Source: Pseudomonas asiatica | GTDB taxonomy: Bacteria > Pseudomonadota > Gammaproteobacteria > Pseudomonadales > Pseudomonadaceae | Assembly (NCBI RefSeq): GCF_009932335.1 | Contig: NZ_BLJF01000001.1 | Coordinates: 2,604,001-2,668,000, forward strand | DNA length: 64,000 nt | Direction of reading: 5' to 3' | Shown here: positions 1-64,000 of the stretch, piece after piece | How the letters are laid out: each line of letters opens with the position of its first letter | Numbering within the stretch: position 1 is the first letter of the stretch | Notes under the pieces: generated by a model | The model's input: only the letters and a program-made list of their open reading frames with translations | Databases searched by the model: none | Told to the model about the DNA's origin: nothing | Position numbers and translations under genes: made by a program

Positions 1-1209
1 CAAGCCGAGCGCAATGATGATGGCGCCCATCGAGACGTTCTGAAGCTCGATGTTCATCGCGCGCATGACGATGAGTGCACTGAGGATCGTCAACGGCACG
101 ATCATGCCCACGATGATCCCGGTGCGCCAACCGAGAAATAGCACGACGACACCGAGGACGACGATGATCGTCTCCATCATGACGTGGTTCATTTTGCCCA
201 TCTCGTGCTTGACGACATCGGCCTGGAAAGTGACGTATGACAGATCGAAACCCGCCGGCAGCAGCTTCTCCTGGTCTGCAACCCGTGCTTTGAGCGCTTT
301 TCCGAACTGCTCCACGTTCTGACCGGAGGCCATCGAAACCGCCATGACGACAGCGGGCTGGCCTTTGTAGATGGCAGCAGATTCCGGCGGATCGGCTGGC
401 CGCACACTCACCTGCGCCAGTTCACCCAATGCGATCGTCGGCACGGGCGCCGTACTACTTTGCGGTCGTGGCAGCGCGATCGGCATTGCTCGCAGGGAGG
501 GAGCGTCACGCACTTCGCCACTGACCGCCAAGGTTGCATTGATGCCGCCGACAACAATTTGTCCACCCGAAGCGACGACGTTCTGTTTGACGAGTTGGTC
601 GATCACCCCCTGTGGTGTCAGCTCCAATCGCGCGAGCCTAGGCCGATCGAATTCGAGATAGACGCGCTCTTCCTGCAGGCCGTAGAAAGTGATGCGCTCA
701 ATACCAGGCACGGTGTACAGGCGGTCGCGCATCTGCTTGAGCGCGACGCGCATCTCGCTCATGGAGTAACCTGGTGCAGTGACCGCAATCGAGGCAACCG
801 CGACGCGGCCGAAGTCTTCGTCGACGAAAGGCCCCATCGTGCTCTGTGGTAAGGCATCCTTCGAATCGGCGACCTTGGCCCGGACGCGCTGCCAGATCGG
901 TGCCAAGTCGGTGTAGCGGTCCCAGATCGTGACCTGGATCATGGCGCTGCCTGCGCGCACGGTGCTCGTCACGCGCTTGACCTCTGCCAGTTCGCGCAAG
1001 CGCTCCTCGATCGGCCGGGCAATGAGTTGCTCAACGCGTTCGGCGGGCAGCCCCGGGTTCAACGCCGTGACCATCGCATCGCGGACCGTGACAGTCGGCT
1101 CCTCCTGAGAAGGAAAATTCAGGAAGGTCGCGATGCCGGCGACGAAAATGATGAGCGCTACAAAGTAGGTAAGTCGACTGGCGCGCAGCGCCATCTCGGT
1201 GATCTTCAT
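1..1209 (-). CDS. RND efflux pump inner-membrane subunit (3' end outside the window)
   Basis: The first 403 residues of a proton-driven RND transporter are visible; the rest (about 600 residues) lies beyond the window edge. The N-terminus reads MKITEMALRASRLTYFV and forms the first membrane helix. It is followed by a periplasmic porter domain with the stretch FPSQEEPTVTVRDA near residue 35. A second hydrophobic stretch near residue 370 (IIVVLGVVVLFLGWRTG) is the start of the helix bundle. The gene begins 24 bases after the membrane fusion protein, so the two are co-transcribed. The pump would take substrate from the inner membrane or periplasm and pass it through the fusion protein to the outer-membrane factor at 3139. 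The overall look is of the HAE1 or TriC-like class; the substrate cannot be told from sequence. Confidence 0.9.
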   Translation of the reverse strand, partial: MKITEMALRASRLTYFVALIIFVAGIATFLNFPSQEEPTVTVRDAMVTALNPGLPAERVEQLIARPIEERLRELAEVKRVTSTVRAGSAMIQVTIWDRYTDLAPIWQRVRAKVADSKDALPQSTMGPFVDEDFGRVAVASIAVTAPGYSMSEMRVALKQMRDRLYTVPGIERITFYGLQEERVYLEFDRPRLARLELTPQGVIDQLVKQNVVASGGQIVVGGINATLAVSGEVRDAPSLRAMPIALPRPQSSTAPVPTIALGELAQVSVRPADPPESAAIYKGQPAVVMAVSMASGQNVEQFGKALKARVADQEKLLPAGFDLSYVTFQADVVKHEMGKMNHVMMETIIVVLGVVVLFLGWRTGIIVGMIVPLTILSALIVMRAMNIELQNVSMGAIIIALGL

Positions 1210-1233
1210 GATGAAGTAACCTGGTGGATCGCG

Positions 1234-2400
1234 TTAGCGCTTGGTCAATTGAGTGGTGGCTTCCAGTGGTGTCACTGGCTGTCCATCGGTGAGCCATCCT
1301 CCTCCGGCGGCAACCACCGTCTCGCCGGGCTTGAGTCCAGCGAGGACGCGCGCGCTGTCTCCTTCCTGTACCGGCGTGAAGCGCACCGCGCGACGGTGCA
1401 CCTTCTTATCTTCAGGGGTGTAGACGAAGACGGAAGCCTCGCCCGGCTTCGTGCCGAGCACCAGCGAGGCATAAGGTATGGATACAGTCTCGGGCCGAGA
1501 GGTCTTGGAGGTTGCCGCAGGTGCGTCGAGCACGACCTGTACGGGAATACCTGGCCGAAGTGCGCGCGCTTGCGCGTTATCTTCAGGCACTAGCACCACG
1601 GGTAGGAGCGAGCCATTTTCGGCGCGCAGACCGACACGACGTACCACCGCTCGGATTGGTTGTTCGGCTCCGCTCCAGCTCAGTTCTGCGCGTTGGCCGA
1701 CATCTATGTGAGGTGCCTGTGTAGTAGACGCGTTCGCGATGATCTCAGTGCCACTGCGCACGCCGTCGACCTGAAATACCGGCGCACCAGCAGCAATGTC
1801 GGTGAACGCCAAAGCCAGCTTTTCCGCCACGACACCATCGAAAGGAGCGACGATCATCGTGCCACGTTGTGCTCGTTCGGCCAGGCCAAGCGCCGCCTTG
1901 GCAGTGCGCGCTTGACCCTCTGCGACCGCTAGCTGCGCCTTCGCGCTCTCGAACGCAGCAGGGGAGATGACTTCGCTTTCGAGCAACCGGCGCTGTTGAT
2001 CTGTCTGTACACGTCGATCCATCAGGCCGGCTTCGGCGGCCGCCAGGGATGCTTGCGCTTGTGTCACGCGAAGCCGGTCAGGTTGCGCATCAAGTTCTGC
2101 CAGGACTTGGCCGCGGGAGAACCGTTCACCCACGTCGACGTTCAACTTGGCGATCCGTCCTCCTGTTTCAAATCCTAGGATGCTGCGCTCGGTTGCTCGC
2201 GCCGAGCCAGTCAATTCGATGCGAGAGCTATGCGGGAGATCCGACTGCGCGGCGGCGAGCTTCACTGCGCGCGGAGGCTCGGATACGGTGGATTGCGAGT
2301 TTCCGCACCCTGAGAGCAGAGTCGAAATGGATAGTGTGCAAGCAACCGCCAAGGAGCGCGGTGCGCACGCGGTCATGACACCGCTACGGACGCGACTCAT
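1234..2400 (-). CDS. RND efflux periplasmic adaptor (membrane fusion) lipoprotein
   Basis: A 388-residue HlyD/AcrA-type adaptor that links the RND pump to the outer-membrane channel. The N-terminus has a signal peptide ending in a lipobox (LLSGCGNS, Cys near residue 31), so it should be lipid-anchored. A lipoyl half-motif (GRIAKLNVDVGERFSRGQVLAELDA) leads into a coiled-coil hairpin rich in Ala, Gln and Glu, then the second half-motif (TMIVAPFDGVVAEKL) and beta-barrel domains. The ATG at 2400 was chosen because it starts the signal peptide and overlaps the TetR stop codon (ATGA). The longer open frame to 2607 lies inside the TetR gene and is not credible. Confidence 0.9.
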   Translation of the reverse strand: MSRVRSGVMTACAPRSLAVACTLSISTLLSGCGNSQSTVSEPPRAVKLAAAQSDLPHSSRIELTGSARATERSILGFETGGRIAKLNVDVGERFSRGQVLAELDAQPDRLRVTQAQASLAAAEAGLMDRRVQTDQQRRLLESEVISPAAFESAKAQLAVAEGQARTAKAALGLAERAQRGTMIVAPFDGVVAEKLALAFTDIAAGAPVFQVDGVRSGTEIIANASTTQAPHIDVGQRAELSWSGAEQPIRAVVRRVGLRAENGSLLPVVLVPEDNAQARALRPGIPVQVVLDAPAATSKTSRPETVSIPYASLVLGTKPGEASVFVYTPEDKKVHRRAVRFTPVQEGDSARVLAGLKPGETVVAAGGGWLTDGQPVTPLEATTQLTKR

Positions 2401-3038
2401 GTGCGTCCTTTTGCCGGGACAAGTTCGAGATGGCCCGAGGCGAGATCCTGGAGCGCCCGAAAGAAATGCCGCCGCTCTGCGGGTGCGAGTATTGGCAAAC
2501 CCAGAAGATCGGCGAACAGGGCGCCATCCAATGCCAGCATGATGAGTGCCGCGGTCTCGGTGCCACGCGGGGATCGACGCACGCGTTCGTACTGCACGCG
2601 GTACCACTCGCGCAGTGGGTCGAGAAGTGTTGGATCTTCCGCAGCTGCCGCGAGCAGCGCTGCGCCCATCTTCTGCATCTCGTCGTCGGGCATCGCTTCC
2701 ACCTGGCTCGACAGCCAGGGGTCCGGATCTCCGGCAAACCTGCGCTCGTGATTGGCTTGTACCGCGTCGAACGCCCGGATCATCTCGTCGATCAGTGTCA
2801 CGAACAAATCGCGTTTGGTCTTGAAGTGATAGAGAAACGCCCCTTTGCTCAACCCGGCCCGCACAACGACGGCGTCCAGTGTCAAGCGACTGGCACCTTC
2901 CTCCAGCACCAGTTCGCGGGCGGCCTGCAGGATGCGGTCGCGAGTTCGCTGGGCTCCTTGCTGGAGGCCGGGCTGCGCATCGGCGCTGCTATGGGCAGTG
3001 GACGGGGGGGGCAACTTTGTTTTCGCGCGGGGCGGCAT
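2397..3038 (-). CDS. TetR/AcrR-family regulator of the RND efflux operon
   Basis: A 213-residue TetR-type repressor. The N-terminal helix-turn-helix covers residues about 28-75 (RTRDRILQAARELVLEEGASRLTLDAVVVRAGLSKGAFLYHFKTKRDL), with the usual GAFLYHF recognition-helix end. The C-terminal ligand-binding half is diverged. It is the first gene of the minus-strand efflux operon and its TGA overlaps the adaptor ATG, so repressor and pump are translationally coupled. The upstream gap holds a TATAC/GTATA inverted repeat that fits its operator. Derepression by a pump substrate is an inference from the family. Confidence 0.9.
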   Translation of the reverse strand: MPPRAKTKLPPPSTAHSSADAQPGLQQGAQRTRDRILQAARELVLEEGASRLTLDAVVVRAGLSKGAFLYHFKTKRDLFVTLIDEMIRAFDAVQANHERRFAGDPDPWLSSQVEAMPDDEMQKMGAALLAAAAEDPTLLDPLREWYRVQYERVRRSPRGTETAALIMLALDGALFADLLGLPILAPAERRHFFRALQDLASGHLELVPAKGRT

Positions 3039-3057
3039 GGTCGTGCTCCAAAAAAGC

Positions 3058-3087
3058 TTGAGTCATATACAGTCCAGACGGTATAGT
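3058..3087 (+). promoter_or_regulatory. Promoter and probable TetR operator between tetR and the outer-membrane factor gene
   Basis: An inverted repeat, TATAC at 3066-3070 and GTATA at 3081-3085 with a 10-base spacer, lies in the 100-base divergent gap. A TTGAGT box (3058-3063) and a TATAGT box (3082-3087) are 18 bases apart and frame it, so a bound repressor would block the promoter for the outer-membrane factor and probably the tetR promoter too. Confidence 0.6.
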
Positions 3088-3138
3088 AGAAGCCATACAA
3101 CAGTCCGTCAAGACTTTTTCGGAACGCAAGGAGCTGCC

Positions 3139-4542
3139 ATGTCTCAAATTCTTGAACGCTATCGCCTCATTGCCATGATTTCTCCGCTACTGCTTCTTGC
3201 GGCCTGCAGCCATGCCCCGCACTCTGCCGATCCACCTCGCCTGGATGTACCGGCCCATTTCTCAAATGAAGAGGGAGGTGAAGGCATCTTGGACAAATCG
3301 TCCCGCCGTACTCTTCCCGTCGATTGGTGGACGGCCTACGGCGATCCGCACCTCAATGCCTTGGTCCGGGCGGCGCTGGAGCGCAATACCGAACTGACGA
3401 TTGCGCGAGCGCGCGTGGACGAGGCATCGGCCGCCACGCGGCGAGCACGGGCCTCCCTGCTCCCCTCGTTGTCCGCGGGCACGCAGGCAACTCGAGGACG
3501 CGACTATTCAGAGAACGTTGCAATCGGCAATGATGGCCGCGCCACGTTGTCCGCATCGTGGGAGGCAGACCTGTCGGGACGGCTTTCGCAGGCAGCAGAA
3601 GGTGCGCGCCTGGATGCGGTGGCAGCCGAACAAGCGTGGGTTGCCACGCGGTGGCAGGTCGCGTTTGAAACAGTGTCGGCGGCTGTGCAGCAGCGCCAAG
3701 CCAGTGAGCTCGAAGCGCTAGCCGCGGCGCGGCTGGCATCCGCAGAACGACTCGTCTTGCTGATGCAACGGAAGTTCGAGGCCGGACAAGCTACCGGCTT
3801 CGACATCGAGCGTACCCGCGCCGGCGTCGTCGCACTGCGCGTGGAGCAAGAGCAACTGCGGCGTGCGCGCGGCGAGGCGACGCATGCACTCGATGTACTA
3901 GTGGGACAAACGCCCGGAGCGCCTGCAGCTTCCCCAACTCTTGCGTCGCTCGCCGTCCCGGACTGGACACCGACACGCATACCTGCGGACCTGCTGAGTG
4001 AGCGGCCCGACGTGCGCGCCGCCGAAGCGAAGTTCGCCGCCGAAACCGCGCGCTGGAACGCAGCCGAAGGCGAACGCTTCCCCAGGCTGGTGTTGGACCT
4101 GAGCGGCGGACGGCAGCGCGTAGAGAGTGTGGGAACCCGCATCACTGGAAACATTTTTTCACTTGGGGCCGGGGTGTCGTTGCCGATCTTCGATGGTGGC
4201 GCGATCCGTGCCGGCATCGAGACCGGAGAGGCGCGCAGCCGAGCTGCCCGTGCGGAGTTCGAGCGCACTTTGTTGAGTGCTTTGCAGGACGTAGAGAACG
4301 CATATCTCGGTTGGCATACGCAGCACGCAGCACTGGAGCATCAGGCCGAGGGTGTCGCAGTCGCGGAGCGTCAGCTCGATCGCAGCCGACGTCTGTTCGA
4401 GGCGGGACAAGTGGACGCCACGGTGGTGGCCGAGGCTGAGGCCGGGGTGCTGTCAGCGCAGGCTTCGCTGATCCGCACGCGGGCCGAGACAGCCATGCAA
4501 TGGGGCGTCCTGGCAAAAGCATTATCCGGCTCTCCTGTTTGA
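3139..4542 (+). CDS. Outer-membrane efflux lipoprotein (NodT/OprM family)
   Basis: A 467-residue outer-membrane factor, the usual length for OprM/NodT proteins. The signal peptide ends in the lipobox LLLAACSH. Two OEP repeats follow: the first begins near residue 65 (DWWTAYGDPHLNALVRAAL) and the second near residue 290 (ADLLSERPDVRAAEAKFAAET), each with long alpha-helical stretches. The ATG at 3139 is preceded by AAGGAG at 3128-3133, and the longer frame upstream lacks a signal peptide at its start. It is divergent from the tetR-adaptor-pump operon and should supply the exit duct for the same pump. Confidence 0.9.
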   Translation: MSQILERYRLIAMISPLLLLAACSHAPHSADPPRLDVPAHFSNEEGGEGILDKSSRRTLPVDWWTAYGDPHLNALVRAALERNTELTIARARVDEASAATRRARASLLPSLSAGTQATRGRDYSENVAIGNDGRATLSASWEADLSGRLSQAAEGARLDAVAAEQAWVATRWQVAFETVSAAVQQRQASELEALAAARLASAERLVLLMQRKFEAGQATGFDIERTRAGVVALRVEQEQLRRARGEATHALDVLVGQTPGAPAASPTLASLAVPDWTPTRIPADLLSERPDVRAAEAKFAAETARWNAAEGERFPRLVLDLSGGRQRVESVGTRITGNIFSLGAGVSLPIFDGGAIRAGIETGEARSRAARAEFERTLLSALQDVENAYLGWHTQHAALEHQAEGVAVAERQLDRSRRLFEAGQVDATVVAEAEAGVLSAQASLIRTRAETAMQWGVLAKALSGSPV

Positions 4543-4635
4543 TCGCAGAAACATGCTGGAGCAGCTTGCGAAGGCTAGCTAAATAGCGTGACGCAAGGCG
4601 AAGGTGGTGAGGCCTGAGTGATGAGGAATGCGAAC

Positions 4636-5541
4636 ATGGAAATTCGACACCTGCGCTACTTTCTGGCGGTGGCAGAGGAGCTGCACTTTGCCCGAGCCGC
4701 AGAGCGCCTCCACATAGAGACATCGCCGCTGTCGCGCGCCATCAAGGAACTTGAGGAAGAGTTGGGCGTAGCGCTATTTGCGAGAACCACTCGGAGCACC
4801 CGCTTGACTCGTGCGGGCAGGCTCTTCTTTGAGAGCGTGCCGCGTGTCTTCGCAGCTTTGCAGCAGGCGCGCGACAGTGTGAACGCCGCAGCCAATGGCT
4901 TTCATTGCCAGCTCCGTATTGCATTGTCTGATGGAATCACGCCATCGCGCCTGCCTGCGTTGTTGGCGCTCTGCCGGCAGGAAGAGCCGGAAGTGGAAGT
5001 TCGCTTCTTCGAGGTGCCTTTGGCACAGCAAATCAAGGGATTGTGTGGCGAACTGTACGATCTCGGCTTCGCTCAATCGGATGAAGTCGGCGAAGGCATC
5101 ATCGCCGTGCCGGTGTGGAGTGACCCTCTGATGGTAGCTGTGCCCGCACGGCACCCCTTGCTATCCCACAAACAGATTCCCCTAGAAGAGCTGTTGCGGT
5201 ATCCGCTGGTGCTCTGCGACGCGGTGGCGTGTGAGGGCCATGCTCGGCAAGTTGAACGGGTGCTACGTCGCGTGGACATAGAGCCACTGATTGCCGAACG
5301 CGTGACTTCCAGCGATCTAATGATGGTCCTGGTTTCGGCGGGACTTGCACTAGGCCTCACAGGAGGCGCGCATATCACAGCCAGCAGGGAACAGGGGGTG
5401 GTCGCACGGCCGCTGACTGGACGTTCGCCAATGCTCACGACCTATCTACTACGGCCGGCCAGCGAGCCGTCAGAAATGCTGACTCGCTTCATGGAACGCG
5501 TTCATTCGATCAAATCTCCAGATGCCAAAGGTCGGCGGTAA
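4636..5541 (+). CDS. LysR-family regulator next to an EexN-like gene
   Basis: A 301-residue LysR regulator with an N-terminal winged helix-turn-helix (MEIRHLRYFLAVAEELHFARAAERL, then SPLSRAIKELEEELGVALFARTTR) and a type-2 periplasmic-binding-like effector domain. The ATG at 4636 matches the canonical MEIRHLRYF start; ATG 4621 or GTG 4618 would add 5-6 residues. It lies 32 bases upstream of the EexN-like lipoprotein on the same strand. A LysR gene followed by an entry-exclusion lipoprotein and then traG is, as I recall, a common order in Tn4371-like ICEs, so it may be an element regulator rather than cargo. Its effector is unknown. Confidence 0.85.
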   Translation: MEIRHLRYFLAVAEELHFARAAERLHIETSPLSRAIKELEEELGVALFARTTRSTRLTRAGRLFFESVPRVFAALQQARDSVNAAANGFHCQLRIALSDGITPSRLPALLALCRQEEPEVEVRFFEVPLAQQIKGLCGELYDLGFAQSDEVGEGIIAVPVWSDPLMVAVPARHPLLSHKQIPLEELLRYPLVLCDAVACEGHARQVERVLRRVDIEPLIAERVTSSDLMMVLVSAGLALGLTGGAHITASREQGVVARPLTGRSPMLTTYLLRPASEPSEMLTRFMERVHSIKSPDAKGRR

Positions 5542-5573
5542 ACCATCACACAATCTCCCAAAGAAAATTAACC

Positions 5574-5837
5574 ATGAAGAAGATTGCTCTCATATTGCTT
5601 TCCTCGACATTGGCAGCCTGCAGCCCATCTGGGAAACCAGATAAAGCCAACCTTCCGACAGTCGATGAATTAGCGCTCAATCCTGAGCGTCTGAAAGAGT
5701 TGCGCAAGCAATGCAAGTTGGATCGACCAATGCTGGGCGACCAACTATGTAACCGGGTTGCCGAGGCTACGCGAAAGCGCTTTTACGAAGATGGCGATGT
5801 GCCCCACACCACGCCTAAAGAGCCGCCGAAGTTCTAA
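5574..5837 (+). CDS. EexN/TrbK-like entry-exclusion lipoprotein, copy 1
   Basis: An 87-residue lipoprotein with a signal peptide and lipobox (LAACSPSG). The body contains VDELALNPERLKELRKQCKLDRPMLGDQLCNRVAEA; its two internal cysteines are shared with the lipoprotein encoded between trbJ and trbL at 16148. Proteins of this kind sit in the envelope and reduce uptake of a second copy of the same element. It follows the LysR gene by 32 bases and probably shares its transcript. The C-terminal tail is shorter than in the second copy. The exclusion role is inferred from family and context. Confidence 0.75.
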   Translation: MKKIALILLSSTLAACSPSGKPDKANLPTVDELALNPERLKELRKQCKLDRPMLGDQLCNRVAEATRKRFYEDGDVPHTTPKEPPKF

Positions 5838-5895
5838 GCTGGTGGTCATGCCGGAGTATGTATGCCGGATATGAAAAATTTGAAGGAGAATCGCA

Positions 5896-6213
5896 ATGGG
5901 TTGGATCTATCTTGTTTTGGCTGGATTGTTTGAAATCGGATGGCCGGTCGGGCTGAAAATGGCGCAAGAGCCAACATCGCGTTGGAGTGGGGTCGCAGTA
6001 GCCGTCTCTTTCATGACAATTAGCGGCGCCTTCCTATGGCTTGCTCAGCGTCAGATACCGATTGGGACTGCTTATGCGGTGTGGACGGGTATCGGAGCGG
6101 CGGGAACTTTCTTAGTCGGAATTCATTTCTATGGCGACCCAACCTCCCTGATGCGATACCTTGGCGTGGCGTTGATCATCCTGGGCGTTATCACGCTCAA
6201 GTTATCGAGTTGA
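5896..6213 (+). CDS. sugE: Small multidrug resistance (SMR) exporter, Gdx/SugE-like
   Basis: A 105-residue protein with four membrane helices. Glu13 and Trp16 (GLFEIGWPVGLK) and the TAYAVWTGIGA stretch near residue 58 match the Gdx/SugE branch, whose known members export guanidinium, rather than the EmrE/QacE branch. The protein works as an antiparallel dimer in the inner membrane exchanging substrate for protons. A GGAG Shine-Dalgarno precedes the ATG. The gene starts 58 bases after the EexN-like gene; there is no room there for the guanidine riboswitch often found ahead of such genes. Transport of quaternary ammonium compounds is also possible. Confidence 0.85.
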   Translation: MGWIYLVLAGLFEIGWPVGLKMAQEPTSRWSGVAVAVSFMTISGAFLWLAQRQIPIGTAYAVWTGIGAAGTFLVGIHFYGDPTSLMRYLGVALIILGVITLKLSS

Positions 6214-6234
6214 TCGCTAGCTCCATTGGTAGCG

Positions 6235-6319
6235 TAGTCGCTAGGCGACCCAGCTCCCAGAGTGGATCGGGCGCTGGGAACTCGTACGGTCACCTCCTCT
6301 CTCTAGTCGCTATGTGACG
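6235..6319. repeat. Two copies of a short dyad, GTCGCTAKGYGAC, 69 bases apart
   Basis: TAGTCGCTAGGCGACC at 6235-6250 and TAGTCGCTATGTGACG at 6304-6319 are direct repeats. The first contains a perfect inverted repeat, GTCGC-TAG-GCGAC. They lie between the SMR gene and the IS3 remnant and may be remains of insertion-sequence or integron-like ends. Function unknown. Confidence 0.4.
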
Positions 6320-6441
6320 AGCTTGCCGGCGCCTCGGGAGAGTTCGAGCCAGTGCGCGTAAGGCGGTGGGAGCACCCATTCCGGGTGGCTCCACCTTCAG
6401 TGCCTGCGCCAAGGTGACCTGAGTACGAACTTTGTAGCCAG

Positions 6442-6621
6442 TCAGGCAGTGAGTTCGGAGGGGATGCTATCGGATTGGATCCAGTTGCGCCGGATCGTCG
6501 CCGGCGGTTTGTAAGCATGCGCGCTATGCGGCCGCTGCTCGTTGTAGAACTGTCGCCAACGTTCGATCAGCACCTTCGCTTCGGTCCGACTGCGGAACCA
6601 TTCGCGGTTGAGCAGTTCGTC
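6442..6621 (-). pseudogene. IS3-family transposase (OrfB) C-terminal remnant
   Basis: About 60 residues match the end of IS3-type DDE transposases: DELLNREWFRSRTEAKVLIERW, then RQFYNEQRPHSAHAYKPPA. This includes the final catalytic-domain helix and the RPHS-YxPPA signature. Everything before DELLN is missing, including the catalytic Asp residues, and upstream sequence in this frame (6622-6678) does not look like transposase. No complete terminal repeat was found. It marks an old insertion event in the ICE cargo. Confidence 0.8.
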
Positions 6622-6722
6622 GCCCATCGTTGCCTGCGAAGTCAGGACCAGCAGAATCCTGAGGGGAGTTCTCATCATGGTTTTCTCCGTTCAGACGCTT
6701 GGGATCAAGCGGCCGGAGACCA

Positions 6723-7253
6723 CTACGCCTGCTTGGCTTTGCGCGCTGCCTCGACCAAGCTGTCGAGCCAGTCCTGATGGCCGTTGATCATCGGGTTGGG
6801 TTTGGCGTTGTGCAGCTCCTCGGCCGGTTTGCCCTTCTGAGTTTCCTGCGTGAGGATGCGCACGCGCCTGCCGTCCAGGTTCTCAACCAGCCAGGCGTGA
6901 TGCACATCCAGGCGCGTATCTGTGCCTTCCTCGCCGGACCAGCCGTGCCAGGCCACGCGGCCGGGTTGCCCATCCGCAGGTGGCACGTATTCGTTGCACT
7001 GCCCCTCTACCGGGAAGCCGAAGGTCTCGAAGTAAAACCGATCGCCGTCGGCCAGTACCGGGCCTTTGCCGTCATGAAAGCACACGTTAGCCGAGTTGGC
7101 GTAGTAGCTTGGCCACAGCGATGGTGTGACGAGTAGAGGCCATACGTCGGCCGCGCTCAAGCCGGCGGCGATGATCTCATTGGAGGCGAAATTCTCAGTA
7201 AAGCCCGGCGTGTAGCCTTCGGGCCAGAGGATGGCGTTCTGTTGCTTGCTCAT
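6723..7253 (-). CDS. SRPBCC (START-like) domain protein
   Basis: A 176-residue protein of the SRPBCC/polyketide-cyclase-like fold, as suggested by NEIIAAGLSAADVWPLLVTPSLWPSYY near the start and by Trp/Gly-rich strands (GRVAWHGWSGEEGTDTRLDVHHAWLVENL) before a C-terminal helix. These proteins bind small hydrophobic ligands in a cavity; some are enzymes. AGGAG sits 5 bases before the ATG. A LysR gene lies upstream on the same strand, and a large palindrome in the gap suggests that regulator controls this gene. The ligand is unknown. It is not a conjugation protein and looks like cargo. Confidence 0.8.
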   Translation of the reverse strand: MSKQQNAILWPEGYTPGFTENFASNEIIAAGLSAADVWPLLVTPSLWPSYYANSANVCFHDGKGPVLADGDRFYFETFGFPVEGQCNEYVPPADGQPGRVAWHGWSGEEGTDTRLDVHHAWLVENLDGRRVRILTQETQKGKPAEELHNAKPNPMINGHQDWLDSLVEAARKAKQA

Positions 7254-7370
7254 ATCGAAGCTCCTTCACAAAATGTCGATGACGCAACAGGGGTGGCTGC
7301 GTCATTCAAGTGGTCATGGAGCAAATCATGAGCCTCCATCTGCAATAAGTGAAATCCTAAGTTTCTATTT

Positions 7371-7395
7371 TTGATATCATAAAATATGATATCAA
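7371..7395 (-). promoter_or_regulatory. Perfect 11-bp inverted repeat upstream of the SRPBCC gene (probable LysR site)
   Basis: The arms are TTGATATCATA (7371-7381) and TATGATATCAA (7385-7395) with three A residues between. The site is 118 bases before the SRPBCC start codon. The half-site ATATCAT/ATGATAT also occurs as an inverted repeat just upstream of the neighbouring LysR gene, which links regulator and target. Confidence 0.65.
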
Positions 7396-7534
7396 GGCCT
7401 AGGTTCTGCCATCCACCGACTAGGCTATCTCGCAGCGGCGCTACGAAAGGGCGCGTCTCCAATTGAGCCGACTGATTGCTTATTTGTAGTGCGAGGTAGA
7501 GTTGTGCTGAGCATGACGATAGGAGCGATCTTGC

Positions 7535-8440
7535 CTACTTGTTGTTAGCACAGGAAGTGAACAGCAGTGCTCGTATCCAGCGATGTGCTGGATCGTGATG
7601 GGTGCGTTCGTGCCAAGCAGCCGTCTTGGTGAACCCCGGTATCTTCACCGGCGGCAGGGAGATAGCCAGCTTGTCCATACCGGCGACCAAGCGGCTCGGC
7701 AAGATCGCAACCATGTCACTGGCACGCAGGATGTCTGGCAAGATCAGAAAGCTCTTGACCGACAGTGTGACGCTGCGTCGTTTGCCCAACTGTTCTAGCG
7801 CATCGTCGGTGACGCCGCGGAAACCTCCACCATCGTAGGAAACAAGCGCATGGTCGAGAGCACAGAACTGTTTAACGGTCAGCTTGCGCCCCATAGCCGC
7901 AGGATGGTCTTCCCGCAGGACACACACATAGTGTTCCTTGAACAGCTCTCGGGCATGCAGATTTGGCGGAGTGATCTCTGGCGTCAGGAGGGCTAAATCG
8001 ATCTGACCGCGCTCAAGCTGGTTCTGTAGCTGCCCGCTCTCGACTGGCACTAATGAGACTCGTACACGCGGTGCGTGCCGTTTAAGTGCCGATAGAAATG
8101 GGACAGCAACGGCACGCAGCGCATAGTCCGTCGCGGCGATGGAGAAGGTCAGTTGTGCGGTGGCCGGATTGAAGGAAGGTGGCTGGAGCAGCGCGTCGAT
8201 TTCGGCGAGCACCTGCTTGACAGGCATCCCTAGATCCAGCGCCCGCTGCGTTGGAACGATACCCCGCTGCGAGCGCGCGAAAAGCGGGTCACCGAAGCTC
8301 TCGCGCAACCGCGTCAGCATGCCACTCAAGGCCGGCTGGGTTAGTCCCAGACGGGCCGCCGCCCGTGTCACATTGCGTTCGTCTAACAATGCGTCCAGCG
8401 CCTTGAGCAAGTTGAGATCCATACTCTTGATATTTTTCAT
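7535..8440 (-). CDS. LysR-family regulator (NodD/LinR-like type) adjacent to the SRPBCC gene
   Basis: A 301-residue LysR protein: MDLNLLKALDALLDERNVTRAAARLGLTQPALSGMLTRLRESFGDPLF is the winged helix-turn-helix, and the DLNLL-x-AL start is typical of the NodD/NahR/LinR-like branch. The effector domain follows from about residue 95. I chose the ATG at 8440 (MKNIKSMDLN) over the frame start at 8464, because the latter would put the coding region inside a palindrome that looks like its own operator. It sits upstream of the SRPBCC gene on the same strand, with 281 bases between them. Probably cargo; inducer unknown. Confidence 0.85.
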   Translation of the reverse strand: MKNIKSMDLNLLKALDALLDERNVTRAAARLGLTQPALSGMLTRLRESFGDPLFARSQRGIVPTQRALDLGMPVKQVLAEIDALLQPPSFNPATAQLTFSIAATDYALRAVAVPFLSALKRHAPRVRVSLVPVESGQLQNQLERGQIDLALLTPEITPPNLHARELFKEHYVCVLREDHPAAMGRKLTVKQFCALDHALVSYDGGGFRGVTDDALEQLGKRRSVTLSVKSFLILPDILRASDMVAILPSRLVAGMDKLAISLPPVKIPGFTKTAAWHERTHHDPAHRWIRALLFTSCANNK

Positions 8441-8457
8441 TTTTATTCCAATCTTAA

Positions 8458-8479
8458 ATATCATCGTTTTTCATGATAT
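8458..8479 (-). promoter_or_regulatory. Inverted repeat ATATCAT-N8-ATGATAT upstream of lysR
   Basis: ATATCAT (8458-8464) and ATGATAT (8473-8479) sit 18-39 bases before the chosen LysR start. The same half-sites form the palindrome at 7371-7395. This suggests autoregulation of the LysR gene. Confidence 0.55.
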
Positions 8480-8552
8480 CTAAATATTGCCTATGAGTGG
8501 AAGCAAGGCCCATTGACGGCTTTTTTTGGGTAACTTGCTTGGAACTCTGTAT

Positions 8553-8586
8553 GCGCCGCAGTGCGCTTTCGCTTGCGGCGCTTTTC
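8553..8586 (+). terminator. Rho-independent terminator ahead of traG
   Basis: GCGCCGCA (8553-8560) pairs perfectly with TGCGGCGC (8574-8581), followed by TTTTC. It would stop plus-strand transcription from the cargo before traG. The remaining 160 bases to the traG ATG hold no gene I can support; they probably carry the traG promoter. Confidence 0.6.
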
Positions 8587-8745
8587 TTTGACTCGCCACC
8601 GCGCTCATTCTTTCTTTTCCCTCGACCATTGTGCTGCGAACGGTCTTTGACCGGCACTAGCCCAGAACCGATCCTGACGCCTGCGACACCCCCTGTGCAA
8701 CGCTTTCAATGAGACACCAGCGCAGGAGAAATCGGAGGACAGGTC

Positions 8746-10743
8746 ATGCAAGGGACGAACGTTCTGTTCGGCCAGATCGCTGTGGTAATCGGCATCGTGA
8801 TCGCCGGCGTCTGGGGCGCCACACAATGGACAGCAGCGACCCTTGGCTATCAAGTACGCCTCGGATCGCCCTGGTTCGATCTTCTAGGTGTACCGGTTTA
8901 TCACCCGTGGCGCTTGTTCGAATGGTGGTTCTTCTTTGATGCCTACGCGCCGCACGTCTTCGACACAGGCGGTGCGATTGCGGGTGGTAGCGGTTTGTTC
9001 GCTTTACTCGTCGCCATCGCCATGTCGGTATGGCGTTCTCGGCAGTCGCGGCTGGTTACGACTTATGGTTCGGCACGCTGGGCCGATGCCGTCGACATCC
9101 GCAAAGCTGGACTGACCCTCCCGGCGGGCGTCTTCCTCGGCCAACACGACGACCAATACCTCCGACATGAGGGGCCGGAACATGTCCTGAGCTTCGCACC
9201 CACGCGCTCGGGCAAGGGCGTGGGCTTGGTGGTGCCTACGTTGCTTTCGTGGCCGGCGTCCGCCGTCATTCACGACATTAAGGGAGAGAACTGGAAGATC
9301 ACGGCGGGCTGGCGTTCGCGCTTTTCGCACTGCCTGCTTTTCAACCCCACCGATAGGCAGTCGGCCGCCTACAACCCGCTGCTTGAAGTCCGGCGCGGCG
9401 CACATGAAGTGCGCGACGTGCAGAACATCGCCGACATTCTGGTTGACCCTGAAGGTGCGTTAGAGAAGCGCAATCATTGGGAGAAGACCAGCCACGCGCT
9501 ACTGGTCGGTGCAATCTTGCATGTTCTGTACGCAGGCGAGGACAAGACGCTGCGCGGCGTCGCCAACTTCCTCAGCGACCCGGCGTGTCCGTTCGAGCTG
9601 ACGCTGCACCGGATGATGACGACGAAGCACCTGGGCGATGCGCCTCACCCGGTTGTCGCATCCGCTGCCCGCGAAGTGCTCAACAAGTCGGACAACGAGC
9701 GATCGGGCGTGCTCTCCACCGCCATGTCGTTTCTCGGCCTGTACCGCGACCCGACCGTGGCCGAAGTCACATCGCGCTGCGATTGGCGCATCGCCGACCT
9801 GATTTCCGCCGAGCACCCGGTATCGCTCTATCTGGTGGTGCCGCCCTCCGACATAAGCCGCACCAAGCCGCTGATCCGGCTCATCTTGAACCAGATCGGG
9901 CGGCGGCTGACCGAATCGCTCGACGGCAGCGATGGCATCGCGCGCCGGCACAAGCTGCTGCTGATGCTGGACGAGTTTCCGGCGCTGGGTCGCCTCGATT
10001 TTTTCGAGTCCGCGCTTGCCTTCATGGCCGGCTACGGCATCCGCAGCTTTCTCATCGCTCAAAGCCTGAACCAGATCGACAAGGCGTATGGGCAGAACCA
10101 TTCCATCCTCGACAACTGCCATGTCCGGGTGACTTTCGCCACCAACGACGAAAGGACGGCGAAAAGGATTTCCGAAACCCTCGGCACCGCCACCGAGCTT
10201 CGCGCGCAGCGCAACTACGCGGGCCACCGCCTCGCTCCGTGGCTGGGGCACCTGATGGTGTCGCGTCAGGAAACTGCACGTCCGCTGCTGACGCCCGGCG
10301 AGGTGATGCAGCTTCCACCTGAGGACGCCGTAGTCATGGTGTCCAGCGTTGCCCCGATCCGCGCGAAGAAGCTGCGTTACTACGTCGACGCCAATTTCAA
10401 GGATCGCGTCCTGCCACCGCCCGTGCTCGCAGTCGGGAGGTACGCCGACGCGCCGCCAGCCCGCCCCGACGACTGGAGCGGCTTGGCGATCCCGGCCGTA
10501 CCTACGGCGCCGACCTCGGTATCCGCCGATGGTCCGGGCGGCACCGATGACGGCGGCCCGCGCCGCCAGCTCGAACTCTCCGAAACCGTCGCCTACGAGC
10601 CCGAGTTGGACGCGTGTGCGAACGACCTGGAGCTGCTCGATGACGACGACCTGGCGCTCCCGCTTCCCGGCCAGCTCGACCCGGCCATGCAGCGCACGGC
10701 CCGGCTGGCTTCTCTCGACCCCAACGACGGAATCGACCTATGA
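8746..10743 (+). CDS. traG: TraG (VirD4-type) conjugative coupling protein
   Basis: A 665-residue inner-membrane ATPase that brings the relaxase-DNA complex to the type IV secretion channel. Two N-terminal hydrophobic segments (about residues 7-35 and 75-100) anchor it. The Walker A motif FAPTRSGKGVGLVVPT lies near residue 150, and Walker B is around LLLMLDEFPALGRLDFFESALAF near residue 405, with the IRSFLIAQSLNQIDKAYG coupling-protein signature after it. The C-terminal tail is Pro/Ala/Asp-rich. It heads the transfer gene run; its TGA overlaps the ATG of the next gene. Confidence 0.95.
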   Translation: MQGTNVLFGQIAVVIGIVIAGVWGATQWTAATLGYQVRLGSPWFDLLGVPVYHPWRLFEWWFFFDAYAPHVFDTGGAIAGGSGLFALLVAIAMSVWRSRQSRLVTTYGSARWADAVDIRKAGLTLPAGVFLGQHDDQYLRHEGPEHVLSFAPTRSGKGVGLVVPTLLSWPASAVIHDIKGENWKITAGWRSRFSHCLLFNPTDRQSAAYNPLLEVRRGAHEVRDVQNIADILVDPEGALEKRNHWEKTSHALLVGAILHVLYAGEDKTLRGVANFLSDPACPFELTLHRMMTTKHLGDAPHPVVASAAREVLNKSDNERSGVLSTAMSFLGLYRDPTVAEVTSRCDWRIADLISAEHPVSLYLVVPPSDISRTKPLIRLILNQIGRRLTESLDGSDGIARRHKLLLMLDEFPALGRLDFFESALAFMAGYGIRSFLIAQSLNQIDKAYGQNHSILDNCHVRVTFATNDERTAKRISETLGTATELRAQRNYAGHRLAPWLGHLMVSRQETARPLLTPGEVMQLPPEDAVVMVSSVAPIRAKKLRYYVDANFKDRVLPPPVLAVGRYADAPPARPDDWSGLAIPAVPTAPTSVSADGPGGTDDGGPRRQLELSETVAYEPELDACANDLELLDDDDLALPLPGQLDPAMQRTARLASLDPNDGIDL

Positions 10744-11216
10744 GCCAATACCGCCTCAATCTTTTCATCCAGCCCGAGCACGCCAAGCGCCTGGATGAAC
10801 TTGCCGCCAAGAAAGGCGTGTCCAAGTCCTCCATCGTCGCAGCGGCCTTGGCGTCCTGGCTGTCACCCGATGCGGGCGACCAGCGTGAGGCCGCCATTGC
10901 CAAGCGGCTGGATCGACTGTCGCGGCAGACCGAACGCATGGAGCGCGACCAGAACATCCAGATCGAAACGCTGGCGCTGTTCATCCGCTATTTCTTGACC
11001 ATCAGCACGCCGGTGCCAGAAGCCCACAAGGACGCGGCCCGCGCCCAGGGCAAAGCGCGCTTCGAGCAGTTCGTCGAGCAGTTGGGTCGCCACCTGCTGC
11101 GTGGCCGCAGTCTGGTGCGCGACGTGGTGGAGGAACTGCACCCCGATCCGATGCGGATGGATGACGCAGCAGCGATGGCGTCCGCCGATGAGCGAGCTGC
11201 AGAGCGTGCGTCATGA
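10740..11216 (+). CDS. Ribbon-helix-helix (CopG-type) protein between traG and trbB
   Basis: A 158-residue protein whose N-terminal 45 residues (YRLNLFIQPEHAKRLDELAAKKGVSKSSIVAAALASWL) form a ribbon-helix-helix DNA-binding unit. A charged helical region follows. It overlaps traG and trbB by 4 bases on each side, so it is translated with them. In Tn4371-type elements a CopG-like gene holds this position; an autoregulatory or relaxosome role is plausible but not shown here. Confidence 0.85.
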   Translation: MSQYRLNLFIQPEHAKRLDELAAKKGVSKSSIVAAALASWLSPDAGDQREAAIAKRLDRLSRQTERMERDQNIQIETLALFIRYFLTISTPVPEAHKDAARAQGKARFEQFVEQLGRHLLRGRSLVRDVVEELHPDPMRMDDAAAMASADERAAERAS

Positions 11217-12283
11217 GTGCCGTTCCGCAGATTCCGCCTGAATCTCGCTCATCCGCCGCGGCGTCCCAGGATCGCCGCATCCAGATGCTGCGCACGGCGA
11301 TGGGGCCGCTGATCGCCGCTGCGCTCGAAGATCCGGATGTTGTGGAAATCATGCTCAACCCCGATCGCACCCTGTGGGTGGATCGGCTGTCGTCGGGTCG
11401 CTCGCCGCTGGGCGTGGAGATGCCCGAGGCCGATGGTGAACGCATCATCCGCCTGGTCGCCGCGCATGTCGGCGCGGAGGTGCATCGCGGCCAGCCGCTC
11501 TTGACCGCCGAGTTGCCGGAAACCGGCGAGCGTTTCGAGGGCATCCTGCCTCCGGCCGCCCCGGGGCCAGCCTTCGCGCTACGCAAGCGGGCCGTGAGCA
11601 TCATCGGCCTGGATCGCTACGTGGCCGACGGCATCCTGACCGCCGGGCAGGCCGAGTTCCTGCGCCGCGCCGTGCGCGAGCGGCAGAACATCCTGATCGC
11701 CGGCGGCACCAGCACCGGCAAGACCACGCTGGCGAACGCGCTGCTGGCCGAGATCGCCGCCACAGGCGACCGCGTGCTGGTGCTCGAAGACACCATCGAG
11801 CTGCAATGCGCGGCCCGCGACCATGTGCCGCTGCGCACCCGCGCCGGCGTCGTCACAATGACCGAGCTGGTGCGGGCCACGATGCGCCTGCGGCCTGACC
11901 GCGTGATCGTCGGCGAAGTGCGTGGCGGCGAAGCCCTGGACTTGGTGAAGGTCTGGGGCACCGGCCACCCCGGCGGCATTGCCACCATCCATGCCGGCTC
12001 CGCCTTGGGCGCACTGCTGCGTCTGGAGCAACTGATCCTCGAAGTGGCAGTGAATCCGCCCCGCGCCCTGATCGCCGAGGCGGTCAACGTGGTGATTCAC
12101 ATCGCAGGCCGTGGCCGCAAACGTCACGTCGAAACCATCTCCCGTGTCGTCGGCTTCGACGGTGCGGGCTATCGCCTGACAGATGCGCTGGAAACGCCGT
12201 TTCCCGAGCTGCCGCCGGTTCCTCTTGCAGCCGCTGCCGCTGCGCCTTCCTCGACCCCTGACCAACCTGGAGAACTGCCATGA
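11213..12283 (+). CDS. trbB: TrbB, VirB11-type conjugative transfer ATPase
   Basis: A 356-residue hexameric secretion ATPase. The Walker A motif is GGTSTGKTT near residue 165, followed by the Asp box (VLVLEDTIELQC) and Walker B/His box (RPDRVIVGEVRGGEALDLVKVWGTGHPGGIATIHAGS). Length and motif order are normal for TrbB. The C-terminal tail is Pro/Ala-rich. Its stop overlaps trbC. Confidence 0.95.
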   Translation: MSAVPQIPPESRSSAAASQDRRIQMLRTAMGPLIAAALEDPDVVEIMLNPDRTLWVDRLSSGRSPLGVEMPEADGERIIRLVAAHVGAEVHRGQPLLTAELPETGERFEGILPPAAPGPAFALRKRAVSIIGLDRYVADGILTAGQAEFLRRAVRERQNILIAGGTSTGKTTLANALLAEIAATGDRVLVLEDTIELQCAARDHVPLRTRAGVVTMTELVRATMRLRPDRVIVGEVRGGEALDLVKVWGTGHPGGIATIHAGSALGALLRLEQLILEVAVNPPRALIAEAVNVVIHIAGRGRKRHVETISRVVGFDGAGYRLTDALETPFPELPPVPLAAAAAAPSSTPDQPGELP

Positions 12284-12666
12284 CGCACGTTGATGCTTTC
12301 CGTCTTTCCGTAAATCCTATTTCTCGCCTGTCCAGCATGGCGCGGCTGCGCCACCTGGCCCGTCCCGCAGGGCAAGGGCTGCTGCTGGCCGCGCTGATGC
12401 TGTTGCTGGCGGGCACGGCGCAGGCCGCCGGTTCCTCGATGCCGTGGGAAGGGCCGCTGACCTCCATCCTCGAATCCATCCAAGGGCCAGTCGCCCGGAT
12501 CGTGGCGGTGATCATCATCATCTCGACGGGGCTTGCGCTGGCGTTCGGTGATACCAGCGGCGGCTTTCGCAAGCTGATCCAGATCGTGTTCGGCCTGTCC
12601 ATCGCGTTCGCCGCGTCCTCGTTCTTCCTGTCGTTCTTCAGCTTCTCCGGAGGGGCCGTCGTATGA
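12280..12666 (+). CDS. trbC: TrbC, conjugative pilin precursor
   Basis: A 128-residue VirB2/TrbC-type pilin precursor. A long leader ends around GTAQAAGSSMPWEGPL near residue 50, and two hydrophobic helices follow (IVAVIIIISTGLALAFGD, then LIQIVFGLSIAFAASSFFLSFF). After leader removal the pilin would insert in the inner membrane before assembly. The RP4 homologue is cyclised; whether this one is cannot be judged from sequence. Overlaps both neighbours by 4 bases. Confidence 0.9.
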   Translation: MTHVDAFRLSVNPISRLSSMARLRHLARPAGQGLLLAALMLLLAGTAQAAGSSMPWEGPLTSILESIQGPVARIVAVIIIISTGLALAFGDTSGGFRKLIQIVFGLSIAFAASSFFLSFFSFSGGAVV

Positions 12667-12932
12667 GTAAGGCCACCGATCTTCCGGGCTTTGAAGTGCC
12701 GCTGCATCGCTCGCTGACCGAGCCGATCCTGCTGGGCGGTGCGCCGCGCACCGTGGCGATTGCCAACGGCACGCTAGCCGCCGCCGTCGGGCTGGGCCTG
12801 CAACTGTGGATTCCCGGCGTGGTGCTCTGGATCGTCGGCCACTCGCTGGCCGTATGGGGTGCGCGCGTCGATCCGCAGTTCATGCAGGTCTTCGCGCGGC
12901 ATATCAAACACCGCCCGCTTCTGGACGTGTGA
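12663..12932 (+). CDS. trbD: TrbD, VirB3-like inner-membrane protein
   Basis: An 89-residue protein with the VirB3/TrbD pattern: a short polar N-terminus (FEVPLHRSLTEPILLGGAPR), two adjacent hydrophobic segments (about residues 35-65), and a C-terminal signature (DPQFMQVFARHIKHR). It assists pilus assembly with TrbE. It overlaps trbC by 4 bases and ends 12 bases before trbE, where GGGGAGG gives a Shine-Dalgarno. Confidence 0.9.
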   Translation: MSKATDLPGFEVPLHRSLTEPILLGGAPRTVAIANGTLAAAVGLGLQLWIPGVVLWIVGHSLAVWGARVDPQFMQVFARHIKHRPLLDV

Positions 12933-12944
12933 GGGGAGGACGCC

Positions 12945-15395
12945 ATGCTGAACCTTGCCGAATATCGTCAGCGCCCGGCCTTGCTTGCCGACTGGCTGCC
13001 CTGGGCCGGGCTGGTCGCGCCGGGCGTTGTGCTGAACAAAGATGGTTCGTTTCAACGCACGTTCCAGTTTCGCGGCCCCGACTTGGACAGTGCGACACAG
13101 GGCGAGCTGATTGCCACGTCGGCGCGGCAGAACAACGCGCTTCGCCGTACCGGGTCTGGCTGGGCCTTCTATATCGAGGCCGAGCGGATGCGGGCATCGA
13201 GCTATCCGCAATCCTCCTTTCCCGAACCACTGTCCTGGCTGGTGGATGAGGAGCGACGCGCGGCGTTCGAGGAGTCGGATGGCCATTTCGAGAGCGTCTA
13301 TCACTTCACGTTGCAACACCTACCGCCGCAAGAGTCTCGCGCCCGTGCGGCTGGGATGCTGTACGAGAACCGGCCCACTGAGGGTGTGGACTGGCGTGGT
13401 CGGCTTGATTCCTTCGTGGCAGAGACCGATCGCGTGTTCGACCTGCTCGATGGTGTGATGCCGGAGATTGCCTGGCTGGACGATAGCCAGACGCTGACCT
13501 ACCTGCATGCCACAGTCTCCACGCGGCGCTATCGCGTCGGCGTGCCCGACGTGCCGTTCCATATCGACGCACTGCTGGCCGATGCCGCGCTGGTCGGCGG
13601 CCTGGCGCCCATGCTGGGCGATCAGCACCTGCGCGTGGTGTCGGTACGAGGCTTCCCGACCTCGACCTGGCCGGGGATCTTGGACGACCTCAACCGCCTG
13701 GGCTTTGCGTATCGCTGGAGTACGCGCTTCCTGTGCCTGGACAAAGCCGAGGCGGAACGGGAATTGGGGCGCTTGCGGCGCCAATGGTTCGCCAAGCGCA
13801 AGAACGTCATCGCGCTGCTGCGCGAAACGATCTTTCAGCAGGAAAGCCCGCTGGTCGATACCGATGCCAGCAACAAGGCCGCCGACGCCGATGCCGCCTT
13901 GCAGGAGCTGGGCAGCGATCAAGTCGCCTTCGGCTACCTCACCGCCACGGTGACGGTGCTCGACGCCGACCCGGCCGTGGCCGACGAGAAGCTGCGCATG
14001 GTGGAGCGCGTCATCCAGGGCCGGGGTTTCGTGACCATCCCCGAAACCCTCAACGCAGTCGATGCCTGGCTGTCGTCCGTCCCCGGCAACGCATACGCGA
14101 ACGTGCGTCAGCCCATCGTTTCGACGCTGAACCTGGCGCACATGATGCCGATGTCAGCGGTATGGGCTGGGCCGGAGAAGAACGAACACCTCGATGGCCC
14201 GCCGCTGATCGTCACCCGCACCGATGGCGCGACGCCGTTCCGGCTGGTGACGCACATCGGCGACGTGGGGCACACCCTTGTCGCCGGGCCGACCGGCATG
14301 GGCAAGTCGGTGCTGCTCGCCATATTGGCCATGCAGTTCCGGCGCTACTTCGGCTCGCGGATCTTCGCCTTCGACATGGGGCGCTCGATGCGCGCCACCA
14401 TCCTCGGCCTTGGCGGTGAGCACTACGACCTCGGTGCCGATGGCGGCATCGCCTTCCAGCCACTCGCGCGAATAGCCCACGAGGGCTACCGCACCTGGGC
14501 CGCCGAATGGGTGGAGGGCCGGCTGCTGCACGAAGGCGTGACGGTCGGCCCGGACGAGAAGGCTGCCATTTGGTCGGCGCTGCGAAGCCTTGCCGGTGCG
14601 CCAGTGGAGCAGCGCACCATGACCGGCTTGTCGGTGTTATTGCAGTCCAACGCGCTGCGCCAAGCGCTCGCGCCCTATGTGTTGGGCGGCGCCCACGGCA
14701 AGCTGCTGGACGCTGACCACGACCGGCTGGGCATGGCCGACGTGCAGGGCTTTGAGATGGAAGAACTGATGCACAGCCCCGCCGCCGTGCAAGCAGTGCT
14801 GCGCTACCTGTTCGCCCGCTTCGACGAACGTTTTGACGGCGCGCCCACGCTGCTGATCCTCGATGAAGCGTGGCTGTTCCTCGATGAGCCGTCCTTCGCG
14901 GCCCGCATCCGGCAATGGCTCAAGACGCTCAGAAAAAAGAACGTCAGCGTCATCTTTGCCACGCAGTCGCTGGCCGACATCAAGGACTCGACCATCGCGC
15001 CAGCCATCATCGAAAGCTGCGCGAGCAGGATCTTCTTACCTAACCCGCAGGCCACCGAGCCGCAGATTCGCACGATCTACGAAGGCTTCGGCTTGAACAG
15101 CCGCCAGATTGAGATCGTGGCGACCGCACAGCCCAAGCGCGATTACTACTACCAGTCGCGCCTCGGCAATCGCCTGTTCGACCTCGACCTGGGGCCTGTC
15201 GCGCTCGCATTCGCGGGCGCATCCACCCCTCAAGACCAACGCGATATTGACCGCGTGCTGACGCAGGCCGGCGCTCCCGGCTTCGCCGGCGCGTGGCTGC
15301 GCCATCGCGGCCTCGGCTGGGCCGCCGACCTGCTGCCGTCCGCTCCGGCGGCAGCTTCCTTTCTCGCTTCTCAACCGCTGGAGGTTTCACCATGA
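12945..15395 (+). CDS. trbE: TrbE, VirB4-type conjugative transfer ATPase
   Basis: An 816-residue VirB4-family ATPase, the energiser of pilus assembly and transfer. The CagE/TrbE N-terminal domain covers about the first 400 residues. Walker A (AGPTGMGKSVLLAILAMQFRR) is near residue 447 and Walker B (TLLILDEAWLFLDEPSF) near residue 640, followed by the VSVIFATQSLADI motif. No frameshift is visible over the full length. The stop overlaps the trbJ ATG. Confidence 0.95.
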   Translation: MLNLAEYRQRPALLADWLPWAGLVAPGVVLNKDGSFQRTFQFRGPDLDSATQGELIATSARQNNALRRTGSGWAFYIEAERMRASSYPQSSFPEPLSWLVDEERRAAFEESDGHFESVYHFTLQHLPPQESRARAAGMLYENRPTEGVDWRGRLDSFVAETDRVFDLLDGVMPEIAWLDDSQTLTYLHATVSTRRYRVGVPDVPFHIDALLADAALVGGLAPMLGDQHLRVVSVRGFPTSTWPGILDDLNRLGFAYRWSTRFLCLDKAEAERELGRLRRQWFAKRKNVIALLRETIFQQESPLVDTDASNKAADADAALQELGSDQVAFGYLTATVTVLDADPAVADEKLRMVERVIQGRGFVTIPETLNAVDAWLSSVPGNAYANVRQPIVSTLNLAHMMPMSAVWAGPEKNEHLDGPPLIVTRTDGATPFRLVTHIGDVGHTLVAGPTGMGKSVLLAILAMQFRRYFGSRIFAFDMGRSMRATILGLGGEHYDLGADGGIAFQPLARIAHEGYRTWAAEWVEGRLLHEGVTVGPDEKAAIWSALRSLAGAPVEQRTMTGLSVLLQSNALRQALAPYVLGGAHGKLLDADHDRLGMADVQGFEMEELMHSPAAVQAVLRYLFARFDERFDGAPTLLILDEAWLFLDEPSFAARIRQWLKTLRKKNVSVIFATQSLADIKDSTIAPAIIESCASRIFLPNPQATEPQIRTIYEGFGLNSRQIEIVATAQPKRDYYYQSRLGNRLFDLDLGPVALAFAGASTPQDQRDIDRVLTQAGAPGFAGAWLRHRGLGWAADLLPSAPAAASFLASQPLEVSP

Positions 15396-16135
15396 AGACC
15401 AAGCCCCGTTTGCTCTCTGTCTCACTCGCTGCCGTGCTGTCGGTATCGCTGCTGGCCGTGCAGCCCGCATCCGCGCTGACGGTGTTCGACCCGTCCAACT
15501 TCGTGCAGAACACGCTGACCGCCGTGCGCACGCTGGAACAGATCAACAACCAGATCAACCAGCTTCAGAACGAGGCGCAGATGTTGATGAACCAGGCCAG
15601 GAACCTGGCAAATCTCGACTTCAACATCGTCAACCGCCTGCGCTCGACGCTCGCCACCACCGAGCGCCTGATCGCCGAGGCGCGCGGCTTGGCCTACGAC
15701 GTGCAGAGCATGGATGCCACGTTCGCCCGCCTGTACCCGGAACAGTACGCCGCCACCATCAGCGGCGACCGCATGGCACAGGACGCCCGCGAACGCTGGC
15801 AGAACACCTTGAACGGCTTGCACACCGCGATGCGGATGCAGGCGCAGGTGTCGCAGAACCTCGCCCAAGACGAAAGCGCGCTGGCCGATCTCGTGAGCCA
15901 GAGCCAGTCGGCCACCGGCGCGCTGCAAGCGATGCAGGCGACGAACCAGCTCCTGGCTTTGCAGGCCAAGCAGTCGATCCAGGCGCAGCAGCTCCAGATC
16001 ACGCAAGACCGGGCCGCTTCACTGGAACTGGCGCGGCAAGCGGCGGCTATGGAGCGCGCCCGCGAAGTGCGGCGGCGCTTTCTGGGCACCGGCACGCCGT
16101 ACACGCCGCAGTCCGTCAACTTCTATAACAACTGA
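15392..16135 (+). CDS. trbJ: TrbJ, VirB5-like secreted transfer protein
   Basis: A 247-residue exported protein. The signal peptide ends at AVQPASALTVFDP. The mature part is almost entirely helical and Gln/Asn/Ala-rich (VRTLEQINNQINQLQNEAQMLMNQARNL), as in TrbJ/VirB5 minor pilus components. The ATG at 15392 was chosen because it starts the signal peptide and overlaps the trbE stop. Confidence 0.9.
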   Translation: MKTKPRLLSVSLAAVLSVSLLAVQPASALTVFDPSNFVQNTLTAVRTLEQINNQINQLQNEAQMLMNQARNLANLDFNIVNRLRSTLATTERLIAEARGLAYDVQSMDATFARLYPEQYAATISGDRMAQDARERWQNTLNGLHTAMRMQAQVSQNLAQDESALADLVSQSQSATGALQAMQATNQLLALQAKQSIQAQQLQITQDRAASLELARQAAAMERAREVRRRFLGTGTPYTPQSVNFYNN

Positions 16136-16147
16136 CCGGAGGCGGCC

Positions 16148-16474
16148 ATGCGATGCGCTTCCGTCCTGATGGCCGTGCTGCTGACCGCGTGCGGCCAGCA
16201 GCCGGCCGAGAACCTGGCCGACGCCCTGGCCGCAGATCCGGTGCGGCTCAAGGCGTTGCGCGGGCAATGCGCGGCCGACCGGCAGGCCGTGGGCGAGGAT
16301 GCCTGCCGCGCCGCCGCTGAAGCCTTCCGGCGGCGCTTCTTCGCCGGCCATACCGGGCCGGATGAATACAACTCGCTGGCTGAACTCCCGCCGATTCCGC
16401 CGAGCTTCGATACGCCCGCAGATGAATTGCCAGAGGGCGCCGTTCCGCTCACTCCGCCCGAGGATTCGCCATGA
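16148..16474 (+). CDS. trbK: EexN/TrbK-like entry-exclusion lipoprotein, copy 2
   Basis: A 108-residue lipoprotein (lipobox LLTACGQQ) in the trbK position between trbJ and trbL. The core, LADALAADPVRLKALRGQCAADRQAVGEDACRAAAEAFRRRFF, lines up with the 5574 lipoprotein, including both cysteines and the R/K-R-F end. The C-terminal half is Pro/Glu-rich. TrbK of RP4 gives entry exclusion; the same role is inferred here. Its stop overlaps trbL. Confidence 0.8.
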   Translation: MRCASVLMAVLLTACGQQPAENLADALAADPVRLKALRGQCAADRQAVGEDACRAAAEAFRRRFFAGHTGPDEYNSLAELPPIPPSFDTPADELPEGAVPLTPPEDSP

Positions 16475-17838
16475 ACGACGTGACCATCATCGACCGTTTC
16501 CTCGATACGTTCTCGCGCTACATCGACTCGGGCTTCGGCTTATTGCAGGGCGAAGTGGCATTTCTCACCGCCACGCTCATCGTCATCGACATGACGATCG
16601 CTGGCCTGTATTGGGCCATGAGCCACGCCACCGGCCAGGGCGACGACGTGATCGCCAAGCTGCTGCGCAAGGTGCTCTGTGTCGGCGCGTTCGCCTACAT
16701 CATCGGCAACTTCAACTGGCTGGCGAGCATCGTGTTCCGCTCGTTCGCCGGCTTGGGAATTACCGCTACCGGCTCGGCCATCACGATGGAGAACTTCCTT
16801 CAGCCGGGCCGGCTGGCGAAGACCGGCATCGACGCAGCCGCGCCGATTCTGGAACAGATCGGGGACATGGCTGGGTTCCCCGAGGTGTTCGTGAACATCG
16901 ACCCTATCGTGGTTCTGTTCATCGCCTGGCTGGTGGTGATCCTCTGCTTCTTCGTGCTGGCCGTACAGCTTTTCATCACGCTGATCGAGTTCAAACTGAC
17001 TACGCTCGCCGGCTTCGTCTTGATCCCGTTTGCACTCTGGAACAAGACCTCGTTCCTCGCGGAAAAGGTGCTAGGCAACGTGGTGTCGTCAGGCATCAAG
17101 GTCTTGGTGCTGGCCGTCATCGTCGGCATCGGTTCAGGCCTGTTCGCCGAGTTCCAGGTGCATCCCGACGAACCATCCATCGACCACGCGCTGGTCGTGA
17201 TGCTGGCCTCGCTCGCGCTGCTGGCGCTGGGCATTTTCGGCCCCGGTATCGCCACCGGCCTGGTGTCCGGTGCGCCACAGCTTGGTGCGGGCGCGATGGC
17301 TGGTGCTGCGGTCGGGGCTGTCGGCACCGGCGTTGCCATCGGCGCCGCCGTAACGGGCGTGGGCGGCGCCGTCATGGCCGGGGCACGAATGGCCCCGGCG
17401 GCCGCAAAGCTGGCCGGTGCCGGTGCGCGTGCCGCGACTTCGGCGGCCGGCAGTGCCCGATCGGCGTTCCAGGCCGGTTCCGCTGCGGCCGGCGGCGGTG
17501 CCAAGGGCGCGGCGGCTGGCCTCGGCAATGTCGCCAAGACTGGCGCACAAGCCGCAGGCCGCAGCGTCACCTCTGGTGCTTCCGCTGTTGGGCAGAAGGT
17601 GGCCGACTCCTTCCGCGCTGGCTGGAACGGCACAGAAGCCGGCAGCGACGGTGCTGGCCCCGGCCAGACCGCAGACGGCACCGCAGGCTCGCAGAAGCAA
17701 GAGCAACCGGCCTGGGCCAAGCGGATGCACCGCCGCCAGCAGGCTACCCATGCCGCGACCACTGCCGCCCACACGCTGCGCGGCGGCGACGGCGGCGGCT
17801 CCGGGCAAGGCCCGAGCCTGCGGGATTCCGATACCTAA
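16471..17838 (+). CDS. trbL: TrbL, VirB6-like polytopic transfer protein
   Basis: A 455-residue inner-membrane protein. Residues about 25-290 contain five or more hydrophobic helices (for example VVLFIAWLVVILCFFVLAVQLFI near residue 145). The C-terminal third is a low-complexity Ala/Gly tract with a polar tail, normal for TrbL. The protein forms part of the inner-membrane channel. It overlaps the lipoprotein gene by 4 bases; trbF follows after 18 bases with an AAGGAG site. Confidence 0.9.
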   Translation: MNDVTIIDRFLDTFSRYIDSGFGLLQGEVAFLTATLIVIDMTIAGLYWAMSHATGQGDDVIAKLLRKVLCVGAFAYIIGNFNWLASIVFRSFAGLGITATGSAITMENFLQPGRLAKTGIDAAAPILEQIGDMAGFPEVFVNIDPIVVLFIAWLVVILCFFVLAVQLFITLIEFKLTTLAGFVLIPFALWNKTSFLAEKVLGNVVSSGIKVLVLAVIVGIGSGLFAEFQVHPDEPSIDHALVVMLASLALLALGIFGPGIATGLVSGAPQLGAGAMAGAAVGAVGTGVAIGAAVTGVGGAVMAGARMAPAAAKLAGAGARAATSAAGSARSAFQAGSAAAGGGAKGAAAGLGNVAKTGAQAAGRSVTSGASAVGQKVADSFRAGWNGTEAGSDGAGPGQTADGTAGSQKQEQPAWAKRMHRRQQATHAATTAAHTLRGGDGGGSGQGPSLRDSDT

Positions 17839-17856
17839 CCTTCAAGGAGAACACCC

Positions 17857-18561
17857 ATGCGATTCAAACGACCGCAGGTGCGCTACGCCGATACGCCGCA
17901 GCCTGCCACCCCGTATCAAGCCGCCGCCCAGGTGTGGGACGACCGTATCGGCTCCGCCCGCGTGCAGGCGAAGAATTGGCGCCTGATGGCCTTCGGCTGC
18001 CTAGTGCTCGCGCTGTTGATGGCCGGCGGCCTGGTGTGGCGCTCGGCGCAGTCCATCGTGACGCCCTATGTCATCGAGGTCGATCAAGCCGGGCAGGTGC
18101 GCGCCGTGGGAGAGGCCGCCACGCCGTACCGGCCCGGCGACGCGCAGATCGCGCACCACCTGGCGCGCTTCGTGACGCTGGTTCGCTCGCTGTCCATCGA
18201 CCCCATCGTGGTGCGGCAGAACTGGCTCGATGCCTACGACTACACCACCGACAAGGGCGCGGCGGTGCTCAACGACTACGCCCGCACCAATGACCCATTC
18301 GCCCGCATCGGCAAGGAATCGGTAACGGTGCAAATCACCAGCGTGGTTCGCGCGAGCGACACGTCTTTCAACGTGCGCTGGACAGAGCAGCGCTATGTCA
18401 ACGGTGCGCCCGCCGGCACCGAACGCTGGAACGCCGTGCTTTCGACCGTCCTGCAAACCCCGCGTACTGAACAGCGCCTGCTCAAGAACCCATTGGGTAT
18501 CTACGTCAACGGCCTGTCATGGAGCCGCGAACTGGATTCTTCCGAAGGAGCCAAACCATGA
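17857..18561 (+). CDS. trbF: TrbF, VirB8-like bitopic transfer protein
   Basis: A 234-residue VirB8-type protein: a short cytoplasmic N-terminus with NTPYQAA-like and VWDDRIGSARVQAKNW segments, one membrane helix (about residues 47-68), and a periplasmic NTF2-like domain ending near GIYVNGLSWSREL. It is a scaffold of the inner-membrane complex. The stop overlaps the trbG ATG. Confidence 0.9.
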   Translation: MRFKRPQVRYADTPQPATPYQAAAQVWDDRIGSARVQAKNWRLMAFGCLVLALLMAGGLVWRSAQSIVTPYVIEVDQAGQVRAVGEAATPYRPGDAQIAHHLARFVTLVRSLSIDPIVVRQNWLDAYDYTTDKGAAVLNDYARTNDPFARIGKESVTVQITSVVRASDTSFNVRWTEQRYVNGAPAGTERWNAVLSTVLQTPRTEQRLLKNPLGIYVNGLSWSRELDSSEGAKP

Positions 18562-19550
18562 AACTTCGTTTCCGCCTTTACGTTGTTCCTTTGACGCTGC
18601 TGGCCCTCGCGGGCTGCGCCTCGCAGGGGAAGCCGCCGCCATCCATCTCGCTCGACGAGACGGTGCTGGCCCAGCCGTTGCCCGAACCGCCCAAGCCCGT
18701 CGAAGTCGTCGCCGTCCCTGAACCGCTGGCGCTGCCGGCGCAGTTGAAGCCCCTGCCGGAACTCGATGAGGCCCCCGTTGCGCCGGAGCCGGCCGACGAA
18801 AAGGTGCGCGTTTCCCGTGCCAATGCAGAAGCGCGTATCGCGCCTACCCGTGAGGGCTACGTCAACGCGATTCAGGTGTGGCCGTTCACCGATGGCGCGC
18901 TTTATCAGGTCTATGCGTCGCCGGGGCGCGTGACGGTGGTTTCGCTTCAACCGGGCGAGGAACTGGTAACGGTCGCCGCCGGCGATACCGTGCGCTGGAT
19001 CGTGGGCGACACGTCCAGCGGCGGCGGGGCCGATCTGCGCGTCAATGTGCTGGTCAAGCCTATCCGCTCCGGTCTGAAAACCAATCTCGTCATCACCACC
19101 AGTCGGCGCACCTACCTGCTGGAGCTGACCTCGACCGAGAGGGCATGGATGGCGTCGGTGTCCTGGGACTATCCGAAAGACCGAATGCTCGCGTTGCAGC
19201 GCCAGGCGCAGGCAGCGCAGGCAACAACGCCTGTCGATACGGGCCTGTCGCTGGACAAGATCCGCTTCCGCTACGCGGTATCGGGCAGCAACCCGCCGTG
19301 GAAGCCTCTGCGCGCCTTCGATGATGGAGAGAAGGTCTATATCCAGTTCCCGCCGGGCATCGCCCAGGGCGAGCTGCCGCCGCTGTTTGTCATCGGCGCG
19401 CAGGGCGACGGGCAACTGGTGAACTACCGTTTTCGCTCGCCGTACTACGTCGTGGATCGCCTGTTCGGCGCGGCCGAACTGCGGCTGGGCGGCGATGGCG
19501 GCGACGTGGTGCGGATCGAGCGCACCGATGGTGTTGCACGGAGGAACTGA
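18558..19550 (+). CDS. trbG: TrbG, VirB9-like outer-membrane complex lipoprotein
   Basis: A 330-residue VirB9/TrbG protein. The signal peptide ends in a lipobox-like LALAGCASQ, followed by a Pro-rich linker. The VirB9 beta-sandwich begins near residue 95 (YVNAIQVWPFTDGALYQVYASPGRVTVVSLQPGEEL). A C-terminal domain ends near RSPYYVVDRLFGAAELRLG, then a short tail. The ATG at 18558 overlaps the trbF stop and starts the signal peptide. Confidence 0.93.
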   Translation: MKLRFRLYVVPLTLLALAGCASQGKPPPSISLDETVLAQPLPEPPKPVEVVAVPEPLALPAQLKPLPELDEAPVAPEPADEKVRVSRANAEARIAPTREGYVNAIQVWPFTDGALYQVYASPGRVTVVSLQPGEELVTVAAGDTVRWIVGDTSSGGGADLRVNVLVKPIRSGLKTNLVITTSRRTYLLELTSTERAWMASVSWDYPKDRMLALQRQAQAAQATTPVDTGLSLDKIRFRYAVSGSNPPWKPLRAFDDGEKVYIQFPPGIAQGELPPLFVIGAQGDGQLVNYRFRSPYYVVDRLFGAAELRLGGDGGDVVRIERTDGVARRN

Positions 19551-19552
19551 CC

Positions 19553-20833
19553 ATGAGCCAGGATGACACTCCCGACCTTGCCGCGCCGCAGGCGGACAAG
19601 GTGGCGCCGGAGGCAGTGGCGCTGCGCGCCCAGCCGCGTCCAGTCACACGCCTGAACCGGCGCTCGCTGGCCATCCTTGCCGGCGTCCTAGCGGTCGCCG
19701 TGCTCGGCGCGCTGATGTGGTCGCTGCAACCTCATCGACGCAGCACAGGCGAGCAGACCGAGCTTTACAACGTCGATCGCGTGTCAAAGTCGGAAGGACT
19801 GGATGCGCTGCCGACGGACTATTCCAAGCTGCCGCCGGCGTTGCTGCCTGCCGTTCCCGAACTAGGGCCACCGCTGCCGGGCGATCTTGGCCCGGCTATC
19901 GTGAAGTCGCAGCAACCGGCGACGGCTGCCTACGCGGCCCCCGGTCACGACCCGAACGATGCCCTGCGAAAAGAAGCCGAGGCGGCCGCGGCCTCGTCCG
20001 TGTTCTTCCGCTCGGGTGGGCAGAATGCGGCGCCGGTAGCGCAGACACAGGTGGCCGCTGCGCCGGGCTTCGCCGCCAATGCGGCGTTTGACCCGCTGGC
20101 GGCCGGGCCGGCCTCCACGGCGGCCCAACCTGCTGACCCGACAGCGGTGCAAAACCGGCAAGACCAGAAAGAGGCTTTCATGAAAGCTGGCCCCACTGAA
20201 ACCCGTAATTCCGGCAATCTGACTCTGCCAATTTCGCCGTATCAGGTTATGGCCGGAACAGTGGTCGCAGGTGCCTTGGTGACGGGCATCAAGTCGGACT
20301 TGCCCGGCGACGTGATCGCCACGGTGACGGAGCCGGTCTATGACACAGCCACCGGGCGCTTCCTGCTGATTCCGCAGGGTTCGCGCATCCTGGGCAAATA
20401 CAACAGCCAGGTCAGCTACGGGCAGAGCCGCGTTCAAGTCGTCTGGAACCGGATCATCCTGCCGGACACGTCTTCGCTCACGCTCGACAACCTGGCCGGC
20501 ACCGACCCAGCCGGCTATGCCGGGCTGGAGGACGATGTGGACTACCACTGGGGCCGCATCTTTGCCGGTGCGGCACTCACCACGCTGCTGGGCGTCGGTG
20601 CCGAGCTGGCCGCGCCGGAGAACCGGCAGGATGGTGATCGCGTCATCATCGCTGGGCGCGACAGCGCGCAGGACAGCATCAATCAGGTCGGCCAGGAGAT
20701 GACCCGGCGCAACCTCAACATCCAGCCGACCTTAACGCAACGGCCGGGCCTGCCGGTTCGCATCATCGTCAACCGGGATCTGGTGCTGCGGCCGTACCAG
20801 CCGCTGTTCTTCAACCGGGGGACTTCACGATGA
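19553..20833 (+). CDS. trbI: TrbI, VirB10-like transfer channel protein
   Basis: A 426-residue VirB10-family protein spanning the envelope. It has a short cytoplasmic N-terminus, one membrane helix (about residues 42-62), a Pro/Ala-rich periplasmic linker, and the C-terminal TrbI domain from about residue 215 (SPYQVMAGTVVAGALVTGIKSDLPGDVIATVTEPVYD) to the end (RIIVNRDLVLRPYQPLFF). It starts 2 bases after trbG and overlaps the DUF2274 gene. Confidence 0.94.
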   Translation: MSQDDTPDLAAPQADKVAPEAVALRAQPRPVTRLNRRSLAILAGVLAVAVLGALMWSLQPHRRSTGEQTELYNVDRVSKSEGLDALPTDYSKLPPALLPAVPELGPPLPGDLGPAIVKSQQPATAAYAAPGHDPNDALRKEAEAAAASSVFFRSGGQNAAPVAQTQVAAAPGFAANAAFDPLAAGPASTAAQPADPTAVQNRQDQKEAFMKAGPTETRNSGNLTLPISPYQVMAGTVVAGALVTGIKSDLPGDVIATVTEPVYDTATGRFLLIPQGSRILGKYNSQVSYGQSRVQVVWNRIILPDTSSLTLDNLAGTDPAGYAGLEDDVDYHWGRIFAGAALTTLLGVGAELAAPENRQDGDRVIIAGRDSAQDSINQVGQEMTRRNLNIQPTLTQRPGLPVRIIVNRDLVLRPYQPLFFNRGTSR

Positions 20834-21075
20834 GCACGACCAAGAAGCTGCGGCTCGGCCCGCTGCCGAAGACCGAGAGCACCAAGCTGACTTTCGTTTG
20901 CCCGACCAGCTTGAAAGTCGACCTCGACCGCTACGCCGCGCTACACGCGCAGGCGTATGGCGAGGCCGTTGATGCGGCGACGCTGATCCCGCATATGCTG
21001 GAAGCGTTCATGGCGGGGGATCGAGGATTCAGGAAGGGCACGGCGACCCGCAGCACACCACCGAAGCCGCCATGA
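20830..21075 (+). CDS. DUF2274 protein at the end of the trb run
   Basis: An 81-residue protein matching DUF2274 (KLRLGPLPKTESTKLTFVCPTSLKVDLDRYAALHAQAYGE, then AATLIPHMLEAFMAGDRGF). Its N-terminal part looks like a small ribbon-helix-helix or DNA-contact unit. It is commonly the last gene of this transfer cluster and overlaps trbI by 4 bases. Function unknown. Confidence 0.85.
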   Translation: MSTTKKLRLGPLPKTESTKLTFVCPTSLKVDLDRYAALHAQAYGEAVDAATLIPHMLEAFMAGDRGFRKGTATRSTPPKPP

Positions 21076-21106
21076 TTGCACCGCATGCTATTCAACGGCA
21101 TCCATC

Positions 21107-21140
21107 GAACGCGCAGCCCAGGCTGCGCGTTCTTCATTCT
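21107..21140 (+). terminator. Rho-independent terminator of the trb operon
   Basis: GAACGCGCAGCC (21107-21118) and GGCTGCGCGTTC (21121-21132) make a perfect 12-bp stem with a 2-base loop, followed by TTCATTCT. It ends the transfer transcript 31 bases after the last gene. Confidence 0.8.
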
Positions 21141-21375
21141 GGATGCCGCCGAGCCTGTTGGGCTATGATGATGCGACAGGCCCGCCGTTCCTCGGCAATC
21201 CAGCACTACACAGTGCGATGCGGCTTTCTCTCCCAACGCTCCTATGTCGCTCCTAGCCGACAACGCCGCTCTTCTTCTAAGCGGCCCCGAAAGGAGCTAA
21301 CCTACTGTCCCATATACGGTTTCAAGTCCTTCTTGATTTGCGCGAAAGAATTGACACCGGCACTTTTTTGAAGCC
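21141..21375. other. Gene-free junction between ICE and chromosome
   Basis: No credible coding region. The stretch changes from ICE-like sequence to the host REP element that starts at 21376. A T-rich tract (CACTTTTTTGAAG, 21361-21373) next to the REP is the only candidate I see for the attachment site, and it cannot be confirmed without the left end. Confidence 0.4.
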
Positions 21376-21482
21376 TGCACCGGCCTCTTCGCGGGCTTGC
21401 CCGCTCCCACAGGGACAGCACAGGCCATGAATGCCGTGCGATCCCTGTGGGAGCGGGCAAGCCCGCGAAAAGGCCAGTACAG
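21376..21482. repeat. REP inverted pair 1
   Basis: Two inverted copies of the P. putida-type REP (core GCGGGCTTGCCCGCTCCCAC) separated by about 28 bases. This is the first clear host-type repeat to the right of the ICE. Confidence 0.85.
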
Positions 21483-21564
21483 AAACCGCAGGAATCAAGG
21501 CATCAGGCCACCTTTCGTCCCCTCGCAAGAGAAATTTCCAGCCACCTATTGCACAACAAATATT

Positions 21565-21576
21565 ATGGTATACCAT
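21565..21576. promoter_or_regulatory. Perfect palindrome ATGGTATACCAT, probable GntR operator
   Basis: A 12-bp perfect palindrome of the TGGTATACCA type bound by many GntR/FCD regulators. It lies 39 bases upstream of the first gene of the catabolic operon, whose own GntR gene is at 25781. It probably represses the operon until an intermediate accumulates. Confidence 0.65.
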
Positions 21577-21615
21577 CAGACAGCAAGAGCTGATAACCCT
21601 CACCAGGAGCCACCC

Positions 21616-22212
21616 ATGAGTTTCGAAATCCGCAAGATCGTCACCTACTCCGAAGAGACCCGCATCGAAGGCGGCAAGGCCACCGACAAGCCGGTGACCA
21701 TGGTCGGCCTGGCCGTCGTGATCAAGAACCCATGGGCCGGTCGCGGTTTCGTTGAAGATCTGAAGCCGGAAATCCGTGCCAACTGCTCGGACCTGGGTGC
21801 CCTGATGGTCGAGCGCCTGACTGCCGCCATCGGCGGCGCCGACAAGATCGAAGCCTACGGCAAGGCCGCAGTCGTCGGTGCCGACGGCGAAATCGAACAC
21901 GCCTCGGCGGTGATCCATACCCTGCGCTTCGGCAACCACTACCGTGAAGCGGTACAGGCCAAGAGCTACCTGAGCTTCACCAACAAGCGCGGCGGCCCGG
22001 GCACCTCGATCCAGATCCCGATGATGCAGAAGGACGACGAAGGCCTGCGCTCGCACTACATCACCCTGGAAATGCAGATCGAAGATGCCCCGCGCGCCGA
22101 TGAAATCGTCGTGGTCCTGGGCGCCTCCGACGGCGGCCGCCTGCACCCGCGCATCGGCAACCGCTACATCGACCTGGAAGAACTGGCTGCCGAAAAAGCC
22201 AACGCTCAATAA
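21616..22212 (+). CDS. Amino-acid-synthesis (AA_synth, PF06684-type) family protein
   Basis: A 198-residue protein of the family labelled amino acid synthesis (formerly DUF1185): IRKIVTYSEETRIEGG at the start, then KNPWAGRGFVEDLKP, and GRLHPRIGNRY near the end. No signal peptide or membrane segment. It is the first gene of an operon of degradative enzymes, so a role in ring or amide breakdown is more likely than amino-acid synthesis, but the reaction is unknown. The ATG at 21616 has CAGGAG 7 bases upstream. Confidence 0.8.
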   Translation: MSFEIRKIVTYSEETRIEGGKATDKPVTMVGLAVVIKNPWAGRGFVEDLKPEIRANCSDLGALMVERLTAAIGGADKIEAYGKAAVVGADGEIEHASAVIHTLRFGNHYREAVQAKSYLSFTNKRGGPGTSIQIPMMQKDDEGLRSHYITLEMQIEDAPRADEIVVVLGASDGGRLHPRIGNRYIDLEELAAEKANAQ

Positions 22213-22280
22213 CAACAACCAAGACGGGCCGGGGCGTGGCGTGCTTACCCGCCGCGCCCGACCTTCAAGGAGCGCCCTCC

Positions 22281-23114
22281 ATGATTCAGCCTGTCGCTGA
22301 ACGTACACCTGCCGGCACCAGCTACCTGTCCGTCGGCCAGGGCCAACCCGTGGTACTGATTCACGGCGTTGGCCTGAACAAGGAAATGTGGGGTGGTCAG
22401 ATCGTGGGCCTGGCCAACGACTACCGCGTCATCACCTACGACATGCTCGGCCACGGCCAGAGCGCGCTGCCGGCCGCCGACATCGGCCTGGAAGGCTACG
22501 CCGACCAGCTCGCCGAACTGCTCGACCACCTGCAGATTCAACAAGCCACCGTGATCGGCTTCTCCATGGGCGGCCTGGTCGCCCGGGCGTTCGCCCTCGA
22601 ATACCCACAGCGCCTGGCTGCACTGGTAGTGCTCAACAGCGTGTTCAACCGCACCCCCGAGCAGAGCGCCGGCGTTATCGCCCGCGCCGCCCAGGCTGCG
22701 CAGCTTGGCCCCGACGCCAACGTCGACGCCGCGCTCGACCGCTGGTTCAGCCGTGAATACAAGGCTGCCAACCCGGCGCAGGTCGCCGCCATTCGCCAGG
22801 TGCTGGCGAGCAACGACCCGCAGGGCTACCACACCACTTATTCGCTGTTCGCCACCCAGGACATGTACCGCGCCGCCGACCTGGCCAGCATCCAGGTGCC
22901 GACGCTGATCGCCACCGGCGAACTCGACTCGGGCTCCACCCCGGCCATGACCCGCCAGCTTGCTGCCAGCATTCCTGGCGCACACAGCGTGGTCCTCGCC
23001 GAGCAACGGCATATGATGCCGGTGGAAGCACCGCGTGAAGTCAACAAGATGCTGCTGGACTTCCTCGCCCAAGCCCGCACCCTCACCGAATCCGCCAAGG
23101 GGATTGTTGCATGA
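22281..23114 (+). CDS. Alpha/beta-fold hydrolase
   Basis: A 277-residue cytosolic alpha/beta hydrolase: oxyanion region VVLIHGVGLNKEMW near residue 25, nucleophile elbow GFSMGG near residue 95 (Ser), acidic residue in ATGELDSGS near residue 215 and catalytic His in EQRHMMPVEAP near residue 240. It overlaps the aldehyde dehydrogenase ATG by 4 bases. Likely cleaves an ester, amide or enol-lactone intermediate of the operon's pathway; substrate unknown. Confidence 0.88.
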   Translation: MIQPVAERTPAGTSYLSVGQGQPVVLIHGVGLNKEMWGGQIVGLANDYRVITYDMLGHGQSALPAADIGLEGYADQLAELLDHLQIQQATVIGFSMGGLVARAFALEYPQRLAALVVLNSVFNRTPEQSAGVIARAAQAAQLGPDANVDAALDRWFSREYKAANPAQVAAIRQVLASNDPQGYHTTYSLFATQDMYRAADLASIQVPTLIATGELDSGSTPAMTRQLAASIPGAHSVVLAEQRHMMPVEAPREVNKMLLDFLAQARTLTESAKGIVA

Positions 23115-24592
23115 CCCTCGTTCGTTTCCAGATGTGCATCGACGGCCAATGGCGCGATGCCCAGAGCGGCAAGACCTTCGACAGCCTCAACCCGGCTACC
23201 GCCCAGGCATGGGCGCAATTGCCCGACGCCGACGAGGCCGATGTCGAGCTGGCCGTGCAGGCCGCCCAGCGCGCCTTCGACAGCAAGGAGTGGCGCAGCA
23301 TCACCGCCACCGCGCGCGGCAAGCTGCTGCGTCGCCTGGGTGACCTGATTGCCGAAAACAAGGAACACCTGGCCCAGCTGGAAAGCCGTGACAACGGCAA
23401 GCTGATCCGCGAAACCCGCGGCCAGGTCGGCTACCTGCCAGAGTTCTTTCACTACACCGCAGGCCTTGCCGACAAGCTTGAAGGCGGCACCCTGCCGCTG
23501 GACAAGCCCGACCTGTTCGCCTACACCGTGCACGAGCCGATCGGCGTGGTGGCCGGGATCATCCCGTGGAACAGCCCGCTGTACCTCACCGCCATCAAGC
23601 TGGCCCCGGCCCTGGCCGCCGGCAACACCATCGTGCTCAAGCCGTCCGAGCACGCCTCGGCGACCATCCTCGAGCTGGCCCGCCTGGCCCTCGAGGCCGG
23701 CTTCCCGGCTGGTGTGGTCAACGTGGTCACCGGCTACGGCCCCAGCACCGGCGCGGCGCTGACCCGCCACCCGCTGGTGCGCAAGATCGCCTTCACCGGC
23801 GGCGCCGCCACCGCCCGCCACGTGGTGCGCAGCAGCGCCGAGAACTTCGCCAAGCTGTCGCTGGAGCTGGGCGGCAAGTCGCCGAACATCATTTTCGCCG
23901 ATGCCGACCTGGACAGCGCCATCAACGGCGCCGTGGCAGGCATTTATGCCGCCTCCGGGCAAAGCTGCGTGGCTGGCTCGCGTCTGCTGGTGCAGGACGA
24001 GATCTTCGACGAGTTCGTCGAACGCCTGATCGCCCGCGCCAAGCGCATCCGCATCGGCAACCCGCAGGACGACGCCAGCGAAATGGGCCCCATGGCCACC
24101 GCGCAACAGCTGGCCGTGGTCGAAGGCCTGGTGGCCGCGGCCAAGGCCGAAGGCGCCAAGCTGCACATGGGCGGCAAGCGCGCCGAAGTCGAGGGTGACG
24201 GCTGGTTCTACGAGCCAACCCTGTTCGAATGCGACAGCAACTCGATGACCATCATGCAGGAAGAGGTGTTCGGCCCGGTTGCCGCGGTAATCCGCTTCAA
24301 GACCGAGGAAGAGGCCCTGGCCATCGCCAACGACTCGCAGTTCGGCCTGGCCGCCGGCATCTGGACCCGCGACCTGGGCCGTGCCCACCGCCTGGCCCGC
24401 GACGTGCGTTCGGGGATTATCTGGGTCAACACCTACCGTGCCGTGTCGGCCATGGCGCCGATCGGCGGGTTCAAGAACAGCGGCTACGGCCGTGAGAGCG
24501 GCATCGATTCGGTGCTGGCCTATACCGAGCTGAAGACGGTGTGGATCAACCTGTCCACCGCGCCGATGCCCGACCCGTTTGTGATGCGCTAA
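23111..24592 (+). CDS. NAD(P)-dependent aldehyde dehydrogenase
   Basis: A 493-residue aldehyde dehydrogenase of normal length. Cofactor-binding signature IIPWNSPLYLTAIKLAPALAAGN near residue 150, glutamate motif LELGGKSPNIIFADADL near residue 255, and catalytic cysteine in ASGQSCVAGSRLL near residue 285. It would oxidise an aldehyde intermediate to the acid. Overlaps the hydrolase and lies 13 bases ahead of the flavin reductase. Confidence 0.92.
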   Translation: MTLVRFQMCIDGQWRDAQSGKTFDSLNPATAQAWAQLPDADEADVELAVQAAQRAFDSKEWRSITATARGKLLRRLGDLIAENKEHLAQLESRDNGKLIRETRGQVGYLPEFFHYTAGLADKLEGGTLPLDKPDLFAYTVHEPIGVVAGIIPWNSPLYLTAIKLAPALAAGNTIVLKPSEHASATILELARLALEAGFPAGVVNVVTGYGPSTGAALTRHPLVRKIAFTGGAATARHVVRSSAENFAKLSLELGGKSPNIIFADADLDSAINGAVAGIYAASGQSCVAGSRLLVQDEIFDEFVERLIARAKRIRIGNPQDDASEMGPMATAQQLAVVEGLVAAAKAEGAKLHMGGKRAEVEGDGWFYEPTLFECDSNSMTIMQEEVFGPVAAVIRFKTEEEALAIANDSQFGLAAGIWTRDLGRAHRLARDVRSGIIWVNTYRAVSAMAPIGGFKNSGYGRESGIDSVLAYTELKTVWINLSTAPMPDPFVMR

Positions 24593-24605
24593 GAGGTAGC
24601 ACGAG

Positions 24606-25091
24606 ATGATCGAACCAGGCATCTACAAAGACGTGATGGGCTCGTTCCCGTCCGGCGTCACCGTGGTCACCACCCTGGACGCCGACGGTGGCATCGTCGG
24701 CATCACCGCCAGCGCGTTCAGCGCGCTGTCGATCGACCCGGCGCTGGTGCTGTTCTGCCCCAACTACGCCTCCGACACCTACCCCATCCTGCGTGACAGC
24801 AAGCAGTTCGCGATTCACCTGCTGTCCGCCGACCAGACCGCCGAGGCCTATGCCTTCGCCGGCAAGGGCAAGGACAAGGCCAAAGGCATCGAATGGCACC
24901 TGAGCGAGCTGGGCAACCCGCTGCTGGCCAAGGCCACGGCGATCATCGAATGCGAGCTGTGGCGCGAGTACGACGGCGGTGACCACGCGATCATCGTCGG
25001 CGCGGTGAAGAACCTGGTGCTGCCGGCCGAGCCGGTGACCCCGATGGTCTACCACAAGGGCAAGCTGGGCGCCCTGCCGCCCCTGGGCTGA
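24606..25091 (+). CDS. Flavin reductase family protein
   Basis: A 161-residue FMN-binding split-barrel reductase: SFPSGVTVVTTLDADGGIVGITASAFSALSIDPALVLFC matches the HpaC/RutF-like family. Such enzymes give reduced flavin to a partner monooxygenase. No flavin-dependent oxygenase gene is present in the window, so the partner is either left of the ICE or elsewhere. Ends in front of a REP pair. Confidence 0.9.
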   Translation: MIEPGIYKDVMGSFPSGVTVVTTLDADGGIVGITASAFSALSIDPALVLFCPNYASDTYPILRDSKQFAIHLLSADQTAEAYAFAGKGKDKAKGIEWHLSELGNPLLAKATAIIECELWREYDGGDHAIIVGAVKNLVLPAEPVTPMVYHKGKLGALPPLG

Positions 25092-25100
25092 CCTTGAGAT

Positions 25101-25228
25101 CGCCGGGGGCTGCCGTGCAGCCCATCGCCGGCAAGCCAGCTCCCACAGGGATTCCACAGGCCTGTGGCCCTGCGCTGTATCTGTGGGAGCTGGCTTGCCG
25201 GCGATGGGCCGCACAGCGGCCCCTGTAT
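25101..25228. repeat. REP inverted pair 2
   Basis: Inverted copies with the core CGCCGGCAAGCCAGCTCCCA, flanked by short GGGGCTGC/GCAGCCC-like arms. The pair separates the flavin reductase from the next gene. Confidence 0.85.
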
Positions 25229-25300
25229 CACCCTTTTTCAGGGGCCGCGTCATCGTCTCACCCTCGGTTGCGTCCCCTGTTTTATTCTGGAGTACTGCAC

Positions 25301-25690
25301 ATGAGCAATGAAAAGTACGAAAAAGGCCTGCAGATCCGCACCCAGGTACTGGGCGAGGACTACGTCAACCGCTCGATCCAGAACGCCGACGACTTCACCA
25401 AGCCGTTGCAGGAGCTGGTCACCGAATACTGCTGGGGCCACGTCTGGGGCCGCGAAGGCTTGTCGCTCAAAGAGCGCAGCATGATAAACTTGGCCATGAT
25501 TTCCGCGCTCAACCGGCCCCACGAGCTCAAGCTGCACATTCGCGGCGCCTTGCGTAATGGCCTGAGCCGTGAACAGATTCGCGAGATCCTGCTCCAGGTC
25601 GGCATTTATTGCGGCGTGCCCGCGGCGGTGGACAGTTTCCGCCTGGCCCGCGAAGCGTTCGCTGAAGCCGATGCGGAGTCAACCCGTTAA
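25301..25690 (+). CDS. Carboxymuconolactone-decarboxylase-like protein
   Basis: A 129-residue all-helical protein of the CMD/AhpD fold: VLGEDYVNRSIQNADDFTKPLQELVTEYCWGHVWGREGLSLKERSMINLAMISALNRPHELKLHIRGAL. The CxxC/H pair of AhpD peroxidases is absent, which favours a PcaC-type decarboxylase role. Same operon as the hydrolase and aldehyde dehydrogenase. The frame extends upstream through a REP, so the ATG at 25301 is preferred. Confidence 0.85.
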   Translation: MSNEKYEKGLQIRTQVLGEDYVNRSIQNADDFTKPLQELVTEYCWGHVWGREGLSLKERSMINLAMISALNRPHELKLHIRGALRNGLSREQIREILLQVGIYCGVPAAVDSFRLAREAFAEADAESTR

Positions 25691-25780
25691 CACCGGGCTG
25701 TTCGAACCCACGCAAGGAGCACCCAAGGTTCGTGGTGCTGTTGCGGTTGCGGCCGGGCAGCCTCTTTAAGAGCGCACTTG

Positions 25781-26527
25781 ATGAAACGCCAGCCACTCGA
25801 CGACAGCTTCAAGGTCAATCGCAACCCCGTTACCCTGCGCGAAATCGTGCTCGACAAGCTGCGCGCCGCGATCATGAACTTCCACCTGCTGCCAGGCGAT
25901 CGCCTGGTCGAGCGCGACCTCTGCGACCGCCTCGGCGTCAGCCGCACCTCGGTGCGTGAAGCCCTGCGCCACCTGGAATCCGAAGGCCTGGTGGAGTTCG
26001 CCGACGCCAAGGGCCCGCGCGTGGCCATCATCACCCTGGAAGACGCCCGCGACATCTACGAGCTGCGCTGCGTGCTCGAAGGCCTGATCGTGCAGCTGTT
26101 CACCCTGAACGCAAAGGCCAAGGACATCCGCGCCTTGGAACGCGCGCTGGAGGTCAACCGCGAAGCCCTCGAGGAAGGCGAACTGCAACAGGTGCTGGAC
26201 TCGGTACAAGGTTTCTACGATGTGCTGCTGGAAGGCTCCGGCAACCAGGTGGCCGCCCAGCAGCTGCGCCAGTTGCAGGCGCGCATCAGCTACCTGCGCG
26301 CCACCTCAGTGTCGCAGGAGAACCGCCGCGGCGCCAGCAACCGCGAAATGGAAAAGATCGTCGAGGCGATCAAGAGCGGCGACCCGCTGGTTGCCCACCA
26401 GGCCTCGGTCGACCACGTCCGCGCCGCCGCCAAGGTGGCCCTGGACTACCTGCGCCAGAAGCAGGATGACAACGTCAAGGTGCGCGAGATGGTCGAGCCC
26501 CTGGCCTTGAAGGACCCACGCATATAA
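25781..26527 (+). CDS. GntR/FCD-family regulator
   Basis: A 248-residue regulator. The winged helix-turn-helix (VTLREIVLDKLRAAIMNFHLLPGDRLVERDLCDRLGVSRTSVREALRHLESEGLV) is followed by a helical FCD effector domain. It closes the operon beginning at 21616 and probably binds ATGGTATACCAT at 21565. The ATG at 25781 is used; an upstream TTG adds one residue. Confidence 0.9.
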   Translation: MKRQPLDDSFKVNRNPVTLREIVLDKLRAAIMNFHLLPGDRLVERDLCDRLGVSRTSVREALRHLESEGLVEFADAKGPRVAIITLEDARDIYELRCVLEGLIVQLFTLNAKAKDIRALERALEVNREALEEGELQQVLDSVQGFYDVLLEGSGNQVAAQQLRQLQARISYLRATSVSQENRRGASNREMEKIVEAIKSGDPLVAHQASVDHVRAAAKVALDYLRQKQDDNVKVREMVEPLALKDPRI

Positions 26528-26548
26528 GCCACCCACAGGCCACCGATC

Positions 26549-27112
26549 ATGCCCAACGCCCCGCGCTACTGCCCGCACTGCACCACGGAACTGGCCCGGG
26601 GCGTTCCCACAGGCGACACCCACGAACGCCTGCACTGCACCGGCTGCGGCTACATCCACTACATCAACCCGAAGATCATCGCCGGCTGCATCATCGAGCG
26701 TGATGGCAAGTACCTGCTGTGCCAGCGCGCCATCCCGCCGCGCCCCGGCACCTGGACCTTGCCGGCCGGGTTCATGGAGGCCGGCGAAACCACCGAGCAG
26801 GCGGCCCTGCGCGAGGTCTGGGAAGAAAGCGGCGTACGCGCCGAAATCGTCTCGCCGTACTCGATCTTCAGCGTCCCGAAGATAAGCGAGGTCTATATCA
26901 TCTTCCGCGCCATCGCCACCGAGGAAACCGGGCAGTACGGGGCGGAAACGCTGGCCTACAGGTTCTTCGAGCCCGACGAGATCCCGTGGGACGAAATCTA
27001 CTATCCGGCAATCCGGCAGATTCTCGAGCGCTATATCCTCGAGCGGCAAGCCGGGGTTTATGGCATCTACATGGGCAATGACGACACTGGCAAGGTGCAC
27101 TTCATTCGCTAG
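26549..27112 (+). CDS. Zinc-ribbon NUDIX hydrolase
   Basis: A 187-residue protein with an N-terminal zinc ribbon (YCPHC...LHCTGCGYIHY) and a complete NUDIX box (GFMEAGETTEQAALREVWEESG, residues about 72-93). It hydrolyses a nucleoside diphosphate derivative; the ribbon is as in COG1051/NudC-like enzymes. It begins 21 bases after the GntR gene and may be co-transcribed with it. Confidence 0.9.
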   Translation: MPNAPRYCPHCTTELARGVPTGDTHERLHCTGCGYIHYINPKIIAGCIIERDGKYLLCQRAIPPRPGTWTLPAGFMEAGETTEQAALREVWEESGVRAEIVSPYSIFSVPKISEVYIIFRAIATEETGQYGAETLAYRFFEPDEIPWDEIYYPAIRQILERYILERQAGVYGIYMGNDDTGKVHFIR

Positions 27113-27115
27113 CTT

Positions 27116-27224
27116 GTACCGGCCCTATCGCCGGCAAGCCAGCTCCCACCTGGACCGCATCGACTTCAAGTCATGTGCAGTCCTGTGGGAGCTGGCTTGC
27201 CGGCGATAGGGCCGGTACAGCCAC
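27116..27224. repeat. REP inverted pair 3
   Basis: Inverted copies with the core CGCCGGCAAGCCAGCTCCCA; outer arms TGTACCGGCCCTATCG and CGATAGGGCCGGTACA extend the stem. Confidence 0.85.
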
Positions 27225-27288
27225 CAAAAATTCTCGCCAAACGTCTATTCTGGATGCACCCTTAAGGCCTTACGCAAAAGGACCAGCA

Positions 27289-29076
27289 GTGCACATGGCA
27301 AAATGGCTAGACGGCGGCGGGCTGATGGCCGAGCGCATCCGCAACCACGATTGGGCCGCCACCCCGCTGGGCCCGCTGGAGTACTGGCCCGACCCGCTGA
27401 AAACCAGCCTGGCGCTGTGCCTGGCCTCGCGCTTTCCGCAAGCCGTGCTCTGGGGCCCTGACCTGCTCACCCTGCACAACGACGCTTTCTCGCAGATTCT
27501 CGGACAAAAGCCCTCGGCATTGGGCATCCCCTTCCGCGCCGTGTGGCAGGAGGCCTGGGCCGACATCGGCCACATGGCCAACCGCGCCCTGGCCGGCGAG
27601 GCGGTGTACATCGAAGACTTCCCACTCGTCATCGACCGCAACGGCGGCCCCGAGCGGGCCTATTTCACCTTCTGCTACAGCCCCATCCGCGACTACGACG
27701 GCAAGGTGCTGGGCATGCTCGATACAGTCACCGAAACCACCGCCAGCGTGCTCGCCAACCAGCGCCTGAACTTCCTCGACGACCTGGGCCGCGCCGTGGC
27801 AGACGCCACCGACCCGGACCAGATCCTTGCCACTACCACGCGCATGCTGGTCGAGCACCTGCAACTGTCGAGTTGCGCCTATGCGGTGATGGAGCCCGAC
27901 GAAGACGGTTTCACCATCTGCGGTGACGCCGTGGCGCCCGGCTCGCCGCATCTGTTGGGCCGCTATCGGTTGCAGGATTTTGGCAAGCTGGCGCTCGGCC
28001 GCCTGCGCAATGGCCTGCCGTTGGTCATCCAGGACAACCTGAGCGAGCTATCCCCGGAGGAAGCTGCCACCTTCCAGGCCATCGGCATTACCGCGACCAT
28101 TTGCATGCCCCTGATCAAAGGCGGCCGACTGACCGCGCTGATGGCCATCCACGACAAGGTGCCACGGGAGTGGACCCACTATGAACAGACGCTGATCAGT
28201 GAAGTCACCGAGCGCTGCTGGGCGCATATCCAGCGGGTACAGGCCCACGCCGAAGTCCGCGAAGCCATGGCGGCACTGGAGGCGCTGAATGCCACCCTCG
28301 AACAGCGCGTGGATGAACGCACCAGCCAGTTGCTGCACACAGAAGCCGTGCTGCGCCAGACCCAGAAGCTCGAAGCCATTGGCCAACTTACCGGTGGCGT
28401 GGCTCATGACTTCAACAACCTGCTGACCATCATTCGCTCGTCGCTGCATTTTCTGCAGCGCCCCAACCTCGATGCACAGCGTCGCGAACGCTATCTCAAG
28501 ACCATGTCCGACACTGTCGACCGCGGTTCCAAGCTGACCGGCCAGTTACTGGCCTTCGCCCGCCGCCAAGCCTTGAGCCCGCAAGTGTTCGAGGCAGGGC
28601 CACGGCTGGAGGCCATGGCCGACATGCTCGACACTGCCACCGGTGCGCGGATCCAGGTCGAGCTGCAGTTGCCACAGGCGCCTTGCCATATCCGCGCCGA
28701 CCTCAATCAACTGGAAACCGCAGTCATCAACCTGATGCTCAACGGCCGCGACGCCATGGCCGGCGAAGGCACCTTGCAGCTGCGCCTGCAGGCTGACCAG
28801 TCACTGCCCGCCCTGCGCGGCCAGGCGCCACAGCCGGGCCCGTTCGCGGCGATTTCGGTGAGCGACAGCGGTGTCGGCATTGCCACCGAACTGCTGGAGC
28901 GTATCTTCGACCCGTTCTTCACTACCAAGGCACCGGGTGAAGGCACCGGGCTCGGGCTGTCGCAGGTGTTCGGTTTTGCCAGGCAGTCCGGGGGCGATGT
29001 GCAGGTGAAGAGTGTGCCGGGCCAGGGCACCACCTTCACCTTGTACCTGCCCCAGGAGCCGCCGCCTGAGGCCTAG
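27289..29076 (+). CDS. PAS/GAF sensor histidine kinase without a receiver domain
   Basis: About 595 residues. An N-terminal PAS-like domain (ATPLGPLEYWPDPLKTSLALCLASRFPQAVLWGPDLLTLHNDAFSQILG) is followed by a GAF domain (about residues 170-330), a coiled coil and a HisKA domain with the phospho-accepting His in GGVAHDFNNLL. The ATPase domain has the N box (NLMLNGRDAM) and the G1/G2 motifs (DSGVGI, GEGTGLGLSQVFGF). No membrane helix or receiver domain, so it is cytosolic and its response regulator must be encoded elsewhere. GTG 27289 lies 6 bases after AAGGA; ATG 27295 is the alternative start. Confidence 0.9.
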   Translation: MHMAKWLDGGGLMAERIRNHDWAATPLGPLEYWPDPLKTSLALCLASRFPQAVLWGPDLLTLHNDAFSQILGQKPSALGIPFRAVWQEAWADIGHMANRALAGEAVYIEDFPLVIDRNGGPERAYFTFCYSPIRDYDGKVLGMLDTVTETTASVLANQRLNFLDDLGRAVADATDPDQILATTTRMLVEHLQLSSCAYAVMEPDEDGFTICGDAVAPGSPHLLGRYRLQDFGKLALGRLRNGLPLVIQDNLSELSPEEAATFQAIGITATICMPLIKGGRLTALMAIHDKVPREWTHYEQTLISEVTERCWAHIQRVQAHAEVREAMAALEALNATLEQRVDERTSQLLHTEAVLRQTQKLEAIGQLTGGVAHDFNNLLTIIRSSLHFLQRPNLDAQRRERYLKTMSDTVDRGSKLTGQLLAFARRQALSPQVFEAGPRLEAMADMLDTATGARIQVELQLPQAPCHIRADLNQLETAVINLMLNGRDAMAGEGTLQLRLQADQSLPALRGQAPQPGPFAAISVSDSGVGIATELLERIFDPFFTTKAPGEGTGLGLSQVFGFARQSGGDVQVKSVPGQGTTFTLYLPQEPPPEA

Positions 29077-29079
29077 CGG

Positions 29080-29712
29080 TCAACGCCGCCCTTCGGCCAG
29101 CATGCGCACGGCCAGGCCCGCCAGCACTGTACCCATCAGCCAGCGCTGAACCTGCTGCCATAGCGGGCGACCGGCGAGGAATACGGCGATCGACCCGGCC
29201 ATGATCGCGATCAGTGCATTGACCGAAACGCTGATGGCGATCTGCGTCGACCCCAGCACCAGCGCCTGCAGCAGCACGCTGCCATGCCCCGGCTCGATGA
29301 ACTGCGGCATCAACGACAGGTACATGACGGCGATCTTGGGGTTCAGCAGGCTGGTGGCAAAGCCCATGGTGAACAGCCGCCGCGGGCTGTCGGCAGGCAG
29401 GTCGCGAACCTGGAACGGCGACCGGCCACCAGGGCGCAGCGCCTGCCAGGCCAGGTACAACAGGTACAGCGCGCCACCGATGCGCAGCGCGTCGTAGGCA
29501 AAAGGCACGGCCATCACCAGGGCGGTGATGCCCAGCGCGGCGCAGAACATGTAGATGACGAAGCCCAGGGCCACACCACCCAACGAAATCAGTCCGGCCT
29601 TGCGGCCCTGGCAGATCGAGCGGGAGATCAGGTAGATCATGTTCGGCCCTGGGGTCAGGACCATGCCGAGGCAGATCAGGGCGAAGGTGAGCAGTTGCGT
29701 GGTTTCGGGCAT
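29080..29712 (-). CDS. LysE/RhtB-family exporter 1
   Basis: A 210-residue inner-membrane exporter with about six hydrophobic helices and the family signature LTPGPNMIYLISRSICQGRKAGLISLGGVALGF. Such proteins export amino acids or homoserine lactone analogues. The ATG at 29712 (MPETTQLLTFAL) is preferred over 29763 because the first 17 residues are polar and unlike the family. It ends 3 bases before the convergent histidine kinase stop. Confidence 0.88.
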   Translation of the reverse strand: MPETTQLLTFALICLGMVLTPGPNMIYLISRSICQGRKAGLISLGGVALGFVIYMFCAALGITALVMAVPFAYDALRIGGALYLLYLAWQALRPGGRSPFQVRDLPADSPRRLFTMGFATSLLNPKIAVMYLSLMPQFIEPGHGSVLLQALVLGSTQIAISVSVNALIAIMAGSIAVFLAGRPLWQQVQRWLMGTVLAGLAVRMLAEGRR

Positions 29713-29812
29713 GGGGCACATCCTGGTTGTGCGTTGAAGTGCTGCGAGTTTATCCGAGGCCATGCATGTCGTCTTTACCCTTGGCTCTCGCCTGCCAGGT
29801 TAACGCGGCAAC

Positions 29813-29827
29813 CTGTAGGAGCGGCCA
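29813..29827 (+). repeat. REP half-element fragment
   Basis: CCTGTAGGAGCGGCC is the outer half of the REP family found elsewhere, without a partner copy. Confidence 0.5.
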
Positions 29828-29842
29828 ACGCACGCCAGTGAG

Positions 29843-30457
29843 TCAGCTGATCTGGCCGGCTATCAAGCCCAGGGCCACCGTGATCATCGCCACCCCCGAC
29901 ACCCGCCCGACCAGCTTCGCCGCCCCCGGCCGGGTGCTCAACACGGCTTTGGCGCCATAACCGACCAGCGAGTAGATCACCAACGAGCTGCACAGGTGCA
30001 CCAGGCCCAGCAGCAAGATCTGCAACGGCACCGGCCAGCTCGACTGCGGGTCGGTGAACTGCGGCAACAACGCCAGGAACAGCAAAAACACTTTCGGGTT
30101 CAGGCCACTGACGCAAAACCCTTTCAATGCCCAGCGAGACCCCGACTCCCCCGCACCATCCTGCCCGGCCGCCGGCAAGGCCGGGCTCAGCAGCAGGTTG
30201 CCACCCAGCCACAGCAGGTAGCTGCACCCCGCCAGGGTCAGCAAGGTCAGCGCCAGCGGGTGGCCGGCCAGCAGGCTGCCGACCCCTGCCGCCACCACCA
30301 GGGTCGCAAGGAAATGCCCCGACAACATCCCCGCCACCGCAGGCATCACCCAGCGCCCCCGCATGCCGGCCGAAATGGCGTAGGCCCAGTCCGCGCCCGG
30401 GGTAATCACGAACAGCATCGACACGGCCCAGAACGCCGTCAGAACACTGAGAGCCAC
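29843..30457 (-). CDS. LysE-family exporter 2
   Basis: A 204-residue LysE/RhtB exporter with the signature FVITPGADWAYAISAGMRGRWVMPAVAGMLSGHF and six predicted helices. It is divergent from an Lrp-type regulator gene, the usual arrangement for a substrate-induced amino-acid exporter. Only about 25% similar by eye to the neighbouring LysE protein, so not a recent duplication. Confidence 0.88.
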   Translation of the reverse strand: MALSVLTAFWAVSMLFVITPGADWAYAISAGMRGRWVMPAVAGMLSGHFLATLVVAAGVGSLLAGHPLALTLLTLAGCSYLLWLGGNLLLSPALPAAGQDGAGESGSRWALKGFCVSGLNPKVFLLFLALLPQFTDPQSSWPVPLQILLLGLVHLCSSLVIYSLVGYGAKAVLSTRPGAAKLVGRVSGVAMITVALGLIAGQIS

Positions 30458-30489
30458 TTGAATCTTCCTTTTTCCACTGCTTTGGGATG

Positions 30490-30528
30490 ACGAAAGATTA
30501 CGGATTCCGCCGAGGGATTTTCTTTCGT
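30490..30528. promoter_or_regulatory. ACGAAAGA / TCTTTCGT inverted repeat between lysE and lrp genes
   Basis: Perfect 8-bp arms at 30490-30497 and 30521-30528 with a 23-base spacer, in the 112-base divergent gap. A likely binding site for the Lrp-family regulator at 30570. Confidence 0.5.
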
Positions 30529-30569
30529 ATATTCCTCAACAACCTTCAATTACTGGAAGATCCTTCTCA

Positions 30570-31022
30570 ATGGACAGGACCGATCGAAAAATTCTTGCCG
30601 AGCTGCAAAAAGATGGTCGGCTATCGGTGACCGAACTGGCCGACCGTGTGGGGCTCAGCCTGTCGCCCTGTCATCGGCGCTTGAAGGCGCTGGAGGAGTC
30701 CGGGGCGATTCTTGGCTATCACGCCCGCTTGGCGCCGAGCGCCCTGGGGTTGAACTTTGCCGCGCTGGTATTCGTGACCTTGCGCGAAGTCACTCGCCAG
30801 CCGGTAGCGGACTTTGAAGCGGCGCTGGCCGAAATCCCGCAGATCGTCGAGGCGCAGCGGCTGTTTGGCGACCCGGATTACCTGCTGCATGTGGTGGCCA
30901 AGGATTTGCCGGCGTTCCAGAAGCTGTATGACGAGCAGCTGACCAGCATTCCCAATGTGAAACGGTTGAGTTCGACGCTGGTGATGAAAGAGGTGATTCA
31001 GGATCGGTTGTTGCCGATGTAG
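30570..31022 (+). CDS. Lrp/AsnC-family regulator
   Basis: A 150-residue Lrp protein: an N-terminal helix-turn-helix (MDRTDRKILAELQKDGRLSVTELADRVGLSLSPCHRRLKALEESGAI) and a C-terminal RAM domain (about residues 65-145). Divergent from the LysE exporter at 30457, which it probably activates in response to an amino acid. Confidence 0.9.
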   Translation: MDRTDRKILAELQKDGRLSVTELADRVGLSLSPCHRRLKALEESGAILGYHARLAPSALGLNFAALVFVTLREVTRQPVADFEAALAEIPQIVEAQRLFGDPDYLLHVVAKDLPAFQKLYDEQLTSIPNVKRLSSTLVMKEVIQDRLLPM

Positions 31023-31030
31023 CGTTGTTG

Positions 31031-31142
31031 CCTGTGCTGGCCCTTTCGCGGGTGAACCCGCTCCCACAGGTACTGCGCATGACTTGAAATCAATGCGGTC
31101 GAGGTGGGAGCGGGTTTACCCGCGAAAAGGCCGGCACAGGCG
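31031..31142. repeat. REP inverted pair 4
   Basis: Inverted copies with cores GCGGGTGAACCCGC and GCGGGTTTACCCGC. Arms differ at one position, unlike most pairs in the window. Confidence 0.85.
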
Positions 31143-31244
31143 ACATTTTTATCTGCCCTGCAAACGCGCACGGCGCCCCAGAAAAGCACACCGCTTCTTA
31201 CCTCCATATTGCCCAAACCCCTCTAGCCCAAGCCCTCCCGCACC

Positions 31245-31261
31245 CTGGCACCCTCCTTGCT
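31245..31261 (+). promoter_or_regulatory. Sigma-54 promoter for the purine/cytosine permease
   Basis: CTGGCACCCTCCTTGCT matches the -24/-12 consensus (TGGCAC, TTGCW) with exact GG-N10-GC spacing. It is 176 bases before the permease ATG. Indicates expression under nitrogen limitation, probably through NtrC. Confidence 0.75.
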
Positions 31262-31436
31262 ACCGTCGCCCGCTTAACCTTTTGTCAGCCTTAGGTTTTT
31301 TAAGGTTTATGGGCACATATTTACTAATTTCTCGTTATCCCCGCGCCCCGCATCATCGCTCCAACAAGAACGCGTCGCCCTTCGCCGGCACGCCCCCGGG
31401 CAGCTCCCGATGCCCTACCTTGCCTTGGAGTCAGTC

Positions 31437-32849
31437 ATGACCAGTGCAGCCAATTCGGCACCCCTCATAGAAAAACACACGATCGGCTACGTGCCCCCGC
31501 AAGACCGCCATGGAAAGGTAAGGGATCTGTTCACACTGTGGTTCGGCGGCAACATAGCGCCGCTGCCCATCGTCACAGGCGCGCTGGGCGTGCAACTGTT
31601 CCACCTGAACCTGGTATGGGGCATCGTCGCCATCCTGGTCGGCCACCTGGTCGGTGGCGTACTGATGGCGCTGCACTCGGCCCAGGGCCCGCAGATGGGC
31701 ATCCCGCAGATGATCCAGAGCCGCGCCCAGTTCGGCTCGCTCGGCGCGCTGCTGGTGGTGGTGATCGCCGGGGTCATGTACATCGGCTTCTTCGCCTCCA
31801 ACATTGTCCTCGCCGGCAAGTCGCTGCACGGCGTGGTCGATGCCGTGCCGGTACCGGTGGGCATCGTCATCGGTGCGCTGGGCTCGGGCATCATCGGCAT
31901 CATCGGCTACCGCTTCATCCACGTGCTCAACCGCATCGGCACCTGGGTGCTGGGTATCGGCATCGTGGTCGGCTTCGGCTACATCTTCAGCCACGTGCAG
32001 AGCGACGACTTCCTCACCCGCGGCGGCTTCAACCTGGCCGGCTGGCTGGCCACCGTGTCGCTGGCTGCGCTGTGGCAGATCGCCTTTGCGCCCTACGTGT
32101 CGGACTACTCGCGCTACCTGCCGGCGGACGTGAAGGTCAGCTCGACGTTCTGGACTACCTACCTGGGCTCGGCCCTGGGTTCAAGCCTGTCGTTCATCTT
32201 CGGCGCCGTGGCGGTGCTGGCGATCCCGGCCGGCATGGACACCATGGATGCAGTCAAGCTGGCCACCGGTACCCTCGGCCCGATCATGCTGGTGCTGTTC
32301 CTGCTCAGCGTGATCAGCCACAACGCACTCAACCTGTATGGCGCAGTGCTGTCGATCATCACCCTGGTGCAAACCTTCGCCCACCGCTGGATCCCCACCG
32401 CCAAGAGCCGCGCCGTGCTGTCGCTGGTAGTACTGACGGCCTGCTGCGTGGTGGCGGTGTTCGCCTCGGCGGACTTCATCGGCCACTTCGTCGACATGGT
32501 GCTGGTTCTGCTGGTGGTGCTGGTGCCGTGGACAGCGATCAACCTGATCGACTTCTATGCCATCCACAAGGGTGACTACGATATCCAGTCGATCTTCCAG
32601 GTCGATGGCGGTATCTACGGGCGCTACAACCCGCAGGCGCTGATCGCCTATGCCGTGGGTATCGTGGTGCAGATCCCGTTCATGAACACACCGCTGTATG
32701 TCGGGCCTATTTCCGAGCATATCAACGGAGCGGACCTGTCGTGGCTGGTGGGGCTGGTGGTTACTTCGCCGCTTTACTGGTGGCTGGCCAGCCGTGATAG
32801 CGCCTACCGTCGCCGGCAGATGAGTGCCAAGGTGGCCATGGGGCACTGA
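31437..32849 (+). CDS. Purine/cytosine permease (NCS1 family, CodB-like)
   Basis: A 470-residue inner-membrane transporter with about 12 helices. The N-terminal region IGYVPPQDRHGKVRDLFTLWFGGNIAPLPIVTGALG and GPQMGIPQMIQSRAQFGSLGALL are typical of NCS1 cytosine/purine transporters. The ATG at 31437 is preceded by TTGGAG. The sigma-54 promoter upstream suggests nucleobases or a related compound are taken up as a nitrogen source. No deaminase gene is adjacent, so the substrate cannot be fixed. Confidence 0.88.
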   Translation: MTSAANSAPLIEKHTIGYVPPQDRHGKVRDLFTLWFGGNIAPLPIVTGALGVQLFHLNLVWGIVAILVGHLVGGVLMALHSAQGPQMGIPQMIQSRAQFGSLGALLVVVIAGVMYIGFFASNIVLAGKSLHGVVDAVPVPVGIVIGALGSGIIGIIGYRFIHVLNRIGTWVLGIGIVVGFGYIFSHVQSDDFLTRGGFNLAGWLATVSLAALWQIAFAPYVSDYSRYLPADVKVSSTFWTTYLGSALGSSLSFIFGAVAVLAIPAGMDTMDAVKLATGTLGPIMLVLFLLSVISHNALNLYGAVLSIITLVQTFAHRWIPTAKSRAVLSLVVLTACCVVAVFASADFIGHFVDMVLVLLVVLVPWTAINLIDFYAIHKGDYDIQSIFQVDGGIYGRYNPQALIAYAVGIVVQIPFMNTPLYVGPISEHINGADLSWLVGLVVTSPLYWWLASRDSAYRRRQMSAKVAMGH

Positions 32850-32856
32850 TTCAACC

Positions 32857-32968
32857 AGTGCCGGCCTCTTCGCGGGCTTGCCCGCTCCCACAGGGGACAC
32901 CACAGCCTTCGAGGCCGGTGACATTCCTGTGGGAGCGGGCAAGCCCGCGAAGAGGCCGGTACAGGCAA
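32857..32968. repeat. REP inverted pair 5
   Basis: Inverted copies with the core GCGGGCTTGCCCGCTCCCAC, the same variant as pair 1, between the convergent permease and ammonium transporter genes. Confidence 0.85.
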
Positions 32969-32976
32969 CACATCAA

Positions 32977-34281
32977 TCAGAGGTTGTAGGCCCGCTCATT
33001 GTGCTCCGCCAGGTCCAGCCCCTGTTCTTCCTCTTCCCGGCTGGCCCGCAGCCCGATGGTCAGCTTGATCGCCCCCAGAATCGCCCAACTCACCACAAAG
33101 CAATACACGAAGGTGAACGCCACCCCCTTCAACTGCACCAATGCCTGCCCGACCGGTGATGCACCCTCCACATAGCCGCCCAACGCAGGCGCGGCAAAGA
33201 CCCCGGTAAGGATCGCGCCGACCATTCCGCCCACGCCATGCAGGCCGAACACATCCAGGCTGTCGTCATAGCCCAGCGCCTGTTTCAACCGGGTCACGGC
33301 AAAGAAGCAGATGGCCCCGGTCAACAACCCGATCACCAGCGCGCCCAGCGGCCCGACAAATGCACAGGCCGGGGTAATCCCGACCAACCCTGCCAAAGCC
33401 CCTGAAGCCGCACCCAAGGCCGTCGGCCGACCATGCGCCACCTTCTCGGTCAGCAACCAGCCGACAATCCCCGCACAGGCCGCCACCATGGTCGCCAGCA
33501 TCACCACCCCTGCCGCCTGGTTGGCCGCGAGCCCCGAGCCGACGTTGAAGCCGAACCAGCCCACCCACAGCAACCCGGCGCCCACCAAGGTGAAGCCGAG
33601 GTTGTGCGGCGGCATGGCCACCTGCGGGTAGCCCTTGCGCTTGCCCAGCATCAACGCCGCAGCCAGCGCTGCCACGCCGGAGTTGATATGCACGGCGGTA
33701 CCGCCGGCAAAGTCCAGCACACCCCAGTTGACCATCAACGCCCCCGGCCCGCCCCAGACCATATGCGCGATCGGCGCGTACACCAGCACGAACCAGGCGG
33801 CCATGAACAGCAACGAAGCACTGAACTTCATGCGCTCGGCAAAACCACCGGCAATCAACGCCGGGGTAATGATGGCGAAGGTCAGCTGGAACACTGCGAA
33901 CACGCCTTCGGGGATGGTGCCGACCAGGCTGTCATGGCCGATGTCCAGCATCAGCGCCTTGCCCAGCCCGCCAATGAAGCTGTTGAGGGTCAGCTGGCCC
34001 TCGACCATGCCGGTGGTGTCTACCACCAGGCTGTAGCCGAACAGCACCCAGAGAATGCCGATCACCCCGGCAACGGCGAACAGCTGGGTGAATACCGAGA
34101 GGAAGTTCTTGGCCCGCACCATGCCACCGTAGAACAGTGCCAGGCCCGGGATGCACATCATCAGCACGAACATCGCGGCGCAGATCATCCAGGCGGTGTT
34201 GCCGGTGTCCAGGGTGGGGTCGGCGGCGTGGGCCCGGGTGGTCAGGGCTAACAACATTACAGCGAGGGTGAGGTGCTTCAT
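32977..34281 (-). CDS. amt: Ammonium transporter (Amt/MEP/Rh family)
   Basis: A 434-residue Amt protein with a cleavable signal peptide (TTRAHA) and 11 helices. Pore signatures include FYGGMVRAKNFLSVFTQLFA, DFAGGTAVHINSGVAALAAALMLGKRKGY and LDVFGLHGVGGMVGAILTGVF (the two pore histidines are in these stretches). No glnK gene is adjacent. It follows the glutamate-synthase-like genes by 166 bases containing a REP pair and belongs to the same nitrogen cluster. The ATG at 34281 starts the signal peptide. Confidence 0.93.
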   Translation of the reverse strand: MKHLTLAVMLLALTTRAHAADPTLDTGNTAWMICAAMFVLMMCIPGLALFYGGMVRAKNFLSVFTQLFAVAGVIGILWVLFGYSLVVDTTGMVEGQLTLNSFIGGLGKALMLDIGHDSLVGTIPEGVFAVFQLTFAIITPALIAGGFAERMKFSASLLFMAAWFVLVYAPIAHMVWGGPGALMVNWGVLDFAGGTAVHINSGVAALAAALMLGKRKGYPQVAMPPHNLGFTLVGAGLLWVGWFGFNVGSGLAANQAAGVVMLATMVAACAGIVGWLLTEKVAHGRPTALGAASGALAGLVGITPACAFVGPLGALVIGLLTGAICFFAVTRLKQALGYDDSLDVFGLHGVGGMVGAILTGVFAAPALGGYVEGASPVGQALVQLKGVAFTFVYCFVVSWAILGAIKLTIGLRASREEEEQGLDLAEHNERAYNL

Positions 34282-34313
34282 GGAGTCACTCCTGTGTGAA
34301 TGGTGGGGGTGCC

Positions 34314-34436
34314 CTGGGGCTGCCTTGCAGCCCATCGCGACACAAGGCCGCTCCTACAGGGGGCCGCGCAGGCTCAGAGACGCGGTCCCCTGTAGGAGCG
34401 GCCTTGTGCCGCGAATGGGCCGCAAAGCGGCCCCAA
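34314..34436. repeat. REP inverted pair 6
   Basis: Inverted copies with the core CACAAGGCCGCTCCTACAG and GGGGC-type outer arms, between the FMN-domain gene and the ammonium transporter. Confidence 0.85.
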
Positions 34437-34447
34437 TTACCGATAAC

Positions 34448-35773
34448 TCAGTACTGCGCCTGCCCCGGCACCCAGGCGGTCCCCGCCAACGGCACCCGTG
34501 CCATCGCCGCAGCCTCCACGGTCAACGCCACCAGGTCCTCCGGGTCGAGGTTGTGCAAGTGCGACTTGCCACACGCCCGCGCCATGGTCTGCGCCTCCAG
34601 CACAAGCACCCGCAGGTAGTTGGCCAGCCGGCGCCCGGCCTCCTCCGGGTTCAGGCGCCTGGCCAGCTCCGGGTCCTGGGTGGTAATGCCGGCCGGGTCG
34701 CGGCCGTTCTGCCAGTCGTCATAGAAACCGGCCGCAGAACCGATCTTCTTCAGTTCGGCATCCAGCCGCGGGTGGTTGTCACCCAGCGCGATCAACGCCG
34801 CAGTACCAATGGCCACCGCATCAGCCCCGAGGGCCATGGCCTTGGCCACGTCGGCGCCATTGCGAATACCCCCGGAAACGATCAGCTGCACCTTGCGGTG
34901 CATGCCCATTTCCTGCAGCGCCTGCACTGCCTGGGGGATGGCCGGCAGGATCGGGATGCCGACGTGCTCGATGAACACTTCCTGAGTCGCGGCGGTACCG
35001 CCCTGCATGCCGTCGAGCACGATCACATCGGCACCGGCCTTCACCGCCAGCTTCACGTCGTAGTACGGGCGGCTGGCGCCGATCTTCACGTAGATGGGTT
35101 TTTCCCAGTCGGTGATCTCGCGGATCTCGGCAATCTTGATCGCCAGGTCATCCGGCCCGGTCCAGTCCGGGTGGCGACAGGCGCTACGCTGGTCGACGCC
35201 GATCGGCAAGGTGCGCATGCCCGCCACCCGCTCGGTCACCTTCATGCCGAGCAGCATGCCGCCACCGCCCGGCTTGGCACCCTGGCCGAGGACGATCTCG
35301 ATGGCATCGGCCTTGCGCAGGTCGTCGGGGTTCATGCCGTAGCGCGACGGCAGGTACTGGTACACCAGGTGCTGCGACTGGCCGCGTTCCTCCGGGGTCA
35401 TGCCGCCGTCGCCAGTGGTGGTGCTGGTGCCGGCGATGGTCGCACCACGGCCCAAGGCCTCTTTGGCGTTGGCCGACAGCGCGCCAAAGCTCATGCCGGC
35501 GATGGTCACCGGAATTTTCAGGTGGATCGGCTTCTTGGCGAAGCGGGTACCCAGCAGCACATCGGTGCCGCACTTCTCGCGGTAGCCTTCCAGCGGGTAG
35601 CGCGACACGCTGGCACCGAGCAGCAGCAGGTCGTCGAAGTGCGGCACGCGGCGCTTGGTGCCGCCGCCGCGGATGTCGTAGATGCCGGTTTCGGCGGCAC
35701 GCTGGATTTCCTGGATGGTCAGGCGGTCGAAGGTGGCCGACTCACGCAGTACCGGGGGGAATTGCTCGCTCAT
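34448..35773 (-). CDS. glxD: FMN-binding glutamate-synthase-domain protein (GlxD/MgsC-like)
   Basis: A 441-residue stand-alone version of the FMN-barrel domain of glutamate synthase: PVTIAGMSFGALSANAKEALGRGATIAGTSTTTGDGG and IVLDGMQGGTAATQEVF, then QLIVSGGIRNGADVAKAMALGADAVAIGTAAL. The triple-cysteine motif for the 3Fe-4S cluster of normal GltB is absent; only one Cys remains (MARACGKSHLHNL). This is the third piece of a split enzyme made of 36491, 35789 and this gene. In methylotrophs the same set makes N-methylglutamate synthase; elsewhere it is called glxBCD. Confidence 0.88.
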   Translation of the reverse strand: MSEQFPPVLRESATFDRLTIQEIQRAAETGIYDIRGGGTKRRVPHFDDLLLLGASVSRYPLEGYREKCGTDVLLGTRFAKKPIHLKIPVTIAGMSFGALSANAKEALGRGATIAGTSTTTGDGGMTPEERGQSQHLVYQYLPSRYGMNPDDLRKADAIEIVLGQGAKPGGGGMLLGMKVTERVAGMRTLPIGVDQRSACRHPDWTGPDDLAIKIAEIREITDWEKPIYVKIGASRPYYDVKLAVKAGADVIVLDGMQGGTAATQEVFIEHVGIPILPAIPQAVQALQEMGMHRKVQLIVSGGIRNGADVAKAMALGADAVAIGTAALIALGDNHPRLDAELKKIGSAAGFYDDWQNGRDPAGITTQDPELARRLNPEEAGRRLANYLRVLVLEAQTMARACGKSHLHNLDPEDLVALTVEAAAMARVPLAGTAWVPGQAQY

Positions 35774-35788
35774 GGGAATGCTCCTGGA

Positions 35789-36463
35789 TCAGTACGCGCT
35801 GGCGTTGTCGACTTTGAAGTTGTACAGCTGGCGAGCCGAGCCGTAGCGTTTGAAATCGGCAGCCTTGTGGTCCAGGCCCGCCTTGTTCAGCAGTTCCTGC
35901 AGCTCTTGCAGGTGCTCGGCGCGCATCTCTTTCTCGATGCAGTCCGAACCCAGTGACTGCACCGAACCCTTGACGTAAATGCGCACCTCGTACAGCGAAT
36001 CGCCCAGCGCATCGCCGGCATCGCCACACACCACCAAACGCCCGGCCTGGCCCATGAAACAGCTCATGTGGCCGATGCTGCCGCCGACGACGATATCCAC
36101 GCCCTTCATGGAAATACCGCAGCGCGCGCCGGCATCACCCTCGATCACCAGCAGCCCGCCATGGGCTGTGGCGCCGGCGGCCTGGGAGGCGCTGCCCTTG
36201 ACCCGCACCGTGCCGGACATCATGTTCTCGGCCACGCCGACACCGACGTTGCCATGCACGGTGACGCTGGCCTGCTGGTTCATGCCGGCGCAGTAGTAGC
36301 CGGCGTGGCCTTCGATATCCACGGCCACGGCGGCGTTGATGCCCACGGCCAGGTTGTGCTTGCCGTCGGGGTGGGTCACCCGCCATTCGTGGTCCTGCAC
36401 CTCACCGTGCAGGGACTGGTTGAGGACACGCACCGAGGTGCTGGAAAGGTCGATCGTATTCAT
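35789..36463 (-). CDS. glxC: GXGXG-domain glutamate-synthase subunit (GlxC/MgsB-like)
   Basis: A 224-residue stand-alone GXGXG beta-helix domain of glutamate synthase: GHAGYYCAGMNQQASVTVHGNVGVGVAENMMSGTVRVKGSASQAAGATAHGGLLVIEGDAGARCGI. In the full enzyme this domain links the amidotransferase and FMN parts. The genes on either side encode those parts, with gaps of 15 and 27 bases, so the three subunits are made from one transcript. Confidence 0.88.
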   Translation of the reverse strand: MNTIDLSSTSVRVLNQSLHGEVQDHEWRVTHPDGKHNLAVGINAAVAVDIEGHAGYYCAGMNQQASVTVHGNVGVGVAENMMSGTVRVKGSASQAAGATAHGGLLVIEGDAGARCGISMKGVDIVVGGSIGHMSCFMGQAGRLVVCGDAGDALGDSLYEVRIYVKGSVQSLGSDCIEKEMRAEHLQELQELLNKAGLDHKAADFKRYGSARQLYNFKVDNASAY

Positions 36464-36490
36464 GTGGTTCTCCAGTGGTTCGGTGGCAGG

Positions 36491-37396
36491 TCAGGCGCTT
36501 TCGCGTTCCCAGACGTACAGGGTGGCCGGCGCCGGTTCCCAGACCTTGGCGTTCTCGATGCCCGGCAGGCTGGCCAGTGCCTGGTACTCCGAGGCCATGG
36601 CCACGTAGTCGTCGGTCTCGGCCAGCACGGCGGGCTTGCAGGCGATCGGGTCGCGGATCACGGCAAAACCATTGCGGGTGCCGATGGCGAAGGTGAAGAA
36701 GCCGTCCAGGTCTTCCAGGGCGCCATCCAGGGCCTGGGCCAGGCTGTCGCCCTGCTGCAGGCGCCAGGTCAGGTAGCCGGCGGCCACTTCGGTGTCGTTG
36801 TCGGTCTCGAAGCTGATGCCTTCGCGCTTGAGTTCCTGGCGCAGGCGGAAGTGGTTGGACAGCGAGCCGTTGTGCACCAGGCACAGGTCGGCGCCGGTGG
36901 AGAACGGGTGGCTGCCCTCCATGGTCACGGCGCTTTCGGTGGCCATGCGGGTATGGCCGATGATGTGGCTGCCTTTCATGCCGGCCAGGCCGAAGCGGCT
37001 GGAGATTTCCGCCGGCAGGCCCATGCCCTTGAGGATCTCGATGCTCTGCCCGGCGCTCATGATGCGCACGTCAGGGGCCAGTTCGCTCAGGGCCTGGCGG
37101 GCCGACGCCTCGCGGGTGTGTACCTTGAGCACGGCAGCGCTGGCGTTCTGGAACCAGTCCAGCGAGCAGCCCAGGCGCCCTTCCAGCTGGCCCATCAGGG
37201 CCGCCCAGGGGTAGTTGACGTCAGTGGCCTGAAGGGTCAGCTTGACCCAGCCATCGGCCACTTCGTCGCCGTAGATGGCAAAGCCGGCGCTGTCTGGGCC
37301 ACGGTCGGTCATGGCTTCGAGCATGGGTTCGAAGAGCTTGCCGAGCTGGGCTTCCAGCTCGGTTTTTTTCAGGTACAGACCTACGATTCCACACAT
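36491..37396 (-). CDS. glxB: Class II glutamine amidotransferase subunit (GlxB/MgsA-like)
   Basis: A 301-residue Ntn-type amidotransferase. Cys2 becomes the N-terminal nucleophile after Met removal (MCGIVGLYLKK). The MTDRGPDSAGF motif lies near residue 30, GHTRMATES near residue 150 and the LVHNGSLSNHF glutamine site near residue 180. It releases ammonia or an alkylamine from a glutamine-type amide for the neighbouring subunits. Starts 66 bases after the glutamine-synthetase-like gene. Confidence 0.9.
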   Translation of the reverse strand: MCGIVGLYLKKTELEAQLGKLFEPMLEAMTDRGPDSAGFAIYGDEVADGWVKLTLQATDVNYPWAALMGQLEGRLGCSLDWFQNASAAVLKVHTREASARQALSELAPDVRIMSAGQSIEILKGMGLPAEISSRFGLAGMKGSHIIGHTRMATESAVTMEGSHPFSTGADLCLVHNGSLSNHFRLRQELKREGISFETDNDTEVAAGYLTWRLQQGDSLAQALDGALEDLDGFFTFAIGTRNGFAVIRDPIACKPAVLAETDDYVAMASEYQALASLPGIENAKVWEPAPATLYVWERESA

Positions 37397-37462
37397 GATG
37401 ATGCTCCTTACTAGGCAGTGGGCGACCGCTTTCGTGCTGGCTGCCCAAGGGATTGGGGGCGC

Positions 37463-38797
37463 TCAGAAGAATTCGGTGTAACGCTGGATTTCCCAGTCGG
37501 AGACGTGGCGGCAGTATTCCACCCACTCCATGCGCTTGAGCTTGATGAACTCGTCGACGATCTCGGCGCCCAGCACTTCGCGGAACAGCGGGTCGGCCTC
37601 CAGGGCGTCGGCGGCTTCCTTCAACGACTGCGGCAAGGTCTTGATGCCACGTGCGGCAATCTCTTCCAGGCTCAGGTTGTAGAGGTTCTCGTTGCACATC
37701 TCACCCGGCTCCAGTTGGCGGTCGATGCCATCGAGGCCGGCGGCGATGATCGCGGCGGTGACCAGGTACGGGTTGCAGCCAGCGTCCGGCAGGCGGAACT
37801 CCAGGCGACCATAGGGGATGCGCACCATCGCCGAGCGGTTGTTGGCGCCGTAGGCGACAAACGCCGGGGCCCAGGTGGCGCCGGAAAGCGAGCGGCCGAC
37901 CACCAGGCGCTTGTACGAGTTGACCGTGGGCGCGGCGAAGGCGCACAGCGCCGGGCCATGGGCCAGCAGGCCTGCAGCAAAGTGGTAGGCCAGCTTCGAC
38001 AGGCCCATGCCGCTGCTGTCGGACGGGTCATGGAACAGGTTCTTGTTGGTACTGCTGGCCAGCGACAGGTGGAAGTGCATGCCATTGCCAGCGCGCTTGG
38101 GGTCGGGCTTGGGCATGAACGAGCAGATCATGCCCAGGTCGTTGGCGATCTCGCCGGCGGCCATGCGGAAGAAGGTGAAGCGGTCAGCCGACTCCATGGC
38201 GTCGCTGTAGGTGTAGTTGATCTCGAACTGGCCGTTGGCGTCCTCGTGGTCGATCTGGTAGATGTCGAAGCCCACCGGCTGCAAGGCCTCGGTCAGGCGC
38301 TCGAGGAACAGCCGCGAACGCGACAGGCCCTTGTAGTCGTAGCACGGCTTGTCGAGGTTGTCGGAGGCATCCACCAGTTGCAGCTTGCCATCCTCGTCGC
38401 GGCGGAACAGGCTGAATTCGGGTTCCAGGCCGGTGTTCAGGGTCCAGCCCTTGTCGGCCAGGCGCTGCACCTGCTGCTGCAACACATAACGGCTGTCGTA
38501 GGGCCAGGGTTGGCCGTTCACGTGGCCTACGCACACCACCCGGCCGTAGCCGGGCTGCCACGGTACCGGGATCAAGGTGGAAAGGTCGCCGCGGGCCATG
38601 AAGTCGGGGCCGTGCGGCTCCATGCCCATACCGCAGATGGCGAACCCGGCAAAGCCGGCGCCCTCCTCGGCCACCATCTTCAGGCCCGAGACCGGCACCG
38701 ATTTGGTCTTCGCCGAGCCATGGATATCGACGAACTGTGCCAGCACGTATTTGATGCCGTGCTGATCAAGGGTGCGCTGGGTTTCTGCTGGCAACAT
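37463..38797 (-). CDS. glnT: Glutamine synthetase family protein (GlnT / gamma-glutamylmethylamide synthetase-like)
   Basis: A 444-residue glutamine-synthetase-fold ligase of the GlnT type. N-terminal beta-Grasp domain with [19 protein letters not shown]; catalytic motifs [40 protein letters not shown] and [17 protein letters not shown]. The ATG at 38797 has AGGAG about 10 bases upstream; the frame start at 38878 overlaps the promoter. It is the first gene of the cluster and is preceded by a sigma-54 promoter at 38862-38878. Members join glutamate to ammonia or methylamine; which one applies here is open. Confidence 0.88.
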
Positions 38798-38835
38798 GGG
38801 TTGAACACTCCTGGGCAAGGGGCAATTATTCCGCA

Positions 38836-38855
38836 TGAGAAACTTACTTTCCTCA
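38836..38855. promoter_or_regulatory. Imperfect palindrome at the glnT transcription start region
   Basis: TGAGAAACTTACTTTCCTCA lies just downstream of the -12 element of the sigma-54 promoter. Its core GAAACTTACTTTC is 11/13 identical to GAAACTTGTTTTC at 39040-39052 near the HTH-cupin gene. Both may bind that regulator. Confidence 0.5.
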
Positions 38856-38861
38856 CAGGAA

Positions 38862-38878
38862 TGCAATGGGCTTGCCAA
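38862..38878 (-). promoter_or_regulatory. Sigma-54 promoter of the glnT-glxBCD cluster
   Basis: On the minus strand TTGGCAAGCCCATTGCA fits the -24/-12 consensus with GG-N10-GC spacing. It is 65 bases upstream of the glnT ATG. Nitrogen control of the cluster is therefore likely. Confidence 0.75.
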
Positions 38879-38907
38879 CTTTGTTCAGAGTGCAACCTTG
38901 TGTTGCC

Positions 38908-39002
38908 TGTTCGGGCCTCTTCGCGGGCACGCCCGCTCCCACAGAGTTCGCCGCAGAGCCCTGTGGGAGCGGGCGTGCCCGCGAAGAGGCCGGTACGGGC
39001 AG
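38908..39002. repeat. REP inverted pair 7
   Basis: Inverted copies with the core GCGGGCACGCCCGCTCCCAC, in the divergent region between glnT and the HTH-cupin gene. Confidence 0.85.
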
Positions 39003-39037
39003 CACAAAACCCAAGCAGATTTCCATGCTCCATTTAT

Positions 39038-39107
39038 GGGAAACTTGTTTTCACCCGAGGAAAGATGCAGCCACCGTAGCTGCATTTCGCACTTTCCCAG
39101 TGCGAAA
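39038..39107. promoter_or_regulatory. Cluster of three inverted repeats before the HTH-cupin regulator
   Basis: In order: GGGAAACTTGTTTTCACCC (39038-39056, imperfect); ATGCAGC-N7-GCTGCAT (39065-39085, perfect); TTTCGCACT-N5-AGTGCGAAA (39085-39107, perfect 9-bp arms). They lie 37-106 bases before the regulator ATG and probably form its operator region. Confidence 0.6.
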
Positions 39108-39143
39108 ACTTTATTCTTGAACTGAAACCGTGCAGGACATTCG

Positions 39144-39737
39144 ATGCCAACCGAAACCGAACCGCGCCTTCGCCTGGAGCAGTACCTGGGCCTGCAGATC
39201 AAGCGCCAGCGCCAGGCCCAGTCCCTCAAGCTCGCCGACGTGGCGCGCATCGCCGGCATCAGCCAAGGCATGCTCAGCAAGATCGAGAACGCCCAGGTGT
39301 CCACCAGCCTCGACACTCTCAGCCGCCTGTGCGACGTGCTGGGCATGCCGATGGCCAAGCTGTTCAGCCAATATGACCAGCCCGACGGCAATGCCTTGTT
39401 GGTGAAAGCCGGTGAAGGGCTGGAGGTGGTGCGCCGCGGTACCGAGAAAGGCCACACCTACCATTTGCTCAATCACGCCAGGGGGCCGAAGAAGAATTTC
39501 GAGGCGTACATGGTGACCATGGACGACGCCAGCGAAGAGTTCCCGACCTTCGCCCACCCCGGCACCGAGTTCCTCCACTTGCTGGAGGGTGAACTGGTGT
39601 ACCGGCACGGCAACCAGCTCTATCACATGCAGGCCGGTGACAGCCTGACCTTTGACGGCGAGACCCCGCACGGCCCCGAGCAGTTGGTGCAAGTGCCCAT
39701 CCGCCTGTTGTCGATCATGAACTACAGCGACGAGTGA
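39144..39737 (+). CDS. HTH (XRE) regulator with C-terminal cupin domain
   Basis: A 197-residue regulator. Residues about 10-65 form an XRE helix-turn-helix (LGLQIKRQRQAQSLKLADVARIAGISQGMLSKIENAQVSTSLDTLSRLCDVLGMPM) and the C-terminal half is a cupin barrel (HPGTEFLHLLEGELVYRHGNQLYHMQAGDSLTFDGETPHGPEQL) with the His/Glu metal-site residues. It is divergent from the glnT cluster and is its likely local regulator, in addition to sigma-54/NtrC control. Confidence 0.9.
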   Translation: MPTETEPRLRLEQYLGLQIKRQRQAQSLKLADVARIAGISQGMLSKIENAQVSTSLDTLSRLCDVLGMPMAKLFSQYDQPDGNALLVKAGEGLEVVRRGTEKGHTYHLLNHARGPKKNFEAYMVTMDDASEEFPTFAHPGTEFLHLLEGELVYRHGNQLYHMQAGDSLTFDGETPHGPEQLVQVPIRLLSIMNYSDE

Positions 39738-39800
39738 CGCGGCGCGCCAGGCACCCGCGGAGAACAGGATGCCAACCGCTGCGCACACTGATGCAGGCGA

Positions 39801-40505
39801 CTAAGCGCCCTCAGGCAGCAGACTGCGATCGAACATGAACGCCCGCTCCCCCTGTGGCGTGTACTGATACAACTGCTGCGGCCGGCCCAGCCTGGGCTGG
39901 TTCTTCTCCCCGGTGTCCCTCACCCACCCCAGCTCGCGCAAGCGCTCCAGGCGTTTGCGCAGTGAGGTGTTGTTCACCGCCTGCCCCAGGCACGCCTGCA
40001 CCGCGCCTAGCGCATCCAGCACAGTGAACTTCTCCGCCAGCAGATACAGCGGCAGGCTGCTGTACACCGTCTTCGCCGCCAGCCGCTCACGGGCGCGCTC
40101 CACCAACAGGTTGTGATCAAAGGGCAACAGCACCTTGCGCGCCAACACGCTGTCCAAGTCGAAAAATGCCAGGTGCTCGCCCTCGACGGCCTGCCCGGGT
40201 TCGAGCAAAGCCAGGTAATAGGTGCTGAGTGACCATCCGCGCGGGTCGCGAAAGGCATTGCCCTCGGTACCTACCTGTTCCATGTAGCACGGTACAACCT
40301 GGGTTTTCTCGCGCAGTGCACGCTCGGCAGCAGCTTCCAGGCTGGTGTCGGGGGTGCGGCCATTGACGATCACCCCGGGCAAGGCCCACTGGCCGGCATG
40401 CGGTTCACGCTCACGACGGTGCAACAGCACCTGCAGATGCTGAGCTTCGGGGGCCATGCGCAGGGCGACGATATCGACGCTGGCCAGGACTTCGACTGTA
40501 CTCAC
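39801..40505 (-). CDS. nrtR: NrtR, NUDIX-related regulator of NAD metabolism
   Basis: A 234-residue protein with an N-terminal NUDIX-like domain whose catalytic box is degraded (EAAAERALREKTQV instead of REUXEEXGU) and a C-terminal winged helix (AVNNTSLRKRLERLRELGWVRDTGEKNQPRLGRPQQLYQY). This is the NrtR pattern: a repressor that binds ADP-ribose or a related NAD product. It is divergent from pncA-pncB, a classical target. Translation starts at a GTG. Confidence 0.88.
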   Translation of the reverse strand: MSTVEVLASVDIVALRMAPEAQHLQVLLHRREREPHAGQWALPGVIVNGRTPDTSLEAAAERALREKTQVVPCYMEQVGTEGNAFRDPRGWSLSTYYLALLEPGQAVEGEHLAFFDLDSVLARKVLLPFDHNLLVERARERLAAKTVYSSLPLYLLAEKFTVLDALGAVQACLGQAVNNTSLRKRLERLRELGWVRDTGEKNQPRLGRPQQLYQYTPQGERAFMFDRSLLPEGA

Positions 40506-40585
40506 GGGGCGACTCCTTGTTCAGCTCACCATAATCCACCAGAGCATCTAAGTAAGGCAAGCAGAAAGCCCGTTTCAAAAGTTGC

Positions 40586-40615
40586 TTGACACACTTAATA
40601 CACCAAGTGAATTAT
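40586..40615 (+). promoter_or_regulatory. pncA promoter with probable NrtR site
   Basis: A TTGACA box (40586-40591) and an AATTAT box (40610-40615) are 18 bases apart. Between them lies an inverted repeat, CACTT (40592-40596) and AAGTG (40605-40609). Repressor binding here would block pncA-pncB transcription. Confidence 0.6.
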
Positions 40616-40642
40616 GTATCCATTCCAGCGAGGAGAACCGCC

Positions 40643-41293
40643 ATGAAGATCGCCAGTTTCGATGTCGACGCCCAGAACGGCTTCACCAGCAACGTGCCGC
40701 AAGAGCTGCCGGTTCCCGAAGGCCATGAAATCGCGGTAGATCTTAATACCATGGCCTTGCGCGCCGACCTGCGCCTGGGCAGCAAGGACGCCCACCCGGC
40801 CAACGCCGCCTGGGTAGTCGCCGACCCCGCGCACATGCTGCAGCCCCTGCAGCTGGCCAACGCCGACCTGACCTGGGTCAGCCACTGCGTGCCCGGCACA
40901 CCCGGCTTCGAGTTGCTGCCCGGCCTGCCGGCCCCCATCGACTATGACTATTTCGTATGGAAAGGCGTCGAGCCCGACCTGCACCCCTACGGCGCCTGCT
41001 ACCACGACCTGGCCGAACGCCGCTCCACCGGGGTGATCGAGTACCTCAAGGTGCAGCAGGTGGGCGCGGTGATCGTCGGTGGCCTGGCCCTGGACTATTG
41101 CGTCAGGACCACTGCGCGCCAATTGCGCCAGGCCGGTTTCCAGGTGCTGTTGTACCTGCCGGCCTGCCGCGCCCTCACCCAGGCAGGCGCCATCGAAGCA
41201 TGTGGCGCCTTGGCCGCCGAGGGCGTGATCCTCTGCGGCGACGAAGCCGCGCTCGACCACCAGCTCTCTCTGATCAAGGAAGACCGCCCATGA
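40643..41293 (+). CDS. pncA: Nicotinamidase
   Basis: A 216-residue isochorismatase-fold amidase. Catalytic triad: Asp in [10 protein letters not shown] near residue 8, Lys in FVWKGVEPD near residue 110, Cys in [12 protein letters not shown] near residue 155. Metal-site region [11 protein letters not shown]. Converts nicotinamide to nicotinate in the cytosol for the NAD salvage pathway. The ATG at 40643 follows GAGGAG; the longer frame includes the promoter. Overlaps pncB by 4 bases. Confidence 0.9.
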
Positions 41294-42489
41294 GCGACAG
41301 CGTTTTCGGCCCACGCATCATCCAGAACCTGCTGGACACCGACTTCTACAAGATCACCATGATGCAGGCGGTGCTGCACAACTACCCCAACGCCGAGGTG
41401 GAATGGGAATTCCGCTGCCGTAACGGCGAGAACCTCGCACCTTACCTGGCGGAAATCCGTTACCAGGTAGAGCAACTGGCCGATGTCAGCGTCACGCATG
41501 ACCAGCTCGCCTACCTGGAGAAGATCCCGTTCATCAAACCGGATTTCATCCGTTTTCTCAGCCTGTTCCGCTTCAACCTGCGCTATGTGCAGGTGGGTCT
41601 GGATGATGCCGGGCAACTGGCGATTCGCGTGCGCGGGCCGTGGTTGCACGTGATTCTCTACGAGATCCCGCTGCTGGCGATCATCAGCGAGGTGCGCAAC
41701 CGCTACCGTTATCGCGAGGTGGTGATCGAGCAGGTCCGCGAGCGCCTGTATCAGAACCTCGACTGGCTGAAGGCCGAGGCCAGCGCCGAAGAACTGGCCG
41801 GTTTCCAACTGGCCGACTTCGGCACCCGGCGGCGCTTCTCCTACCGGGTGCAAGAAGAGGTGGTGCACATTCTGAAGCGTGACTTCCCGGGCCGCTTTGT
41901 CGGTACCAGCAACGTGCACCTGGCCCGCGAATACCAGCTCAAGCCGATCGGCACCATGGCCCACGAGTGGTTCATGGCTCACCAGCAACTCGGCCCGCGC
42001 CTGGTCGACAGCCAGGCTGCCGCGCTGGAATGCTGGGTGCGGGAGTACCGGGGGCTGCTGGGCGTCGCCCTGACCGACTGCATTACCATGGACGCGTTCC
42101 TGCGCGACTTCGACCTGTACTTCGCCAAGCTGTTCGATGGCCTGCGGCACGATTCAGGCGATCCGCTGGCCTGGGCGGAAAAGGCCATTGCCCACTATGA
42201 GCGGCTGGGGATCGATCCGAAGAGCAAGACCCTGATCTTTTCCGACGGGCTGGACCTTGCCAAGGCGCTGGGGTTGTACCGGGCGTTGCATGAGCGGATC
42301 AATGTGAGCTTTGGCATTGGTACCAGGCTGACCTGCGATATCCCGGGCGTGGAGCCGATGAATATCGTGATCAAGATGACGGCCTGCAATGGGGCACCAG
42401 TGGCCAAGATTTCCGACAGCCCAGGCAAGACACAGTGCCGGGATGAGAACTTCGTGGCCTATCTGAAGCATGTCTTTCGGGTGGATTGA
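41290..42489 (+). CDS. pncB: Nicotinate phosphoribosyltransferase
   Basis: A 399-residue enzyme making nicotinate mononucleotide from nicotinate and PRPP. N-terminal signature [48 protein letters not shown] near residue 180; HEWFMAHQQ near residue 220 (the His phosphorylated in family members); and [12 protein letters not shown] near residue 317. Normal length. Translationally coupled to pncA. Confidence 0.94.
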
Positions 42490-42500
42490 GGCCAGCACAA

Positions 42501-43388
42501 TCACCCCACCTCTTGCAGACCAACACACAACTCCAGAAACCGCGCCGCAGCCCGCGACGGGGTGGCTGCATGCGGCACCAGAATGGAAAACCGCCGCACC
42601 AACGCCTGCGGCACAACCTGCAACCGCTGCAACGCCCCGTCCTCATGTCGGATCGACATCGCCGACACAAAGCCAATCCCCATCCCGGCTCGCACTGCCT
42701 CCTTCACCCCTTCCACGCCAGCAATTTCCAGCGCCACGCGCATCGCCACGCCGCTGCGGGCAAATGCCCGCTCGACGATCTGTCGCACACCCGAGCCGCT
42801 CTCGCGCAGCACCAACGGGTAAGCCCCCAGCGACGCCAGTGTCTGCCGATCACTGCCGGCCAGCGGATGACCACGTGGCACGATGGCCACGATCTCGTCT
42901 TCCCGCCACGCCGTCACCGCCGTGCCCAATGGCAGCTCCTGCCCAGGCGGCCCTTCGATCAGGGCGATATCGACGCTGTCCAGCGCAGCGACGATTTCTG
43001 CCGTATTGCCATTGGAAGTGCTCACCAACACCTCCGGGTAGCGGGCATGGAAATCGGCAATCAGGTAAGGCAGCAGGTAGCTGGCCGGCGTGGTACTGGC
43101 GCCGATGCGCAAGGTACCGCGCTCCAGCCCGCGCATGGCCTCGCGTAGTGCCTGGGCCTGACGGAAGGTTTCACGCAGGCGCTCGGCATGGGCCAGCAAT
43201 TGCTCGCCAGCTGCTGTAAGCCGCACACCACGGCCGGCGCGCTGATACAGCGGCTCGCCAAAGGCCTCCTGCAGCAGTTTGAGCTGGCCAGACACCGCCG
43301 GCTGCGACAAGTGCAGGGCTTGGGCCGCATGGCTGATGTTGCCGTGCTCGGCGACGGTGGCGAACGTTATCAGTTGTTCTGGGGTCAT
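42501..43388 (-). CDS. LysR-family regulator divergent from a YeiH-type transporter
   Basis: A 295-residue LysR regulator: MTPEQLITFATVAEHGNISHAAQALHLSQPAVSGQLKLLQEAFGEPLYQRAGRG plus an effector domain of the CysB/CbbR type (about residues 90-290). The neighbour on the other strand is a YeiH-family membrane protein, as in the E. coli yeiE-yeiH pair, so it probably activates that gene. It ends 11 bases after the convergent pncB stop. Confidence 0.9.
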   Translation of the reverse strand: MTPEQLITFATVAEHGNISHAAQALHLSQPAVSGQLKLLQEAFGEPLYQRAGRGVRLTAAGEQLLAHAERLRETFRQAQALREAMRGLERGTLRIGASTTPASYLLPYLIADFHARYPEVLVSTSNGNTAEIVAALDSVDIALIEGPPGQELPLGTAVTAWREDEIVAIVPRGHPLAGSDRQTLASLGAYPLVLRESGSGVRQIVERAFARSGVAMRVALEIAGVEGVKEAVRAGMGIGFVSAMSIRHEDGALQRLQVVPQALVRRFSILVPHAATPSRAAARFLELCVGLQEVG

Positions 43389-43439
43389 GAAGGAAAAATA
43401 TCAGCTAAACGGATATTTGCCATCCTAAATTACGATTTT

Positions 43440-43453
43440 TTATAAGCTTATAA
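43440..43453. promoter_or_regulatory. Perfect palindrome TTATAAGCTTATAA in the lysR/yeiH gap
   Basis: A 14-bp perfect palindrome at the centre of the 111-base divergent gap, AT-rich in a GC-rich genome. Likely part of the LysR binding region. Confidence 0.55.
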
Positions 43454-43499
43454 CCAGACTAACGTAGTCCATGTCGAAACACCTTTCCGGAGGACTCAC

Positions 43500-44561
43500 A
43501 TGGCCACGGCTCCGTCCAACCCCGCCTTTGCACCTACCCTTTCTACCCGAGGGCGGCTCAATGGCATTCTGTTCGTCGCGCTGTTCGCGCTTGCGGTCAC
43601 CCAGTTGGCCGCCCTGCCCGCCATCGCCAACCTGGGTATCAGCCCGCTGATCGTCGGTATCGTCGCCGGTGCGCTTTACGGCAATGCACTGCGTGACGGC
43701 GTTCCCGCCAGCTGGGCGGCGGGTATCAACTTTTCCGCCCGCGGCCTGCTGCGCATTGCCGTGGCCTTCTTCGGCCTGCGGGTGAGCCTGCAGGAAATAG
43801 CCGAAGTCGGCTGGTCCGGGCTCATCGTGTCGTTGCTGGTGGTGTCCAGCACCCTGCTGATCGGCCTGTGGTGCGGCATGAAGCTGTTCAAGCTGGACCG
43901 CGATACCGCCTTGCTGACCGCCGCAGGCAGCGCCATCTGCGGCGCCGCTGCGGTTCTGGCCTTCGAGTCGGCCCTGCGCAGCGCACCGCATAAAAGCGCC
44001 ATGGCGGTTGGTAGCGTGGTGCTGTTCGGCACCCTGTCGATGTTCCTCTACCCATTGGCGATCAATGCCGGCTGGCTGCACCTGGATACCATGGGCGCCG
44101 GGCTGTTCCTGGGTGGCACCATTCACGAGGTGGCCCAGGTGGTCGGTGCCGCCAGCAACGTCAGCCCCGAGGCCACGCATATCGCCACCATCGTCAAGAT
44201 GACCCGTGTGATGCTGCTGGTACCGGTGCTGCTGGTGGTGGGCCTCTGGATCAGCCGCGCGCGCCAGCCGGGCCAGGCACAGGGCAACGGGCGCATCGCC
44301 ATGCCCTGGTTCGCCTTCGGCTTCCTCGCGCTGGTACTGGTGAACTCGCTGCAGGTGTTGCCGGGTAGCGTGACGCAGGCGGTCAACAGCCTGGATACCT
44401 TTGCCCTGACCATGGCCATGACCGCGTTGGGGATGGAGACACGCCTCAGCCAGATTCGCCAGGCCGGGCCGCGGGCGCTGGCAACCGGGGCGATTCTCAA
44501 CCTCTGGCTGGTGTTTGGTGGCGTGGCGATTACCCTTGGTGTGCAGAAGCTGTTGGGATGA
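43500..44561 (+). CDS. YeiH-family (PF03601) putative sulfate exporter family membrane protein
   Basis: A 353-residue inner-membrane protein with about ten helices. Family signatures: AGALYGNALRDGVPASWAAGINFSARGLLRIAVAFFGLRVSLQEI and GSAICGAAAVLAFESALRS, then GLFLGGTIHEVAQVVGA. The family label (sulfate exporter) comes from the database name and is weakly supported. Divergent LysR gene is the likely regulator. Confidence 0.88.
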   Translation: MATAPSNPAFAPTLSTRGRLNGILFVALFALAVTQLAALPAIANLGISPLIVGIVAGALYGNALRDGVPASWAAGINFSARGLLRIAVAFFGLRVSLQEIAEVGWSGLIVSLLVVSSTLLIGLWCGMKLFKLDRDTALLTAAGSAICGAAAVLAFESALRSAPHKSAMAVGSVVLFGTLSMFLYPLAINAGWLHLDTMGAGLFLGGTIHEVAQVVGAASNVSPEATHIATIVKMTRVMLLVPVLLVVGLWISRARQPGQAQGNGRIAMPWFAFGFLALVLVNSLQVLPGSVTQAVNSLDTFALTMAMTALGMETRLSQIRQAGPRALATGAILNLWLVFGGVAITLGVQKLLG

Positions 44562-44564
44562 CTT

Positions 44565-44679
44565 GAGACCGAGCCGCCTGCTTCGCGGGTAAACCCGCTC
44601 CCACAGGTATTGCGCTGCTTTCAGAACCTGCGCCGTACCTGTGGGAGCGGGTTTACCCGCGAAGCAGGCAGCTCGGTCT
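44565..44679. repeat. REP inverted pair 8
   Basis: Inverted copies with the core GCGGGTAAACCCGCTCCCAC. The outer arms AGACCGAGC and GCTCGGTCT continue the pairing, so the whole pair could fold into one long stem. Confidence 0.85.
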
Positions 44680-44773
44680 GATGAGGTTTTTGTTGCCCCC
44701 CCTCGTTGCCGCCCACATTTCTCGGTATGGTGTTGTCAAAGAAGGATGTTTTACCCGCACAGGAAAGACTTAG

Positions 44774-46147
44774 ATGCCTCAACGCCATGTCATCAATGCA
44801 TCCGTCAGCCCCAAAGGCAGCCTGGAGACGCTGTCACAACGTGAAGTGCAGCAACTGAGTGAAGTCGGTACCGGTAGCCTTTACACCCTGTTCCGCCAGT
44901 GCGCCCTGGCCATCCTCAACACCGGCGCCCATGTCGACAATGCCAAGACCATCCTCGAGGCCTATCAGGACTTCGAGGTGCGCATTCATCAACAGGACCG
45001 CGGCGTGCGCCTGGAGCTGCTGAATGCCCCGGCCGACGCTTTCGTCGATGGCGAAATGATAGCCAGCACCCGTGAAATGCTGTTCAGTGCCCTGCGCGAC
45101 ATCGTCTACACCGAAAGCGAGCTGGCCAGCCAGCGCATCGACCTGGAAAGCTCCCAGGGCATCACTGATTACGTGTTCCACCTGCTGCGCAACGCTCGCA
45201 CCCTGCGGCCGGGCGTGGAGCCGAAGATGGTGGTGTGCTGGGGTGGCCATTCGATCAGCAGCGAGGAATACCAGTACACCAAGAAGGTCGGCCACGAGCT
45301 GGGCCTGCGCAAGCTGGACGTGTGCACTGGCTGCGGCCCGGGTGTGATGAAGGGCCCGATGAAGGGCGCCACCATTGCCCACGCCAAGCAACGCATGCAC
45401 GGCAGCCGCTATCTGGGCCTGACCGAGCCCGGCATCATCGCCGCCGAAGCACCCAACCCGATCGTCAACGAACTGGTGATCCTGCCGGACATCGAGAAGC
45501 GACTGGAAGCCTTCGTCCGTGTCGGCCACGGCATCATCATCTTCCCGGGCGGTGCCGGCACGGCCGAGGAGTTCCTCTACCTGCTGGGCATCCTCATGCA
45601 CCCGGACAACCAGGAGCTGCCGTTCCCGGTGGTACTCACCGGGCCGCGCAGCGCCGAGCCGTACCTGCAACAGCTGCACGCATTCGTCGGCGCCACCCTG
45701 GGTGAGGCGGCGCATCGCTTGTACGAGATCATCATCGATGACCCGGCGGAAGTTGCCCGATACATGGTCGAAGGGCTCAAGGCGGTGAAGCAGTTCCGCC
45801 GCGAGCGCAACGATGCCTTCCATTTCAACTGGCTGCTGAAGATCGAGGAGAGCTTCCAGCGCCCGTTCGACCCGACCCACCAGGCCATGGCCGACCTCGA
45901 CCTGCGCCGCGAGCTGCCGGCCCACGAACTGGCTGCCAACTTGCGCCGGGCGTTTTCCGGCATCGTCGCCGGCAACGTGAAGGACAAGGGCATCCGCCTG
46001 ATCGAGGAACACGGGCCGTATCAGATCCGTGGCGACAGCGCTGTGCTGGACCCACTGGGCCGGTTGTTGCAGGCGTTCGTCGACCAGCATCGAATGAAGT
46101 TGCCGGGCGGCGCGGCGTATGTACCGTGCTACCAGGTGGTGACCTGA
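44774..46147 (+). CDS. ppnN: PpnN, pyrimidine/purine 5'-monophosphate nucleosidase (LOG family)
   Basis: A 457-residue protein matching E. coli PpnN (YgdH) in length and order: N-terminal domain, then a Rossmann LOG-like domain with CWGGHSISSEEYQYTKKVGHELGLR, the PGGAGTAEEF motif near residue 258 and a C-terminal domain (about residues 355-457). It cleaves nucleoside monophosphates to ribose phosphate and base, and in E. coli is activated by ppGpp. Monocistronic; a hairpin follows. Confidence 0.92.
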   Translation: MPQRHVINASVSPKGSLETLSQREVQQLSEVGTGSLYTLFRQCALAILNTGAHVDNAKTILEAYQDFEVRIHQQDRGVRLELLNAPADAFVDGEMIASTREMLFSALRDIVYTESELASQRIDLESSQGITDYVFHLLRNARTLRPGVEPKMVVCWGGHSISSEEYQYTKKVGHELGLRKLDVCTGCGPGVMKGPMKGATIAHAKQRMHGSRYLGLTEPGIIAAEAPNPIVNELVILPDIEKRLEAFVRVGHGIIIFPGGAGTAEEFLYLLGILMHPDNQELPFPVVLTGPRSAEPYLQQLHAFVGATLGEAAHRLYEIIIDDPAEVARYMVEGLKAVKQFRRERNDAFHFNWLLKIEESFQRPFDPTHQAMADLDLRRELPAHELAANLRRAFSGIVAGNVKDKGIRLIEEHGPYQIRGDSAVLDPLGRLLQAFVDQHRMKLPGGAAYVPCYQVVT

Positions 46148-46163
46148 TTCGCCATTCTTGCTG

Positions 46164-46195
46164 AGGCCCCATGGACGGGGCCTGCAGCTATTTGG
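46164..46195 (+). terminator. Hairpin terminator after ppnN
   Basis: AGGCCCC (46164-46170) and GGGGCCT (46177-46183) form a perfect 7-bp stem, with a moderately T-rich tail. Confidence 0.5.
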
Positions 46196-46240
46196 CTTTT
46201 TGGATGTGGGCATTCACATCGAGTAGGCATTCATTCGCGA

Positions 46241-46366
46241 TGGTGGCGCCAAGTCACCTTTCCGCCCTTACGGCGGGTCCCTTAAGTCGCAATCGGCGGC
46301 GCCTGAACTATCGCGCGCTTAGAAGCAAAAGCAAAAAGCAAAGGCAGACGCAAAGGCAAAACTGCT
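46241..46366. repeat. Dispersed-repeat-like segment with GCAAAA/GCAAAG tract
   Basis: A segment with CCGCCCTTACGGCGGG (a short hairpin) followed by an imperfect run of GCAAAA/GCAAAG/GCAGAC hexamers (46324-46362). From memory similar segments recur in Pseudomonas genomes. No gene is supported here. Confidence 0.4.
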
Positions 46367-46367
46367 A

Positions 46368-47531
46368 CTAACTGAGGTCGGCCATCGGTCGTTCGACGAA
46401 GCGGATGCTGTCGCGCCCACCGCGCTTGGACTGGTACAAGGCGACATCCCCCTGTTCGATCAAGGCCGCCAGGCTCGTCGGCGGTTGGTCGAACAGGTTG
46501 GCGCCGATGCTCAAGGTGACCGGCTGCGGCGTAGGCACCGTCTTGCTTGCATACTGCTGAAACTGCTCGCGCAGCAGTCCACCCAGCTCCATGACCCGCT
46601 CGCTGCTCGCACCACACAGCAGAATGACGAACTCATCACCGCCCAGCCGCGCCGCCAGCGAGCGCTCGGGCAGCACCGTGCGAATCATCTCGCTCAGGGC
46701 AATCAGCAAGCGGTCCCCTGCAACATGCCCGTGCAGGTCGTTGACCAGCTTGAAGTTGTCGATGTCGATCAGTAGCAAGGCCCCGGGCTGCGTTGAATCC
46801 ACTGCCTTGAAGAAAGGCCCCGCCCGAACCTCCAGTGCGCGCCGGTTGTACAGCGCCGTCAACGGGTCACGGGCTGCCAGACGGGCAATCCGCTCCTCTC
46901 GGCGGTAGCGCACGGTGCCGGTCATCGACAAGGCAATCAGCATGATCGCCATCGCACCTTCGACCAACGAAACCTGAATGATCAACCCACCGAAGGTGGC
47001 CAGGTCAATCAGCGTACCCGGTGTAATTGCAATGATCGCCTTGGCCACATAGAACAACCCATGAACCAGCAAAACGTAGCGCAACTGCACGGCACCAACA
47101 CTCAGCGACTTGCCATGCGGCCGCAAAAGCCAACTGGCCTTGAGCGTCAACAGCGCCACCAGCAACGAGTTGACCATCAGCATCACCTTCGACCACTGCG
47201 GCCCCACGGGCAACAGCAGCAAGGCGAACCACACCAGCACCACCGATAACCAGATACGCGACAGCCGCACCTGGGTGAAGCGCAACACGCCCATCAGGAA
47301 GAACCAGTGCGCCACCACCAGCAAGCCGTTGGCGAACCAGATGCCGATCAGCAACAAACCGATACCGCGCAGCAAGGCCAGGGTGGAACCGATCGTGATG
47401 GTGGCAAAGCCTGCGCTCCAGAACAGCAGCGACGGCTCGCGAACGCTGCGCCACTCGATCGCCAGGTACAACGCAGCCGCGGCAGCCAGGGCGATCGAGA
47501 TAGTCAGCATCGTGGGTGGATCAAGCGCCAT
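46368..47531 (-). CDS. Membrane-bound diguanylate cyclase (GGDEF)
   Basis: A 387-residue protein with about seven N-terminal membrane helices (residues 1-200) and a C-terminal GGDEF domain (ARDPLTALYNRRALEVR; active site RLGGDEFVILL). The active site is intact, so it should make cyclic di-GMP. The inhibitory I-site is not: the RxxD position reads PERS. No EAL domain. Signal unknown. Confidence 0.9.
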   Translation of the reverse strand: MALDPPTMLTISIALAAAAALYLAIEWRSVREPSLLFWSAGFATITIGSTLALLRGIGLLLIGIWFANGLLVVAHWFFLMGVLRFTQVRLSRIWLSVVLVWFALLLLPVGPQWSKVMLMVNSLLVALLTLKASWLLRPHGKSLSVGAVQLRYVLLVHGLFYVAKAIIAITPGTLIDLATFGGLIIQVSLVEGAMAIMLIALSMTGTVRYRREERIARLAARDPLTALYNRRALEVRAGPFFKAVDSTQPGALLLIDIDNFKLVNDLHGHVAGDRLLIALSEMIRTVLPERSLAARLGGDEFVILLCGASSERVMELGGLLREQFQQYASKTVPTPQPVTLSIGANLFDQPPTSLAALIEQGDVALYQSKRGGRDSIRFVERPMADLS

Positions 47532-47818
47532 AAACGGATTGGCCTATCTGGTTAACGAGGAAAAGGCCCGATTGTATGCGCTCGTGATGACTTTTCAGAG
47601 GAGCCTTGCACCACCAGCCTGCAAATGATAGCCCAGCCCTGGCCAATACCCATGCGGGTGAAATGTCATATTGACATCAGCGTGTCATTTGCACCACAAA
47701 AACCGCTGTCGTTATGACAACGCACCAGCGCAACACGCCCATCTGCAGGGGCTGCCCAGCTGGCACGAAAGCTGAACCATTCTCTTTCGCCACTACCTGC
47801 CTTGCGGAAATAACCATC

Positions 47819-48166
47819 ATGAGAAATATCCTCCTCCCTCTGGCAATGTCCCTGTCCATCGCCCTGCCCGCCTGCGCCGACGAGGTGCTCTCGGAAAGCC
47901 CCGACAACACGGTGGGCTATGGCGCCGGGGGCGTCACCGGCCTGATGGTCGGCGCCGCGCTCGGTGGCCCGTTCGGCGCCATCGTCGGTGCAGCCCTGGG
48001 TGCATTTGGCGGCGCCGCCGTGCAACAAGGCAGCGGGCACAGCGATGCAGCGTACGTGGTACGCCATGACGACGGCAGTACCCAGCGCTATCGCTCGCCC
48101 AATGCCCGCTTCAAGCCCGGTGATCAGGTGCAGGTGAGTGGAATTCGCCTGGCCCCGGCGCAGTAA
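47819..48166 (+). CDS. Exported glycine-zipper protein
   Basis: A 115-residue protein with a signal peptide (LSIALPACADEV) and a glycine-zipper stretch (GYGAGGVTGLMVGAALGGPFGAIVGAALGAFGG) at about residues 35-68, followed by a small polar domain (YVVRHDDGSTQRYRSPNARFKPGDQVQVSG). Likely periplasmic or outer-membrane associated. Function unknown. The ATG at 47819 begins the signal peptide. Confidence 0.75.
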   Translation: MRNILLPLAMSLSIALPACADEVLSESPDNTVGYGAGGVTGLMVGAALGGPFGAIVGAALGAFGGAAVQQGSGHSDAAYVVRHDDGSTQRYRSPNARFKPGDQVQVSGIRLAPAQ

Positions 48167-48169
48167 GCC

Positions 48170-48365
48170 GTTGCCCGGACAAAAAGCTCACCAGTTGCCG
48201 CCCATGTGAGCTCAGGCGCTCCCAGTCGCGGAAACACAAACGTAGCTCCAGGGTGGCCCAGCTTTCCGCCAGGGCCACCCGACGCGCCGGCAGCTCCTGC
48301 TCGGCGCGCACGGCGGCTGTTCGGGCAGCATTGCCAGGTTCATCGCCAATTCCTCGATAAAGCGC
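48170..48365 (-). pseudogene. Possible broken remnant of a regulator gene
   Basis: The minus strand holds ARRVALAESWATLELRLCFRDWERLSSHGRQLVSFLSG in one frame and FIEELAMNLAMLPEQPPC in another just before it. Together they read like the C-terminal end of a LysR effector domain interrupted by a frameshift. No start, helix-turn-helix or remaining domain is visible. Weak evidence. Confidence 0.25.
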
Positions 48366-48424
48366 TGCTAGTGGGGCTGCCTTCAGTTCAGAATAACCCT
48401 GTCTTTCTTCTGCCGCGGGTACCC

Positions 48425-49384
48425 ATGAACGCATTACGCAGCCTGATCCAGCGCCAACTGCAAAGCGGCGCCCTTTACGCCGTGCTGGCGGCCCTGGGTT
48501 TCAGCTTCAAGGCCATCTTCGTCAAGCTCGCCTATGCCGCAGGGCCGGTGGACGCCATCAGCCTGCTGGCATTGCGCATGGGGCTGTCGCTGCCGATGTT
48601 CGCCTGGCTGGTATGGGCCAGCCGTGGTCAGGGCAGCGCACCGCTCAACCTGGGCGATGGGCTGCGTGTCGCGTTGCTCGGGCTGCTGGGCTACTACCTG
48701 GCCAGCCTGTTCGACTTCTATGGCCTGCAGTACATCAGCGCCGGGCTGGAGCGGCTGATTCTGTTCACCTACCCGACCCTGGTGCTGGTGTTCCAGGCCA
48801 TCGCCCTGCGTGAGCGGCCAAGCCTGCGCACCTTGTCGGCCATGGGCCTGTGCTACCTGGGGCTGGGCATTGCCTTTGTCCACGACGTCAGTGTGGCCGG
48901 GGCTGGCCAGCAGGTAGTGCTGGGCTCGCTGTGGGTGTTCGCCAGTGCAGTGACCTACGCGCTGTATTACTCCGGCACCGGAATGATGCTCAAGCGCATG
49001 GGCTCGATGCGCCTGGCCGGGCTGTGCGGTACTGCGTCCTCGCTGATGGTGCTGGCGCATTACCTGGTGGTGGCACCGGTCGGGCAGTTGTGGCAGTTGC
49101 CGGGCGCAGTGTGGGCCAATGCCGGGTTGATGGCGATGTTTTCCACGGTGCTGCCGATCTACTGGGTGGCGCTGGCGATACAGCGCCTGGGGCCGACCCA
49201 TACTGCGGCAGTGGGCAACCTGGGGCCGGTGCTGACGGTGCTGGCATCGTGGGCGATCCTGAGCGAGGAGATTTCGCTGTATCAGGTCGTCGGGTTGGCG
49301 GTGGTGCTGTTTGCGGTGTCGCGGCTCAAGCCGCGGGGCAAACAGGAAACAAAGGTGGCTGAGGCCAAAGGTGCAGCAGCCTGA
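48425..49384 (+). CDS. EamA/DMT-family permease 1
   Basis: A 319-residue inner-membrane protein with ten helices in two EamA repeats (ALYAVLAALGFSFKAIFVKLAY... and GSLWVFASAVTYALYYSGTGMMLK...). Such permeases export metabolites or amino acids. The ATG at 48425 fits the first helix; the upstream frame is not hydrophobic. Confidence 0.88.
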   Translation: MNALRSLIQRQLQSGALYAVLAALGFSFKAIFVKLAYAAGPVDAISLLALRMGLSLPMFAWLVWASRGQGSAPLNLGDGLRVALLGLLGYYLASLFDFYGLQYISAGLERLILFTYPTLVLVFQAIALRERPSLRTLSAMGLCYLGLGIAFVHDVSVAGAGQQVVLGSLWVFASAVTYALYYSGTGMMLKRMGSMRLAGLCGTASSLMVLAHYLVVAPVGQLWQLPGAVWANAGLMAMFSTVLPIYWVALAIQRLGPTHTAAVGNLGPVLTVLASWAILSEEISLYQVVGLAVVLFAVSRLKPRGKQETKVAEAKGAAA

Positions 49385-49463
49385 CTGCGGTCACTGTGGA
49401 AGATTGCCCAGCCCTTTGGGCTGCGCTGTCGCACAGATAACTGAATTCGCAAGCGATCCTCGT

Positions 49464-49556
49464 ACCCTGTGGGAGCGGCTTTAGCCGCGAAGAATCCAAC
49501 GCGGTGCATGGCACCGGCTGCGCCGGTGTTCGCGGCTAAAGCCGCTCCCACAGGGT
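49464..49556. repeat. REP inverted pair 9
   Basis: Inverted copies of ACCCTGTGGGAGCGGCTTTA and its complement, separated by a short stem-forming linker. Confidence 0.85.
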
Positions 49557-49590
49557 CCCTGCTAATTCAATGAGTTATGTGCAGTTCTAT

Positions 49591-49702
49591 GAGAGCGGCC
49601 TTGCGTCGCGAAAGGGCTGCAGAGCAGCCCCGGCAATTTTGGTAGCAACACCAACGTCTGGGGCCGCTTTGCGGCCCTTTCGCGACACAAGGCCACTCCC
49701 AC
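49591..49702. repeat. REP inverted pair 10
   Basis: Inverted copies with cores GAGCGGCCTTGCGTCGCG and CGCGACACAAGGCCACTCC. Directly follows pair 9, so the 335-base gap before the next gene is almost entirely REP. Confidence 0.8.
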
Positions 49703-49719
49703 AAAAACGCGTAAATCCC

Positions 49720-51048
49720 TCAGAGCACCCGCTTGATCAGCGGCTCCAGTCGGCTATAGCGCAGCCGCCGCAGGAACCTGCGCACATCCTTGGGGTGCTC
49801 GGCCTTGGCGCCCAACTCCTCTGCCGAGCCGATCTTCGGCGCATGCCGGCGCAGCTCGGCCAGCTCTGCTTCCCGTGGCCCCAGCCATTGCCCTTGCGGG
49901 TCATCGATCAGCAGGCCGTTCTCCAGGTCCAGATTGAAGCCGCGCGGATTCAGGTTGTTACCGGTCAGCAACGAATAGCGTTGGTCGACCCACACGCCCT
50001 TGGCATGAAAGGTATGCCCGGGGTCGTTCCAGATCCGCACCTGCAGCTGGCCGCTGGCAATCGCAGCGTGGCGACGTCGGGTGAAGGCACGCAGGTTGTC
50101 TTCGTACAGGTAGGGCAACGCGCCGCTGGCACTGAACGGCTCGCCGGGGGCGATATAGAAGTCGTTGGCCGTGCGATCACCAACGATCAGTTCCACCCGC
50201 ACGCCACGCGCCAGGGCATGGTCAAGTTCGCGCATCAGCACCCGGGGTGGGTTGAAATACGGCGTGCTGATGATGACCTGCGTGCGTGCCGCCGCCAGCA
50301 AGGCGCACACTGCACGGTTCAGCGGGTTGCCACGGCCCACGCCCAACAGCGGGATAACCCGCAGGCCCTGCCCCGCCCCGCTGGCCGGTGCCTCATAGGC
50401 CATGCGTCGCAGCCGCGCGCGCAAGCGCCGGATGTCGCCGCGCAGGCTGCGGGTGGAGGGTGGCGCCGGCAGGTCGAGGCGCGGTGTGGCGGTGTGGTGC
50501 AGCAGGCGACGCACCAACCCGACCATGGCGTCGGCCAGCTCTGGTGACTGGAACAGGTGGTAGCGGTCCAGGCGGTAACGGTCGAAACGGTGCAGGTACA
50601 CGTTGTTAAGGCTGGCGCCGGTGTAGATCACGCAGTCGTCGATGATGCTGCCCTTCAGGTGCAACACGCCAAACAGCTCGCGGGTCTGCACAGGTACGCC
50701 ATGGATGACGATATCCAGCCCATGGTGCTGGCGCTGGGCCTGGTACCAGGCGGCGTTACCCGGCTGGCGCCCGGCGCCCAACAGACCGCGGCGAGCACGG
50801 AACCAGTCGACCACGATGGTGATTTCCAGCCCGGGCCGCGCGGCCTTGGCCTGGTACAAGGCATCCAGCACTTCCTGGCCAGCCTCATCTTCCTGCAGGT
50901 ACAGCGCAACGATGACGATACGCCGGGTTGCGGCGCGGATGCGCTCGAGCAGGCAGGCGCGGTAGGCCTTGGCATCGGGCAGCACCTGGATCGACTCGGC
51001 CGACATGGCGTAGCCTGGCAATGCCGCCAGCATGGATTCGGGGTTCAA
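49720..51048 (-). CDS. pssA: CDP-diacylglycerol--serine O-phosphatidyltransferase (PLD-fold PssA)
   Basis: A 442-residue phospholipase-D superfamily enzyme with two HxK motifs: LHLKGSIIDDCVIYTGASLNN near residue 130 and HAKGVWVDQRYSLLTGNNLNPRGFNLDLENGLLI near residue 350. Both halves are intact. It makes phosphatidylserine, the precursor of phosphatidylethanolamine, and binds membranes peripherally. A TTG start at 51048 has AGGTGA 6 bases upstream; ATG 51033 is the alternative. Confidence 0.88.
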   Translation of the reverse strand: MNPESMLAALPGYAMSAESIQVLPDAKAYRACLLERIRAATRRIVIVALYLQEDEAGQEVLDALYQAKAARPGLEITIVVDWFRARRGLLGAGRQPGNAAWYQAQRQHHGLDIVIHGVPVQTRELFGVLHLKGSIIDDCVIYTGASLNNVYLHRFDRYRLDRYHLFQSPELADAMVGLVRRLLHHTATPRLDLPAPPSTRSLRGDIRRLRARLRRMAYEAPASGAGQGLRVIPLLGVGRGNPLNRAVCALLAAARTQVIISTPYFNPPRVLMRELDHALARGVRVELIVGDRTANDFYIAPGEPFSASGALPYLYEDNLRAFTRRRHAAIASGQLQVRIWNDPGHTFHAKGVWVDQRYSLLTGNNLNPRGFNLDLENGLLIDDPQGQWLGPREAELAELRRHAPKIGSAEELGAKAEHPKDVRRFLRRLRYSRLEPLIKRVL

Positions 51049-51130
51049 GAACGATCACCTTCTGTGTGCAATCACTGTCGTGCATCAGCTTGCACAGGAA
51101 GTTTGAAATGGTCCAGCCCCCGGATAGCAT

Positions 51131-51252
51131 GGGGCTGCTTTGCAGCCCTGTCGCGACACAAGGCCGCTCCTACAAGCCAGCGCCGAATCCACATGCGGCG
51201 CCGAACCTGTGGGAGCGGCCTTGTGTCGCGATAGGGGCGCAAAGCGCCCCCA
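51131..51252. repeat. REP inverted pair 11
   Basis: Inverted copies with the core GCGACACAAGGCCGCTCCTA and outer GGGGC-type arms, between katG and pssA. Confidence 0.85.
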
Positions 51253-51264
51253 TTTCTGACGAAG

Positions 51265-53873
<2,609 letters not shown>

Positions 53874-54779
53874 ATGAATCGCAACGACCTGCGCCGCGTC
53901 GACATGAACCTGCTGGTACTGTTCGAAGCCCTGATGATCGAACGCAACCTGACCCGGGTCGGCGAAAAGCTGTTCATCACCCAGTCCACCGTCAGCGCCG
54001 CCCTCGCCCGCCTGCGTGAGCTGTTCGACGACCCGCTGCTGATCCGCAACGGCCGGGCCATGGAGCCCACGCCACGGGCCATGCAGATCTTCGCCGAGCT
54101 GGGGCCGGCCATGGATGTGATTTCCGCCGCCATCAGCCGCGCCCGCGAGTTCGACCCGGTCAACAGCTGCAACGTGTTCCGCCTGGGCCTGTCGGACGAT
54201 GCCGAATTCGGCCTGTTCCCGGCCCTGCTGCAGGCGCTGCGCGAAGAGGCCCCGAATATCAGTGTGGTGGTGCGCCGGGCCAACTTCCTGCTGATGCCGG
54301 GGCTGCTGGCCAGCGGCGAAATTTCGGTGGGCGTGAGCTACACCACGGACCTGCCGGCCACCGCCAAGCGCCGCAAGCTGCGCAACATCGGCGTGCGGGT
54401 GCTGCGCGCCGATGACCGCCCGGGCCCGCTGACCCTCGACGAATACTGCGCCCGCCCGCATGTGATGGTGTCGTTCTCCGGTGACATGAGCGGCAATATC
54501 GACCTTGACCTGGCACGCATCGGCCGCTGCCGCAAGGTGGTGCTGGCGGTGCCGCAATTCGGCAGCCTGCGCGCCCTGCTGCGCAACACCGAGCTGATCG
54601 CCACGGTGCCAGACTATGCCGCCTGCGCCCTGGCCGACGACGGCAGCCTGCGCGCCGACCCGGCGCCGTTCGACATCACCGAGGCCGAACTGTCGATGGT
54701 CTGGAGCGGTGCCCAGGACAATGACCCGGCCGAGCGCTGGCTGCGCGAGCGCATCCTGCAGTTCATGGCCACGCAGTGA
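53874..54779 (+). CDS. LysR-family regulator
   Basis: A 301-residue LysR protein of the NodD/LinR-like type: VDMNLLVLFEALMIERNLTRVGEKLFITQSTVSAALARLRELFDDPLLIRNGRAMEPTPRA, then an effector domain. The ATG at 53874 is preferred; the 52 residues upstream in frame are low-complexity. The lipoprotein gene at 54878 follows on the same strand. Target unknown. Confidence 0.88.
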   Translation: MNRNDLRRVDMNLLVLFEALMIERNLTRVGEKLFITQSTVSAALARLRELFDDPLLIRNGRAMEPTPRAMQIFAELGPAMDVISAAISRAREFDPVNSCNVFRLGLSDDAEFGLFPALLQALREEAPNISVVVRRANFLLMPGLLASGEISVGVSYTTDLPATAKRRKLRNIGVRVLRADDRPGPLTLDEYCARPHVMVSFSGDMSGNIDLDLARIGRCRKVVLAVPQFGSLRALLRNTELIATVPDYAACALADDGSLRADPAPFDITEAELSMVWSGAQDNDPAERWLRERILQFMATQ

Positions 54780-54877
54780 TGCATCGACCTCATCGATAGC
54801 CACCATGAATGCCATCAAGTTCCCCTGCGGTCAGCCCGGGCGGAAGATGGCGGCATACACCGATTGATGAGGCTCCC

Positions 54878-55474
54878 ATGAAAACCGGCATGATCGCTGC
54901 CCTGCTCGCCTTGTTGGCCGCCCTTGGCGGTTGTGCCAGCCCGGCAGCTACCGACACGCAGCCTTACGGGCACTTCTATTCGGCCACGGCAATTTCCAGT
55001 GTCGCCCTGGCCCCTGGCCAACGGGTGGTGGTACTGCTGGGGCGTGATGCCGAAGCGACCCTCGAATACCTCGGCAGCCATCGCACCCAGGCAGGCGCAC
55101 CGGCCCATGGCCAACGTGTCCCTGTTGCGACCCTGGGCAGCGAAAGCCAGGCGTATGACTGGCTGGCGCGGTCACTGGCGCAGCAGTTTGCCGAAGTGAC
55201 TTTCTATGACGACCTGGACACACTGCTGGGCGACCACCCGGACGTGATCGTGCTGCTGGACACCGAAAGCCGTTTGGCCAGTGCGGATATCGAAAGCAGG
55301 GTAGTAGCGCGCTTTTTCGATGACCAGCTGACCTATATCGGCCGCGCTGAGGGACGGGCAAGCAAGAGTCTGGGCGATGTGGCGAGGGTGGTCGAGGATG
55401 AGCGGGCGGTGCAGGCGGATGCGCTGCGGGACTTTGACGATTCGTTGCAGGCGCTGTTGAAGGGTCGCGTTTGA
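54878..55474 (+). CDS. Hypothetical lipoprotein
   Basis: A 198-residue protein with a signal peptide and lipobox (LAALGGCAS). The body is mixed alpha/beta (RVVVLLGRDAEATLEYLGSH, VTFYDDLDTLLGDHPDVIVLLD) with a charged C-terminal helix. I do not recognise the family. No membrane segment besides the signal. Confidence 0.75.
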   Translation: MKTGMIAALLALLAALGGCASPAATDTQPYGHFYSATAISSVALAPGQRVVVLLGRDAEATLEYLGSHRTQAGAPAHGQRVPVATLGSESQAYDWLARSLAQQFAEVTFYDDLDTLLGDHPDVIVLLDTESRLASADIESRVVARFFDDQLTYIGRAEGRASKSLGDVARVVEDERAVQADALRDFDDSLQALLKGRV

Positions 55475-55512
55475 GGCCCCCTTCACTGATATAGCGCAAA
55501 TGCTCGGGCACA

Positions 55513-55624
55513 GCACCGGCCTGTAGGAGCAGCCTTGTGCTGCGAAGAGGCCAGTACCGCCACAGAATTTCTTCTGCCACACCGGCCCTTTCGCAGCACA
55601 AGGCTGCTCCTACAGGTCGGTGCT
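55513..55624. repeat. REP inverted pair 12
   Basis: Inverted copies with the core GCAGCACAAGGCTGCTCCTA, a GCAGC variant of the CACAAGG type, shared by both arms. Confidence 0.85.
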
Positions 55625-55651
55625 GTAGCTGTAATAACCGCGGTAAAGCTT

Positions 55652-56530
55652 CTACTTACCCCGCTGCATCCACGCCGCCCCCAGCCCGCTGAGGCAGATC
55701 ACCGAGATGCCCACCAGGCTCAGGGTGTCCGGCACCTGGCTGTAGACAACCAACCCAAGCAACCCGGCGAACACGATCTGGCAATAGCTGAATGGCGCCA
55801 GCAAGGCAGGTGCCGCATGGCGGAAGGCCTGAGTCAGCAGCAGGTGCGCCGTCATGCCAAAGCCCCCCAGCGCCAGCATCAGCAGCGCATGGTCCCAACG
55901 CGGCATCTCCCAGAAGAACGGCACCAACGCACTCATCGCCAGGGTGTTGCACAACCCCGCATAGAAATTGCTGGTGGTCGGGCTGTCGTGCGCGGCCAGG
56001 ATGCGCGTCAGCAACTGATAGAAGCAGAAGCCCAGCGCCGATCCAAACGGATACAGGATGGCCGGGGTAAACATCGCCCCGCCCGGGTGCACCACCACCA
56101 GCACGCCGATGAAGCCCATCACCACCGCCACCCACTGCCCCACCGTCACCCGCTCCTTCAGCAGTGGCGCCGACAGCGCAGTGACCAGCACCGGGGCAAG
56201 GAAGTTGACCGCCGTGGCCTCGGCCAGTGGCAGGTACTGCAGGCCGGTGGTGAACAGCAGGCTGGTACTCAGCAGGCTCAGGGCGCGTAACGTCTGCAAC
56301 AGAGGGCGGCGAGTGCGCAGCACGTTGAGGCCGGCCTTGGGGAGGAAGATCCCGGCCATCAGCAGCGTGTGCACCACATACCGCGCCCACACCACCATGA
56401 TGATCGGGTACAGGCCGCCCAGGAACTTGGACAGGGCATCGTGACTGGCGAACAGGAACGTCGCCACCACCACCAGGGCGATGCCGCGCAGGGGTTGGTT
56501 GACTCCGGACAGCGGTGTGCTGGAACTCAT
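55652..56530 (-). CDS. EamA/DMT-family permease 2
   Basis: A 292-residue inner-membrane protein with ten helices in two EamA repeats (GIALVVVATFLFASHDALSKFLGGLYPIIMVVWARYVVHTLLM... and AGLCNTLAMSALVPFFWE...). Not closely similar to the 48425 permease. Substrate unknown. Confidence 0.88.
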   Translation of the reverse strand: MSSSTPLSGVNQPLRGIALVVVATFLFASHDALSKFLGGLYPIIMVVWARYVVHTLLMAGIFLPKAGLNVLRTRRPLLQTLRALSLLSTSLLFTTGLQYLPLAEATAVNFLAPVLVTALSAPLLKERVTVGQWVAVVMGFIGVLVVVHPGGAMFTPAILYPFGSALGFCFYQLLTRILAAHDSPTTSNFYAGLCNTLAMSALVPFFWEMPRWDHALLMLALGGFGMTAHLLLTQAFRHAAPALLAPFSYCQIVFAGLLGLVVYSQVPDTLSLVGISVICLSGLGAAWMQRGK

Positions 56531-56777
56531 GGCACTCTCGATGACGGCGCGGCTTGATGCGGCGCCCAGTGAAGGCCGCGCAGGCGTTGCCTGGCGGATG
56601 CAACAGCTCGGATTTTAGAAGAGATGCCGAAGAATAAGGAAGTTCAATCGCCGCCAGCCAAGGCCGACTGCAATTTCTGTTCGCTGATCGACCACTTTCC
56701 GCCCCACGCGCATGGCCCGTACCGTGCTGATCGCCGACCATCGAATGCGAACCCTGCACACCCTACAAGGAATTTAC

Positions 56778-57602
56778 ATGCAAAGGCTCACCACCCGTAA
56801 CGGCCTGGCCCTGTCCGCGATCGGCCTGGGCACCTGGCCAATGACCGGCAGCGAGTGCACCCAGGCCGTGCGCCAGGCGCTTGAATTGGGTTACCGGCAC
56901 ATAGACACTGCCACTGCCTATGACAACGAAGCCGCCGTCGGCCAGGCACTGCGCGAAAGCGATGTACCGCGCGAGCAGATTCACCTGACCACCAAGGTAT
57001 GGTGGGATCGCCTGGCGCCCAAGGCCATGCGCCAGTCGCTGGAGGACAGCCTGCGCGCCCTGGGTACCGAGCAGGTCGACCTGTTCCACATCCACTGGCC
57101 CAGCCAGGACTGGGACCTGGCCCGCAGCATCGAAACCCTGGTGGCCCTGCGTGACGAGGGCAAGGCGCGCAGCATCGGCGTGGCCAACTTCCCGCTGGGG
57201 CTGCTGCGCCAGGTGGTGGAAACCCTGGGCGCGCCATTGTCGGCGATCCAGGTGGAATACCACGTGCTGCTCGGCCAGCAACCGCTGCTGGACTACGCCC
57301 GCCGCCACGACCTGCTGCTCACCGCCTACACCCCGCTGGCCCGTGGGCAGGCGGCGGCTCAGCCGGTGATCCAGGCGATCGCCCGCAAGCATGGCGTACT
57401 GCCCAGCCAGGTGGCGCTGAAGTGGTTGCTGGACCAGGACGGCGTGGCGGTGATCCCCAAGGCCGGCAGCCGCGAGAACCAGCTGGCCAACCTGGCGGCG
57501 TCGAACGTGCAACTGGATGACGAGGACCGCGCGGCGATCGCCGGGTTGCCGAAGGACCAGCGGGTGGTGAGCCCGCCGTTTGCGCCGGACTGGAACCTGT
57601 AG
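56778..57602 (+). CDS. Aldo/keto reductase
   Basis: A 274-residue NADPH-dependent TIM-barrel reductase of the DkgB type. Catalytic Asp and Tyr in YRHIDTATAYDNEAAVGQAL, Lys in LTTKVWWDRL, His in DLFHIHWPSQDW; cofactor site IPKAGSRENQLANL. AAGGAAT lies ahead of the ATG at 56778. Its TAG stop is within the first bases of a REP element. Confidence 0.92.
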   Translation: MQRLTTRNGLALSAIGLGTWPMTGSECTQAVRQALELGYRHIDTATAYDNEAAVGQALRESDVPREQIHLTTKVWWDRLAPKAMRQSLEDSLRALGTEQVDLFHIHWPSQDWDLARSIETLVALRDEGKARSIGVANFPLGLLRQVVETLGAPLSAIQVEYHVLLGQQPLLDYARRHDLLLTAYTPLARGQAAAQPVIQAIARKHGVLPSQVALKWLLDQDGVAVIPKAGSRENQLANLAASNVQLDDEDRAAIAGLPKDQRVVSPPFAPDWNL

Positions 57603-57716
57603 GAGCGGCCTTGTGTCGCGAAGGGGCGCGCAGCGGCCCCACATTTTCAGCTGCGCCGCTGATATCGCCGGGGCCGCTTTGCGGCCCTGTCGCGACACAA
57701 GGCCGCTCCTACAGGA
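57597..57716. repeat. REP inverted pair 13, overlapping the aldo/keto reductase stop
   Basis: Inverted copies with the core CACAAGGCCGCTCCTACAG. The left copy begins CCTGTAGGAGCGG, and its TAG is the stop codon of the reductase. Confidence 0.85.
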
Positions 57717-57738
57717 GACCGCGGCAGGCCAACGGGCA

Positions 57739-59835
57739 CTATGCCAGCGTCACGACCTGCTTCAACCGCTCGTTCGCCGGTGCCGGTCGCCCATACAGGT
57801 AACCCTGGAAGTGCGAGCAACCCTCCGCCACCAACCGGCGCATCTGCTCCTCCGACTCAACCCCCTCGGCCGTGGTCTTGATCATCAGGCTGTTGGACAG
57901 GTCGGTAATGGCGCGAATGATCGACATCGCCTCGCGGCTGTCGCACATGTCATGCACGAACGACTTGTCGATCTTGATCCGGTCGAACGGGAACGAACGC
58001 AGGTAACCCAGCGAGGAGTACCCGGTGCCGAAATCGTCCAGCGAAATGGACACGCCCAGGTCCTTCAGTGCACGCAGGGTACGCACGTTTTCCTCGCTGT
58101 TGCCCAGCAGCACCGACTCGGTGACCTCCAGTTCCAACCGCTGTGGCGGCAGGCCGGAGTCGGCCAGCGCCAGGGCCACGGTGTGCACCAGGTTGGCATT
58201 CTTGAACTGCACCGCCGACAGGTTGACCGACACCGTCTGCTCGCTGTCCCAGCTGGCCGCCTCCTGGCAGGCCAGGTTCAGCGCCCGGTTGCCCAGTTCG
58301 TGGATCAGCCCGGTTTCCTCGGCGATGGGGATGAAGTCCATGGGCATGACCATCCCACGGGTCGGGTGCTCCCAGCGCAGCAACGCCTCATAGCCGGTAA
58401 CGCTGCTGGTCTGCTGGTCGACCACCGGCTGGTAGTGCAGCTGCAACTGGCCCAGGTGCAGCGCAGTGCGCAGGTCGGTTTCCACCAGGCGGCGCTGGCG
58501 GGCGGCGACGTCCAGTTCGACGCTGAAGCACTCGTAGCGGTTGCGACCGTTGCGCTTGGCCTCGTACAGCGCCATGTCGGCGTAGCCCAGCAGTTGCTCG
58601 GCCTGGTCGCTGTCTTCCGGCGCAATGGCAATGCCGATGCTCACCCCAACAGTGAACTGGTGACCCTCGATCTGGAACGGTGGGCAGATCGCGTTGATCA
58701 GGCGCTGCGCAGTGTTGCATGCGGCCTCCCGGCCTTCCAGGCCGGTCAGCACCACCGCAAACTCGTCGCCGCCCAGGCGGGCCAGGGTGTCGTGCTCGCG
58801 CAGTTCGCGGCGCAGGCGCTTGCCCAGCGCGCGCAGCAGCTTGTCGCCAAAGGCGTGGCCCAGCGAATCGTTGATGTTCTTGAAGTTGTCCAGGTCCAGG
58901 CACAGTGCAGCGGTCAGCTTGGCGTGCTCGCTGTCACGCACCAGGGCCTGGCGCAGGCGTTCGTTGAACAGGGTGCGGTTGGGCAGCCCGGTCAACGCAT
59001 CGTGGTGCGCCATGTGGTGGATCTGCGCGTGGGCGGCCAGCTCTTCGGTGGCATCTTCGGCAACGAACAACACATAGTCGGCCTGGCCTTCACGGTTCTG
59101 GCTGAGCAAGGTGCGGCTGCGCAGGGTGCGCGGGCCACAGGCCGTGTCGACCCGGGTTTCGGCAGCATGCCCCTTGGTGCTGCGGGCGCCACGGGCCAGT
59201 TGCTGTTCCAGGTAACCGGCAACGCCCGGTGCCAGGCACTCGCCGGGCAACTGCCCGATCATGCTGCGCTGCGGCCCGCCGAACAGGCGTTCGGCCTGCT
59301 GGTTGGCCAGCAGGATGCGCTGGCTCTCCAGGTCCTGGACAATGACGCTGGCGGGGATGTTGGCAATCACCGAATCAAGGAACTGCGACAGCTTGGCCAT
59401 TTCCTGGCTGTACTGCTCGGCCAGCTCCTTGGCCTGCAGCAGTTCCAGCTCTTGCCGGTGACGCTCGGAAATGTCGCGGGTTACCTTGGCAAAACCCACC
59501 AGTTGCCCGGCATCGTCGTACACCGCGTCGATCACCACATGGGCATGGAAGACCGTGCCGTCCTTGCGCAGGCGCGAACCGATCTCTTCGAAGCGCCCGG
59601 TGCTGCGGGCCTGCTCAAGGTTCAGCGCCGGCAGCCCGGCGGCGCGCTCGGCATCGGTGTAGAACAACGAGTAGTGCTTGCCGACGATTTCCTCGGCCAG
59701 GTAGCCCTTGGCGCGCTGGGCGCCGGGGTTCCAGTTGGCGACGATACCTTCGGGGGTGAGCAGGTAGAAGGCATAGTCCACCACGCTCTGGATCAACAGC
59801 CGGTACATGATGTCGGGGCTTGCGACTAGCGACAT
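57739..59835 (-). CDS. PAS-PAS-GGDEF-EAL cyclic di-GMP enzyme
   Basis: A 698-residue cytosolic protein: a PAS/PAC domain (about residues 10-125, EEIVGKHYSLFYTDAERAAGLP), a second PAS region (about 150-260), GGDEF (about 270-430) and EAL (about 440-690). GGDEF is intact (LARLGGDEFAVVL) with an RxxD I-site (REHD). The EAL motifs are also present: YEALLRWEHP, DDFGTGYSSLGYL, KIDKSFVHD and QGYLYGRP. Both synthesis and hydrolysis of cyclic di-GMP are possible. No membrane helix. Confidence 0.93.
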   Translation of the reverse strand: MSLVASPDIMYRLLIQSVVDYAFYLLTPEGIVANWNPGAQRAKGYLAEEIVGKHYSLFYTDAERAAGLPALNLEQARSTGRFEEIGSRLRKDGTVFHAHVVIDAVYDDAGQLVGFAKVTRDISERHRQELELLQAKELAEQYSQEMAKLSQFLDSVIANIPASVIVQDLESQRILLANQQAERLFGGPQRSMIGQLPGECLAPGVAGYLEQQLARGARSTKGHAAETRVDTACGPRTLRSRTLLSQNREGQADYVLFVAEDATEELAAHAQIHHMAHHDALTGLPNRTLFNERLRQALVRDSEHAKLTAALCLDLDNFKNINDSLGHAFGDKLLRALGKRLRRELREHDTLARLGGDEFAVVLTGLEGREAACNTAQRLINAICPPFQIEGHQFTVGVSIGIAIAPEDSDQAEQLLGYADMALYEAKRNGRNRYECFSVELDVAARQRRLVETDLRTALHLGQLQLHYQPVVDQQTSSVTGYEALLRWEHPTRGMVMPMDFIPIAEETGLIHELGNRALNLACQEAASWDSEQTVSVNLSAVQFKNANLVHTVALALADSGLPPQRLELEVTESVLLGNSEENVRTLRALKDLGVSISLDDFGTGYSSLGYLRSFPFDRIKIDKSFVHDMCDSREAMSIIRAITDLSNSLMIKTTAEGVESEEQMRRLVAEGCSHFQGYLYGRPAPANERLKQVVTLA

Positions 59836-59963
59836 GACTTTTACCTGGGCCTTCGAAAGGCATGAAAAGGATTGGTGGCATTATGCCTTCGACGACGACT
59901 TTGTGAAGTAGCTCACAAAAAGCCACGATCCCTTCAATTAGCGAACGAAGGCTGGCAACCCCC

Positions 59964-60458
59964 TCAATGGCGGGCGCCCGTGACCAGGAAATTGAGCAAG
60001 CCCGGTTCGTCATCCAGGGCTATGGGCTGCGCCGGGCGCGACAGCTCGGCCAGCACGGCATTGCAGAAGGCCACGGCAGGCATGTCCTGTGCGTAGCAGC
60101 GCATCAGCCAGTCGCCCTCGCCGCCCAGCAGTTGCAATGCCACCGCCCGGCCGATGCCCTGTCGGCGGTACTTTTTCAGGATGAACAGGTCAGCCAGTTC
60201 GAACGCGTCGATGCCCGGCAGCTCGCTGCGTTCGACCAGCACGAAACCGGCGATGAAACCGTCTGCCAGCACCAGGTACGCGCCCCAGCCATCGGCCCCC
60301 CAGTAACGTTGCAGGTGCTCGTCATGGATATAGAAGCGGCCGTCCACTTCGACGTCTTCCTGCTCCCAGTCCGAGGACTCGTAGGCGTAGAACTGATAGA
60401 GGTTGCGAATCAGCGGGGCCTGGTCGGCAGTGGTTGCCAACAATTCGATGGGCAGCAT
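59964..60458 (-). CDS. GNAT-family acetyltransferase
   Basis: A 164-residue GNAT protein. The acetyl-CoA loop is KKYRRQGIGRAVALQLL near residue 105, and the preceding strand is DAFELADLFI. The acceptor substrate is unknown. The ATG at 60458 (MLPIELLATTADQAPLIRNLYQFY) is preferred over the longer frame. Confidence 0.88.
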   Translation of the reverse strand: MLPIELLATTADQAPLIRNLYQFYAYESSDWEQEDVEVDGRFYIHDEHLQRYWGADGWGAYLVLADGFIAGFVLVERSELPGIDAFELADLFILKKYRRQGIGRAVALQLLGGEGDWLMRCYAQDMPAVAFCNAVLAELSRPAQPIALDDEPGLLNFLVTGARH

Positions 60459-60510
60459 GGTGAGGGGCTCGGGTAAAAAGGCGGATTCTAGATCAACCGC
60501 CCCTGGCAGC

Positions 60511-60549
60511 AAAAAGCCCAGGCCCTCCCCGCACGGAAAGGCCCAGGCA
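60511..60549 (-). terminator. Terminator of the catBCA operon
   Basis: On the minus strand GCCTGGGCC and GGCCTGGGC pair with two G-U wobbles, followed by TTTTTG. It lies 26 bases after the catA frame. Confidence 0.65.
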
Positions 60550-60574
60550 AAAACCAGTCATCGATTGATAGGGC

Positions 60575-61074
60575 TCAACTGTTTTGCAACGCGCGCGGGC
60601 GGTGGCTGCGTGCCTCGGCGTCTGGCGCCTTGGCCGCCTGTAGATGGAAGTCGAACGCCAGCTCGGCAAAGCGCTCACCCTCTACGCCGCGAGCACGCGC
60701 TGCCGCAGCATCCTCGACAAAGCGCAGCTCGCCGACCAGCCCGTCACGGGTGGCATAGGCAAAGTCATCCCACAAGTACTTGTCGCCGGCCAGGTTTATC
60801 TGCGTGGTCAGGTGCCGGTGCCCGGGCGCAGAGATGAAGAAGTGCACATGCGCCGGGCGCTGGCCGTGACGGCCGAGCAGGTCCAGGCATTCCTGGGTTG
60901 GTCCCTGCGGATCGCAACCGTACCCCGACGGCACGATGGAACCAGGCGTGCAGTGTCCTGCAGCACACGCAGGATGATCTGCTTGAAGCGTGGGTTGCCT
61001 TCGGCATGGCCCAGGCCGGCCACTTCCTTGAAGAACGCCTGAACATCGGCAGTATGGGAAATTTTCACGGTCAT
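60575..61074 (-). pseudogene. catA: catA (catechol 1,2-dioxygenase), broken by an internal deletion
   Basis: The first 44 codons (MTVKISHTADVQAFFKEVAG ... LQDTARL) are normal, then the reading jumps to the last third of the enzyme in another frame. The C-terminal part is clear in that frame: SGYGCDPQGPTQECLDLL, RPAHVHFFISAPGHRH, NLAGDKYLWDDFAYATRDG. The junction is near 60940. Compared with the usual CatA of about 311 residues, roughly 430-440 bases are missing. The deleted part contains the helical dimer domain and the first iron-ligand tyrosine; the second Tyr (SGYG) and the two His (AHVHF) remain but out of frame. The predicted product is an 88-residue nonsense-tailed peptide. It is the third gene of the catBCA operon. 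Confidence 0.9.
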
Positions 61075-61117
61075 CGTGCTTGCCTCATCTTGTTCTTGTC
61101 AGGTAGACAGGTGCGAC

Positions 61118-61408
61118 TCAGCGGTCGTCGCTGTGAATCGACGAGGGGTGCCGGCACAGGCCGTCGACTTCGATGTCCATGTACGGGAACAGCGGCAGCT
61201 GCATCAGGGTGTCGTGCAGCGCCTCGACGCTGGGTACATCGAACACGCTGTAGTTGGCGTAGTGCCCGGCAATGCGCCACAGGTGGCGCCAGGTGCCTTC
61301 GCGCTGCAGACGCTGGGCCAGTTCCTTTTCGTCGGCCTTGAGCCGGGCGGCCTTGGCCGGGTCCATGTCGACCGGCAGTTTCACGGTCATCTTCACGTGG
61401 AACAGCAT
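61118..61408 (-). CDS. catC: Muconolactone isomerase
   Basis: A 96-residue decameric isomerase that turns muconolactone into 3-oxoadipate enol-lactone. The sequence MLFHVKMTVKLPVDMDPAKA, WRIAGHYANYSVFDVPSVEALHDTLMQLPLFPYMDIEV is characteristic, and length is normal. Lies 48 bases after catB and 43 before catA. Confidence 0.95.
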   Translation of the reverse strand: MLFHVKMTVKLPVDMDPAKAARLKADEKELAQRLQREGTWRHLWRIAGHYANYSVFDVPSVEALHDTLMQLPLFPYMDIEVDGLCRHPSSIHSDDR

Positions 61409-61440
61409 GCTGGTTTCTCCTTTCTCTGATTTGGCGCGAA

Positions 61441-61468
61441 CACTGTGGGAGCGGGTTTACCCGCGAAC
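61441..61468. repeat. Single REP element at the catB stop codon
   Basis: CACTGTGGGAGCGGGTTTAC followed by CCGCG. On the minus strand its GGGTAAACCC contains the TAA that ends catB. No partner copy is present. Confidence 0.7.
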
Positions 61469-62584
61469 ACGGGCGAAGCGCGCCAGGCGCTGTTCGTCCA
61501 GGGTCAGGCCCAGGCCTGGGGTGCGTGGAATGTGCAGCTGGAAGTCGCGGTATTGCGGCGGCTCGTTGACGATTTCTTCGGTCAGCAGCAGCGGCCCGAA
61601 CAGCTCGGTGCCCCAGGTGAGCTGGCGCAGGGTCAGGAAGGCATGAGCCGAAGCCAGGGTGCCGATCGAGCCTTCGAGCATGGTCCCGCCATACAAGGCG
61701 ATGCCGGCAGCCTCGGCGATTTGCGCGGTACGCAGTACGGCACGCGGGCCGCCGTTCTTGGCTATTTTCAGGGCGAAGATGCTGGCCGCGCCGTCGGCAG
61801 CCAGGCTGAAGGCGTCCTCGACGCTTTCGATCGACTCGTCGGCCATGATCGGTGCCGGGCTGCGCTGGTTCAGGCGCACCTGGCCGCTGCGGTTGATACG
61901 CGAAATCGGTTGCTCGATCAGGTCGATGCCGTTTTCGCCAAGCACCTGGCAGGCACGGATGGCCTGGGATTCGTCCCAGTACTGGTTGACGTCGACCCGC
62001 ACGCTGGCGCTGTCGCCCAGCTCGCGCTTGATCGCCACCACGTGCTTGAGGTCCTGGGCCAACGGGTTGGCGCCGATCTTCAGCTTGAACACCCGATGCC
62101 GACGAATCTCCAGCATGTGCTGGGCTTCGGCGATGTCGCGGGCGGTATCGCCGCTGGCCAAGGTCCAGGCCACTTCCAGGCTGTCGCGCACGCGGCCACC
62201 CAGCAGTTCGCTGACCGGCAGGCCCAGGCGTTTGCCCTGGGCATCGAGCAAGGCGCTTTCGATACCCGACTTGGCGAAGGTATTGCCCTTGGCCAGCTTG
62301 TCCAGCTTGAGCATGGCGGCGTTGATGTTGTCAGCCGGCAAGCCAACCAGCGCCGGCGCCAGGTGCGCATCGATGTTGGCCTTGATGCCCTCCGGGCTTT
62401 CGTAGCCATAGGCCAGGCCGCCGATGGTGGTGGCCTCGCCGATGCCTTCCACGCCATCACTGCAGCGAACACGCAATACCACAAGGGTCTGCTGCTGCAT
62501 GGTGTGCATCGCCAGCTTGTGCGGGCGAATGGTCGGCAGGTCGACGATAATTGCCTCGATACGTTCAATCAGCACGCTTGTCAT
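61457..62584 (-). CDS. catB: Muconate cycloisomerase
   Basis: A 375-residue enolase-superfamily enzyme converting cis,cis-muconate to muconolactone. Capping domain at the N-terminus; Lys general acid/base in FKLKIGANP; metal ligands in RVDVNQYWDE, IEQPI and MADESI; second Lys in FALKIAKNGG. No break is visible. First gene of catBCA; CatR at 62720 is divergent. The last few residues (ARVRG) are encoded by a REP element. Confidence 0.95.
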   Translation of the reverse strand: MTSVLIERIEAIIVDLPTIRPHKLAMHTMQQQTLVVLRVRCSDGVEGIGEATTIGGLAYGYESPEGIKANIDAHLAPALVGLPADNINAAMLKLDKLAKGNTFAKSGIESALLDAQGKRLGLPVSELLGGRVRDSLEVAWTLASGDTARDIAEAQHMLEIRRHRVFKLKIGANPLAQDLKHVVAIKRELGDSASVRVDVNQYWDESQAIRACQVLGENGIDLIEQPISRINRSGQVRLNQRSPAPIMADESIESVEDAFSLAADGAASIFALKIAKNGGPRAVLRTAQIAEAAGIALYGGTMLEGSIGTLASAHAFLTLRQLTWGTELFGPLLLTEEIVNEPPQYRDFQLHIPRTPGLGLTLDEQRLARFARVRG

Positions 62585-62719
62585 TGTTGCCAGGTCCCGT
62601 TGTTTCGGGCTGCCAGCCGCAGGCCCGAGTGGTGCATTTACTTGCTTGTTCAAGGATTGCGCGAGACCCTGATAGCCGTCCAATATCGAATGAATCTCCC
62701 ACCATACCCTGGAGGTCTG
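62585..62719. promoter_or_regulatory. catB/catR divergent control region
   Basis: The 135-base gap should hold the CatR repression and activation sites. In P. putida CatR activates catBC with cis,cis-muconate, and the sites overlap the catR promoter. The AT-rich stretch GATAGCCGTCCAATATCGAA (62670-62689) is the likely core; I did not resolve individual sites. Confidence 0.55.
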
Positions 62720-63598
62720 ATGGAGCTGCGCCACTTGCGTTACTTCAAGGTCCTGGCCGAAACCCTGAACTTCACTCGCGCCGCCGAGCTGCTGCACATT
62801 GCCCAGCCGCCGCTGAGCCGGCAGATCAGCCAACTCGAGGACCAGCTCGGTACCTTGCTGGTAGTGCGCGAGCGCCCGCTGCGGCTGACGGAGGCGGGTC
62901 GCTTCTTCTACGAACAGAGCTGTACCGTGCTGCAGCAGCTGCAGAACATCAGCGACAACACCCGTCGCATCGGCCAGGGCCAGCGCCAGTGGCTGGGGAT
63001 CGGCTTCGCCCCGTCGACCCTGTACAAGGTGCTGCCGGAGCTGATCCGCGAGCTGCGCCAGGACAGCGAGCTGGAACTGGGCCTCAACGAGATGACCACG
63101 CTGCAGCAGGTGGAGGCGCTGAAAAGCGGGCGCATCGACATCGCCTTCGGGCGCATTCGCATTGATGACCCGGCCATTCACCAGCAAGTGCTGTGCGAGG
63201 ACCCGCTGGTGGCGGTATTGCCCAAGGGTCACCCGCTGGCGAGCAGCCCGCTTACACTTGCCCAGCTGGCTGGCGAGGCGTTCATCCTCTACCCGGCCAA
63301 CCCGCGGCCCAGCTATGCCGACCATGTGCTGGCACTGTTCGCCCACCACGGCATGAGCATCCGCGTCAGCCAATGGGCCAACGAACTGCAGACCGCCATC
63401 GGTCTGGTGGCCGTCGGCGTAGGCGTGACCCTGGTGCCGGCGTCGGTGCAACAGCAGCACCGCACCGATATCGAATATGTAAGCCTGCACGACAACGGCG
63501 CCGTCAGCCCGATCATCCTCAGCCGACGCAAGGGCGATGTGAGCCCGATCGTGCAGCGCTGCCTGACATTGATTGCACAACAGGAAAAAACAGCATGA
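62720..63598 (+). CDS. catR: CatR, LysR-type activator of the catechol branch
   Basis: A 292-residue LysR regulator: [60 protein letters not shown] and an effector domain for cis,cis-muconate. Position divergent from catB and the length fit CatR. GGAGG precedes the ATG. Its stop overlaps the dsdA ATG by 4 bases. With catA broken here, its inducer must come from another catechol dioxygenase. Confidence 0.93.
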
Positions 63599-64000
63599 TT
63601 CACGGCAAGACACTGCAAGCATGGTGCAGCTCCCACCCCCTGATCGACGACCTGGTGGCCCTGCGCGAAACCCGTTGGTTCAACCCGCACATTGCCCCTG
63701 CCGCCCAGGCCCTGGCCGACGTCGGTTTGAGCGCCGCCGATGTCAGTGCTGCCAGTGCCCGCCTGGCACGCTTTGCCCCCTACCTGGCCAGCGTGTTCCC
63801 GGATACCGCTGCCACCGGCGGCATCATCGAGTCGCCACTGCGCCCGCTGCCCAAACTGCACGCCACCTTGCTGCAGGCAGCTGGCCTGCCTGCCAGCGGC
63901 TCACTCTGGCTCAAGGCCGACAGCGAGCTGCCGATCTCTGGCTCGATCAAGGCCCGCGGCGGTATTCATGAAGTGCTCAAGCATGCCGAAGACCTGGCCC
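63595..64000 (+). CDS. dsdA: D-serine ammonia-lyase (5' part; continues beyond the window)
   Basis: The first 135 residues: [33 protein letters not shown], then [41 protein letters not shown] is the pyridoxal-phosphate lysine site of D-serine dehydratase. It would deaminate D-serine to pyruvate and ammonia. Overlaps the catR stop, so it may be expressed with catR, although D-serine catabolism is unrelated to catechol. Confidence 0.9.

Follow-up and report, generated by a model that had tools for sequence, protein, structure and literature searches.

An internal deletion in catA of the catBCA operon in a Pseudomonas asiatica genome with an intact catA2 in its ben cluster

Catechol 1,2-dioxygenase Genes in Related Pseudomonads

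The closest described systems are those of Pseudomonas putida. Strains KT2440 and mt-2 are reported to possess a catBCA operon as well as catA2 in the ben cluster (Jimenez et al. 2014, as cited in PMC8601166, PMC9705993 and PMC7054097), and both catA copies of KT2440 are reported to be functional (PMC7054097). The effect of losing catA is described for P. putida H (PMC8601166). The deletion strain grew on benzoate as before (0.35 vs. 0.33 per h), its culture was clear and its catechol 1,2-dioxygenase activity still amounted to 30%. In bioreactors, catechol and muconate were transiently secreted by this strain and the catechol was re-consumed. A meta route with a catechol 2,3-dioxygenase is available to P. 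putida H as well (PMC8601166).

The locus described here is situated in a window of 64,000 nucleotides from Pseudomonas asiatica, a soil bacterium of the P. putida group (contig NZ_BLJF01000001.1, positions 2,604,001 to 2,668,000). It resembles that of KT2440 and mt-2 in the gene order catB-catC-catA, in its divergent LysR regulator and in the presence of a second catechol 1,2-dioxygenase gene, here placed in ben. It differs from KT2440 in that its own catA1 is broken. With the P. putida H deletion strain (PMC8601166) it shares the state of having CatA2 as the only catechol 1,2-dioxygenase left. However, that strain is engineered and has a catechol 2,3-dioxygenase, whereas the genome of the window has none scoring over the cut-off, and the comparison is imperfect because of the meta route and the transient secretion of catechol and muconate. 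A natural parallel was found in P. inefficax JV551A3 (L050), which has also lost catA after catC while keeping catBC and the ben-associated catA2, although in this species the start codon is gone and about the last 50 bp of the gene are left, as opposed to 500 bp in the window. Among the papers listed by the literature searches, none was noticed whose title or opening lines of the abstract describe a catA deletion of natural origin in this group, which is no proof that the allele is unpublished, and neither catA nor catA2 occurs as a whole word in the main text of PMC13098254.

Organization of the cat Locus

The catR-catBCA locus extends over positions 60575-63598 of the window, with catB, catC and catA following one another on the minus strand and the gene of a LysR regulator diverging from catB on the plus strand. 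The preliminary description had regarded catB, catC and catR as apparently functional, and all three are open, with the first two scoring over the cut-offs of their families. These are catB (61457..62584, minus strand), encoding a muconate cycloisomerase of 375 aa (TIGR02534, 527.8 bits, cut-off 334.95), and catC (61118..61408, minus strand), encoding a muconolactone delta-isomerase (TIGR03221, 154.4 bits, cut-off 130.6). The catR-like gene (62720..63598, plus strand) encodes a protein of 292 aa with LysR domains in Pfam. As none of the matches listed for it (25 of 53 NCBIfam models) reached its cut-off, the designation CatR is based on the position and kinship of the gene. The damaged catA (61074-60575, minus strand, 500 bp) lies 3' of catC as the last gene of catBCA, in a position homologous to that of 72 full copies in relatives. 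It is followed by a terminator-like hairpin (60516..60548, minus strand), from a consensus scan that returned 3 sites vs. 2.1 (sd 1.6) in shuffled sequence and is thus not above chance.

A second deletion in the operon, of 96 bp, is located at 61457-61479. In relatives such as P. pudica (L044), GCTTCGCCCG occurs twice at a distance of 96 bp, once at the end of catB and once in a repeat between catB and catC which we take to be REP-like, and the window carries a single copy (61470-61479). The stop codon of catB is lost in the window, where CatB runs on for two more residues (375 vs. 373 aa).

Size, Junction and Remnants of the catA Deletion

The preliminary description had proposed an internal deletion with frameshift in catA, with 430–440 bases missing and 44 N-terminal codons joined to the remainder near 60940. 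This was confirmed by a breakpoint scan against four relatives with an intact gene, namely P. pudica (L044), Pseudomonas sp. SID14000 (L039), Pseudomonas sp. Kh13 (L049) and P. putida NBRC 14671 (L041). The gene measures 500 bp in the window vs. 936 bp in these relatives, and the missing piece came to 436 bp in all four comparisons (1 mod 3, that is, 145 codons and one base). The best break was placed after gene base 132–134 (window 60941-60943). The junction (60940..60943, minus strand), the letters of which were checked, shifts the frame and has 0–2 bp of microhomology, and codons 45–190 are gone in whole or in part.

Two remnants are left. The N-terminal remnant (60941..61074, minus strand) was delimited by alignment to the relatives and comprises the start codon and 44 codons, matching TIGR02439 positions 2–39. 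The C-terminal remnant (60575..60940, minus strand) is out of frame with the start codon and matches positions 189–285 of the same model as well as positions 93–181 of the 182 of PF00775. The ATG at 61074 opens a frame of 88 codons which is CatA for the first 44 and unrelated thereafter, and an open frame of 119 codons with a GTG start (60934-60575) represents the C-terminal part of CatA in another frame. Against TIGR02439 (285 positions, cut-off 392 bits) the two parts score 34.5 and 170.2 bits, respectively, in separate frames, and the family cut-off is not reached by the product of the locus. A chance match is not an issue, because the remnant is identical to L044, L039, L049 and L041 at 473, 471, 466 and 439 of 500 positions, respectively.

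We take Tyr163, Tyr197, His221 and His223 to be the iron ligands of CatA, with Tyr163 as the first. Tyr163 (in the numbering of the P. pudica CatA, identical to that of PDB 2azq) falls inside the deleted piece, and the other three residues are in the C-terminal fragment, out of frame with the start codon, so that the four do not occur on one polypeptide. The N-terminal dimer domain, Dioxygenase_N, has no Pfam match in either remnant frame, while the intact CatA2 of the same genome does match it; the loss of both this domain and the first tyrosine ligand had been noted in the preliminary description. As read from the DNA, a complete catechol 1,2-dioxygenase cannot be obtained from the catA locus, because the deletion takes out codons 45–190 and shifts the frame.

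Two modes of origin were considered and rejected. Recombination between catA1 and catA2 does not fit, as both flanks of the junction match the catA1 of relatives (the 473 of 500 positions shared with P. pudica), whereas the match between the remnant and the genome's own catA2 is 89% along 229 bp and 74% along another, short stretch. A deletion between long direct repeats is likewise at odds with ends that share 0–2 bp.

CatA2, the ben Cluster and Other Sources of Catechol

A search of the genome with PF00775 gave matches in four places: the catA remnant, two neighboring sites at C1:4158733-4159897, which are probably pcaG and pcaH, and an intact enzyme in an open frame of 306 codons. The last is catA2, with an ORF of 304 aa at L005:10695-9781 (C1:2049780-2050694), and both dioxygenase domains are present in its product by Pfam. 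The gene lies between benK and benE in a cluster with the order benR-(orf)-benABCDK-catA2-benE-porin. None of its nine named genes contains an internal stop, and an intact catA2 adjoins benABCDK and benE. The preliminary description had foreseen that the strain would either rely on a further catechol 1,2-dioxygenase, with a ben-associated catA2 as the example, or accumulate catechol, and the search for a second gene recovered such a catA2, with benR, benA, benB, benC, benD and benK all open.

Other catechol-related enzymes were sought in the genome using family models. For catechol 2,3-dioxygenase the best score was 36.2 bits vs. a cut-off of 320.2, which was reached in none of the controls either. 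No anthranilate dioxygenase was found over the cut-off, the best match being benA (477.2 vs. 671.9), nor any salicylate hydroxylase (best 29.8 vs. 446.35); both of these searches can work, because the two models score over their cut-offs in relatives. The phenol hydroxylase model (PF02332) matched neither the genome nor any of the controls, which makes this search uninformative. Since the searches for other sources gave nothing over the cut-off, benzoate is the only catechol source detected in the genome, and its degradation cluster includes a catechol 1,2-dioxygenase.

A shortage of catechol sources was also considered as a cause that would set catA losers apart from catA keepers, and was rejected. 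Anthranilate dioxygenase and salicylate hydroxylase are both absent over the cut-off in three of six keepers (L044, L039, L049), so that their absence does not discriminate. Among the other keepers, L041 has both enzymes, and L048 and L038 have salicylate hydroxylase. P. inefficax has neither over the cut-off, like the genome of the window.

Between benR and benA there is an orphan frame of 304 codons (L005:16027-16941, C1:2056026-2056940) with no Pfam match and what we would presume to be an RHS-like look. The two genes are separated by 1083 bp in this genome, by 888 bp in L146, by 1260 bp in L147, where the contents are different, and by 165 bp in both P. inefficax and P. pudica. The gap is thus a variable slot, differing in length and contents among relatives. 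Upstream of benA, the box TGCACAATCCGGATA (L005:16007-16021) fits what we presume to be the BenR/XylS motif, TGCA-N6-GGNTA, and is a putative BenR-like box. A second, upstream copy is present in P. inefficax and P. pudica and is degenerate in the genome of the window, at the point where the orphan frame ends. Given this degenerate copy, control of the sole intact catA2 may differ from that in P. inefficax and P. pudica.

catA in Related Genomes

CatB as query retrieved 220 related stretches from named genomes, and the analysis was based on the best 80. A full, open catA follows catBC in 72 of these, catA is cut by a contig end in two (L067, L116), and the remaining six have no catA match at E 1e-5, including two (L088, L113) whose stretch ends too early to tell. 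No catA is present in the 8-kb stretch of P. japonica (L070), P. fuscovaginae (L076) or Pseudomonas sp. KNUC1026 (L092), and the sixth locus is that of P. inefficax. In these three and in P. inefficax, one or more CatA proteins score over the cut-off elsewhere in the genome. In P. inefficax this CatA lies in a ben cluster, the nine proteins of which are 91–98% identical to those of the window genome. In the genome of L092, a catA-like gene (record 2253041-2253876) gives two overlapping matches in different frames (profile positions 3–77 and 75–285), which suggests a frameshift or a sequencing error.

A tree of catR, catB, catC and a neighboring gene places the window with P. pudica, which has an intact catA, and P. 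inefficax, in which it is deleted (100/99 support), and the branching order inside this trio is not resolved by the tree. As, moreover, the P. inefficax deletion covers that of the window, it may be either independent or an enlargement of it. A further case is the database protein P0004, in which about the first 48 residues of CatA are joined to the last 21. It retains residues 46–47, which are lost in the window, and is therefore a separate event. A protein search with the C-terminal part returned 159 proteins, and among the matches listed (120 of 159) many end at contig ends.

Authenticity, Age and Interpretation of the Deletion

Very probably, catA1, which stands last in catBCA, recently lost its function by deletion, and this was tolerated with an intact paralog, catA2, in the ben cluster. 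The preliminary description had named an assembly collapse as the alternative, in which the genome would in truth have an intact catA from which 436 bp were dropped. In keeping with this, among 398 genomes sampled from the genus, the junction (up to 3 mismatches allowed) turned up in one only, the window's own. However, the ends at the junction have no more than 2 bp in common, which leaves an assembly no repeat to collapse, and the assembly consists of three contigs and is rated 100% complete. Furthermore, of 13 proteins retrieved with the out-of-frame fusion (88 aa) as query, two, P0001 (99%) and P0002 (94%), are joined at the identical point. Compared with the window, P0001 has another residue 4 (Thr, as in P. 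pudica), and P0002 departs from it in the out-of-frame tail. Both come from short contigs (741 and 1166 bases) with no source name, and their clusters hold 9 and 2 member sequences, the 9 possibly including the window's own protein. As two other database proteins show the same fusion with different substitutions, an error of assembly or sequencing is highly improbable. A change was counted as lineage-specific where the window departs from a codon common to L044, L039 and L049. The catA remnant has nine synonymous and no replacement changes over 163 codons (43 + 120), catB has 12 synonymous and four other changes over 376 codons (one of the four being the shifted stop), and catC has three synonymous and no other changes over 97 codons. 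No pseudogene drift is visible in the remnant, which argues that the deletion is probably recent.

Such purity might also be expected if the remnants still acted, with a restart at an internal codon giving a C-terminal protein of some function. The 119-codon frame is indeed open from its GTG, and a database protein of 119 aa (P0014) is 98% identical to it, but purity is explained equally well by recency, and a fragment devoid of Tyr163 and of the entire N-terminal domain, with 170.2 of the 392 bits required by TIGR02439, makes this scarcely credible. A different question is whether loss of catA1 was favored rather than just tolerated, for instance through benzoate-only control or a smaller overflow of muconate, with independent deletions in relatives as its reflection. 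P0004, which is not derived from the window's allele, and the larger deletion at the same place in P. inefficax speak for this, but the loss is rare among the 80 loci (72 full copies, as against six without a match, two of these ending early), the deletion in P. inefficax may have arisen by enlargement of that in the window, and P0004 has no known genomic place. Selection for the loss is accordingly judged unlikely. The case looks like the ordinary decay of a redundant gene, with benzoate-inducible catA2 rendering muconate-inducible catA1 dispensable, and we infer that its loss was tolerated thanks to the intact catA2.

Going by what is known of the beta-ketoadipate pathway, CatA2 would be expressed together with the ben genes and open benzoate-derived catechol to cis,cis-muconate; muconate and CatR would then switch on catBC, and CatB and CatC would process the muconate further. 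Because catA is the last gene, its loss should be non-polar on catB and catC. The net change would be a regulatory one, with ring cleavage left to the benzoate-responsive BenR system alone.

Significance

The locus is a natural counterpart of the laboratory strains deleted for catA, in which CatA2 would be the genome's only catechol 1,2-dioxygenase. The presence of catBC thus does not guarantee, in the P. putida group, that catechol is cleaved from the same operon. The strain offers a simple test of whether CatA2 is a mere backup (a "safety valve") or is able to carry the pathway alone. What goes beyond ordinary decay is the recurrence in relatives and the predicted benzoate-only control of catechol cleavage. 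It is conceivable, though we hold it only tentatively and with more doubt than confidence, that the P. pudica/P. inefficax lineages repeatedly discard the muconate-inducible CatA1 and bring ring cleavage under benzoate-only control through CatA2. If this were true, catechol from any source other than benzoate would no longer induce its own cleavage.
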